Notes under the pieces: model-generated
Seen by the model: only the letters and a program-made list of their open reading frames with translations
The model's database searches: none
What the model was told of the DNA's origin: nothing
In this document: positions 1 to 41,177 of the stretch, in pieces
How the letters are laid out: each line of letters opens with the position of its first letter
How positions within the stretch are numbered: the stretch's first letter is position 1
Made by a program: the position numbers and the translations under genes
Origin: Candidatus Bipolaricaulota bacterium
GTDB taxonomy: Bacteria > Bipolaricaulota > Bipolaricaulia > Bipolaricaulales > Bipolaricaulaceae
Direction: 5' to 3'
Assembly: GCA_938083225.1 (NCBI GenBank)
Contig: CALKCH010000017.1
Coordinates: 1-41,177 of the forward strand
DNA: 41,177 nucleotides

Positions 1-1001
1 GCATAGATCTCCAGGCCTTGGAGGATTTCGGCGCTCACCACAGGGTGGGTCTTCATGATCTTCCACTCCTCCTCGGTGAGCGGGCCAGGTTTGAGGAGGA
101 TGGCGTCGGGGATGGCGATTTTTCCGAGGTCATGTATGCGGGCTGCGGTTTCGATCCTTTCCACGTCCTCTTGTGGTAGCCTTAGGGCGCGAGCCAGCCT
201 CACCGCGAGCTCTGCCACTTCTTCGGAGTGCACCCCCGTATAAGGGTCGCGTGCGCTCACGATTTGCGTGATTTTTTCGAACGCTCTTTTCGCTTGCTCG
301 CGGAGTTTCACGTGTTCTTTCAAAGATATTTGGACAACGAATAGTGGAATGAGGGTGAGCACCGAGTAGAAAGGAGAGAGTTTGTGGACGATGGCAATGA
401 GTATGGCGAGGAAACCCAGGGAGGTGGCCTGAACAATCTGAAGACGGAAACCTGCCCAGAAATGAGGCCAAAACTTGATGTTCTCCGCGAAATGCACCGC
501 TCCTGAAACGAGCAACAAATTTACGGTCAAATAAACAACGAACGTCAAGAGCGCCCGAACAAAGTCTAAAAAAGTCCAGGATAAAGTGGGCGGACCGGAG
601 GTTACCACATACAAGGAACTGGCAAAGGATATAGCGAGAATCAGTTGAGCTACGTTAAACGTCACGACTGCAAAATATCGCTTCAGAGAGATCGACAAAA
701 TTTTTCTTCGCAGCCATAGCTCAGCGAAAAGAGTGGAAGTGAGGATCACCAAGGTGGCAAGCTGGGGACCGCCGATCAACGCTGTTGCAATCGTCACGCT
801 GATACCTGCAGTAAAAGCGTGGCCTCGAATAAGCACGATCTCGAAAAGCTCGCAAAGAAGGTTGAGGGCCGCAAGTATAAGCCAAGTTTGTAAAAAAACA
901 AGGTCAACCTTAACGGTCCAAACTTGGTAACACGCTATAGCTACTCCAGCGGCAATAACAAACCCTAAGTACAGGCGAAGTTTTATAGGCCAGCCTGTCA
1001 C
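1..1001 (-). CDS. Membrane-bound HD/HD-GYP domain signalling protein (partial, C-terminus beyond window)
   Basis: The reverse-strand frame is open from a GTG at 1001 to the window edge. The first ~235 residues form about six or seven hydrophobic segments with short loops. A cytoplasmic domain follows, with the RDPYTGVHS stretch typical of HD-GYP proteins and the metal-binding motif HDLGK (plus strand about 121-150). HD-GYP proteins hydrolyse cyclic di-GMP; the GYP motif itself would lie outside the window, so a plain HD phosphohydrolase is not excluded. The start is uncertain: no Shine-Dalgarno is visible and a terminator hairpin ends just upstream. The membrane half looks more AT-rich than its neighbours. 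Confidence 0.8.
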   Translation of the reverse strand, partial: MTGWPIKLRLYLGFVIAAGVAIACYQVWTVKVDLVFLQTWLILAALNLLCELFEIVLIRGHAFTAGISVTIATALIGGPQLATLVILTSTLFAELWLRRKILSISLKRYFAVVTFNVAQLILAISFASSLYVVTSGPPTLSWTFLDFVRALLTFVVYLTVNLLLVSGAVHFAENIKFWPHFWAGFRLQIVQATSLGFLAILIAIVHKLSPFYSVLTLIPLFVVQISLKEHVKLREQAKRAFEKITQIVSARDPYTGVHSEEVAELAVRLARALRLPQEDVERIETAARIHDLGKIAIPDAILLKPGPLTEEEWKIMKTHPVVSAEILQGLEIY

Positions 1002-1013
1002 AAAAGGCGATTT

Positions 1014-1047
1014 TCAAGAAAAAACCAACAGGCGAAACGCCTGTTGG
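1014..1047 (-). terminator. Intrinsic terminator after the 43-aa ORF
   Basis: On the minus strand a perfect 10-bp stem, CCAACAGGCG with loop TTT and CGCCTGTTGG, is followed by TTTTTTC. It lies about 35 nt after the stop of the small ORF at 1082-1213 and ends about 13 nt before the GTG of the HD protein. It is therefore either a terminator for the small gene or an attenuator ahead of the HD gene. Confidence 0.85.
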
Positions 1048-1081
1048 GTCAAAACAAAGTAACGTTTGTCCTATGTCAGCC

Positions 1082-1213
1082 TTATCCTGTCCACTTGTTA
1101 TTTGCCCCCGCAAGCAGGAGCAAGCTGATAAGAGCCATCAATACAGGGAGCCACCGCAAACCGAAAGCCTTCGTCCGCCCCTTCACCTTCTCCATCACCG
1201 GAACCCACTTCAT
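1082..1213 (-). CDS. Small single-pass membrane protein, 43 aa
   Basis: An ATG at 1213 opens a 43-codon frame. A strong Shine-Dalgarno (AAAGGAGG) lies 8 nt upstream; a second in-frame ATG at 1219 is too close to it. The peptide has a basic N-terminal half (MKWVPVMEKVKGRTK) followed by a hydrophobic helix (LPVLMALISLLLLAGA) and a short polar tail. A near-consensus promoter lies upstream and an intrinsic terminator downstream, so it forms a complete monocistronic unit. I recognise no family; the function is unknown. It could be a membrane regulator of the adjacent HD protein or a stress peptide, but nothing in the sequence decides this. Confidence 0.65.
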   Translation of the reverse strand: MKWVPVMEKVKGRTKAFGLRWLPVLMALISLLLLAGANNKWTG

Positions 1214-1298
1214 CCTCATCCCCTCCTTTTTAATTTAGTCAAACTCTACCTTCGCCACACTATGGCTCTCCTCAAGAGCTCTTCTGGGCGACACCTAA

Positions 1299-1327
1299 AA
1301 TATACACCCATCGACCAGAGTTGTCAA
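1299..1327 (-). promoter_or_regulatory. Sigma-70-type promoter for the 43-aa ORF
   Basis: On the minus strand TTGACA (1327-1322), a 17-bp spacer and TATATT (1304-1299) form a near-consensus promoter. Predicted transcription starts near 1292, giving a leader of about 78 nt that contains the palindrome AAGAGCTCTT before the Shine-Dalgarno. Confidence 0.8.
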
Positions 1328-1448
1328 CACTGGAAAGAGGGACATTCTTCCCGTTTCGCGTATAAACCAGTGCCCAAGCGAAAAACCATCTTTCCCGAGG
1401 TCGCCCTTGCACCCCGAGAGCTCTGCCTGAGCCAAGCCCAAAACGAAA

Positions 1449-2195
1449 CTACCCCAGCTCTATCCCTAAAAGATTGGGCAGAACCGCGTCGCTCAAAGGT
1501 CTCAACTCCGCGGCCGTTCCGAGGCCGGTGAGAACACCGAGCACAGCCGAGCACCCGGCTGCACGGCCAGCTGCAAGATCGTTGGCTGTGTCCCCGACCA
1601 TGACGCTTCGGGTAGGGTTTGCCCAAAGGAGGGTACACGCCTTCACCACCGGATCAGGAGCGGGTTTTTTCACTGGGCAAACGTCTAGGCCCACCACAGC
1701 GTCGATCAAATCCTCCCAACCCAAGGCTCGGAAATGCAAGCGGGCAGCAGCAGCCACATCGTGGGTCACCACTCCCACCTTCCCGCCCCCCCGCTTTATG
1801 CCCTGCAAAAGCTCTTCCGCACCGGGCGTGGGCTGCAAGTGTCGGTGGAACGGAAATTCTTGGTCGACCTCGGCGAATACCGTCTTGACCACCGGCAAAA
1901 GTTCGGCAGGCGAGGTGCCCACCATCTGGGCCAGAAACTGGGCTGTGGCCTCCTCGGCCTCCGGCCGGGGTAGAGGAATGATCCCCCATTCTCCGGGGCG
2001 CTCCCGCACGGCGCCCAGAAACTTGGACAAAGCCAAATGCTGCGGAGAAGAAAGAGAGAAAGTCCGGCTCAGGCGGCGGGCTCGCTCCTCCATCACCCGG
2101 ATCCAGTGGTCGAAGGTGAAAAGAGTCCCATCCTTATCGAACAGGAAAACCTCGGCCTGGAACTCCCGTCCATCCGCCCGGAAACGCACCCCCAT
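1449..2195 (-). CDS. HAD-superfamily phosphatase (phosphoglycolate phosphatase-like)
   Basis: This 248-residue protein carries the HAD motifs in order: FDKDGT with nucleophile D20 and acid D22, a VVTHD segment near residue 145 (motif II position), VKKPAPDP with the motif III lysine, and VGDTANDLAAG with the motif IV acids. The helical insert between motifs I and II matches the C1 cap of the Gph/beta-phosphoglucomutase branch. The substrate cannot be read from sequence; phosphoglycolate is a common one in this branch. The gene is transcribed alone, divergently from the DUF4015 gene. A TAGGAT hexamer ends about 9 nt before the ATG, with TTGCCG near 16 bp upstream, suggesting a very short leader. 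Confidence 0.85.
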   Translation of the reverse strand: MGVRFRADGREFQAEVFLFDKDGTLFTFDHWIRVMEERARRLSRTFSLSSPQHLALSKFLGAVRERPGEWGIIPLPRPEAEEATAQFLAQMVGTSPAELLPVVKTVFAEVDQEFPFHRHLQPTPGAEELLQGIKRGGGKVGVVTHDVAAAARLHFRALGWEDLIDAVVGLDVCPVKKPAPDPVVKACTLLWANPTRSVMVGDTANDLAAGRAAGCSAVLGVLTGLGTAAELRPLSDAVLPNLLGIELG

Positions 2196-2326
2196 AGCTT
2201 TACAATCCTACTTCGCTTTCCCTGCGCGGCAAGAAACGCGCGGTACACCGGGCTACAGACAACTGAGCGGTTCTTTACGGAACGTAGTGCCGGAGATGTT
2301 GGGCCCCGGTGGTACCCTTCGTGTTG

Positions 2327-3385
2327 ATGAAATCCACTGCTTCGTTGCTGGTCCTAGTTCTAGGCGTGATCCTTATGGGCGCCTTTTTTGTGGCCCACGC
2401 TCCCCATCCCCCCGAGATCCCTTCTCCTTCGGGTGAACCACACCCCACGGCGGCCGAGGCGCCCAAAAGGGACATCCACGGCCGCAAGGGCGTCTACCTC
2501 ACGGCTTACGCCGCAGCGAATCCTGCCTTATTCTCCCAAGTCCTCGAGCAAAGCCGGCGGTTCGGCCTCAATGCGGTGGTGGTGGACGTCAAAAACAACA
2601 ACGGTGAGGTTTGCTATCCCTCCCAAGTCCCCCTGGCCCAAACTATAGGGGCTGTCCGTCCTGTGCTGGACCTACCCAAGCTTGTGGAGGAACTGCACGG
2701 GCATGGGCTGTACGTGATCGCCCGCCAAGTGGTGTTCTACGATCCCCTTTTGGCCAAACACTTGGGAAGCGCCGCGGCTCCCTGGGTTCTGCCCACAGTG
2801 GGCCCAGCTTTGGCCTATAACCTGGCCATTGCCCAGGAGGTGGAAGCTCTTGGGGTGGACGAGATCCAGTTCGACTACGTGCGCTTCCCCGACGACGGTC
2901 CCATTGGCCCGGACTATTCCCAGCGCTGCAAGGCCGTGGAAGCTTTCCTGCACGAGGCCCAGGATGAGCTTTCCCTCCCTATCAGTGTGGATGTCTACGG
3001 CCGAGTGATGTGGCCCTGGAATGCCCAGAGGATCGATCCCATTGGCCAGCATCTGGAGGGCATGGCCCGCTATGCTCACCTGATTTCTCCCATGCTTTAC
3101 CCCTCGCATTTTGTGGAGGAGGAGTTGAAAGCTGATCCGTATGGCACGGTGTTCCGCACCATGAGCTATGGCCGGGCCCGCGTGACGGTGCCCCTCCGAC
3201 CTTATCTCCAGGCCTTCTCCATGGCTATTCCGGTGGGGATGAGCCTTCCGCAATACATTGCGGCCCAGATCCGCGCCGCCGAGGCCAGCGGTGCCGATGG
3301 GTACCTGTTCTGGAATCCGCGCGGCGACTACACGGCCCTCTGGGAAGCTTTGACCATTTTGGCACAGGAGAAAGGAGCGCCGTAG
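2327..3385 (+). CDS. Secreted/membrane-anchored putative glycoside hydrolase (DUF4015 type)
   Basis: The ATG at 2327 gives a protein beginning MKSTASLLVLVLGVILMGAF, a good signal peptide or membrane anchor; a GTG at 2309 is in frame but adds six residues and has no clear ribosome site. A proline-rich linker follows (about residues 28-48), then a TIM-barrel-like domain starting at GVYLTAYAA. VVVDVKNNNGEV, DEIQFDYVRFP and DGYLFWNPRGDY are characteristic of the DUF4015 putative glycosidase family (PF13200). DEIQFDYVRFP probably holds catalytic acids. It should act outside the membrane on an unknown polysaccharide. The next secreted protein starts one base after its stop. Confidence 0.82.
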   Translation: MKSTASLLVLVLGVILMGAFFVAHAPHPPEIPSPSGEPHPTAAEAPKRDIHGRKGVYLTAYAAANPALFSQVLEQSRRFGLNAVVVDVKNNNGEVCYPSQVPLAQTIGAVRPVLDLPKLVEELHGHGLYVIARQVVFYDPLLAKHLGSAAAPWVLPTVGPALAYNLAIAQEVEALGVDEIQFDYVRFPDDGPIGPDYSQRCKAVEAFLHEAQDELSLPISVDVYGRVMWPWNAQRIDPIGQHLEGMARYAHLISPMLYPSHFVEEELKADPYGTVFRTMSYGRARVTVPLRPYLQAFSMAIPVGMSLPQYIAAQIRAAEASGADGYLFWNPRGDYTALWEALTILAQEKGAP

Positions 3386-3386
3386 A

Positions 3387-4442
3387 ATGAACAAAAAGGG
3401 GGTCAGGATGCGCGCGTTTTTCGGGGTTTTTGTCGCGCTCGTTTCGGTTTGGGCCATGGGCGCAGACTTCTATCCCCAGGAATTCATGTGCACAGGGGAG
3501 ACCAAAGGGGAAATCTGTTGGCTCACGGATGCGCGGCTGTATAGCACAGCATCCTGGCATTTCCGAGGCTTGGTCCCGGGACAGTGGACCCTGGTCCTGG
3601 AAGCCCTGAGCGATGCCTACTGGTGTGCGCCGTTAGGCTGCGACCTGGATGTTACCGTGCAGGTGTTTTGGCGCGCGGGCTTAGGCGAGCCTTGGAACTG
3701 GGAATTTGTGGTACTGCGTGTGGTGGAGCCGGAAGCAAGTCAGGTTCGTGGGGAAGTTCCCCTGCGGGTGGCCGGTTCAGAACTCTTCGTGCTTGTGCGG
3801 CGAGCTCTTCTTTGCCAGCCGTTTTTGGGCTTCTCCCAGGTTTCCGCACATCTGCGAGCACCAGCCGGGGTGGAGGAAGTGTCTCCTCCCCCTCCGCCTC
3901 CGCTCCCTCCCACGCCGCCCACGGAGCCCCCGCCCTCACCTCCCCCTGTGACCTGCAGGGTGGGAGCTCTGTTTGCTTGCGGGCCTGGGCCTATGCCCCA
4001 AGAGTGCATCCCGCCCGGTGTGGACCTCTCTACAGTGCCGCGCATCTCTTTGGCCGATACTTTTGGGCCAGCTGATGCCCAAGCTCTGGACATCGGGCAC
4101 TACCGAGGCGAGATGACCCCCAACGATTACCAGGACTGGTACAAATTTGCTTCCCCTAAGGGTGAGGCCCGCCTGGTGTACCTCGAAACCTCCGGGGATC
4201 TCAAGGTGGACGTTTTCCTCGTCCATGACCCGTGCGGTACGGACCTTGCCGTGTGCCGGGATGTCAGCGGGGCCGCCGTGATCCATGCTCCGTGTCAAGC
4301 GGGGGTGGAGTGCGTCACCATCCCCGACGGGCTTACCGAGTGTTTCCGCGGCCCGATCTGCGGGTTTTTCCTAAGGATCGTCAGGGTCTCCGGATCTGGC
4401 CAATACATTGTTTCCATTCTGCCTGCGGAGATCGGTCCGTAA
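3387..4442 (+). CDS. Secreted protein with proline-rich linker and PPC-like C-terminal domain
   Basis: This 351-residue protein starts with a typical signal peptide (KK and R residues, then AFFGVFVALVSVWAMGA). The ATG at 3387 is preceded by AAAGGAG; an alternative ATG at 3408 follows GGGGGTCAGG. A first cysteine-containing beta-rich domain (about 30-160) is joined by a proline-rich linker (PPPPPPLPPTPP, about 167-190) to a second domain. That domain's DWYKF motif, predicted strands and YIVSI ending resemble bacterial pre-peptidase C-terminal domains. About ten cysteines suggest disulfides in an exported protein. No catalytic motif is visible. It is cotranscribed with the DUF4015 gene, and may be its surface partner. 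Confidence 0.65.
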   Translation: MNKKGVRMRAFFGVFVALVSVWAMGADFYPQEFMCTGETKGEICWLTDARLYSTASWHFRGLVPGQWTLVLEALSDAYWCAPLGCDLDVTVQVFWRAGLGEPWNWEFVVLRVVEPEASQVRGEVPLRVAGSELFVLVRRALLCQPFLGFSQVSAHLRAPAGVEEVSPPPPPPLPPTPPTEPPPSPPPVTCRVGALFACGPGPMPQECIPPGVDLSTVPRISLADTFGPADAQALDIGHYRGEMTPNDYQDWYKFASPKGEARLVYLETSGDLKVDVFLVHDPCGTDLAVCRDVSGAAVIHAPCQAGVECVTIPDGLTECFRGPICGFFLRIVRVSGSGQYIVSILPAEIGP

Positions 4443-5198
4443 GTGGTATTCATCGGCGTTGATCTTGCCTGGTCTGAGGTCAATCCCTCGGCGGGGGTGG
4501 CCTTGCGTTGGGACGGTCATGCCGGCCGCGCGTTTCTCTGGGCTGATCAGCTCGGAGAAAACCAAGAAGTCCTGGCCTTCATCGGGAGGGCTGCGGGAGA
4601 GGGGCCGGCCCTGGTGGCCGTGGATGCTCCGCTTTTGGTGCCCAATGAGACTGGAACGAGGCCGTGCGACCGGGAGCTGTCTCAATCTTATCGTTGGGCC
4701 CAGGCCCAAGCCTATCCGGCTAACCGCCGACGTCTGGGGCCAAGGGTGCGGGGCGAGGTCCTTCTCGGGGAACTCGCCCGCCGCGGATTTCACCACAGTC
4801 CCCGGGTGGAAGCGAAAAAACCCGTGCGCCAGGTGGTCGAGATTTTCCCACACCCTGCCGCGATCGAGGTTTTTCACCTGCCCTATATCCTCAGGTACAA
4901 GGCCCGACCAGGCCGTTCCCTTGCATTTCGCTGGGAAGAACTGAATCGGTATCGTGAGCTTCTGGGTTCTTTAAAGGAGGCCACTCCGGCCCTGTTGGCT
5001 GGGGAACTCCTTTCCCTTGCCCCCGAGGGGCGCAGGGGACGGGCTCTCAAAACCCTGGAGGATCTTCTCGACGCCCTGTTCTGTGCGTACATCGCCCTCC
5101 ACCTTTGGTACTGGGGCCCGCGGGGTTACCGGTGCTTCGGCGACGCGCAGAGTGGGTATATTCTTGTCCCCGTGAAGCCAGAGCCCGAAGATGCGTAA
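4443..5198 (+). CDS. DUF429 family protein (predicted RNase H-fold nuclease)
   Basis: The 251-residue protein begins at a GTG immediately after the stop of the preceding gene. The N-terminal IGVDLAW is the first strand and acid of an RNase H-like fold, followed by VAVDAPLLVPN, and near the C-terminus DLLDALFCAYIA with further acids. This pattern is typical of the DUF429/COG2410-COG4923 predicted nucleases. Nuclease activity is a fold-based prediction and the cellular role is unknown. It overlaps the next gene by 8 nt. Confidence 0.8.
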   Translation: MVFIGVDLAWSEVNPSAGVALRWDGHAGRAFLWADQLGENQEVLAFIGRAAGEGPALVAVDAPLLVPNETGTRPCDRELSQSYRWAQAQAYPANRRRLGPRVRGEVLLGELARRGFHHSPRVEAKKPVRQVVEIFPHPAAIEVFHLPYILRYKARPGRSLAFRWEELNRYRELLGSLKEATPALLAGELLSLAPEGRRGRALKTLEDLLDALFCAYIALHLWYWGPRGYRCFGDAQSGYILVPVKPEPEDA

Positions 5199-5739
5199 GC
5201 TCACCAATCCTGAGAAGCAAGAGCGCTGGGAAAAGTTGCGGCCGCCCAAGCGGTTCCCCATCGCTGCGGTTTTGGACAACATTCGCAGTGCCTATAACGT
5301 GGGTTCCATGTTTCGCACCGGTGAATGTGCCTATATTTCTGAGCTTGTTCTTTGCGGAATAACTGCGCGCCCCCCCCACAAGGAGCTGGAGAAAACAGCG
5401 CTTGGAGCAACCCAGTTCCTTCCCTGGCGATACTTCCCCGACGTCCCGGAGGCCGTACGGGCGCTCAGGGCTGAGGGCTGGCGGATTGCTGCCCTAGAGA
5501 TCACTGACCAGAGCATCCCCATTCAGGCCGTGGAAGAAAAACATTTCCCTTTGGCGTTGGTGGTGGGAAACGAAGTGAGCGGAGTGGACGAACGCGTGCT
5601 CGCTGAGGCTGATGTGGTTGTGGAAATCCCCCTGTACGGAAGAAAGGAGTCGCTGAATGTGGCCGTGGCTTTCGGTGTAGCTGTCTTTTTCCTTGTGGAA
5701 AAGTACCGCTCGCTCTTCCTTGGGCTAAGCCAACCCTAA
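5191..5739 (+). CDS. SpoU/TrmH-family RNA 2'-O-methyltransferase
   Basis: This 182-residue protein carries the three SPOUT motifs: motif 1 NIRSAYNVGSMFRT (about residues 29-42), motif 2 LVVGNEVSGVDERVL (about 125-139) and motif 3 IPLYGRKESLNVAVAFGVA (about 148-166). The knotted C-terminal part binds S-adenosylmethionine; family members methylate the 2'-hydroxyl of a tRNA or rRNA ribose. No extra RNA-binding domain is present, so the target nucleotide cannot be named. It starts inside the end of the DUF429 gene, and its stop overlaps the convergent ahcY by 15 nt. The product S-adenosylhomocysteine is the substrate of that neighbour, which may be coincidence. Confidence 0.9.
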   Translation: MRKLTNPEKQERWEKLRPPKRFPIAAVLDNIRSAYNVGSMFRTGECAYISELVLCGITARPPHKELEKTALGATQFLPWRYFPDVPEAVRALRAEGWRIAALEITDQSIPIQAVEEKHFPLALVVGNEVSGVDERVLAEADVVVEIPLYGRKESLNVAVAFGVAVFFLVEKYRSLFLGLSQP

Positions 5740-6942
5740 GTATGCCCGCTGTTCCGGCGTGAGGGCATCGATCTTCACCCCGCGGCTCCGTAGGAAAAGT
5801 CGGGCCACCTCTTCGTCGATTTCCCGGGGCACGGCATACACCTTGGGCCCAAGATTTTTCCCCTCCCGCGCTAGCCACAACAAAGAAAGAAGCTGGAGCG
5901 AAAAGGAAAGGTCCATGATCTCGGCTGGATGTCCATCGCCCGCCACCAGGTTCACCAGTCTTCCTTTGGCCAGAAGATACACGCGTTTTCCCTGGGGCAG
6001 GACGCACTCCTCCAAGTGGTCCCGCAATTTGCGCACCTGGGCCTTGGCATAAAGGGTCCGCACGTCGATCTCCACGTCGAAGTGGCCGGCGTTGGCGAGG
6101 ATGACCCCGTCTTTGGCAGCCAAGATGTCCGCGTAAGTCACGGCATCCACGCACCCCGTAGCGGTGATCACAAAGTCCGCGGTGCGTATGGCCTCCCGCA
6201 CCGGAGCCACCCTGAATCCCTCCAAGACCGCTTCCGCTGCGCGAATAGGATCGACTTCGGCCACAACCACTTCTGCTCCCAACCCGCGGGCCCGCTGGGC
6301 AATGCCCTTGCCACACCAGCCATAACCCACCACCAGTACAGTCTTCCCGGCCACAAGGAGGTTCGTGGTGCGCATGATGGCATCCCACACCGACTGTCCT
6401 GTGCCGTAGCGGTTGTCGAAAAGGGATTTCATTTGGGCATCGTTCACGGCCACGGCGGGAAAGCGCAGTTTTCCTGCGCGCTCTAGCTTCTTCAAACGCA
6501 CAACTCCCGTGGTGGTCTCCTCGCACAGCCCCAAAGTCTCGTGGCCCAGCTCCCAAGCTTCGGTGTGGAGGAGATGGGCCAGATCGCCGCCGTCGTCGAG
6601 GACAAGGTGCGGGCGGATGGATAAGACCTGCCCCAGGAATTCCCGGTACTCCTCCTCAGTGGCTTCGCCCCGGGCGTACACGGGCATCTCCTCAGCCAGG
6701 GCCTGGGCCACATCGTCTTTCGCGGAAAGTGGGTTGGAGCTGGTCACGGCTAGTTCCGCGCCCAAGGCCTTCAGGGCCAAAGCCAGGCGGGCGGTTTTAG
6801 CTTCTAGATGAATGGCCATGGCCACCCGCTTTCCGGAAAGGGGTTTCTCCCTGGCGTAGCGATCCTCGAGAAGGGCCAGAATCGGCATGTGCTCCCGAAC
6901 CCAGCGGATTTTTTCTCGACCCCGTTCTTTGAGATCCTCCAT
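5725..6942 (-). CDS. ahcY: S-adenosylhomocysteine hydrolase, archaeal/Thermotoga type
   Basis: This 405-residue enzyme cleaves S-adenosylhomocysteine reversibly to adenosine and homocysteine with tightly bound NAD. Visible are LCEETTTGV (substrate glutamate), AVNDAQMKSLFDNRYGTGQS with the catalytic Lys, Asp and Asn, the Rossmann motif VVGYGWCGKGIAQRARG (about residue 205), ITATGC, and the closing GDGHPAEIMDLSFS. It lacks the ~40-residue insertion and long C-terminal tail of eukaryotic and most bacterial enzymes, as in Thermotoga and archaea. Some relatives prefer S-inosylhomocysteine, which cannot be excluded. The EamA transporter gene ends 10 nt upstream and is probably cotranscribed. Confidence 0.95.
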   Translation of the reverse strand: MEDLKERGREKIRWVREHMPILALLEDRYAREKPLSGKRVAMAIHLEAKTARLALALKALGAELAVTSSNPLSAKDDVAQALAEEMPVYARGEATEEEYREFLGQVLSIRPHLVLDDGGDLAHLLHTEAWELGHETLGLCEETTTGVVRLKKLERAGKLRFPAVAVNDAQMKSLFDNRYGTGQSVWDAIMRTTNLLVAGKTVLVVGYGWCGKGIAQRARGLGAEVVVAEVDPIRAAEAVLEGFRVAPVREAIRTADFVITATGCVDAVTYADILAAKDGVILANAGHFDVEIDVRTLYAKAQVRKLRDHLEECVLPQGKRVYLLAKGRLVNLVAGDGHPAEIMDLSFSLQLLSLLWLAREGKNLGPKVYAVPREIDEEVARLFLRSRGVKIDALTPEQRAYLGLA

Positions 6943-6952
6943 GGTCTCAATC

Positions 6953-7792
6953 TTAGCCCATCTTCACCGACCGCAATCCCCAGAGAATGCCTACCAGGAC
7001 CACGCCCATTCCTACCCCCTGCAAGGGCTGGAGGCTTTCCCCAAACAGGAGGAAGGCCCAGAGGCTGGCACCCAGGGGTTCCCCCAAGATGGCCATGGCC
7101 ACGGCGGAGGCCGGGAATTTCCGGAGGGCCCAGTTCACGGTGGTGTGGCCAAGAACCTGAGGTACCAGAGCGATGAGAACTAGCCAAGGCCAGTCCGGAC
7201 GCGGGGGCAGGGCTGCGCCCAGGGCGCAAACACTGGGGAGAAGGATGAGAGCAGCCACGAAATAGGCGAGGGAGACATAAGGAAGAAGAGCCGCGCTTTT
7301 TCGGGCTCGCCGGCCTACCAAGAGGTATCCGGAGGCCGCCGCTCCTCCCAAAAGAGCCAGGGCATCACCAACCAGGGCAGCAGGGCTCAGGGAAAAATCG
7401 CCCACCCCGATGAGGGTCATCCCCCCCAGGGCCAAAAGGACGCCCAGCCAGAAGGTGCGGCCCGGTTTTTCCCCGAAAAATTGGGAGAAAAGGCCCACGA
7501 AAAGCGGGTTTGTGTTCACAAGAACCACAGAACTGGCCACAGAGGTGAGGCGGAGGGATTGGATCCAAAAAGCGAAGTGAGCGGCAAGGAAGACCCCGGC
7601 TAAACAGGCGTAGCGGCTATCCCTTTCTCGCCAGCCCCGTACTCCGAAGGGGAAGAGGACCAAGGAGGAGAAAATCAGGCGCCAGGCAGCCACGGTGAGA
7701 GCTGGCGCGGTGGTGAACCGCACGAGGGGGCCGCCCCAAGATATGGCCAGCACCCCGAGCACCAGCGCACCTAAGCCCCTGATCTTCTCCAT
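6953..7792 (-). CDS. EamA/DMT-superfamily transporter
   Basis: The predicted product of 279 residues has about ten hydrophobic helices in two halves, the layout of EamA (DUF6) drug/metabolite transporters. The frame extends to 7885, but that extension overlaps a ferredoxin terminator; MEKIRGLGALVLGVLAISWG from the ATG at 7792 is the natural family start. Signature stretches include SWGGPLVRF, AAWRL and, in the second half, ALVPQVLGHTTVNWALR and AVAMAILGEPLGASLWA. The substrate is unknown; placement just before ahcY could suggest an amino acid or purine-related solute, but only by proximity. Confidence 0.85.
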   Translation of the reverse strand: MEKIRGLGALVLGVLAISWGGPLVRFTTAPALTVAAWRLIFSSLVLFPFGVRGWRERDSRYACLAGVFLAAHFAFWIQSLRLTSVASSVVLVNTNPLFVGLFSQFFGEKPGRTFWLGVLLALGGMTLIGVGDFSLSPAALVGDALALLGGAAASGYLLVGRRARKSAALLPYVSLAYFVAALILLPSVCALGAALPPRPDWPWLVLIALVPQVLGHTTVNWALRKFPASAVAMAILGEPLGASLWAFLLFGESLQPLQGVGMGVVLVGILWGLRSVKMG

Positions 7793-7804
7793 GGGGAATA
7801 GAAC

Positions 7805-7830
7805 AAAGCTCCGGCGCAGAAGCCGGAGCC
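7805..7830 (-). terminator. Probable terminator of the ferredoxin gene
   Basis: On the minus strand GCTCCGGC, a 6-nt loop and GCCGGAGC form an 8-bp perfect stem followed by TTTGTTC. It lies about 30 nt after the ferredoxin stop and before the EamA start. The U-tract is imperfect, so some read-through into EamA-ahcY is likely. Confidence 0.6.
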
Positions 7831-7857
7831 AGCGGTTTTTTCCTGAGCCGAAGAATG

Positions 7858-8037
7858 CTAGCGACTGATCGCTCCCACTGGACACTGCTCGATGGCCTCA
7901 TCCACACAGGGCAGGCTCTCGTCCGCACCCCGGATCACGTGGGAATAGCCATCGTCACCCATCTCGAAGACCTCGGGGCAAATTTGGGTGCAAAGCCCAC
8001 AGCCCGTGCACAAATCATGATCCACTTTAACCGCCAT
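7858..8037 (-). CDS. Single [4Fe-4S] ferredoxin, Thermotoga type
   Basis: The ATG at 8037 follows a near-perfect Shine-Dalgarno (AAAGGAGGT), giving 59 residues. Cysteines occur as CTGCGLCTQICP, then PCVDEA and EQCPVGAI. The first, second and third cysteines plus the one in EQCP would bind one [4Fe-4S] cluster. The remaining two (TQIC and PCVD) match the pair forming a disulfide in Thermotoga maritima ferredoxin. It is a soluble low-potential electron carrier. Its promoter is back-to-back with that of the hydrogenase operon, making it the likely ferredoxin partner of that complex. Confidence 0.93.
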   Translation of the reverse strand: MAVKVDHDLCTGCGLCTQICPEVFEMGDDGYSHVIRGADESLPCVDEAIEQCPVGAISR

Positions 8038-8059
8038 GACACCTCCTTTTTGTGGCCTG

Positions 8060-8088
8060 ACTATAGCACGGAAGCTCAGGCGGTCCAA
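8060..8088 (-). promoter_or_regulatory. Promoter of the ferredoxin gene
   Basis: On the minus strand TTGGAC (8088-8083), a 17-bp spacer and TATAGT (8065-8060) precede the ferredoxin by about 22 nt, with the Shine-Dalgarno between. The -35 is one base from the divergent -35 of the plus-strand operon; together they make the inverted repeat CCAAGTTGG. Confidence 0.8.
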
Positions 8089-8089
8089 G

Positions 8090-8119
8090 TTGGCTGAACC
8101 CCAAAGGAGCGGCTATAGT
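8090..8119 (+). promoter_or_regulatory. Promoter of the 18-gene phosphoglycerate mutase-hydrogenase operon
   Basis: TTGGCT (8090-8095), an 18-bp spacer and TATAGT (8114-8119) lie 24 nt before the first start codon. The same -10 hexamer occurs in the divergent ferredoxin promoter. No other obvious promoter or terminator is seen before 22648, since the gene junctions downstream overlap or are only a few bases long. Confidence 0.75.
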
Positions 8120-8143
8120 TCTAGCCCATTGGAGGTGGAAACT

Positions 8144-8980
8144 GTGAAAATGCTGGGAGTTGCGGTGTTGGCGTTGATGTTGGGCGCGGGTGCTTGCGCG
8201 CAGGTCGCGGATTGGGTGGTCCGGGCCGACGCTCTGTTCCAAGAAGTTTGGCTTTCTCCGTATTCCCCCACTGCTGCCCACGAACTACGGGCGAAGCTCG
8301 AGCAGGCGATCGAGCTATATGTTCAGGCCTTGAACCTGGATCCCCAAAATACCCACATTCTCAACATGCTGGCCCGTTCCTATTACGAGTTGGCCGACGT
8401 TTTCCTTCCGGAGCGGGAAAAGCAGGACTTTCACGAGAAAGGGCAGCTTTACGGCGAACGGTCTTTGCGCACGAGCGAAGAGTTCGTGCGCGTGGAGCGG
8501 GAACGGGGATTTGTGGAAGCCGTGAAAACGAGCACGGATGTGGAGGCCCTGTACTGGACGTACGCGAACTGGGCCCGCAAGGTGGAACTGGGGGGAGCGT
8601 TTGGGCTGATCGCGGCGGCCCTGCGTGGGGACGACAAAAAGCTCAACGCTCTCATGAGCCGCTGTCTCGAGCTTGACCGAGATTACTTGGCGGGCGGGCC
8701 CCTGCGGGCGCTGGCCGGCTACCATGCCAAGCACCCCTTCAACAAGGACTACGAAAAGGCACGTGAGCTCCTGCAGGAGGCCATGGCTAACCACGGGGAC
8801 TACCTGGAAAACCTTCTGTTCTACGTGCAGTACTACCTCGTCCCCAAGGAGCTTTGGGTTGAGGCCAAAACAGTGCTGGAGGCAATCCTGGCCTCCTCCA
8901 TTGAGCCTTACCCCCTCATGAACAGTTACTGTCAGGTCAAGGCCGCGCAGCTTTTGGCCGAGGTGCAGAGGAAGGGGTGA
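8144..8980 (+). CDS. Exported TatT-like (TRAP-associated TPR) helical repeat protein
   Basis: The GTG at 8144 follows GGAGGTG; an ATG at 8150 is an alternative. The 278-residue product has a signal peptide (VAVLALMLGAGACA, cleavage after ACA likely) and then an all-helical, TPR-like protein. The stretch ALYWTYANWARKV, ALMSRCLELD, ALAGYHAKHP and YEKARELLQEA resembles the TatT family (PF16811), periplasmic TPR proteins found with TRAP transporters in spirochetes. No TRAP transporter gene is nearby, so ligand and partner are unknown. It is the first gene of the long operon; apgM follows after 9 nt. Confidence 0.65.
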   Translation: MKMLGVAVLALMLGAGACAQVADWVVRADALFQEVWLSPYSPTAAHELRAKLEQAIELYVQALNLDPQNTHILNMLARSYYELADVFLPEREKQDFHEKGQLYGERSLRTSEEFVRVERERGFVEAVKTSTDVEALYWTYANWARKVELGGAFGLIAAALRGDDKKLNALMSRCLELDRDYLAGGPLRALAGYHAKHPFNKDYEKARELLQEAMANHGDYLENLLFYVQYYLVPKELWVEAKTVLEAILASSIEPYPLMNSYCQVKAAQLLAEVQRKG

Positions 8981-8989
8981 GGAGGGGCA

Positions 8990-10225
8990 ATGCCCGCGAT
9001 CCTTGTGATTCTGGACGGGCTGGGTGGGCGGCCCACAGACTTTCCCGGAGCTACCTGTCTGGAGCGCGCTGCTCACCCCAATCTGGATGGGTTTGCCGCT
9101 CGGGGGGCGCTGGGGCTCATGGACCCCATTGCTCCGGGCATCCGGCCCGGCTCGGATACCGCTCACCTCTCCATCTTCGGCTACGATCCGCTCCAGGTTT
9201 ACACGGGTCGAGGAGCCTTCGAGGTCCTCGGGATTGGAATGGAGGTACGGGGCGGGGACATCTGCTTCCGCGCGAATTTCGCCACCGTGGAGGAACACGG
9301 GGGCCAACTCTTCGTGGTGGACCGCCGGGCCGGGCGCCTGGAGGAGGGCAAACTCCTGGAGGAGGCGGTGAACTCCGTGTCCCTCGCGGATTTCGGGGTG
9401 GAGTTCTTCTTCCGCGCCTCCACGGAGCACCGGGGTGCCCTCGTCCTGCGGGGGGACAACCTTTCCGCGGCGGTGTCCGACACCGATCCCCACGAGATCG
9501 GGGTCCCAGTGGCTGAGGCCAAGCCCTTGGAGGAAAGCCCCGCCGCCCGCCGCACCGCCCAACTCCTCAACGTCTTCACCCGCCGAGTCTATGAGGCCCT
9601 GCGCGATCATCCCGTGAACAAGAAACGCGTGGCCCAGGGAAAACTTCCCGGAAACGCTCTCCTCCTGCGCGGTGCAGCCGTCATGCCCCACTTAGTGCCG
9701 GTCACCGAGACCTACGGGATCCGCGCGGCCTGCGTGGCTGGGGGCGCCCTGTACAAGGGCGTGGCCCGTCTGGCGGGCATGGAGGTCCTTTCCGTGCCCG
9801 GAGCTACCGGTGACCTCAAGACGGATCTTCGGGCCAAGGCCCGCGCGGCCCTCGAAGCCATCCAGGGCTTCGACCTCGTGTTCGTGCACATCAAGGGCAC
9901 AGACAACGCTGGCCACGACGGCGACGCCGAGGCCAAAAAAGCGTTCATCGAACGAGTAGACCGGGAGTTCTTCGGGGAACTCCTCCGGGATCTTCCGCCC
10001 GATTTGCACCTTTGCGTCTCCGGGGACCACACCACGCCGCCGGCGGTACGCGAGCACACCGCGGACCCTGTGCCCGCCCTGTTCTTTGGGCCGGCTGTGC
10101 GGCCTGACCGCGTTCGCACCTTCACCGAGCGGGCTGCAGGCGAAGGGGGGCTGGGCCGGTTCTCCGGACGACTTCTTCCCCAGCTTTTGGGCTACTGCGA
10201 TTTCGGCGGGAAGTTCGGAGCCTAG
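8990..10225 (+). CDS. apgM: Cofactor-independent phosphoglycerate mutase, archaeal type
   Basis: This 411-residue enzyme of the alkaline phosphatase superfamily interconverts 3- and 2-phosphoglycerate in glycolysis and gluconeogenesis, independent of 2,3-bisphosphoglycerate. Key segments are ILVILDGLGGRP (first metal aspartate), PGSDTAHLSIFGYDP (the Ser nucleophile region), YTGRGAFE, FVHIKGTDNAGHDGD and SGDHTTP with the other metal ligands. Length and motif spacing match the archaeal aPGM family rather than GpmI (~510 aa). The ATG at 8990 follows GGTGAGGAGGGG. It precedes the hydrogenase regulatory genes by a single base, tying a glycolytic step to the hydrogenase operon. Confidence 0.93.
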   Translation: MPAILVILDGLGGRPTDFPGATCLERAAHPNLDGFAARGALGLMDPIAPGIRPGSDTAHLSIFGYDPLQVYTGRGAFEVLGIGMEVRGGDICFRANFATVEEHGGQLFVVDRRAGRLEEGKLLEEAVNSVSLADFGVEFFFRASTEHRGALVLRGDNLSAAVSDTDPHEIGVPVAEAKPLEESPAARRTAQLLNVFTRRVYEALRDHPVNKKRVAQGKLPGNALLLRGAAVMPHLVPVTETYGIRAACVAGGALYKGVARLAGMEVLSVPGATGDLKTDLRAKARAALEAIQGFDLVFVHIKGTDNAGHDGDAEAKKAFIERVDREFFGELLRDLPPDLHLCVSGDHTTPPAVREHTADPVPALFFGPAVRPDRVRTFTERAAGEGGLGRFSGRLLPQLLGYCDFGGKFGA

Positions 10226-10226
10226 C

Positions 10227-10622
10227 ATGAAATTGGGGGAGGTCCGAGAGGTTTTGGGCGCACGGGTCCTCACCGGCGAGGATCTTGCGGACCGGGAGGT
10301 GAAAGCCGCGTTCGCTGCCGATCTTCTCTCCGATGTTCTGGCTATGGTGCGGGAGGAGGGGGTACTCCTCATCACGGGCACGGTCACAACCCAGGTGGTG
10401 CGGGTGGCCGAAGTGATGAATTTGGCAGGTGTAGTATTCGTGCGCGGGAAACTGCCGGCCAAACCCGTGGTGGACTACGCGGCGGCGGCGGGCATTCCCC
10501 TCCTGGCCACCCCCCACACCATGTACGAGGCCTGCGGTCTTCTGTACAACCGCGGTCTTCCTCCGGCCAAGCGCAAGCTCCTCCCCTACGAACATGATCA
10601 GTCCGGCTCCCCTGCGTCATAG
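10227..10622 (+). CDS. DRTGG-domain protein, hydrogenase-cluster type (first copy)
   Basis: The 131-residue product starts at the ATG at 10227, one base after apgM; the open frame further upstream is a shadow of apgM. It matches the small DRTGG-like proteins (PF07085) that sit beside HydABC hydrogenase genes in Thermotoga and clostridia. Typical stretches are MKLGEVREVLGARVLTG, AADLLSDVLAM, VVFVRGK and GIPLLATPHTMYEACG. The domain is a putative ligand-sensing unit of unknown ligand. It overlaps the following anti-sigma-type ATPase by 29 nt. A second, shorter copy lies at 11033. Confidence 0.8.
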   Translation: MKLGEVREVLGARVLTGEDLADREVKAAFAADLLSDVLAMVREEGVLLITGTVTTQVVRVAEVMNLAGVVFVRGKLPAKPVVDYAAAAGIPLLATPHTMYEACGLLYNRGLPPAKRKLLPYEHDQSGSPAS

Positions 10623-11064
10623 GGAAATTTTTCCCGTGGTGGGGCTGGATCTGGAGCGGGCGGGTTTAGTTTCCACTGAAGTTCAGCGCGTCCTACGCCG
10701 GCTGGGGGTGGAGCCGGAGGCCGTGCGCCGCGCGGGCATCGTGTGCTTCGAGGGCGAGATGAACATGGTGCTCTACACTCCCGGCGGCCGGATCATCCTC
10801 CTTGTGTACGATGACCGAGTGGAACTGATTTTCTCTGACCGAGGGGCAGGGATTCCCGATGTTGAGCTCGCCCGCCAGCCCGGGTACTCCACGGCCCCGG
10901 ACTGGGCCCGCGAGCTTGGGTTTGGCTCAGGCATGGGCATTCCCAACATGGAAGCGAACTCCGACCACTTGGAGATTCGGTCGCGGCTGGGCGAGGGCAC
11001 GGTGATTCGGGCCGTGATCCTGAGGAGGAAAGATGAAACTAGGAGCGGTAGCACACACTCTTAG
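10594..11064 (+). CDS. Anti-sigma-factor-like serine kinase (HATPase_c)
   Basis: This 156-residue protein has a GHKL-type ATP-binding fold: N-box-like EGEMNMVLY (about residue 53), G1 box DRGAGIPDVE (about 82) and G2 segment GFGSGMGIPNMEANSD (about 109). It resembles RsbW/SpoIIAB anti-sigma kinases and the homologue encoded beside HydABC in Thermotoga. The target cannot be identified; a cognate anti-anti-sigma factor is not present in the window. It sits between two DRTGG genes, overlapping both, which suggests the three act together as a sensor. Confidence 0.8.
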   Translation: MISPAPLRHREIFPVVGLDLERAGLVSTEVQRVLRRLGVEPEAVRRAGIVCFEGEMNMVLYTPGGRIILLVYDDRVELIFSDRGAGIPDVELARQPGYSTAPDWARELGFGSGMGIPNMEANSDHLEIRSRLGEGTVIRAVILRRKDETRSGSTHS

Positions 11065-11365
11065 GTTGGAATTCTTGGTGGACGCTGCGCCGGACACAGA
11101 GGTCCGCGATGGCTATGTTTCCGACCTCCTTTCCGACGTCCTGGCTCACGCCGAGCCCGGCGACCTTTGGCTTACCCACCAGCGCCACTTGAACGTGGTA
11201 GCGGTGGGCAAGCTCCGGGAGGTGGCGGGCATCGTGTTCGTGCGCGGGCTGCGTCCTAATCCAGAGGTCATACAAAAAGCGCGGGAGGAAGGGGTGAACC
11301 TCCTCGTCTCCCAGGACGACGCCTTTCACACGGCGGGAAAGCTCCACCGTCTGCTTTTTCCATGA
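11033..11365 (+). CDS. DRTGG-domain protein, second copy
   Basis: The 110-residue product resembles the protein at 10227: MKLGAVAHTLRLEFL, SDLLSDVLAHAEPGD, VAGIVFVRGLRP and GVNLLVSQDDAFHTAGKL align position by position with the first copy. It overlaps the anti-sigma-type gene by 32 nt and the PHP gene by 4 nt (ATGA). Paired DRTGG units around an RsbW-like ATPase are known from [FeFe] hydrogenase clusters; the role there is presumed regulatory. Confidence 0.78.
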   Translation: MKLGAVAHTLRLEFLVDAAPDTEVRDGYVSDLLSDVLAHAEPGDLWLTHQRHLNVVAVGKLREVAGIVFVRGLRPNPEVIQKAREEGVNLLVSQDDAFHTAGKLHRLLFP

Positions 11366-12117
11366 GATGGTTTCGGGCCGATCTCCACATTCACTCTGCT
11401 CTTTCTCCGTGCGGATCTCTGGAGATGTCCCCTCGGCGCATTGTGGAAGAAGCCCGCCGGGCCGGCCTTGATCTCATCGCCGTCTGCGACCACAATGCTG
11501 GGGAAAACGGGAAATACGTGCGTAAAGTAGCCCAGGGTTTTCCCGAAGTGCTCATGGGCATGGAAATTCAAACGGCTGAAGAAGTGGAAATTCTCGCCTT
11601 ATTCGCCGAAGAGAAGGCGTGCCTTTCCCTGCAGGAAGAGTTCTATGCTCTCCTCCCGCAGATCCGCAACGATCCCGAGCTTTTCGGCGACCAGCTCGTG
11701 GTGGATGCTGAGGACGAAGTTGTGCGAGAACTAGAGAAGCTTCTGTTGGTACCGGTTCCCCTGTCTTTGGCGGAGGCGGTGGAGCGGGTTTGGGCACGGG
11801 AGGGCTTGGTGATCCCGGCCCACGTGGACCGTGTGCCCGGCGGCGTCCTCGGAGTTTTGGGGCTTCTTCCCCCGGGAGAGTGGCCGGCGGTGGAGATCTC
11901 CCCCTGGATGGAGGAAGGGGAGGCGGTGCGCCGCTGGCCGGAGCTGGGGGGTCGTCGGGTTTTTCGCGGCTCTGATGCCCATTACCCTTGGGAGGTCGGG
12001 CGGGCTTGGACCGACCTCTATCTCCGGACGCCGAGCTTTACCGACCTTCTGTGGGCTGTGCAGGGCAAAGCCGGCCGCCTCGTCCGTCCCAGTGCGCCGT
12101 GGAAGGAGGCTTCATGA
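11362..12117 (+). CDS. PHP-domain metal-dependent phosphoesterase
   Basis: This 251-residue protein has the PHP metal-ligand motifs: ADLHIHSALSPCG near the N-terminus, AVCDHNAGEN (about 39-48), GMEIQTAEE (about 70), PAHVDR (about 152) and GSDAHYPW (about 206). These fit a three-metal phosphoesterase of the TrpH-like group. The substrate is unknown. Orthologues stand just before the NuoE-like subunit in HydABC clusters, as here, with an ATGA overlap to the next gene. Confidence 0.85.
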   Translation: MRWFRADLHIHSALSPCGSLEMSPRRIVEEARRAGLDLIAVCDHNAGENGKYVRKVAQGFPEVLMGMEIQTAEEVEILALFAEEKACLSLQEEFYALLPQIRNDPELFGDQLVVDAEDEVVRELEKLLLVPVPLSLAEAVERVWAREGLVIPAHVDRVPGGVLGVLGLLPPGEWPAVEISPWMEEGEAVRRWPELGGRRVFRGSDAHYPWEVGRAWTDLYLRTPSFTDLLWAVQGKAGRLVRPSAPWKEAS

Positions 12118-12572
12118 ACACCGTGGTGGAGACGGTGAAGGAGCTGGTGCGACCGTTTGCGGGCAAACCGACCGAGCTCATCCAGGCTCTGCATGGGGTG
12201 CAGAGCGCTCTTGGGTATCTGCCCCGCCAGGCCCAGGAAGCGGTGGCCGCGGCCCTGGGCGTTCCCCTCTCCCAGGTGCGCGGTGTGGTCACGTTCTACC
12301 ACTTTTTCCGCACCCAACCCGCAGGGAAACACACCATCCGGGTATGTCTGGGCACCGCCTGTCACGTGCGGGGCGGGGAGCGGGTGCTGCAAGCCCTTCA
12401 GGATGAACTCCGGGTGAAACCAGGCCAGACCACCGCGGACGGCAAATACAGCTTGGAGGTAGCGCGATGTTTGGGTTGCTGCGGGCTCGCGCCGGTGATG
12501 ATGATCGATGAGGAGGTCTACGGCCGGCTCGATCCGAAGAAAGCGCGCAGGATTGTTGGGGAAACACCGTAA
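12114..12572 (+). CDS. HydC/NuoE-like [2Fe-2S] subunit (first copy)
   Basis: The ATG at 12114 follows GGAAGGAGG and overlaps the PHP stop. The 152-residue protein has an N-terminal helical bundle and a thioredoxin-like [2Fe-2S] domain with ligands CLGTAC (Cx4C) and CLGCCG (Cx3C); an extra cysteine lies within the second pair. In HydABC, HoxE and complex I this subunit pairs with the flavin subunit and carries the N1a-type cluster. Its flavin partner here is probably the HydB-like protein at 16554. It is separated from the core hydrogenase subunits by an ATPase gene and a cysteine-free ferredoxin-like gene. Confidence 0.9.
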   Translation: MNTVVETVKELVRPFAGKPTELIQALHGVQSALGYLPRQAQEAVAAALGVPLSQVRGVVTFYHFFRTQPAGKHTIRVCLGTACHVRGGERVLQALQDELRVKPGQTTADGKYSLEVARCLGCCGLAPVMMIDEEVYGRLDPKKARRIVGETP

Positions 12573-13120
12573 TGGTTGAGGATTTAGCCTTTCACCTTGC
12601 GGACTTGGTAGAAAATGCGCTTCGGGCCGGGGCTAAACTGGTGGAGATTGAGCTTGTGCGGGAGGGCAACGATTTTTTTGTGCGGGTGACGGACGACGGG
12701 GTTGGGATGACGGAGGAGGTGCGGCGGCGTGCCGGGGATCCGTTCTTCACCACCAAGCCTGGCCGCCGGATCGGCCTCGGGCTTTCCCTCCTCCGCCAGA
12801 CCGCCGAGGAGCTGGGAGGTGCGTTTCGGGTGGAGCCCAGTCCCTGTGGCGGCACCCGCGTGGAAGCCCGGATTCCCTGGAACCACCCCGATCGCCCGCC
12901 CTTGGGCGACCTCGCCTCTACCCTTGTACCCCTCATGGTCACCTCTTCCGTTGATTTTCGGCTCCTCTTCCGCGATCATCGGAAGGCGTGGACTTTGGAC
13001 ACCCAGGAGATCAAACGGATTTTGGGGGACGTGCCTTTTACCCATCCCCAAATCTTTTCTTTTTTGGAGAAGAGCGTGCGACAAGCTTTGGCGGAGTTGA
13101 ACTGGAAGGAGGGGAGATGA
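12572..13120 (+). CDS. Stand-alone histidine-kinase-like ATPase
   Basis: The 182-residue protein starts within the stop of the preceding gene (TAATG). It shows a GHKL ATP-binding domain: N-box HLADLVENALRAGAK, G1 DDGVGM, F-box-like PFFTTK, G2 RRIGLGLSLL, and GGTRVEARIP. There is no dimerisation/phosphoacceptor domain or receiver, so it is not a classical two-component kinase. A ~75-residue C-terminal part has no recognised domain. Homologues occur in HydABC clusters between the NuoE-like and ferredoxin-like genes, so a role in regulating or assembling the hydrogenase is inferred. Confidence 0.82.
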   Translation: MVEDLAFHLADLVENALRAGAKLVEIELVREGNDFFVRVTDDGVGMTEEVRRRAGDPFFTTKPGRRIGLGLSLLRQTAEELGGAFRVEPSPCGGTRVEARIPWNHPDRPPLGDLASTLVPLMVTSSVDFRLLFRDHRKAWTLDTQEIKRILGDVPFTHPQIFSFLEKSVRQALAELNWKEGR

Positions 13121-13485
13121 AGCTAGAGGAGCTCCGGAAGATCCGGGAGCGAGCGGAAGCGGAGATGCGCCTCAGGGCCGGGCAGGCCCGGGTGAAAATT
13201 GTGGTGGGCATGGGCACCTCGGGCATCGCCGCTGGGGCTCGCCAGGTGCTCCGGGTCCTCCTCGAGGAGGTGACCCGGCGTAATCTCCAGGATGTGTTAG
13301 TGACCCAAACCGGAGAGAAGGGGTTGTCCGCCAAGGAGCCGCTGGTGGAGGTTCACGAGCCCGGCCGGATCACAGTGTATGGCGACGTGGACGAGGTCAC
13401 GGCCCGGCGCATCGTGGCCGAGCACGTGGTGAACGGCCGCATCCTCGAAGACCACCTCGTGGAATTGCGGGAGGTGCAAGCGTGA
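13117..13485 (+). CDS. Cysteine-free relative of the thioredoxin-like [2Fe-2S] ferredoxin
   Basis: The ATG at 13117 follows GGAAGGAGGGGAG. The 122-residue sequence aligns with the stand-alone thioredoxin-like [2Fe-2S] ferredoxins of HydABC clusters: KIVVGMGTSGIAAGARQVL, VLVTQTGEKGLSAKEP and VVNGRILEDHLV. As I know the family, the cluster ligands lie in GTCGIA and TQTGCIGLCEKEP. Here they read GTSGIA and TQTGEKGLSAKEP, and the whole protein contains no cysteine. It therefore cannot bind the family's [2Fe-2S] cluster. The reading frame and ribosome site are intact, which argues for a retained structural or regulatory role. Confidence 0.85.
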   Translation: MKLEELRKIRERAEAEMRLRAGQARVKIVVGMGTSGIAAGARQVLRVLLEEVTRRNLQDVLVTQTGEKGLSAKEPLVEVHEPGRITVYGDVDEVTARRIVAEHVVNGRILEDHLVELREVQA

Positions 13486-14183
13486 TCACGCTCACCATCG
13501 ACGGGGTCAGGGTTCAGGCAGAAGAAGGTGAGACGGTCCTTGAGGTGGCCAAGAAGGCTGGGGTGCGTATCCCCACCCTCTGCTATCTGGAAGGCCTCTC
13601 TCCGCGCGGCGCATGCCGGCTGTGCCTGGTGGAGGTGCGCAACTGGGGCGGAAGACTTGTGCCGTCCTGCGCCACCCCGGTCCAGGAAGGAATGGACGTG
13701 GTGGCCAATTCCCCCCGCCTGAAAGAGCTCCGGCGCACGATCCTGGAAATGCTCTTTGCTGAGCGCAACCACATCTGCGCTTTCTGTGTCTCCAACGGCC
13801 ACTGTGAGCTCCAGGACCTGGCCATGGAATTAGGGATGGACCATGTGCGCCTTCCCTATCGCTGGCCGCTGCTTCCCTTGGATCTGAGTCACGCCAAGTA
13901 CGGTCTGGACCACAACCGCTGTGTTCTCTGTGGCCGGTGCGTGGAGGCCTGTTCCGAGGTGGAAGGTGCCATGACCTTGGGGTTTTCTGGCCGCGGCGTC
14001 TTCACCCTGGTGGAGGCCGACCTGGGCGATCCGTGGGGGAAGTCCCCCACATGTACCGGCTGCGGAAAGTGCGTCCAGGGTTGCCCCACAGGGGCACTCT
14101 TTGAAAAAGGGAAAGCCACGAGTGAACAGGTGAAAAGACCGCAGATCCTCGCGGAAGTCACGGAAAGGAGGCCCCGTGCGTAA
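13482..14183 (+). CDS. HoxU/NuoG-like iron-sulfur subunit of the [NiFe] hydrogenase
   Basis: This 233-residue protein carries a ferredoxin-type [2Fe-2S] domain (C34, C45, C48, C63), a His/Cys [4Fe-4S] site in the HoxU-style HICAFCVSNGHC (H97, C99, C102, C108), and two [4Fe-4S] motifs, CVLCGRCVEAC (147-157) and CTGCGKCVQGC (191-201). It lacks the large catalytic-like domain of NuoG and the H-cluster of [FeFe] HydA. It should carry electrons between the flavin subunit and the HydS-like small subunit. It starts at a GTG overlapping the previous stop and overlaps the next gene by 8 nt. Confidence 0.93.
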   Translation: MITLTIDGVRVQAEEGETVLEVAKKAGVRIPTLCYLEGLSPRGACRLCLVEVRNWGGRLVPSCATPVQEGMDVVANSPRLKELRRTILEMLFAERNHICAFCVSNGHCELQDLAMELGMDHVRLPYRWPLLPLDLSHAKYGLDHNRCVLCGRCVEACSEVEGAMTLGFSGRGVFTLVEADLGDPWGKSPTCTGCGKCVQGCPTGALFEKGKATSEQVKRPQILAEVTERRPRA

Positions 14184-14703
14184 GCTCCGGGTAGCTACTG
14201 TGTGGTTCTCGGGGTGCTCCGGTTGCCACATGTCTTTTTTGGATTTGGATGAACGTCTCCTGGAATTCGCCGAACGCGCTGAGCTTGTGTTCTCGCCCAT
14301 TGTGGACGTCAAGGAATTTCCAGAAGACGTGGACGTGGTCCTCATCGAAGGTGCCGTGGGCAACACGGCCCACCTCCGGGAGCTTCTGGAAATCCGCACC
14401 AAGGCCAAGATTCTCGTGGCGTTCGGGGATTGCGCGGTGACGGGAAATGTCCCGAGCCTACGCAATCCTCTTCCGCGCGAAGAAGTTCTGGCCACCGTGT
14501 ATGGGACCGTAGATCCGCCGGGGCTGGAGGAGGGCGAGGTGCCCAAGTTTTTGCCCCAAGCACTGCCCCTGCACGCGGTAGTGCCGGTGGACTATTTCCT
14601 TCCAGGGTGTCCACCTTCGGCCGAGCGGATTTGGAAATTCCTCCGGCCCGTGCTCCTTGGGCAGAGGCCCGAGCTTTCTGGGGCAGATATCAAGCTTGGG
14701 TGA
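14176..14703 (+). CDS. [NiFe] hydrogenase small subunit (HoxY/HydS-like)
   Basis: The 175-residue protein lacks a Tat signal, as cytoplasmic group 3 enzymes do. Four cysteines for the proximal [4Fe-4S] cluster are visible: CSGC (14, 17), GDCAVTGN (about 93) and PGCPPS (about 148). There is no medial or distal cluster domain, so electrons pass directly to the HoxU-like subunit. The GTG start at 14176 overlaps the upstream gene by 8 nt; the large subunit starts 10 nt after its stop. Confidence 0.93.
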
Positions 14704-14713
14704 AGGAGGAGCT

Positions 14714-16138
14714 GTGCCACATCTGCACATTCCTGTGACCCGTGTTGAAGGCCATGGTCTGATCACCGTGCATTTGGGAGAAGATGGTCGGGTGCAGGAG
14801 GCGCGCTTCCACGTCACCGAGGTGCGGGGTTTCGAGCGCTTTTGTGTGGGCCGTACCCTTTGGGAAATGCCCGCCCTCACCGCCAGAATCTGCGGGATCT
14901 GCCCAGTCTCCCACCTCCTTTGCTCTGCTAAAGCCTGCGATGCCCTCCTTGCTGTGCGCATACCTTCTGCAGCTGAAAAGCTCCGCCGGCTCATGAACCT
15001 CGGCCAAATCGTGCAGTCCCACGCGCTCTCCTTTTTCCACCTCTCCTCGCCCGACCTCCTTTTGGGCTGGGACGCGGATCCCAAGGACCGCAACGTCTTC
15101 GGCCTCGCCGCCTTCGATCGAAAACTTGCTCTGGATGGGATTCGCCTGCGCGCCTTCGGTCAGGAGATCATCGAGATCCTGGGTGGGAAAAGGGTCCATC
15201 CCGCCTGGGCTGTCCCCGGCGGGGTGAATCAACCCTTAAGCGAAGAGAGCCGGGACCGCATCGCCGCCAAACTCCCCGAGGCCTTGCGCATCGCTCAAGA
15301 CGCCCTCTCCCTTTACGAAGAGCGCATGGGCTCTTGGGCTGAGGAGGCCGAACATTTCGGGAAGTTCCCCAGCCTCTTCATGTCCCTTGTGGCGCCCGAT
15401 GGCTCTTGGGAACACTACGGTGGTCACATTCGCTTTGTGGATGCGAATCGCCGGATCGTGGCCGATGGGCTGGATCCCCGCCGGTACCAGGAATACATTG
15501 GCGAGGCTGTGGAAACCTGGTCTTATCTGAAGTTCCCCTACTACAAGCCTTATGGCTACCCGGAGGGGATGTACCGGGTGGGCCCTCTGGCTCGTCTCAA
15601 CTGCTGCGACCGGTTCGGCACAAAACTTGCGGACGAGGCCCTCGGTCGTTTCCGGGCCCTGGCCGGTGAAAAAGCGGTTACCGCCTCCTTCCACTACCAC
15701 TACGCCCGCCTCATCGAAATCGTGGGCGCCCTGGAGAAGATCCAAGAGCTCCTTTCCCATCCGGAGATCCTCTCCCTGCGGGTGCGGGCCGAGGCTGGAG
15801 TCAACGAGCTGGAGGGCGTGGGCGTGCATGAGGCTCCCCGCGGAACCCTCTTCCACCACTACTTTGTGGACGAAACCGGGGTCATCCGGCGGGTCAACCT
15901 CATCGTCTCCACGGGGCACAACAACCTGGCCATGAACCGCACGGTGGCCCAGATCGCCCAACACTGGCTCAACGGGCGGGAGATCACGGAAGGACTGCTC
16001 AATCGGTTAGAGGGGGGGATCCGCGCCTACGATCCCTGTCTTTCTTGTTCCGTGCACGCCGTGGGCCAGATGCCTCTGCGCGTGGTCCTCTTTGGGCCCG
16101 ACGGTGAACTCCTCGCGGAAAGGACGCGCGGCGCATGA
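14714..16138 (+). CDS. [NiFe] hydrogenase large subunit (HoxH/HydL-like)
   Basis: The GTG at 14714 follows AAGGAGGA. The 474-residue protein binds the Ni-Fe(CN)2CO centre through RICGIC (C60, C63) and DPCLSC (C442, C445). It begins [10 protein letters not shown], the conserved N-terminal signature. The C-terminus runs on 26 residues past H448, a peptide expected to be removed after nickel insertion by the protease encoded next. The cytoplasmic group 3 (HoxH-like) type is inferred from the motifs and the HoxU/HoxY neighbours. It should catalyse reversible H2 formation or oxidation. Confidence 0.95.
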
Positions 16139-16557
16139 TCCTCGTCATCGGTGTGGGTCATCCCCTGCGCCGGGATGACGGCGTAGGGTTGTGGATTGCC
16201 CAGAACTTGGAGGAGCGGGAGGGGGTGAAGGTTTTGGGGGTACAAGTCCTCTCTCCAGACCTCCTCCCCCAAATCGCCACCGCGGATCTGGTGATCTTCG
16301 TGGATGCCCGGAAGGGTGCAGGTCCGGTGCGGTGGGAACCCCTGCGGCCTGGCCTGTGTCCACCTCTCACCCATGTTCTTAGCCCGCAGGGCCTCCTCTC
16401 CTGGACGGAAAGGCTGTTTGGCAGGGTTCCGGAGGCCTGGCTCGTTGCTATTCCTGCCCGGGACTTCTCCTTAGGGGAAGGACTTTCTCCCCGCACCCGC
16501 CGCACCGCCGAGGCCTTCTTGCAGCGCCTGCGGGCCTACCTGGGGGGTGAAGGATGA
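16135..16557 (+). CDS. Hydrogenase maturation protease (HycI/HoxW family)
   Basis: This 140-residue protein of peptidase family M52 has the N-terminal signature [13 protein letters not shown] and [11 protein letters not shown] with a second acidic ligand. These bind the nickel of the immature large subunit and direct cleavage of its C-terminal peptide. The usual GxGN start of the motif reads GVGH here. The gene overlaps the large subunit by 4 nt and the flavin subunit by 4 nt, so its substrate is almost certainly the product at 14714. The other hyp maturation genes are not in the window. Confidence 0.88.
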
Positions 16558-18344
16558 GAAGACTATCGGTGCTCCTCTGCTCCGGCACCGCCTGTCAGTC
16601 GTCCGGAGCGCTGGCGGTGAAGCAGGCCCTAGTGGAAGCCATCACGGCCCAAGGGCTTTCGGACGAGATCCAAATTGTGGAAACCGGGTGCATGGGGCCT
16701 TGTGAACTTGGCCCCATCCTCTTGATCTACCCTGACGGCGTTCACTACGTGCGGGTCAAGCCCGCCGACGCGCAGGAAATTGTGAGCGAACATTTTCTCA
16801 AAGGCCGGCCGGTGCGCCGGCTGGTGTGGAGCGCACCCGCACCAGAACCCCGCACCATCCCCTTCTTCGCTCGGCAAAAGAAGATCGTTCTGGGAAACTG
16901 CGGCCAAATCAACCCGGAGAAGATCGAGGAGTACATCGCCCAGGGCGGCTACGAGGCCCTGGCCAAAGCCCTCACCAGGATGACCCCCGAGGAGGTCATT
17001 GCCGAAATAACCCGTTCGGGACTGCGCGGCCGGGGCGGAGCTGGCTTCCCCACCGGGAAAAAATGGCAGGCTGTGCGCGAGGCCAAGGGGCACCCCAAGT
17101 ATGTGATCTGCAACGCCGATGAAGGTGATCCCGGCGCGTTCATGGACCGAGCCATCCTCGAGGGTGATCCCCACAGCGTTCTCGAGGGTATGGCCATCGC
17201 CGCCTACGCCGTGGGCGCGGAGAAGGGCTATATCTACGTGCGAGCCGAATATCCTTTGGCAGTGAAACGCCTGGAAGTGGCCATCGCTCAAGCCCGCAAG
17301 CTGGGCCTTTTGGGGCCGCGCCTTTTCGACACGGATTTTTCCTTCGATGTGGAACTACGCATGGGAGCCGGAGCCTTCGTGTGCGGTGAGGAAACCGCCC
17401 TCATCGCCTCCATCGAGGGGAAGCGAGGCGAACCTCGGCCGCGCCCACCCTATCCTGCCACCTCGGGTCTCTTCGGGAAACCCACCCTCATCAACAACGT
17501 GGAAACTTTCGCCAACGTGCGCCACGTCATCCTGAACGGCGGGGACTGGCTTGCCCAGATGGGCACGGCCACAAGCAAGGGAACAAAGGTCTTTGCCCTT
17601 GCAGGCCAGGTGAAGAACACCGGCCTCGTGGAGGTGCCCATGGGAATCACCCTGCGGGAGCTCATCTTCGACCTCGGCGGCGGTGTTCCCCAGGGTCGCA
17701 AGTTCAAAGCCGTGCAGATCGGCGGCCCTTCTGGGGGGTGTCTGCCGGAAAGTCTTCTGGACGTGCCCATCGATTACGAATCCCTCAAGGACTACGGCGC
17801 CATCATGGGCTCAGGGGGCGTCATCGTCCTCGACAGCTCCTCCTGCATGGTCAATGTGGCCAAGTTCTTCTTGGAGTTCATCGCCGACGAATCCTGCGGA
17901 AAGTGCGTTCCCTGCCGAGTGGGAACGCGGCTTATGCTCCAGCTTTTGGAGAAAATCGCGCGTGGGGAAGGGACGGAGGAAGATTTGGCCGAGTTGGAGC
18001 GGCTGGCCCATTTCGTTAAGGACGCCTCCCTCTGCGGATTGGGGCAGACCGCGCCCAATCCCGTCCTCTCCACCTTGCGTTACTTCCGGGACGAGTATTT
18101 GGCCCACATTCGGGACAAGGCCTGCCCGGCCGGCGTTTGTCCAGACCTCATCCACTACGTTATCGACCCCGACCTCTGTCGCGCTTGCGATCTTTGTCGG
18201 CGCGCCTGCCCCACCGGCGCTGTGGAAGGCCAGCCTGGGGTTCCACCCTACCGGATCTGGCTGGAGAAATGCATCCGCTGCGGAGCGTGCTTCGAGGCTT
18301 GCCCGTTTGGGGCGGTGCAAAAAAGGCCGGGGAGAAAGGGGTGA
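16554..18344 (+). CDS. HydB-like NADH/flavin subunit with N- and C-terminal Fe-S domains
   Basis: The 596-residue protein has an N-terminal thioredoxin-like [2Fe-2S] domain (C9, C14, C46, C50), then a NuoF core with the FMN/NADH segments [14 protein letters not shown] and [12 protein letters not shown]. The [4Fe-4S] site is SCGKCVPC (about 447-454) plus SLCGLG (about 493), and a two-cluster ferredoxin tail carries [11 protein letters not shown] and [11 protein letters not shown]. This is the HydB layout of bifurcating HydABC and HydABCSL hydrogenases, in which NADH and reduced ferredoxin are used together to make H2. Bifurcation is inferred from the layout; no [FeFe] HydA is present. Confidence 0.93.
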
Positions 18345-18805
18345 CCGTGGAGAAAACCGCGATTCTTCAAGGGTTTCCGCGCTCGCCGGATGTGCTCCTC
18401 GCTCTTTTGCATGCCTTGCAAAGGGCCAATCCCCAGAATTACTTGACCCCGGAGGATCTTCGGCTTGCTGCGGAGTATTTGGGCCTACCCCTCTCGCGGG
18501 TGCACGATGCCGTGACGTTTTACACCATGTTCAGTCTCCGGCCCCGCGGCCGCCATATTCTCCGGGTCTGTGGTTCTCCTACTTGCCACTTAGGGGGCGC
18601 GGGGTCCGTGCTGGCGGAACTGGAGCGGAAACTGGGGATCAAAGCCGGGGAAACCACACCCGATGGCCTGTTCACCTTGGAAGTCACGAGTTGTCTTGGT
18701 GTTTGCGGGGTAGCTCCGGTGATGATGGTGGATGAGGAAGTGGTGGGAAATCTTACGCCAAAGCGGGTGCGGGAAATTCTCCGCCGCTTAAGGGAGGAAG
18801 GATGA
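18341..18805 (+). CDS. NuoE/HydC-like [2Fe-2S] subunit (second copy)
   Basis: The GTG at 18341 overlaps the preceding stop (GTGA) after GGGGAGAAAGGG; a GTG at 18347 is also possible. The 154-residue protein keeps both ligand pairs, CGSPTC (Cx4C) and CLGVCG (Cx3C), so the cluster should be present. It differs clearly from the copy at 12114 in its N-terminal helical part. It overlaps the second NuoF-like gene by 4 nt, and the two probably form their own pair. Confidence 0.9.
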
Positions 18806-20412
18806 GGCCGGCGCGGGCACACGTGTTGGTGGCGGTGGACGAGGAGGCCCGTCTCTCCGGCGTGGAGCGGGTTCTGGCCGCCCTGCGCGCGGCCCTTGCG
18901 GAATTGGGCCTGGCCGAGGAAGTCCAAGTCGTGGAAACCGGAACCCTGGGCATTTCCGGAAGGGGTGTGGTCCTCGCCATTTATCCCGACGGCGTTTTCT
19001 ACGGAGGGGTGCGGCCAGAGGATGTGCGGGAGATCGCGGAGGTACATCTCCTCAAGGGCCGGCCCGTGGAGCGGCTGCGTTTGCCCATCGCGGCTCCTGT
19101 GGCGCGGCCCGGCGAAATCTTGGGCCGACAAACCCGGGTGGTCCTGCGCCGGGTGGGGGTGATCGACCCAGAAAACATCGAGGAGTACATCGCCCAGGGC
19201 GGCTACGAAGCCCTGGCCAAGATCCTTTTCCAGATGAAGCCGGAGGAAGTGATCGAAGAGGTGCGGCGCGCGGGCCTGCGCGGCCGTGGCGGCGCGGGCT
19301 TCCCCACCGGACTCAAATGGGCAGCGGTGCGCAGCGCTCCTGGCTCCGAAAAATACGTGATCTGCAACGCCGATGAGGGCGAGCCCGGCACCTTCAAGGA
19401 CCGGCTCATCCTCGAGGGCGACCCCCATCGCATCCTCGAGGCCATGACCATCGCCGGCTATGCCGTGGGCGCCAGGCTCGGCATCGTCTACGTGCGCGGG
19501 GAATACACGCTCTCCATCCGGCGACTCGCTCGGGCCATCGAGCAGGCTCGCGCCTATGGACTCTTGGGCGAAAACATTTTGGAAAGTGGCTTTTCCTTCG
19601 ACATCGAGGTGCGGCCGGGTGCAGGCGCCTACGTGTGTGGCGAGGAAACTGCCCTCCTCGAGTCCCTGGAGGGTAAGCGCGGCTGGCCCCGCATTCGCCC
19701 GCCCTACCCCGTGACCTATGGGCTTTGGGGGAAACCCACGGTGGTGAACAACGTGGAGACCTTGGCCAACGTCCCGGACATCCTCATCCGCGGCGCCGCC
19801 TGGTATCGAACGCTGGGCACCCCCACCTGCCCGGGCACCAAGGTGTACACCGTTCTCGGGCACGTGCGCTTTCCTGGCCTCGTGGAAGTGGAGATGGGTA
19901 CACCCTTGCGCACCTTGATCTACGAGCTTGGCGGGGGGTTGCGCGACGGGAGGGCCCTGAAGGCTGTGCTCATCGGTGGGGCGGCTGGCGCTTTTCTCAC
20001 CCCTGAAGACTTGGACGTGCCTTTGGATTTCGACTCTTTGGCTGGGCGCGCGGCCGTTTTGGGCTCCGGCGCCGTCCTCGTCATGGACGAGACCACGTGC
20101 ATTGTAGACATGCTGGGCAGCATTCTCCGCTTTTTCCAGCACGAGTCCTGTGGTCAATGTGTGCCGTGCCGGGCGGGCACGGACCTTCTGGTGCGGCTGT
20201 GGGAAGGAGTGCAGTGCGGGAAAGCCGGAGCAGACACATTGGCCCGCATGACGGAAATTGTGGAGGCTATGAGACTCAGCTCCCTTTGTCCCCTTGGCCA
20301 ATCCCTGGCCTTGCCAGTGCGGTCAGCTTTGGAAAATTTCCGCGAAGAATTTTTAGCTCACGCCCAGGGCGAACCATGCGAGCGCTGCCGAAGCCAAGGA
20401 GGTGCGACATGA
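18802..20412 (+). CDS. Second NuoF-like NADH/flavin subunit with degenerate N-terminal domain
   Basis: The 536-residue protein keeps the FMN/NADH core ([40 protein letters not shown]) and the [4Fe-4S] site SCGQCVPC plus SLCPLG. Its N-terminal thioredoxin-like domain has no cysteines: the segment that reads ETGCMGPCE in the protein at 16554 reads ETGTLGISG. The two-cluster C-terminal tail is also missing; only CERC remains near the end. It could supply NADH oxidation to another complex without ferredoxin coupling, or be an alternative flavin subunit for the hydrogenase. No other partner subunit is present in the operon. Confidence 0.9.
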   Translation: MRPARAHVLVAVDEEARLSGVERVLAALRAALAELGLAEEVQVVETGTLGISGRGVVLAIYPDGVFYGGVRPEDVREIAEVHLLKGRPVERLRLPIAAPVARPGEILGRQTRVVLRRVGVIDPENIEEYIAQGGYEALAKILFQMKPEEVIEEVRRAGLRGRGGAGFPTGLKWAAVRSAPGSEKYVICNADEGEPGTFKDRLILEGDPHRILEAMTIAGYAVGARLGIVYVRGEYTLSIRRLARAIEQARAYGLLGENILESGFSFDIEVRPGAGAYVCGEETALLESLEGKRGWPRIRPPYPVTYGLWGKPTVVNNVETLANVPDILIRGAAWYRTLGTPTCPGTKVYTVLGHVRFPGLVEVEMGTPLRTLIYELGGGLRDGRALKAVLIGGAAGAFLTPEDLDVPLDFDSLAGRAAVLGSGAVLVMDETTCIVDMLGSILRFFQHESCGQCVPCRAGTDLLVRLWEGVQCGKAGADTLARMTEIVEAMRLSSLCPLGQSLALPVRSALENFREEFLAHAQGEPCERCRSQGGAT

Positions 20413-21737
20413 GATTGACGTTTGCCGGCGCGGCGGGAACTGTCACAGGCTCCTGCTTTTTTCTGGAAACCAAAGGCACAAAAATCCTCGTGGACTGTGG
20501 AATGTTCCAGGGCCTGCCCGAGCTCGAGGTCAGGAACACCGAGCCTTTTTCGTTCGATCCCGCTCAGGTGGATTGGCTCATCCTCACCCATGGACACCTG
20601 GATCATCTTGGGCTCGTGCCGCGCCTGGTGCGTGAGGGCTTTCAAGGCCGAGGAATTTGCACTGTTCCCACGCGGGACATCGCCCAAGTGATGCTCATGG
20701 ACGCCGCCCGCATTCAGGAGGAGGAAGAAGAAGGAGCCCTTTACACCGTGGAGGATGCCCTCGACTCCTTGGACCGGTTCTCCGTGTTGGTGGAGTACGG
20801 GGAAGAGGTGGAGCTGGGAAGAGGGATTACGGCCAAGTTCCACGATGCTGGACATATCCTGGGCGCGACGTTTGTGGAGATCAAAGGGGAGGGGAAAACC
20901 TTGGTTTTCTCCGGAGATCTGGGGAACCGAGGAAAGCCATTGGTGGAGGACCCTGTTTATCCTCCCAAGGCGGACGCGCTCATTTTGGAATCCACTTACG
21001 GCGACCGGTTCCATCCTCCGCTGGCTGACTCCGTGGAGGAGCTGCGCCGGGTGATCGTGGAGACCCTGAGGAACGGGGGAAACGTGGTCATCCCCTCCTT
21101 CGCCCTGGAACGCACGCAAGAGGTGTTGTACATCCTCTTTTGGCTGTGGAAGGAGCGAAAAATTCCACGGACCAAGATCTTTTTGGATTCCCCACTGGCT
21201 ACCCAAGCCACCAAGATTTTTGAGCGCTATACTGAAAGGTTCCCTGAGCCAGCCCGGAAAATTTTCCGCAAAAAAGAAGACCCCTTTGACTTTGAACTGT
21301 TGGAGTACACCCTCTCCAAGGCTGCCTCCAAGAAGATCGCCGAGGAGGACGGGGTGATCATCATTGCTGGTTCAGGCATGTGTACGGGTGGTCGCGTTCT
21401 CTACCATCTCCGGGCCAATCTGCCAAGACCGGAATCGTCCATCGTGTTTGTGGGGTATCAGGCGGAAGGGACCCTGGGCCGGGCCATTTTGGATGGTGCT
21501 CCGGAGGTGGAGATCCTGGGGAGTCTTGTTCCCGTGCGGGCTGGGATTTGGCGCATTGAGGGCCTTTCTGCTCACGCCGACCAGGAGGTTCTCGTGGACT
21601 GGGCGCTGCACGCCGATCCTGGCCAAACTTTCCTTGTACACGGTGAGCCTCGGGCCTTGGGAGCCCTGGCCGCCCGCCTCGCCGACCACGGCTATTCCGT
21701 GCACATTGCGGCATGGCGAGAGACGGTGGAGCTGTGA
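20409..21737 (+). CDS. Beta-CASP metallo-beta-lactamase-fold RNase
   Basis: The ATG at 20409 follows GGAGGTG. This 442-residue protein has the two-zinc motif HGHLDH, the GHILGA and SGDLGN ligands, and the beta-CASP motifs ESTYGDR (motif A region), SAHADQ (motif B) and VHGEP (motif C). GMCTGGRVLYHL is typical of the YSH1/CPSF73-like branch of bacterial and archaeal RNases. It probably acts as an RNA endo- or exonuclease in the cytoplasm. It overlaps nuoF2 by 4 nt and rbsK by 4 nt, so it belongs to the same transcript, although no functional link to hydrogenase is obvious. Confidence 0.88.
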   Translation: MRLTFAGAAGTVTGSCFFLETKGTKILVDCGMFQGLPELEVRNTEPFSFDPAQVDWLILTHGHLDHLGLVPRLVREGFQGRGICTVPTRDIAQVMLMDAARIQEEEEEGALYTVEDALDSLDRFSVLVEYGEEVELGRGITAKFHDAGHILGATFVEIKGEGKTLVFSGDLGNRGKPLVEDPVYPPKADALILESTYGDRFHPPLADSVEELRRVIVETLRNGGNVVIPSFALERTQEVLYILFWLWKERKIPRTKIFLDSPLATQATKIFERYTERFPEPARKIFRKKEDPFDFELLEYTLSKAASKKIAEEDGVIIIAGSGMCTGGRVLYHLRANLPRPESSIVFVGYQAEGTLGRAILDGAPEVEILGSLVPVRAGIWRIEGLSAHADQEVLVDWALHADPGQTFLVHGEPRALGALAARLADHGYSVHIAAWRETVEL

Positions 21738-22648
21738 GGATAGCTGTTCTCGGCAGCCTCAACATGGACCTTGTCACCACTGTGGAGAGGCTTCCCAAGC
21801 CAGGCGAGACCGTATTGGGTCGCAGTTTTGCTCGCTATCCTGGGGGGAAAGGCCTGAACCAGGCGGTGGCTGCAGCCCGACTTGGCGCGGAGGTTGTGCT
21901 CTTCGGCCGTGTGGGAAACGACCCGTTCGGAGCAGAACTTCTTTCTGTGGCCAAAGACAATGGGGTCGATGTGAGCTTTGTGGAAGAGGTGTCTGCCCAA
22001 ACCGGTACCGCCGCAATCCTCGTGGATCTCCAGGGAGAAAACATGATCGCCTACGCGCCCGGAGCCAATGCTCTCGTGGACGAGACTTATCTTGCCCGAA
22101 TCTTTCCCGTTTTGGTTAGGGCCGATGTCCTTCTCCTCCAGTTTGAAATCCCTTTAGCCGTGGTGGCCAGCGTTTTCCACCGGCTTCCTCCTGAACGGCC
22201 TCTGGTCATCTTGAACCCCTCGCCCGCCCAGGACTTGACCGCTTTGCCCTTGAACCGCGTAGATGTGCTTGTTCCCAACGCTCAGGAATTTCGCATTCTT
22301 GGTGGTTGGTCTGGGGATCCTGAGGAGCTGGAACGAGTGGGGCGAGCTTTTCTGACGCAGGGAGTGAAAGCTTTAGTGGTCACGGCTGGGGCTTCGGGCG
22401 CTTATTTGGTGGAGGCCGAGGGGCTCGCCCGTTTTCCCGCGTTCCCCGTGGAGGTGGTGGACGCCACGGGTGCCGGTGACGCTTTCTGCGCCGGACTGGG
22501 GGTGAAGTTGGGGGCCGGCCGCGGGCTCTACGAAGCCATTGGCTTTGCCAACGCCGCGGCCGCTCTTGCTACCACCAAGAAGGGCGCGGTGCCCAGCCTT
22601 CCCACCTTGAGCGCCGTGCAGGACTTTTTGTCTCGGTTCATGGACTAG
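21734..22648 (+). CDS. Ribokinase-like PfkB-family sugar kinase
   Basis: The GTG at 21734 (overlapping the RNase stop as GTGA) gives a 304-residue protein starting VRIAVLGSLNMDLV; the frame upstream to 21713 is unlikely. PfkB signatures are PGGKGLNQAVAAARLG near the N-terminus and DATGAGDAFCAGLG near the C-terminus, with the catalytic Asp in GAGD. NPSPA and VPNAQE match ribokinases. It probably phosphorylates ribose or deoxyribose with ATP; a nucleoside substrate is possible. It is the last gene of the long plus-strand operon. Confidence 0.85.
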   Translation: MRIAVLGSLNMDLVTTVERLPKPGETVLGRSFARYPGGKGLNQAVAAARLGAEVVLFGRVGNDPFGAELLSVAKDNGVDVSFVEEVSAQTGTAAILVDLQGENMIAYAPGANALVDETYLARIFPVLVRADVLLLQFEIPLAVVASVFHRLPPERPLVILNPSPAQDLTALPLNRVDVLVPNAQEFRILGGWSGDPEELERVGRAFLTQGVKALVVTAGASGAYLVEAEGLARFPAFPVEVVDATGAGDAFCAGLGVKLGAGRGLYEAIGFANAAAALATTKKGAVPSLPTLSAVQDFLSRFMD

Positions 22649-22743
22649 TGGCGCTCCCCAATTTTCCCCTCTTTGGACAAAGATTTTTGCGGATTTTCTT
22701 CCCACCCCCCGGGGAGCCCCAGAAACGGTCCCTCACCCCCTCC

Positions 22744-22772
22744 TTGACAGGGGGCTCAAGTTGTGGTATTTA
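22744..22772 (+). promoter_or_regulatory. Putative promoter for the asparagine synthetase gene
   Basis: A consensus -35 TTGACA (22744-22749) is followed after 17 bp by TATTTA (22767-22772); a better -10, TAGAAT, sits at 22771-22776 but with 21-bp spacing. This would give a leader of about 145 nt. The intergenic stretch 22649-22743 holds no gene that I can see. Confidence 0.55.
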
Positions 22773-22824
22773 GAATACGTGCCTCAACAAGAGAGGGTTT
22801 TGCTTCGCCCGCTTGGCCCGGCCA

Positions 22825-22858
22825 ACGCCCCCGCCGGGGCGTAATTTCCTTCTTTTTT
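22825..22858 (+). terminator. Terminator-like hairpin in the asparagine synthetase leader
   Basis: ACGCCCC, loop CGCC and GGGGCGT form a 7-bp GC-rich stem, followed by AATTTCCTTCTTTTTT. The T-tract starts several bases after the stem, so it may be an inefficient terminator for upstream transcription or an attenuator about 70 nt ahead of the start codon. I see no T-box consensus. Confidence 0.4.
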
Positions 22859-22924
22859 CCTCGAACCAAAGCGTCGTAGTCCTGGGTTTCCTTTTTGGCT
22901 TTTTGGACCCTCAGGGAGGGAAGA

Positions 22925-23818
22925 ATGAAACCTTTCGCCTTGGCGTTGGAAGTCACGAGTGCAGTGCTTGGGGCGTGCCGGGAGTTTTTAGGGGAGGAAG
23001 GATTCGTGGAGCTTTTGCCGGTGATCCTGGCTCCGGTGACGGACCCGCTGCGCACCACGCCGGACCGGGCCATCATCTCCGCCTATGGCCAAAACTGGTA
23101 CCTCACCCGGAGCATGATCTTCCACAAGCAGGCAGCCGTGCGCGTTTGTCCGAAGATTTTCTCCTTCTCCCCCAACGTGCGGCTAGAGCCGCAGGAGCGA
23201 GGGAGCACGGGAAGGCACCTGTTTGAATTCGTTCAGCTCGACCTAGAGGTGCGAGAGGCCACACGGGACGTCCTCATGGATTTGGGCGAGCGCCTCCTCA
23301 TCCATGTGCTTGAGGAAGTGCGCCGGGACTTCGGCCGGGAGCTGGCTGCACGGGGCCGGGAATTGCTCACCTACCCGCGCCCCTTCCCCCGCATCTCCTG
23401 GCACGAGGCCAAGAAGGAGTTCGGAGAAAACTTCGAAGAGGCGCTCTCCGAGCGGAGCTCGATCCCCGTTTGGATTGTGGATTTCCCCATCGATCAGCGG
23501 GAGTTCTACGATCGCGAGGATCCGGACCGGCCCGGGATTCTGGTGGATATGGACCTCCTCTATCCCCAGGGCTACGGAGAAGCTCTTTCCGGGGGCGAGC
23601 GAGAATATCAGCCGGGACGCATTCGCGCCCGGATTATGCGTCAGGGGCTCGATCCCGAGGATTACGCGGGCTTCTTGCGCCTGGCGGAGGAGGGGTTACC
23701 CCCCTCGGCTGGGTTTGGGATCGGAATAGAACGGTTGGTCCGGTTCATCCTAGGCCTTGCGCACGTGGGTGAGGTGCGTCTTTTTCCGCGCATTCCTGGG
23801 GCAGCGGTGTCACTTTAG
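22925..23818 (+). CDS. Archaeal-type asparagine synthetase related to asparaginyl-tRNA synthetase
   Basis: The ATG at 22925 follows GGAGGGAAGA. The 297-residue protein is a class II aminoacyl-tRNA synthetase catalytic core without an anticodon-binding domain. Motif 2 reads FSPNVRLEPQERGSTGRH followed by FEFVQLDLEV, and motif 3 GFGIGIERLVRFILGL. This size and the early LTRSMIFHKQA segment match the archaeal AsnRS-paralogue asparagine synthetase (known from Pyrococcus abyssi), which makes asparagine from aspartate, ammonia and ATP. A truncated lysyl/asparaginyl synthetase paralogue with another role is the alternative. The convergent GGDEF gene overlaps its end by 4 nt. Confidence 0.85.
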   Translation: MKPFALALEVTSAVLGACREFLGEEGFVELLPVILAPVTDPLRTTPDRAIISAYGQNWYLTRSMIFHKQAAVRVCPKIFSFSPNVRLEPQERGSTGRHLFEFVQLDLEVREATRDVLMDLGERLLIHVLEEVRRDFGRELAARGRELLTYPRPFPRISWHEAKKEFGENFEEALSERSSIPVWIVDFPIDQREFYDREDPDRPGILVDMDLLYPQGYGEALSGGEREYQPGRIRARIMRQGLDPEDYAGFLRLAEEGLPPSAGFGIGIERLVRFILGLAHVGEVRLFPRIPGAAVSL

Positions 23819-26145
23819 CTGGCGCGGACACGTTTTTGGGCGTAGAGGCGGGCGTCGGCCTCGCTCAGGAGCTCCTCTAGAGGGCGGGGCCGACCGGGAT
23901 CATAAGCGGCAATGCCAGCCGAGAAGTCTAGGGTCAGCCCCAAGTCCAGGCTGTGGCTCCAAGCCCGCAGCTTCTGGCGCACTCGGGCCACCGCTTCCTC
24001 CGCGCCAGCGTAATCCGTCTCCGGCAGGACCAAGAAGAACTCGTCTCCTCCGTAGCGGAAAACGAAATCGCAGCTCCGCAAGTTCCGCAGCAACAGCTCG
24101 GCCACTCCCCGCAACACCTCGTCACCTCGGGCGTGACCAAACCGGTTGTTCACCTCTCGGAAGTTGTCCAGGTCCAAAATGACCAGGCTGAACGGTGCTC
24201 CGTAACGCCGGGCCCTCTGGCGCTCGTGGGACAGAACCTCCAGGAGATATCGGCGGTTGTAAAGGTTCGTGAGAGGATCGCGTAGGCTCAGTTCTTTTAG
24301 GTCTTCCCGGGCCCTCAATCCCACAAGGGCCATGCCCAAAAGCTCGGCCACTGCCAAAAGAAACTCTTCGTCTTGGGCGCGGAATCGGCCAGGTTCCACG
24401 CTCTCCACGTCCAACACACCCAGAAGTTTTTCGCCGAACAAAATGGGCACAGTCAGCTCCGCGCGGATCGCAGGATGAACGGGGATGTAGCGGGGATCTT
24501 CCCCTACCTCCTCCAGCCGCAAGGGCTGACGATGGGTGGCCACCCAGCCCACTACGCCCTGCTCCAGTGGAATCCGTTGCCCGAGAGCATAACGAGGGCC
24601 AGGCAGAGAAGAATGCGCTGCCTGAACCACTAACTCCTTGCCCTCCACAAGGAGAACCGCTCCGAACTCGTAATTCACCTCCTGAGCCAGCACGTCCAAA
24701 GTGCTGTGGAGAAGGTCCTCTACGGAGATGCACTGGCCAAATTTGTGGGCCAAGTGGAACGCTCCCCTTAGCCACTCCTTGTGACGCCGCAGTTCGTCGA
24801 GTTCAAAAGCTCGCTCGGCTGCCAACGCGGCGAACTCTGCAAAAAGCTCAAGAGGTTCCAACATGTCCAGCGTAGGAGCCTTGGGGGTCACTGGCTCGTC
24901 CACAGAGATGTGGCCGATGATGCCCAATCTTCCTCGCAGGGGAATGAACAGGAAATCGTCAGGATGCCAGCCATCGGACGCGCGTTTTCCCGGAAGGCCG
25001 TAGGAGGGCGCCCATGGTACCTGGTCGTGAGGGATGTAGTAAGACCGGCCGACGCGGAACTTTTCTTGGAATGCTAGGCGGCGCAGTTCGGGCACAAGGC
25101 CACCCTGAGCTCGTAGCTGCTCTTCTTCCGCGGGTGTGAGCCCAGCCGCGGCCCAGGCCGTCACCGGCCCCCCGAGGGGTGGCTCATATCGGAGGTCATA
25201 AAGGCAAACCACGGCCCGCCGGAATGGCGAATGCTCCACCACCGCCTGGGCCGCCCGGCGCAAAACGTCCTCGACCGTGGCCGCACCCAAAATCTCTCGG
25301 GCTGCGGAAAGCAGACTCTTGCGCAGGCGTTCCGCCTCTACCTCCCAGGTGACGTCGTGCAGAATGCCTTGGACCGCAGGCCGGCCCTGAAAAACAATAG
25401 GCCAAGCCTGTACTTCCAAGACGAGAAGGCTTCCGTCCTTGCGCAGAGCCCGAAACCGGTAGCGCTTGAGCGCCTCTTCGCCCCGCAGCCTTCGCTCTAG
25501 GTTTTCCTTGACTAAGGCCTGGTCCTCGGGATGGATGAAGTCCAAATAGCTTCGGCTCAAAAGCTCTTCGCGGGTGTAGCCGCTCATGCGGCATAAGGCG
25601 CTATTGGCAAACACGATTTTTCCGTCCTGTAAAACATAGAAACCCACGAGCTCGTTTTCTACGAGTTGACGAAAGCTTTGGAGACTTTCCTCGGCTTCCG
25701 CCTGTTTGCGGGAAGAAACCAAGGCCAGAGCTAACATCCCCGCCGCGCTCTCCAGCCAGGCCAGTTTGGAGGGACCGGGGACCCGCTGCGCCTTGATCAC
25801 TAGGACTCCCAGGGGCCGCTCGCCCACAAAGAGGGGAACGACTACCAGCTCTGGATTCTCGGGGAGAAGATGCCCAGAGTCTTTGTCCACCACGAGTTTT
25901 CTTTGGGAGAGAGCCTGACCCAAAGCGGGATGGATGTGGGGATCAACGTCCTTGGCCAAAGGCTCAGAAAAACCGTGCTGGGCGAACAACCGTAGTTTGT
26001 CTTCCCAGAGGTATACGGCTCCAGCCGCGAATCCCAAATGAGGAAGAAGTTCTGCCAGCGCCTGCTGAATAACTTCCCGGGGCGCGCCGCCCGTCACGGC
26101 CACCTCAGCTATCGTGCCCAAAACCGCAAGCCAGTTGGACTCCAT
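23815..26145 (-). CDS. GAF-PAS-GAF-GAF-GGDEF diguanylate cyclase
   Basis: This 776-residue soluble protein has no transmembrane segment. Domains in order are GAF (about 1-150), PAS (about 155-275, with FANSALCRMSGYTREEL and DFIHPEDQ), GAF (about 280-455), GAF (about 465-610) and GGDEF (about 615-776). The active site RYGGDEFF is intact. An inhibitory-site RxxD (RSCD) stands exactly five residues before GGDEF, so product inhibition by cyclic di-GMP is expected. There is no EAL domain. It should synthesise cyclic di-GMP in response to cytoplasmic ligands. It lies about 50 nt after speB; a weak TAAAAT at 26166-26171 may be its own -10. Confidence 0.92.
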   Translation of the reverse strand: MESNWLAVLGTIAEVAVTGGAPREVIQQALAELLPHLGFAAGAVYLWEDKLRLFAQHGFSEPLAKDVDPHIHPALGQALSQRKLVVDKDSGHLLPENPELVVVPLFVGERPLGVLVIKAQRVPGPSKLAWLESAAGMLALALVSSRKQAEAEESLQSFRQLVENELVGFYVLQDGKIVFANSALCRMSGYTREELLSRSYLDFIHPEDQALVKENLERRLRGEEALKRYRFRALRKDGSLLVLEVQAWPIVFQGRPAVQGILHDVTWEVEAERLRKSLLSAAREILGAATVEDVLRRAAQAVVEHSPFRRAVVCLYDLRYEPPLGGPVTAWAAAGLTPAEEEQLRAQGGLVPELRRLAFQEKFRVGRSYYIPHDQVPWAPSYGLPGKRASDGWHPDDFLFIPLRGRLGIIGHISVDEPVTPKAPTLDMLEPLELFAEFAALAAERAFELDELRRHKEWLRGAFHLAHKFGQCISVEDLLHSTLDVLAQEVNYEFGAVLLVEGKELVVQAAHSSLPGPRYALGQRIPLEQGVVGWVATHRQPLRLEEVGEDPRYIPVHPAIRAELTVPILFGEKLLGVLDVESVEPGRFRAQDEEFLLAVAELLGMALVGLRAREDLKELSLRDPLTNLYNRRYLLEVLSHERQRARRYGAPFSLVILDLDNFREVNNRFGHARGDEVLRGVAELLLRNLRSCDFVFRYGGDEFFLVLPETDYAGAEEAVARVRQKLRAWSHSLDLGLTLDFSAGIAAYDPGRPRPLEELLSEADARLYAQKRVRAS

Positions 26146-26196
26146 AGGATCAAAGCGCTTATCCTATTTTATCGGAGGAAAGAGACGCGGAGAAGT

Positions 26197-27006
26197 TCAA
26201 GTCCAGAGGGCGGCGATGGCCTCGATGAGGACTTTTGCCGCGCATACAGCAGAAACTCCGGACGGGTCCCAAATGGGCGCGAGTTCCACTAGGTCCATCC
26301 CGATGACCCTGAAGTCCCGGAGCTTGCGGAGAACGGAGATGAAGTCGGCCCAAAAAATTCCGCCCGGTTCAGGGTTCGTCACCCCCGGGCAGAGGCTCGG
26401 GTCAAAAGCATCTAAATCCACACTGAACCAAATGGGCAAATTTGGCTGCAGTTTCTCCTGGAAATCTTGGATAGAAGCGAAAACCGGTTCCTCCAAATCG
26501 GGGCCAAAAAAGGAGCGTACGCCAACCACTACGAGGTTTTCCACAAGCTCGCTGGCCCTGCGGAGCGCGGTGGCGTGACAGAGAGAAAGGCCCAGATACT
26601 CCTGGCGCAGATCGGAATGGGCATCCAGGGCTAAGACCTGAAGAGGTCCGAATTTTTTGGCCGCCCGCACCGCAAGAACCACCAAGGTATGCTCACCTCC
26701 TAGGACCACCGGGATTTTCCCATCCCCTAAGATTCGCGTCACTTCAGCTTCGGTTTCGGCGAGGATTTCCTCGAATGGGCGGTAGGGGTCGAGGTCTCCA
26801 AGATCCGCGATTCTCGCGGCTCGCACGTCTTTACGGAAGTGGTGGGTGAAGAACTCCACGGAATCGGAGGCGGCGCGGATGGCCTGGGGACCTTGAGCTT
26901 GGCCGCCTCGCCAACTGGTGGTGCGCTCCAGGGGCACCCCGAAGATCACTACGCGGGCCTCCTTGTAAGATACATGCGTGCCCAGGAAGCTCAGGCGGTG
27001 GGGCAT
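26197..27006 (-). CDS. speB: Agmatinase/N1-aminopropylagmatine ureohydrolase
   Basis: The ATG at 27006 gives 269 residues; the open frame upstream is a shadow of speE. Ureohydrolase motifs with the two-manganese ligands are GGEHT, LDAHSDLR and SVDLDAFDP, with PGVTNPEPGG. The enzyme hydrolyses agmatine, or in thermophiles such as Thermus N1-aminopropylagmatine, to urea plus putrescine or spermidine. Its 16-nt overlap with speE and the arginine decarboxylase in the same run favour the aminopropylagmatine route, but sequence alone does not decide it. Confidence 0.92.
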   Translation of the reverse strand: MPHRLSFLGTHVSYKEARVVIFGVPLERTTSWRGGQAQGPQAIRAASDSVEFFTHHFRKDVRAARIADLGDLDPYRPFEEILAETEAEVTRILGDGKIPVVLGGEHTLVVLAVRAAKKFGPLQVLALDAHSDLRQEYLGLSLCHATALRRASELVENLVVVGVRSFFGPDLEEPVFASIQDFQEKLQPNLPIWFSVDLDAFDPSLCPGVTNPEPGGIFWADFISVLRKLRDFRVIGMDLVELAPIWDPSGVSAVCAAKVLIEAIAALWT

Positions 27007-27860
27007 GGGGAAAGAAGGGAAGCTACAAAAGGCGGAAGGACCGTGGCCGCTTGGAACACAGCGGGGGTGAAATAACGTGGGGAAAGGCCCCGTTCCCGGA
27101 AACGCCGGTCCAGGTCTTCCGGCGCAGGCATCTTCTCCAGCGCCAGGACATAAGCCCATATTCCCGAGGGATAGAGGGGCATGAACCCTAAGTACGGTAG
27201 GACGGTGGGGAAGAGGGTTTTCAGGGCGCGCACTACCCCCTGCAGCTCCTCAGGATGAACCCAAGGGCTTCCCGCCTGCAATGCCAAAATTCCTCCTCTT
27301 CGTAACGCGTTGCGGCAGGCACGAAAGAACTCGTTTTGAAAAAGAGCAGTGCCTGGGCCAACGGGGTCTGTAGAGTCCACAACAATCACATCAAATTCGG
27401 CCACGTGCGCGGGCAGGTATTTTTCCCCGGGAGCAATGTGTACATGCACCCGGGGATCAGAGAACGCTTCCTGATGGACGGAGGAAAGCCACTCTTTGCT
27501 CACGGCGAGGACCTCGGGGTCGATCTCCACCAAGGTCACATGTTGCACGGGGTGTCGTAGGATTTCGCGAAGTGTTCCGCCGTCACCTCCGCCCACAAGG
27601 AGCACGTGTTCTGGCGCGGGATGAGCGAGGAGCGCGGGGTGCACCAGCATCTCGTGATAAAAAAACTCGTCGCGCTCGGAGAGCATGAACTTTCCGTCCA
27701 GAGCCAGGACCCGGCCGTGGGTCTCTGTTTCCGCTAGGTCAAGCCGCTGGTACGGCGTTCTCCGGCGGACGAGCCAACTGCGGACGCCCAAGCAAAACCA
27801 GACGCCCGGTTCCTGTTCCTCACATAACCAATCTTCTCCCGGTTGTCTACCACCGGTCAT
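26991..27860 (-). CDS. speE: Spermidine synthase/aminopropyltransferase
   Basis: The 289-residue protein has the aminopropyltransferase signatures FYHEMLVHPALL, LLVGGGDGGTLREIL, VEIDPEV and VDSTDPVGPG, the last with the catalytic Asp. It moves the aminopropyl group of decarboxylated SAM to agmatine or putrescine. The ATG overlaps the speD stop (ATGA), and its end overlaps speB, giving a tightly coupled speDEB unit. Acceptor choice cannot be read reliably from sequence. Confidence 0.95.
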   Translation of the reverse strand: MTGGRQPGEDWLCEEQEPGVWFCLGVRSWLVRRRTPYQRLDLAETETHGRVLALDGKFMLSERDEFFYHEMLVHPALLAHPAPEHVLLVGGGDGGTLREILRHPVQHVTLVEIDPEVLAVSKEWLSSVHQEAFSDPRVHVHIAPGEKYLPAHVAEFDVIVVDSTDPVGPGTALFQNEFFRACRNALRRGGILALQAGSPWVHPEELQGVVRALKTLFPTVLPYLGFMPLYPSGIWAYVLALEKMPAPEDLDRRFRERGLSPRYFTPAVFQAATVLPPFVASLLSPCPTA

Positions 27861-28204
27861 AGTTGAATTCCGCGTTTGATCTCGATGAGGTGGGTGCGCT
27901 GGGGGCGGAAGAGGTCCCGCAAAACCTGGAAGGCCGCCTCCGGAACCACGTTCTCCCCACAGGTGAACACGTCCAACGCCACGTACCCGTGCTCCGGCCA
28001 GGTATGGAGAGAGATATGGGATTCAGCGATGACGGCCACACCGGATACCCCATGGGGATTGAAGGTATGAACGTGTACATCGATGAGGGTGGCATTGGCA
28101 CGGTGCACAGCCTCCACCAAGGCCTTCCGGATCTCCTCCGGATTGTTGAGGTTTGCTTGGCAACCCCACAGCTCCACCACAAGGTGCCTCCCGAGCTCCC
28201 GCAT
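27857..28204 (-). CDS. speD: S-adenosylmethionine decarboxylase, pyruvoyl class
   Basis: The 115-residue proenzyme should self-cleave between E61 and S62 in AESHISLHTWPE to make the pyruvoyl group; H67 and C82 (FTCGE) are the expected catalytic residues, as in the Thermotoga enzyme. It supplies decarboxylated SAM to SpeE and BpsA. A strong Shine-Dalgarno (GGAAGGAGGTG) precedes the ATG at 28204. Upstream lies a hairpin-rich leader with a terminator-like structure. Confidence 0.95.
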   Translation of the reverse strand: MRELGRHLVVELWGCQANLNNPEEIRKALVEAVHRANATLIDVHVHTFNPHGVSGVAVIAESHISLHTWPEHGYVALDVFTCGENVVPEAAFQVLRDLFRPQRTHLIEIKRGIQL

Positions 28205-28236
28205 CGTTCACCTCCTTCCCGGGCACGAATGGGCCG

Positions 28237-28311
28237 AAAAATGAACCCATTTGGGTGTGCGCCCAAACGGGTCTGACCACCCGAAGGGTTTCGGGTCATG
28301 CCCAAATTCTA
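28237..28311 (-). promoter_or_regulatory. Hairpin leader ahead of speD: possible attenuator
   Basis: Reading the minus strand from a -10-like TAGAAT (28311-28306), a first hairpin ACCCGAA/TTCGGGT (28296-28279) is followed by a 12-bp hairpin GACCCGTTTGGG/CCCAAATGGGTT (28273-28244) and ATTTTT (28242-28237). A third pairing, CGGGT with ACCCG (28283-28268), would use one arm of each and exclude both. This is the logic of an attenuator. The simpler reading is a terminator for the upstream gene. Confidence 0.5.
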
Positions 28312-28345
28312 CAGAAGGGGTGAGGCGCTGGCCACCCCGCGGGAG

Positions 28346-29389
28346 TTAAGGGGCCGGAAGATGTACAGCCTCGTCCAGCCACGCGGAAAGGCGCTTGGCC
28401 GTGCGTTCCTTCCACGTCCCCCTGTGGTATACATAGCTCACGAGAAGCGGGAAGACTAAGGTGGCTTCGGCCCAGACCATCTGGGAAAACCCCTGGGCCA
28501 CTTTGCCCCAGGAGCTGGCTTCCTTGAGGGTGGAGCCGGAAAGGCCGCCGTCGCGCACATCGGCTGTGGTGATTTGGATCGCATATTTGTGCATGGGCAC
28601 AGGGAAACCCAATACATCCGCGGCCACCGTAACGTCCTGGGCGAAGTTCTTGGGCACGCCGCCGCCAACCATCACCAATCCTGTGTCCTTAGCGGCGATC
28701 TTGATGCGCGTGAGCTCCAGAAAATCTTTCACCGAATCGACGGCCACATGGCGCTGGGGATTGCGCCACTGGTGAAGGACCAGGCCGAAGCCCGCGCTGC
28801 AGTCGGAAAAAGCGGGGATGAAAATGGGGATGGCTTTCTCGTAGGCCACCCGCACAATGGAATCTTCGCCTATCCCCCGTTCGGCCAGGTAGCGCCCCAT
28901 TTCTCGCACGAATTCCCGGGAGGAGTACACGCCGGGCTGTAAACTGTCGGCGATTTCTGCCACCGTGCGATCACAAACCCGCAGTTCGTCCTCGTCGATG
29001 AAGGTGTCGTAGATGCGATCGATGTGAAGCTCGCGAAGCTCGTTATCGTCTACATCGGGGCTGCCCATGTAGTGTTTGAACCCCAGGGCCTCGAAGAAAT
29101 CCTGATCCACGATGTTCGCCCCTGTGGCGACCACCGCATCGGCCATGTTGTGGCGGAGGAGGTCCACAATGCACTGTTTGAGCCCGGCGTTGACCAGGGA
29201 ACCAGCCAGACACAAGATGACGGTGCAATCGCGATCGGCGAGCATCTGCTCGTAAATTTTGGCCACGTGCGCCAGGTTTCGGGCTTGATACGACATATGC
29301 CCCATGGCCTCGATCACGGGCACGGCGTTGAAACTCTTCGGATCGATGTGCCGAACGGGTTCGCGCAAGTAGTCTCCCTTTTTGGGCAT
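28346..29389 (-). CDS. Deoxyhypusine synthase-family protein
   Basis: The ATG at 29389 follows GAGGAGCGGG; the 347-residue protein fits the family length. Visible are MSYQARNLAHVAKIYEQML, CLAGSLVNAGL, IPIFIPAFSDCSAGFGL, DTGLVMVGGGVPKN and the active-site segment SGSTLKEASSWGKV with the lysine that forms the enzyme-aminobutyl imine. It uses NAD and spermidine. Eukaryotic and archaeal enzymes modify eIF5A, but no eIF5A/aIF5A gene is in the window and bacteria normally lack one. A homospermidine-synthase-like role is therefore likely. Confidence 0.9.
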   Translation of the reverse strand: MPKKGDYLREPVRHIDPKSFNAVPVIEAMGHMSYQARNLAHVAKIYEQMLADRDCTVILCLAGSLVNAGLKQCIVDLLRHNMADAVVATGANIVDQDFFEALGFKHYMGSPDVDDNELRELHIDRIYDTFIDEDELRVCDRTVAEIADSLQPGVYSSREFVREMGRYLAERGIGEDSIVRVAYEKAIPIFIPAFSDCSAGFGLVLHQWRNPQRHVAVDSVKDFLELTRIKIAAKDTGLVMVGGGVPKNFAQDVTVAADVLGFPVPMHKYAIQITTADVRDGGLSGSTLKEASSWGKVAQGFSQMVWAEATLVFPLLVSYVYHRGTWKERTAKRLSAWLDEAVHLPAP

Positions 29390-29400
29390 GATCCCGCTCC

Positions 29401-30003
29401 TCAAAAGAGGAACACCGCAGCAGCCACCACGGTGGTGTAGCCTTTGTTATCCACGATAGCGGACTGGGTGACGTTCATAGTGCGCACAATTTTTCCACTA
29501 ATTTTCCAAATCTCTTTCTTTTCGTCCCACACGAGTTCGTCATCGAACTCGATTCCCAAGGTTGAGGCCAACATAGAGGCCGCCAGATCCTCAGCCTTGT
29601 CGCCGGCCTGCTTCTCGTTCTCCCCAAAGGCGTGGTACTCTGAGAGGTATCCATAAGCATTGGGATCGGCGGGAATCGCGCAGCCGATGGCCGCGGCGAT
29701 TAAACGGTGAGGCTCGTTAGAAGAGCAACGGGCAAACACACAGAACGCGATTTGTCCGGGTTTGATCTCCTTGAGCCCCTCCGAGCGAGGGATGATCTTG
29801 CACCCCGGCGGCAAGATGCTGGAAACGTGCACTAAGTTCAGCTTCTCGATGCCTGCATCCCGCAGGGCAAGCTCAAAGGAGCGCAACTCCTCCCGGTGCC
29901 GTCCAACACCGCGGGTGAAGAAGACTTTGTGGGGAACGAGCGGCCAAGGAAGAGTAGCCGGAGCCTCTGCTAGCGTAGGTTTCGGTTTACGAGCCATGGC
30001 CAT
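29401..30003 (-). CDS. pdaD: Pyruvoyl-dependent arginine decarboxylase
   Basis: This 200-residue proenzyme should cleave between S61 and S62 in [13 protein letters not shown] to give the pyruvoyl cofactor. Other family segments are [44 protein letters not shown] and [14 protein letters not shown]. It converts arginine to agmatine, the first step of the polyamine route here. A TATAAT at 30006-30011 ends only two bases before the first ATG, so an ATG at 29997 may be the true start of a nearly leaderless message. Dys starts 11 nt downstream. Confidence 0.93.
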
Positions 30004-30021
30004 CGATTATAGCGGCTGGGG

Positions 30022-31077
30022 TCAAGTGGTGGCCGCCTCTTCGTCGGTGAAGATGTCCCCAGCGTACCGGACGTTCTCCACCTGCGGTTCTTCCACGAGC
30101 TCCACGCGGATGAGGGCCGAGCGGTACCAGATCTCCAATTTCCCGGGAACTCGCTTCACCGGAAGGTGCGGCCAAGCCCGCATGGTCTCGATGTACGGCC
30201 AGTTCACGTAGTCGTGGAAGTTGGGGAAAAGGTCGGTGATGACTGCTCCGGCCTCCAGCAGAGCCCGCTGGATTTGGCGCCATTTGCTGAGGGATGCTTC
30301 TAGACGCGTGAGGCCCAAATACCCGGCACAGCCGGGACCCCGCAGCGCAGAAAGGCCTCGCTGAGCAAAAGCCAAATACCCCCGGTAGCTCTCCGTGGGA
30401 TCGCAGGCGAACGTGTGGAAGCGGCGCAAAAGTTCGGGAGGTAAAGGGTCGCGCAAATCGTGCTCATGAACCTCCAAGTTCAGGCTTTTCTCCCGGGCAG
30501 CCTCCCGAAGGAAATGCACAATACGCTGATCGACATCGAGGGCCACTACCCGCCGCGGAAGGCGGGTCAGGGCCAAGGCGAGGGACACAAGATCATCGTC
30601 GCCCAAAACGAGGATTTCTCGGCCCACCAGGTCCCCCCGCGCGTAGAGGAGAGCTGCGCGGGCCACCGTGGTCTCCTCGGTGACGTAGCCTTGGTCGAAT
30701 TCCTGGCTGGCTTCAGGGCGATTTTTCGCGAGTTCGTGGAATTCCTGAGCCAAAGTGGCGAAGGGGGTGAGTTCCAGACCCCGACCACGGCAGCGCGGAC
30801 ACCGCAGCTCCTTTGCTGGAGAAATTCCTAGGCTCTCCGCCACAACTTTTCCATCCTCGGTGACGGAAACTCTCGCGTTGATGAACTCCACCCACCCTGC
30901 CTCCGCGAAGGCCCGAAGCACCTCGCATGTGGCCAGAACCGGAATTTCTGAGAGATCTACGATGCGCCAGATATCGGGAGAGGCCAGGGCTGCGGAAAAC
31001 ACCCGGACCACATCCCGCTCGGTCGCAGGAATTCCGTGTTTTTCCTGAATCCGCCGGGCTATAGCTTTGAGCTCCAT
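30022..31077 (-). CDS. bpsA: N4-bis(aminopropyl)spermidine synthase (branched polyamine synthase)
   Basis: The 351-residue protein combines an N-terminal winged-helix-like domain (about 1-90), a short cysteine pair CPRC (C93, C96), and a Rossmann methyltransferase-like core. LVLGDDDLVSLAL (about 157-168), ALDVDQRIVHFL and the active-site CDPTES (about 225-230) match BpsA of Thermococcus and Thermus. BpsA adds two aminopropyl groups to the central nitrogen of spermidine, making the branched polyamine used by hyperthermophiles to protect nucleic acids. It sits between the M24 peptidase (10 nt) and the arginine decarboxylase (18 nt). Confidence 0.93.
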   Translation of the reverse strand: MELKAIARRIQEKHGIPATERDVVRVFSAALASPDIWRIVDLSEIPVLATCEVLRAFAEAGWVEFINARVSVTEDGKVVAESLGISPAKELRCPRCRGRGLELTPFATLAQEFHELAKNRPEASQEFDQGYVTEETTVARAALLYARGDLVGREILVLGDDDLVSLALALTRLPRRVVALDVDQRIVHFLREAAREKSLNLEVHEHDLRDPLPPELLRRFHTFACDPTESYRGYLAFAQRGLSALRGPGCAGYLGLTRLEASLSKWRQIQRALLEAGAVITDLFPNFHDYVNWPYIETMRAWPHLPVKRVPGKLEIWYRSALIRVELVEEPQVENVRYAGDIFTDEEAATT

Positions 31078-31087
31078 CTTCGTTCCG

Positions 31088-32197
31088 CTAGATCACAACG
31101 AGTTCCTCTTTGGGGAACGAGGACAGGGGTTGGGCTCCGTCTTCGCTCACTACGACCAAGTCTTCGATGCGAATCCCGAATTTGCCGGGGAAATACACGC
31201 CGGGTTCCACCGTGACCAAGTTTCCCGGGACGAGGGTGTCCTCGGAGATGGGGGACAGGCGGGGGGCCTCGTGGACCTCCATGCCCACGCCGTGGCCAAG
31301 GCCATGGCCAAATTTTTCTCCCAAGCCAGCTTCCTCGATGATTTTTCTTGCCGCAGCATCTACGTCTATTCCGGAGGCTCCGGCTTCAATGGCCCTGATC
31401 CCCGCTTCATTTGCAGAAAGAACGATTTTGTACACTGCCTCTACTTGCGGATCGGGCTTGCCTAAAGCCACAACACGTGTGAGATCCGCGCAATATCCGT
31501 CTACGCGGGCTCCGATGTCGAACAGCACCACCTCGCCCTTCCGCAGCGCGGTGTTTCCCGCACGGTAATGGGGCATGGCGCTGTGTGGACCCCCGGCGAT
31601 GATGAGGTCAAAGGCCACATCATCGGCTCCCTCTTTGCGGTACCAAAATTCCAATTCCAAAGCGACTTGGTGCTCGCTCATCCCCGGCCGAAGCTCGGTC
31701 AAGATCCACTTCAGACCAGCTTCGGTGAGCTCTACGGCTTCCTTGACTTTGCGCACTTCCGCAGACGTTTTGACCCGGCGCAGTTCTTCTACGGGCGCGC
31801 CCAGAGACACGAATTCCAGTCCTTCTCCAGCCTTACGCAGTTCCTCAAAGAGGTAGAGGGTGGTGCGGGTGCTCCCAATCCCCACGCGCTTGGCCCCGAG
31901 AGCCCGTATCTTCTCCATAACCATTGGGAGCCACCGGCCGCGCACTTCCCCTACCGGCAAGTCCACCTGGTGTTGCGCCTGCTCGGTATAGCGTGAGTCC
32001 GTGAGGAACAAAGCTTCTTCACCGAGGATCAGCACCCCAAACGTGCCGGTAAAGCCCGTGAGGTACCGGAGGTTGGGCTGCTCCGAGCCCTCCACGTTGA
32101 CCAAAAGAAACGCATCCACCTCGTGAGCCCGCACCTTTTGCCAAAGCCTCTGTCGACGCTCGTGGTATTCACTCATGGCTTGGCCATTGTAATTCAT
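31088..32197 (-). CDS. Xaa-Pro aminopeptidase-like M24 peptidase
   Basis: This 369-residue protein has a creatinase-type N-terminal domain (about 1-130) and a pita-bread catalytic domain with the metal ligands in FDIGARVDGYCADLTRV (two Asp), GHGLGHGVGMEVHE (His), SPISEDT followed by TVEPGVYFPG (Glu) and GIRIEDLVVV (Glu). It removes N-terminal residues before proline from peptides in the cytoplasm. The ATG at 32197 overlaps the DUF362 stop (ATGA); an ATG at 32176 is the alternative. Its link to the polyamine genes appears to be positional only. Confidence 0.92.
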   Translation of the reverse strand: MNYNGQAMSEYHERRQRLWQKVRAHEVDAFLLVNVEGSEQPNLRYLTGFTGTFGVLILGEEALFLTDSRYTEQAQHQVDLPVGEVRGRWLPMVMEKIRALGAKRVGIGSTRTTLYLFEELRKAGEGLEFVSLGAPVEELRRVKTSAEVRKVKEAVELTEAGLKWILTELRPGMSEHQVALELEFWYRKEGADDVAFDLIIAGGPHSAMPHYRAGNTALRKGEVVLFDIGARVDGYCADLTRVVALGKPDPQVEAVYKIVLSANEAGIRAIEAGASGIDVDAAARKIIEEAGLGEKFGHGLGHGVGMEVHEAPRLSPISEDTLVPGNLVTVEPGVYFPGKFGIRIEDLVVVSEDGAQPLSSFPKEELVVI

Positions 32198-33276
32198 ACC
32201 TTATGACGATCCAGCCCAGTGAGGATGCGGCGGAGTTCGTACGAGCGGGAGCCAAGGCCAATGCGCTCGGCATGGGCGAGTTGTTCTTCCCAGCTCGCCC
32301 GAGGATGGGCTCGCAAAAATGGATCGTGGCCCACCGCAGAAAGCACGAGGTCCATACAGGCTTGGTCCAGGGCTACCGGGTCGGAGCTGGCCAGGATGCC
32401 TAGGTCCGGGGCTACCGGCGGCCGGTTCATGCCCCAGCAGTCACAATCGGGCGAAACTTGAACGACAAAAGATGCGAAGAGGGCGGGTCTTCCGTTCCAC
32501 GCGGCTTTGGCGTACTCCGCGATTTTTCTGGCCAAAATTTCCACGGAGGCCTCCTCCCCGGGCTCCATGGCCCCAACCTGGCACAGGGCCACGCATTGGC
32601 CGCAGCCCTGACAGCGGTCATAGTCGATGACCGCGTATTCCACCACCGTGATCGCACCCGTGGGACAAAACCGCGCGCACATCCCACAAGAGGTGCACTT
32701 GTCCTTGTTGGGCTTGGGCTTAGAGGTGGAATGCTGATGGAGCTTGCCCGCGCGGGAAGCACTGCCCATACCCAAGTTCTTCAAGGCCCCGCCGAACCCC
32801 ACTTGCTCGTGCCCCTTGAAATGGGTCAGAACCAAAAGAGCATCGGCCAAGGCTACCGCAGCCCCGATCTTCGCACGCTTCACATAGACCCCGTCCACCG
32901 AGATTTCCATTTCGTCCGTGCCCCGCAACCCGTCGGCGATGATGACCGGGCCGCCCACCACCTCCGGCACAAAACCGTTCTGGAAAGCGGTTAGCAAGTG
33001 GTCCACGGCGTTGGAGCGGGTTCCCGTATAGAGCGTGTTCGCATCGGTGAGGAACGGTTTGGCCCCCAGTTTCTTGAGCTCATCCACAGCGACGCGCACG
33101 TAGTTGGGCCGCAAGTACGCGAGGTTACCAAGCTCCCCGAAATGGAGCTTTATGGCCACCAGCTGCCCGGCCTTGAAGATCCCCTCTAGGCCAGCTTCGT
33201 GGAGGAGAACCCGAAACTTCTGAAGGAGGTTCATCTCTGGCGACACCGATAAATCTGTGAACCAAACGATGGACAT
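32194..33276 (-). CDS. DUF362 protein with two [4Fe-4S] clusters
   Basis: This 360-residue protein has a DUF362 domain (KLHFGELGNLAYLRPNYV, FLTDANTLYTGTRSNA, THFKGHEQVGFGGALKNLGMG) split by a bacterial ferredoxin insert, CTSCGMCARFCP and CQGCGQCVALCQ (about residues 195-235). A C-terminal part with DCDCWGMNRPPVAPDLGILAS closes the DUF362 fold. It is probably a cytoplasmic electron-transfer protein; no specific reaction is known for the family. A TATAAT ends 8 nt before the ATG, so the message should be almost leaderless. Confidence 0.88.
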   Translation of the reverse strand: MSIVWFTDLSVSPEMNLLQKFRVLLHEAGLEGIFKAGQLVAIKLHFGELGNLAYLRPNYVRVAVDELKKLGAKPFLTDANTLYTGTRSNAVDHLLTAFQNGFVPEVVGGPVIIADGLRGTDEMEISVDGVYVKRAKIGAAVALADALLVLTHFKGHEQVGFGGALKNLGMGSASRAGKLHQHSTSKPKPNKDKCTSCGMCARFCPTGAITVVEYAVIDYDRCQGCGQCVALCQVGAMEPGEEASVEILARKIAEYAKAAWNGRPALFASFVVQVSPDCDCWGMNRPPVAPDLGILASSDPVALDQACMDLVLSAVGHDPFLRAHPRASWEEQLAHAERIGLGSRSYELRRILTGLDRHKV

Positions 33277-33284
33277 GTGGGCAC

Positions 33285-33290
33285 ATTATA
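33285..33290 (-). promoter_or_regulatory. -10 element for a near-leaderless DUF362 transcript
   Basis: A perfect TATAAT on the minus strand (33290-33285) would start transcription near 33278, two bases before the ATG at 33276. No good -35 is seen. This promoter is expected to drive the DUF362-M24-bpsA run. Confidence 0.6.
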
Positions 33291-33319
33291 CAGGGCCAGA
33301 GTTTCTGAGCGTGAAAGAC

Positions 33320-33348
33320 TTGGGAGCGGGTCCCATGTGCCGTACACT
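33320..33348 (+). promoter_or_regulatory. Promoter of pheS, near-leaderless
   Basis: TTGGGA (33320-33325), 17 bp and TACACT (33343-33348) predict a transcription start at about 33355, one base before the pheS ATG at 33356. There is no Shine-Dalgarno between, consistent with leaderless translation. Confidence 0.65.
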
Positions 33349-33355
33349 TATTAGC

Positions 33356-34360
33356 ATGACTTTAACGGAACTAGCGCGGGCTGCGGAGGAGATCTGGGCT
33401 CAGTGGGAAAAGGCTTCCGGTGGGGTGAAGACCCTGGAGGACCTAGAAACGGCAAGAATCCAGATCCTCGGACGCAAAGGGCGTCTCACTCAGCTCTTTT
33501 CTTCCCTGCGGGATCTTCCTTCTCAGGAACGAGCCGAAGCCGGCAAGATCCTCAATGCCCTCAAGGAACGCATCGAGGAAGCTTTGGCCAAGAAAAGGGA
33601 GGTTTTGGCCCAAGGGGCCCAATGGGAGCGGCTGGCCCGCGAGCGGTACGACTTCTCCTTGCCCGGCAAATGGCGCCCACTGGGCAAGCTTCATCCCCTC
33701 ACCCAGGTGCGGTTGGAAATCGAGGAGATCTTTTTGCGGTTGGGTTTTGATGTGGCTAGCGGGCCAGAAATCGAAACAGAATACTACAACTTCGAGGCCT
33801 TGAACATTGGCCCCGACCACCCAGCCCGGGATGAATGGGACTCCTTCTATCTTGGGGAGGGAGTGCTCTTGCGCACCCACACCTCGCCCGTGCAGATCAG
33901 GGTGATGAAGGAGCGTAAACCGCCGGTGCGCATCATTTGCCCGGGGCGGTGCTACCGCCGGGACAATCCCGATGCTACCCATTCCCCGGTCTTCCACCAG
34001 GTGGAACTCCTCTGGGTGGAGAAGGGCTTGACCTTCGCCCACCTCAAATGGGTGATTGGGGAGTTCGTGCGGGCTTTCTTTGGCCCTGGCTACGAAATGC
34101 GTTTCTCCGCGGACTTCTTCCCCTTCACCGAGCCCTCCGCCCAGGTGCACATCCGCAAAAAGGGGACGGAAAAGTGGCTGGAGATCATGGGTGCGGGCAT
34201 GGTCCATCCGCGAGTGCTGGAGGAAGTGGGCTATGATCCGGAAGAAGTAACGGGCTTCGCCTTCGGTTTAGGGATCGAGCGCATGGCCATGCTGCGTTAC
34301 GGGATCGAGGACATTCGCCTGTTTTGGCAAAACGACCTGCGCTTCCTCTCCCAGTTTTAG
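33356..34360 (+). CDS. pheS: Phenylalanyl-tRNA synthetase alpha subunit
   Basis: The ATG at 33356 gives 334 residues, the usual size. An N-terminal coiled-coil arm (about 1-85) with LGRKGRLTQLF precedes the class II catalytic core: EIETEYYNFEALN, LRTHTSPVQIRVM, GRCYRRDNPDATHSPVFHQVE (motif 2) and FAFGLGIERMAMLRYGI (motif 3). With PheT it charges tRNA-Phe. The normally adjacent pheT is absent; the next gene is on the other strand and overlaps by 4 nt. The upstream frame to 33257 is not used, because the promoter lies inside it. Confidence 0.95.
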   Translation: MTLTELARAAEEIWAQWEKASGGVKTLEDLETARIQILGRKGRLTQLFSSLRDLPSQERAEAGKILNALKERIEEALAKKREVLAQGAQWERLARERYDFSLPGKWRPLGKLHPLTQVRLEIEEIFLRLGFDVASGPEIETEYYNFEALNIGPDHPARDEWDSFYLGEGVLLRTHTSPVQIRVMKERKPPVRIICPGRCYRRDNPDATHSPVFHQVELLWVEKGLTFAHLKWVIGEFVRAFFGPGYEMRFSADFFPFTEPSAQVHIRKKGTEKWLEIMGAGMVHPRVLEEVGYDPEEVTGFAFGLGIERMAMLRYGIEDIRLFWQNDLRFLSQF

Positions 34361-35475
34361 TGGGGAACTCTTTCCCACCGCTGGCTTCCCTGGGAAAGGA
34401 GGACCGCCTCCAGCACCGCTTGAGCGCGCACCCCATCCACAAAGTTTGGTTCGGGGTTCCTTCCTTCTTCGAAAGCGCGGCAGAGCTCCACTACGGCGTG
34501 CACAAACGTGTGCTCGTACCCGAGGATGTGTCCAGCAGGCCACCAGTTTTTCGTGTAGGGATGGGTTTCTTCGGTGACGAGGATTTGGCGAAAGCCCCGG
34601 AGGTGAGGAGGATCGTCCAGGGAATAAAACCTAAGCCAGTTGGGCTCCTCGGCGTTCCAGGCGATGCTTCCTCTGGAACCATTTACCTCTAAGTGCATGA
34701 AATTTTTGCGGCCCAGCGCCACGCGGCTTGTCTCGAAAATTCCGGTGGCGCCGCTCTGGAAGCGGGCCAAAAAAGCTGCGGTGTCGTCCACGGTCACTCT
34801 TCCTAAGCCGGAACCATCCGGAAGCCGCCTCTCCCGCACGAAGGTGCTGAGCATACCGGTGACCTCGGTGATCTCGCCCACAAGGAAGCGGGCCAAGTCT
34901 ACGATGTGCACAGCCGTGTCTCCCAGCGCGCCTGAACCTGATTTTTCCCGTTGAAACCGCCAGGTGAGGGGAAGCCCCGGGGTTAGTCCCCAATCTTGTA
35001 GGTACAGAGCGTGAAACTGGCGGATTTCCCCGAGTGCTCCGTCCAAAACGAGTTTTTTGGCGAGCTGCAAGGCCGGAAAGAACCGGTAGTTGAAGCAGAT
35101 CATGTGAGGGACTCCCGCTTCTTCCACGGTACGGAGCATCTCTTGAGCTTCTTTTAGCGTGCGCGCCAAAGGTTTCTCGCAGAACACGGCTTTCCCCGCT
35201 CGGGCCGCAGCTAAAGTGATGGGAGCATGGAGGTCGTTGGGAGCGCAGATATCCACGAGGTCTACATCTGTAGCTGTTGCTGCCTCCTCCCATTGGGTGA
35301 TGGAGCGGGAGAACCCGAAACGTTCGGCGAATTCTTTCGTGTCCTTTTCGTTTGTGCCACAAGATACGCTCAGACGCACAGGACAGGAAAAAAAGGCACG
35401 TGCCTGGCGGTAAGCATTGGCGTGGGCGCGCCCCATGAATTTCGTGCCGATCACCGCAACCTTTATATCTTGCAT
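34357..35475 (-). CDS. Gfo/Idh/MocA-family NAD(P)-dependent oxidoreductase
   Basis: The ATG at 35475 begins MQDIKVAVIGTKFMGRAHAN, the Rossmann dinucleotide site; the frame upstream is a shadow of fabF. FCEKPLA holds the conserved Lys, and GALGDTAVHIVDLARFLVGE the His/Asp catalytic region. At 372 residues it fits inositol dehydrogenase-like sugar oxidoreductases. The substrate, probably a sugar or inositol, cannot be named. It is the last gene of the minus-strand run from era, 10 nt after fabF. Confidence 0.9.
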   Translation of the reverse strand: MQDIKVAVIGTKFMGRAHANAYRQARAFFSCPVRLSVSCGTNEKDTKEFAERFGFSRSITQWEEAATATDVDLVDICAPNDLHAPITLAAARAGKAVFCEKPLARTLKEAQEMLRTVEEAGVPHMICFNYRFFPALQLAKKLVLDGALGEIRQFHALYLQDWGLTPGLPLTWRFQREKSGSGALGDTAVHIVDLARFLVGEITEVTGMLSTFVRERRLPDGSGLGRVTVDDTAAFLARFQSGATGIFETSRVALGRKNFMHLEVNGSRGSIAWNAEEPNWLRFYSLDDPPHLRGFRQILVTEETHPYTKNWWPAGHILGYEHTFVHAVVELCRAFEEGRNPEPNFVDGVRAQAVLEAVLLSQGSQRWERVPH

Positions 35476-35485
35476 GCTGGCCCCC

Positions 35486-36706
35486 TTACCCAGCGCGCAG
35501 GACAAGGCAGGCGTTTTGGCCGCCGAAGCCGAAGGCATTTTTCAGGGCCACCCGAACTTTGGCTGGCCGCGGCTTGCCGGGAACGTAATCCAAGTCACAT
35601 TCAGGATCACGGTTTTCCCAGGTGACGGTGGCCGGAATCAGCCCTTCCAAAAACGCAAACAGAACGGCTCCGACCTCCACGGCTCCGGCGGCACCCAAAA
35701 GATGCCCAATTTGGGACTTGGTGGAGCTCACGGGGACCTCATAAGCTCGTGCGCCCAAAAGCCTTTTGATGGCCGTGGTTTCCACGCGGTCGTTGAGGGG
35801 GGTGGAAGTGCCATGGGCGTTGATGTAGTCCACGCTTTCCGGGGTCAAGCCGGCGTCCTGCAGGGCCGCGGTCATGGCCAAAACTGCGCCCTCTCCATCC
35901 TCGGGCGGCGCGGTTATGTGGAAGGCATCGGAGCTCTGCCCAAAGCCAAGGAGCTCAGCCAAGGGCTCCCCTCCGCGCTCCTGCAAGTGCTCCTCGCTTT
36001 CCAAGACCCAAATGGCTGCTCCCTCCCCCAGCACGAATCCGTCGCGGTCGCGGTCGAACGGGCGTGAAGCGCGTTCAGGATGAGGATTGCGAGAGAGAGC
36101 CCCCATGCGGTCGAAAGCGGCCAAAACCAGGGGCAGAATCACGGCCTCTGTGCCTCCAGCCAGAGCCCATTCGACCTGTCCTTGGCGGATGAGGTGAAAA
36201 GCGAGACCGATGGCATGGGCACCGGCGGCGCAGGCTGTGGCCACCCCGAAGCTTGGCCCCTTGAGACCTAGCTCAATGGAGATTTCTGCAGCTGGGGCGT
36301 TGGGCATCATGAGGGGGATGAGGAAAGGAGAAACTCGGTCGGGTCCGCGGTCCCGAAACACAAGATGATTTTCCAGGAGCACTTCCAGAGCGCCGATCCC
36401 TGTACCTACCACCACTGCGCCCGGCTTGCGCGGGGAAAGACGAGCATCCTCCAAAGCCAGCCGCGCCGCCACCACAGCCATTTGGGACGCCCGGCCGAGC
36501 CGCTTCGCGCGCCGTGGGGGAAGAAAAGCCACGGGGTCAAAATCCACGCACGGGGCCGCCACCGTGACGGGGAGGCCTGGGAGGTCCAGAACCTCGTCGA
36601 CACGGCGGATGGCTATCTGTCCCTCACGCAGGCCCTGAAAGAAAGCGCTGCGCCCTACGCCCAGTGGACTGACCACCCCAAATCCCGTGAGAAACACCCT
36701 AGACAC
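35486..36706 (-). CDS. fabF: Beta-ketoacyl-ACP synthase II
   Basis: The GTG at 36706 follows AGAGGTGATGC. This 406-residue thiolase-fold enzyme elongates fatty acyl-ACP with malonyl-ACP. The Cys-His-His triad is visible: C159 in VATACAAGAHAIG, the His in INAHGTSTPLND, and the His in SQIGHLLGAAG. Glycine-rich FGFGGQNACLV ends the protein. No acpP, fabD or fabG gene is adjacent. It overlaps the atpC-like gene by 8 nt. Confidence 0.95.
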   Translation of the reverse strand: MSRVFLTGFGVVSPLGVGRSAFFQGLREGQIAIRRVDEVLDLPGLPVTVAAPCVDFDPVAFLPPRRAKRLGRASQMAVVAARLALEDARLSPRKPGAVVVGTGIGALEVLLENHLVFRDRGPDRVSPFLIPLMMPNAPAAEISIELGLKGPSFGVATACAAGAHAIGLAFHLIRQGQVEWALAGGTEAVILPLVLAAFDRMGALSRNPHPERASRPFDRDRDGFVLGEGAAIWVLESEEHLQERGGEPLAELLGFGQSSDAFHITAPPEDGEGAVLAMTAALQDAGLTPESVDYINAHGTSTPLNDRVETTAIKRLLGARAYEVPVSSTKSQIGHLLGAAGAVEVGAVLFAFLEGLIPATVTWENRDPECDLDYVPGKPRPAKVRVALKNAFGFGGQNACLVLRAG

Positions 36707-36971
36707 GCATCACCTCTTCTGCCACCACGGTCACCACATTCTTCCTCACATGGAGAACGCCGCGCTTCACGTGGAACGTCTTCTCCTCCCCTTGGACGAG
36801 CTGGGCCCGCAGAGGTGTGTCCTGAAGGAGGAAGGAGGCGGGCGCGTGGCCGGGGAGGATGCCAAACCAACCCACGGGGCTCTTTGCGTACAAAGCCTGA
36901 ACCTCTCCGGAAAACTCTGGTTTCTGGCACGAAAAGATGCGCAGTTCCACGGGGTCAAAATATAGCTCCAC
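36699..36971 (-). CDS. atpC: Short F-type ATP synthase epsilon subunit-like protein
   Basis: The 90-residue product from a GTG at 36971 matches the N-terminal beta-sandwich of F1 epsilon: VQALYAKSPVGWFGILPGHAP is the family hallmark, followed by KTFHVKRGVLHVRKNVVTVVAEE. The usual C-terminal helical hairpin (~45 residues) is missing, and no other atp gene is nearby. The helical part inhibits ATP hydrolysis in many bacteria, so this form may lack that control. It lies between recO and fabF, overlapping fabF. Confidence 0.8.
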   Translation of the reverse strand: MELYFDPVELRIFSCQKPEFSGEVQALYAKSPVGWFGILPGHAPASFLLQDTPLRAQLVQGEEKTFHVKRGVLHVRKNVVTVVAEEVMRV

Positions 36972-36984
36972 TTGGGGGATTCGG

Positions 36985-37680
36985 CTAGCGCGCCACCTGA
37001 GCCGTGCGGAATTCCTGGGTCAACGCGTCGATTAAGACAAGATCGCGTTCTGGAAGGCGCAGGCGGCTTAGGGCAACTAAGGGCAAACGGAGAAGGGCTT
37101 CCATGGCGCGCCAAATCCTGGGCGGGACTTCTTCGCCCGTGCCCCCGCAGCTTCGGCAAAGAAGGCCTCCCCGCTCTGGAGACCAGGTGAGTTCCCCCTT
37201 TGCCCCACAGGAAAGACAACCGTGGAGGACTGGGCGATAGCCTAAAAGGGAGAGCAGGCGCAGACGGTAAGCGCGGAGGAGCACCACTGGCTCTGCGCCT
37301 CCTTCCAAGGCCCAAAGGAAGCTTAGGGTCAGCCGGAACGGCCGGGGATCCGGGATCTCCCGGGGCACTAAATCCCGGGCCCAGCAAGCCACAGCCAACC
37401 CAATCTCCAGGCGGGCGAGATCCTTTTTGATCGCGGGGAAGGCCTGTAAGACTGAGGCTTCTCGGAGAAGGTGCAGCCCCAAGCGGCGCCGGTAATAGAT
37501 GATTTCGGAAAGGTTTAGGATGTCCAAAGCTGCTCCCCAGGGGCATTCCAGGCGGCGAGCTCCTTTCACCAAGATCTCCAGTTGTCCGCGGGCCTCGGAA
37601 AGCACAGAGACGAGGCGATCAGTTTCGGCCTGGTCCTGGGTGAAAAGGACAAGGCCGCGATCCCTAGCTAGTTCAGCCAA
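36985..37680 (-). CDS. recO: DNA repair protein RecO
   Basis: RecO anneals DNA and loads RecA with RecF/RecR in recombinational repair. The 231-residue protein has the OB-fold start RGLVLFTQDQAETDRLVSVL, KGARR, and a zinc-finger-type pair CLSC...CRSC (about 145-170). The longer open frame upstream reads over deoC in another frame; a TTG at 37680, two bases after the deoC stop, gives the natural RecO N-terminus. No Shine-Dalgarno is seen, so translational coupling to deoC is likely. Confidence 0.88.
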   Translation of the reverse strand: MAELARDRGLVLFTQDQAETDRLVSVLSEARGQLEILVKGARRLECPWGAALDILNLSEIIYYRRRLGLHLLREASVLQAFPAIKKDLARLEIGLAVACWARDLVPREIPDPRPFRLTLSFLWALEGGAEPVVLLRAYRLRLLSLLGYRPVLHGCLSCGAKGELTWSPERGGLLCRSCGGTGEEVPPRIWRAMEALLRLPLVALSRLRLPERDLVLIDALTQEFRTAQVAR

Positions 37681-37682
37681 GG

Positions 37683-38354
37683 CTAGTCCGGTGCGCCGGC
37701 CAAAATCTCCAGGGAACGGGAGGCACCGATGCGGTTGGCTCCGGCTTCCACCATGCGCATGGCCGTAGCGTAATCGCCAATGCCACCGGCAGCCTTGACC
37801 CCAAAATTCGGCCCCACCACCCTCCGGAGAAGGGCCACGTCCTCCGGGGTAGCGCCACCCGGGCCAAATCCTGTGGAGGTCTTGACGAAATCCGCACCCG
37901 CCGCCTTGGCCAGGATCGCTCCCGCCACCTTCTCTGCTTCCGTGAGGAGGCTGCACTCCAGGATCACCTTGAGCACCAGGGGTTTGGCGGCCTTCTGCAT
38001 GGCCTCGCGTACGGCCTGAATTTCTGCAAAAACCTGGGCATAGTCCCCGGTCTTGAGGGCTGGAACATGGATGACCATGTCCACCTCGTCCGCGCCCTCT
38101 TCCACAGCCAATCGGGCCTCCAGCGCCTTGACCTCCGGCCGGTGCTGGCCGTGGGGAAAGCCCGCGACCGTGCCGACCTTCACCCCGCTGTCCCGCAGAA
38201 TTTTGCGGGCCAGACTCACAAAGGTAGAAGGTACGCATACGGAATACAATTTGCATTGGATCGCTTCTTGGCACACTTTTTCTACCCGCGCGCGATCCAC
38301 ATCAGGACCAAGGGCTGTATGGTCAATGAGGCGGGCCAGCTCTACCTTACGCAT
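37683..38354 (-). CDS. deoC: Deoxyribose-phosphate aldolase
   Basis: The ATG at 38354 follows GGAGGG; 223 residues. It cleaves 2-deoxyribose-5-phosphate to glyceraldehyde-3-phosphate and acetaldehyde in nucleoside breakdown. The start IDHTALGPD, EVDMVIHVPALK, the Schiff-base lysine in FVKTSTGFGPGGAT and the second lysine in VKAAGGIGDYATA are all present. No nucleoside phosphorylase is adjacent; the ribokinase-like gene at 21734 is the only other pentose gene in the window. Confidence 0.95.
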   Translation of the reverse strand: MRKVELARLIDHTALGPDVDRARVEKVCQEAIQCKLYSVCVPSTFVSLARKILRDSGVKVGTVAGFPHGQHRPEVKALEARLAVEEGADEVDMVIHVPALKTGDYAQVFAEIQAVREAMQKAAKPLVLKVILECSLLTEAEKVAGAILAKAAGADFVKTSTGFGPGGATPEDVALLRRVVGPNFGVKAAGGIGDYATAMRMVEAGANRIGASRSLEILAGAPD

Positions 38355-38364
38355 TTTTCCCTCC

Positions 38365-39477
38365 TCAAAGCTTCCAGGTCCTACTCCAGGTGCAGGAACG
38401 TAAAAGACGATCCCAATTGATCTCCACCCCCAGCCCAGGCCGGGTGGGAACGGGGATATGGCCATTTTCGAGTTCGAAAGGTGGGTCAGCGATGTCCTCG
38501 CGGAAATAGCGCTTCGTGGCAGAAATGTCGTTGGGCAAAGAAAATCCCGGAAGAGTGGCGAGGTGCACATTCAAAGCTCGGCCAATCCCGGTTTCCAACA
38601 TTCCTCCACACCAAAGCGGGACCCTTCGCGCCAAAGCCAAGCGATGAATGGCCAAGGCCTCGGTGACCCCGCCCACACGACCTTGCTTCACGTTGATGAT
38701 GCGGCAGGCCCCGAGCTCCAGAGCTTCCCAAGCGCGGTGGGCCGAGTCGATGGACTCGTCCAGGCAAATGGGGGTGGCCAGACTTTGGGAAAGGCGCGCG
38801 TGTTCCAGAAGGTCGGTGAACCCCAGAGGTTGCTCGATCATGAGGAGCCCATAGCGATCGAGTTCTTTCAACACGGGCGCGTCCTCCGGTCGATAAGCGG
38901 CGTTGGCGTCCACGGAAAGGAGGGCCTCTGGAAAACGTTCGCGCACAGCGCGCACCGGCTCCACGTCCCAACCGGGCTTGATTTTGAGTTTTACCCGCTG
39001 GTAGCCGTCGTTCAGAAAACTCTCCACGCTGGCCAAAAGAGAGGGGATATCGGGGTGGATGCCCACGCTGACCCCGGCTGGGATGTGCTCCCGCACGCCC
39101 CCCAAAACTTGGAACAGGGGTTTCTTTTGAGCCCGGGCGAAAAGATCCCAAGCCGCGGCCTCTACAGCAGCCTTGGCCATCGGGTGCCCACGCACAACGG
39201 AAAAAAGTCGGGGAAGTTCTGAGGGGTCCTCAAACGTTTTACGATTGCTCAATATGGGCCGCAGGTGTTCGGTGATGATGTACCGCGCGGTCTCCACCGT
39301 TTCTGAGGAAAACCATGGCCCAGCCCCGGCCACACATTCGCCCCACCCCATGATCCCGTCCCCGCTGAGGCTCACCAAGAGCGCATGTTTCACCCGTTCC
39401 TCACCGAAGCTGGTGACAAACGGGCTCAGCAAAGGAAGTTCCACCAAGAAGAGAGACATGCGCTCCACTTTGATCAT
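38365..39477 (-). CDS. Enolase-superfamily o-succinylbenzoate synthase/N-acylamino acid racemase
   Basis: The ATG at 39477 (overlapping the GNAT stop as ATGA) gives 370 residues beginning MIKVERMSLFLVELPL. Muconate-lactonizing subgroup residues are visible: the KLKIK catalytic lysine motif, metal ligands in SVDANAAY, MIEQPLG and LDESIDS, and the second lysine in NVKQGRVGG. The family includes menaquinone OSBS and N-succinylamino acid racemase, often bifunctional. With a COG3375-type GNAT gene directly upstream, and no other men genes, the racemase role is favoured. Confidence 0.87.
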   Translation of the reverse strand: MIKVERMSLFLVELPLLSPFVTSFGEERVKHALLVSLSGDGIMGWGECVAGAGPWFSSETVETARYIITEHLRPILSNRKTFEDPSELPRLFSVVRGHPMAKAAVEAAAWDLFARAQKKPLFQVLGGVREHIPAGVSVGIHPDIPSLLASVESFLNDGYQRVKLKIKPGWDVEPVRAVRERFPEALLSVDANAAYRPEDAPVLKELDRYGLLMIEQPLGFTDLLEHARLSQSLATPICLDESIDSAHRAWEALELGACRIINVKQGRVGGVTEALAIHRLALARRVPLWCGGMLETGIGRALNVHLATLPGFSLPNDISATKRYFREDIADPPFELENGHIPVPTRPGLGVEINWDRLLRSCTWSRTWKL

Positions 39478-40337
39478 GGTCGTGCCAGCACCTCCGCCAG
39501 CTCCGCGCGCTCGAGAAGAAGAAAACTTCGGGCGCCCTGGCGCACAAGGCCGGTGACCAGATACCCCTCTTCCAGATAGGGTGCCAGGTACTTCCGGCAC
39601 TCTCCGCGCCAGGCCCGGGCCACCTCAATGTTCTCCCGTTTGAGAGCCTGGAGGTCCTGGGGGATTTCGAAAAGCAGGAACGGCGTGGTTAATCCCAGCC
39701 TTCCCCCGGTTGGAGCTCGCTGTCCCGAGGAGAGGCGCTGGGTCCGGTTGATCACCTCCGCCTCGGCCAGACGGAGCTCCGGCGCCTTCTTTCCCCCAAG
39801 CTTGGCTTCCACCCGCGGGGCTCTCAGGTGCCACTCACAGAGGAAGCGATCGCCGGGAAGCCCACGATTGCGGGCGTCCCGCATTTCTTCACCAAAATAA
39901 TTGGGAATGTAGTTCCGTACAATACAACCGAGCTTGTTCAGGTTGAAGTGGGCATTGCGGGACTCCAAGGGATCAAACGTCCAAGTGATCAGGTCAATCC
40001 CCTGTTGGAGGACATGGTCCCGCTGGGCGAGTTTGAGCTTTTCCCCGATCCCCTGGTCCTGGTAGCCGGGTTTCACCGCGGTCATGAGGGAGTGGTGGCG
40101 CAGTTTCTTCCCCTCCCAGAGTCCCACCACAGAAAGGGCAAATCCCAGAAGCTCTCGGCCTGGGCCCACCCCGTCGAACGCGCCCAAAAGGAGCCCTCCA
40201 GCCTGAACGATCATGTGCAGGAGATGATCGGGAACTACGGAGAGATCCGCAAATCCCCAAACCTCCTGTTGCAGCCGCTCACAGGCCCGATAGCCCGGGA
40301 AATCCCGTATGGGGGCGATGACCACCTCGGTGGGCAT
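39474..40337 (-). CDS. GNAT-family N-acyltransferase (COG3375 type)
   Basis: The ATG at 40337 gives 287 residues with a GNAT acyl-CoA fold: CERLQQEVWGF at the start, GFALSVVGLWEGKKLRHHSLMTAV, and the pyrophosphate loop YQDQGIGEKLK, then ITWTFDPLESRNAHFNLNKLGC. In Geobacillus a member of this family succinylates D-amino acids for the racemase encoded beside it. The ATGA overlap with the racemase gene supports that pathway. The desuccinylase is not in the window. A TATACT 8 nt upstream of the ATG, inside the era end, may be a -10. Confidence 0.82.
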   Translation of the reverse strand: MPTEVVIAPIRDFPGYRACERLQQEVWGFADLSVVPDHLLHMIVQAGGLLLGAFDGVGPGRELLGFALSVVGLWEGKKLRHHSLMTAVKPGYQDQGIGEKLKLAQRDHVLQQGIDLITWTFDPLESRNAHFNLNKLGCIVRNYIPNYFGEEMRDARNRGLPGDRFLCEWHLRAPRVEAKLGGKKAPELRLAEAEVINRTQRLSSGQRAPTGGRLGLTTPFLLFEIPQDLQALKRENIEVARAWRGECRKYLAPYLEEGYLVTGLVRQGARSFLLLERAELAEVLARP

Positions 40338-40351
40338 CGGGACCGAGTATA

Positions 40352-41177
40352 TCAGTCGCCGGCTAGGCGAGCGATCTCCGCTTCGCTCTCGGTCCACTTC
40401 GGCCTCACCTTCACCTGGAGGGAGAGAAAGATCTTTTTGCCCAGCATGGCCTCGAGCTCCAGGCGGGCCATTCTCCCGATCTCCTTCAGTTTTTGGCCGC
40501 CGGCACCGATCACGATGCCTTTCTGCGAATCCTTGGCCACGTAAATCGTGGCGTAGATCTCCATGAGGGGTTTGTCCTCTCGCTCCCGGATCTCCTCCAC
40601 CACCACCGCTGTAGAATAGGGGATCTCTTGATAGGTGAGATGAAAGATCTTCTCACGGATGAGCTCGGCAATGAAAAACTCCAAGGGGCGATCGGTGGGA
40701 AGGGGCAGGTCCGGCGGGAAGAGGGGCTCGCCCTCAGGCAGGTGGCCGATGATCACCCGAAGCGCCCGCTCCAAGTTCGTCCCGCGTTTGGCGGAGATGG
40801 GGACGAGGTCGTTGAAGATCCCCAAGCGCTCGTAGGCCAAAAGGGTCTCGGGAAGCTCGTTTCCCTTGGCCAGATCGATCTTGTTCACCAGGAGCACCTT
40901 GGGGCAGGGCAGGGCCTGGATGCGGGGAAGCACGGTCTCGTCGTATTCGTCCACTTTGCCCCAGGGCTCCACCATGTACACGAGCTCGTCCACGCCCGCG
41001 AGCGCCCGCAGCGCCTCCTTGACGAGGTGCGCGGAGAGCTTGTTCACCGGCTGATGGAGCCCGGGGGTGTCCACGAACACGACCTGGGCCTCGTTCGTGG
41101 TGTAGATGCAGCGGATGCGGTTACGCGTGGTCTGGGGCCGGTCCGAGACGATCACGACCTTGCGGCCCATCACGGCG
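40352..41177 (-). CDS. era: GTPase Era (partial, N-terminus beyond window)
   Basis: The frame is open to the window edge, so the first residues with the G1 P-loop are missing. Present are the switch I region SDRPQTTRNRI, G3 DTPGLH, G4 NKIDL and G5 SAKRG, then the C-terminal KH domain with GIVIGAGGQKLKEIGRMARLELEAMLGKKIFLSL. Era binds the 3' end of 16S rRNA and is needed for small-subunit assembly. The KH domain end is complete. Era heads the minus-strand run of eight genes seen here. Confidence 0.97.
   Translation of the reverse strand, partial: AVMGRKVVIVSDRPQTTRNRIRCIYTTNEAQVVFVDTPGLHQPVNKLSAHLVKEALRALAGVDELVYMVEPWGKVDEYDETVLPRIQALPCPKVLLVNKIDLAKGNELPETLLAYERLGIFNDLVPISAKRGTNLERALRVIIGHLPEGEPLFPPDLPLPTDRPLEFFIAELIREKIFHLTYQEIPYSTAVVVEEIREREDKPLMEIYATIYVAKDSQKGIVIGAGGQKLKEIGRMARLELEAMLGKKIFLSLQVKVRPKWTESEAEIARLAGD

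Follow-up and report, generated by a model that had tools for sequence, protein, structure and literature searches.

A family of small membrane peptide genes linked to a MASE9-like HD-GYP gene in the Bipolaricaulota: a candidate ligand or subunit of a membrane HD-GYP receptor

Among described systems, those closest to the locus analysed here are MgrB with its membrane sensor PhoQ, the Gram-positive pheromone pairs SHP-Rgg, cCF10-PrgX and AgrD-AgrC, and the RpfC-RpfG/DSF system. The gene for MgrB is present as a single copy and is unlinked to phoPQ. DSF is a fatty acid, and it acts via a histidine kinase and a response regulator. To our knowledge, few HD-GYP sensor domains have an identified ligand, and we know of no gene-encoded peptide that acts directly on such a sensor. 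In a search of open-licence papers, nothing was found on DUF5317, on MASE9 or on a peptide partner of HD-GYP proteins.

The window (i.e. the whole stretch of 41,177 nt that was analysed) derives from a genome of Candidatus Bipolaricaulota (Acetothermia). It contains the gene of a small peptide, followed by an HD-GYP gene. The peptide shares with MgrB a length of about 45 aa, a single helix for which an N-in/C-out orientation is expected and an apparent functional tie to one membrane sensor. It differs in that it gave no sequence match to MgrB (Pfam), occurs in tandem arrays in relatives and has as its partner a predicted c-di-GMP phosphodiesterase, not a kinase. As in the pheromone pairs, a short hydrophobic precursor gene lies beside a putative receptor gene, and the C-terminal end, which appears to be the functional one, is a conserved and type-specific tail that differs between species. 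In contrast to those pairs, whose partners are of the Rgg/PrgX/AgrB/AgrC type, the receptor here would be a one-component HD-GYP enzyme, and processing is hypothetical. The proposal made below has in common with RpfC-RpfG/DSF that an extracellular signal would control an HD-GYP phosphodiesterase, whereas here a single protein comprises both sensor and HD-GYP domain, and the candidate signal is encoded by a gene. By analogy, the mode of action may resemble that of a peptide-receptor pair or of MgrB-PhoQ; the peptide itself belongs to no family tested.

The peptide gene and its signals

The following features were identified, all on the minus strand:

1339..1352, minus: inverted repeat GGGAAGAATGTCCC, a candidate operator, 12 nt 5′ of the -35 hexamer
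1299..1327, minus: sigma-70-type promoter TTGACA-17-TATATT, 11/12 consensus matches
1214..1292, minus: 5′ leader of ~79 nt, with the ribosome site AAGGAGG at 1228-1222, from the sequence
1082..1213, minus: 43-codon peptide gene, MKWVPVMEKVKGRTKAFGLRWLPVLMALISLLLLAGANNKWTG, from the frame, its homologues and dN/dS
1085..1105, minus: C-terminal tail ANNKWTG, the invariant part among tandem copies in relatives
1019..1047, minus: intrinsic terminator, a perfect 10-bp stem plus six T
1..1001, minus: MASE9-like membrane sensor and start of the HD-GYP domain, with a GTG start at 1001, running off the contig end

An earlier, sequence-only reading had proposed a promoter, leader, ribosome site, 43-codon frame and terminator, and every one of these elements was found, at 1327-1025 of the minus strand; the span that it assigned to the unit, 1082-1327, omits the terminator and the invariant upstream inverted repeat at 1352-1339. 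The promoter is the sole promoter-like match in 4 kb of the minus strand. Its -35 hexamer (TTGACA) lies at 1327-1322 and, after a 17-nt spacer, its -10 hexamer (TATATT) at 1304-1299, with transcription predicted to start at about 1292 on that strand. The AAGGAGG sequence ends 8 nt 5′ of the ATG at 1213. The promoter hexamers, their spacing, the ribosome site and the frame are all preserved in six genomes of the genus; TTGAC(A) and GGTGTATA-TTTT are kept in these relatives, and AAAGGAGGG in the leader is unchanged across them.

Two further structures were observed in this region. An inverted repeat surrounds the -10 hexamer in the window (1320-1275) and in relatives G003 and G007 (CTGGGCGA ... 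TCGCCCAG in G003). The leader contains a further short hairpin, GCCA..TGGC as against GCCG..CGGC in G004, in which the pairing changes look compensated.

The upstream repeat GGGAARAATGTCCC is unchanged in six aligned genomes of the genus, and an exact-site search over eight genomes of the genus revealed a single copy in each of seven. A stress or growth regulator may use it as its operator; a genome-wide regulon is ruled out by the single exact site in each genome. In six of the genomes the site precedes the peptide gene, and in G002 (C53:5574-5587) it precedes a sigma-70-like gene whose promoter is laid out similarly.

At the other end of the unit, the hairpin CCAACAGGCG-TTT-CGCCTGTTGG at 1047-1025 is followed by TTTTTT. 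In a strict scan, terminator-like hairpins were found in 18 of 59 homologous gaps, as compared with 19 of 1180 shuffles. A terminator as a class-wide feature is ruled out by the first of these counts.

The frame occupies 1213-1082 of the minus strand (43 codons, then TAA). An upstream in-frame ATG at 1219 would yield 45 aa; it is not kept in relatives, so 43 aa is the correct length, and in G006 and G007 the ATG of MKW is the sole fitting start. The dN/dS of the frame, determined over 20 independent pairs, was 0.21. No homologue has a disrupted frame, and 97 distinct members were found as open frames when their loci were fetched. Judged by these comparisons, the tiny frame is a protein gene under purifying selection. 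The same two observations rule out a small RNA, for which Rfam gave no match at the gathering threshold. A frame disrupted in relatives over a conserved RNA, named in the sequence-only reading as the finding that would count against a peptide, is not what was observed. That reading had also considered the complete unit to be more than a product of chance, and this is borne out by the six-genome conservation of its elements, the 97 open-frame members and the low dN/dS.

The peptide family and its linkage to the HD-GYP gene

A search with the single sequence revealed homologues in most of the genus and farther. A profile built from 19 members was then run on 100 genomes of the class; it matched 67 of them, and 31 of the 38 that are most complete. 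The consensus of the family consists of M[KR]W (kept in 86/97 members), a K/R-rich stretch of variable length, a hydrophobic helix, a small residue, A/E/S, two variable residues and an invariant KW, after which come 1 to 8 residues rich in G, P, H and R. Counted from the K of this KW, position K-4 is G, A, S or T in 94 of 94 members, and K-6 is mostly L, which gives an L-x-small pattern ahead of the tail. Position K-3 is A, E or S and never C, i.e. the lipobox cysteine of the cCF10 type is absent. The net charge is +2.8 for the N-part and +0.9 for the tail. A divergent member, present in two copies in G068 (L222), has the tail AASFKLG, with KL in place of KW.

No family match to the peptide was obtained in Pfam, NCBIfam, PHROGs or PADLOC, nor did it match the curated pheromone precursors of NCBIfam and Pfam (AgrD, SHP, ComX and the like). 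The description of a 43-residue membrane peptide with one helix, from a family not recognized, is upheld with respect to these libraries. As no curated-library family matches, annotation is likely to miss these small genes.

Outside the phylum, members were recognized by context, at loci retrieved via DUF5317; these loci lie on MAG contigs, which may be mislabelled taxonomically. These relatives include MKWQGYDEKAADRVNKVVAKVVGSRAFYTIVALASLAMILAASFKWRG and MKWQGYNEKAAERVTDAITKVFGTRSFYTIVALATLAVVLAATVKWSG from Spirochaetaceae/Spirochaetales MAGs and MRWRILGFLTTIAVLLLASGAFHKWD from one Bacillota MAG; MKWNITRIAYALLSIASIIAAAAANARWENVRWG, from a Chloroflexi MAG, is probably a member, more doubtful than the others. 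A locus labelled Thermotoga (L123) has coordinates that match the Bipolaricaulota locus of G036, and one labelled Atribacteria (L116) carries the gene order of the Bipolaricaulota class.

The HD-GYP gene is cut where the contig ends. Another contig of this genome, C60, overlaps the left end of the window exactly over 141 bp, as if the assembly graph had been broken there; the presumed join would give a 418-aa protein, followed by DUF5317. The protein so completed carries HDLGK and RHEHEHWDGTGYP. In Pfam searches with the gene or its orthologues, HD_5 and DUF5317 were significant, and MASE9 reached E = 3.7e-4 and 20.9 bits, against a cut-off of 24.3, in one orthologue and gave no match in another. 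The downstream genes appear to belong, with MASE9 below its cut-off, to the MASE9-HD-GYP proteins with DUF5317. The HD_5 domain has the HDxGK and HxHExx[DN]GxGYP metal-binding motifs that define an HD-GYP protein; HDxGK was present in 53 of 53 HD proteins, and the HxHE/GYP motif in those that were read out. From these motifs, the product is expected to be a c-di-GMP phosphodiesterase. GGDEF proteins occur in 97 of the 100 genomes, so c-di-GMP signalling is present in the class.

It is apparent that the peptide gene is closely associated with this gene. Of the 42 informative loci that were retrieved with the peptide as the only query, 41 have a MASE9-like HD-GYP gene next downstream, in the same direction. 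When all informative loci are considered, it is directly downstream in 61 of 62, with a median gap of 88 nt; in the sole exception it lies 1.05 kb downstream. Although several HD_5 genes per genome are common in the class, it is the MASE9-like HD-GYP gene that the peptide adjoins. A link to the adjoining HD protein, suggested earlier from the window, is strongly supported by this synteny and by the co-variation described below. The earlier term 'self-contained' holds for the peptide gene as a transcription unit, but not in evolution: the gene stays with the HD-GYP gene, and it commonly occurs in tandem with further copies of itself.

DUF5317 comes after HD-GYP in 30 of 39 loci with enough sequence, and where it does not adjoin, those genomes that were compared encode a DUF5317 at another site. 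Over the 100 genomes, 66 have both peptide and DUF5317, 17 neither, 16 DUF5317 only and one the peptide only (Fisher p = 2.6e-9, uncorrected for phylogeny). Eleven DUF5317-only loci were examined; ten had too little DNA upstream of HD-GYP, and the other was that of G068, with its divergent two-copy peptide. Two Peptococcaceae loci (L124, L130), which count against the reading favoured below, have HD-GYP then DUF5317 with no visible peptide gene. In both, these genes are directly divergent from dnaK/clpB-like chaperone genes.

Constraint on the C-terminal tail and its co-variation with the sensor

Two to five profile matches each, commonly in tandem arrays, were observed in 27 of the 67 positive genomes, a few of these counts including pieces of masked or broken copies. 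The array period is about 150-200 nt, and several contigs break at the array, as is usual for repeats. Copies within arrays were compared for the tail, taken from three residues before KW through the end, and for the rest of the peptide. The tail was 96.3% identical, with 109 of 125 codon differences synonymous (87%), as against 74.4% identity and 43% synonymous differences in the rest. Pairs drawn from the same array are interdependent, and copies of very recent origin contribute little to these values; the contrast is nonetheless large, and it is visible in arrays with clearly diverged bodies (L064, L065, L066, L108 and L113). Tails differ between species, e.g. ANNKWTG, AYDKWAG, ASVKWHG, ESIKWRPGGR, ENIKWRPDPPTGG and others. 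On the evidence of these codon comparisons, locus-specific purifying selection acts on the tail. One locus (L059, G061:C26) has two peptide genes 7.9 kb apart, with the tails ANHKWC and AHWKWC, which are possibly diverged types within one genome.

For 53 paired loci, tail, sensor-domain and catalytic-domain distances were compared by partial Mantel analysis. Tail distance followed sensor distance at constant catalytic distance (r = 0.26, p = 0.001), and did not follow catalytic distance at constant sensor distance (r = -0.004, p = 0.53). The distance of the hydrophobic core, i.e. the helix, likewise followed the sensor (partial r = 0.30, p = 0.001). The Spearman/partial Mantel procedure is liberal under shared ancestry, and the sensor evolves faster than the catalytic domain (35% vs 57% mean identity); these results do not, of course, prove an interaction, but they lend support to one. 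Column-by-column mutual information revealed no clear contact site.

In an AlphaFold model of the sensor (pLDDT 87), the most coherent weak matches were to S components of ECF transporters (FolT, ThiT, BioY and RibU), with a best probability of 0.91 and E values of about 0.6-2, which are individually non-significant. Such S components bind ligands from outside, and the predicted likeness would fit a ligand-binding membrane domain.

Mode of action and alternatives

Taken together, coding selection, the fixed linkage to HD-GYP, the constraint on the tail and the co-variation of tail and sensor form the basis of the reading that we favour and regard as reasonably probable, namely that the peptide is a dedicated ligand or subunit of the neighbouring HD-GYP receptor and that its outward-facing tail sets the c-di-GMP level. 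The strong promoter of its own would yield peptide in excess, as copy number would in relatives, and the terminator would limit read-through into the receptor gene. The peptide would insert in the presumed N-in/C-out topology, so that the short tail AxxKWx.. would lie on the outer side of the membrane. The multi-pass sensor domain of the receptor would perceive this tail, presumably through direct binding, whether a protease has set it free, if cleavage occurs, or it is still anchored; the phosphodiesterase domain would then alter the c-di-GMP level, whichever the direction of the effect.

A wider proposal, offered more tentatively and as somewhat short of an even prospect, is that of a species-typed, gene-encoded peptide read directly by a one-component membrane HD-GYP phosphodiesterase. 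The module of peptide array, MASE9-like HD-GYP and DUF5317, which would pass a peptide signal on to c-di-GMP, would be retained throughout the Bipolaricaulota, with further representatives in the Spirochaetes, Bacillota and Chloroflexi. It would also be the first ligand system described for such sensors. With its fixed place beside one receptor over a whole, little-cultured phylum, the peptide family offers a concrete candidate ligand and a testable receptor pair, possibly the first peptide signalling system in the Bipolaricaulota.

How the peptide would act on its receptor can be envisaged in two ways. As a special case of the favoured reading, and one that we consider possible but less likely than not, it would be a secreted pheromone: the hydrophobic part would be a signal sequence, cleavage would follow the conserved small residue, and the released xxKWx peptide of 5-14 residues would report population density to the HD-GYP receptor. 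The L-x-small pattern resembles a signal-peptidase site, pheromone types typically show a tail that is invariant within a species and varied between species, and tandem copies would increase the dose. Conservation of M[KR]W would, however, be unusual for a mere signal peptide, there is no Cys for signal peptidase II, and signal peptidase I accepts L at -3 poorly. In 16 members an E at K-3 rules out cleavage following that residue, and DUF5317, the candidate dedicated protease, failed the LspA comparison (below). Alternatively, the peptide may stay in the membrane intact, binding the sensor helices as MgrB does those of PhoQ, or serve as a stoichiometric subunit, a possibility that we rate about equally. 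The Trp and Lys residues at both helix ends (MKW...KW) are typical anchors of membrane-spanning helices, both ends of the peptide are conserved, and the correlation of the hydrophobic core with the sensor is in accord; by itself, however, this alternative leaves the constraint on the outer tail within arrays unexplained.

Readings in which the HD-GYP protein does not receive the peptide fare less well. The order of short frame, terminator and regulated gene, together with the conserved C-terminal residues, would suit a regulatory leader or ribosome-arrest peptide, translation of which controls terminator read-through into the HD-GYP gene. We consider this improbable, given the scarcity of terminators in the homologous gaps, up to five tandem copies with a ribosome site on each, the variable distance from KW to the stop codon and the co-variation of the tail with the sensor protein. 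A type I toxin or other membrane-damaging peptide (bacteriocin or holin), to which small size, hydrophobicity, tandem copies and an own promoter and terminator might point, is more improbable still. The gene is kept vertically at one locus with one partner across the class, the libraries noted above (PHROGs, PADLOC, Pfam and NCBIfam) gave no match, and length and charge are unremarkable for lysis. No antisense promoter-like site was seen on the opposite strand near the gene, where a weak promoter could be present. The toxicity raised in the sequence-only reading finds nothing in its favour among the present observations.

The notion that DUF5317 processes the peptide is speculation. It arose from the motif order NxGxMP, LGD, FSxGD in DUF5317 and from the Cys-less, lipobox-like L-x-small site of the peptide. 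An LspA-like protease is not supported: hhalign against Peptidase_A8 gave a probability of 8%, no LspA was among the Foldseek matches, and the catalytic Asp of GNxxDR is absent. The predicted fold (pLDDT 91) had no match in the PDB, and DUF5317 could be an enzyme of an unknown membrane fold. In its alignment, N93, N100, G102, D146, S161, G163 and D164 are invariant.
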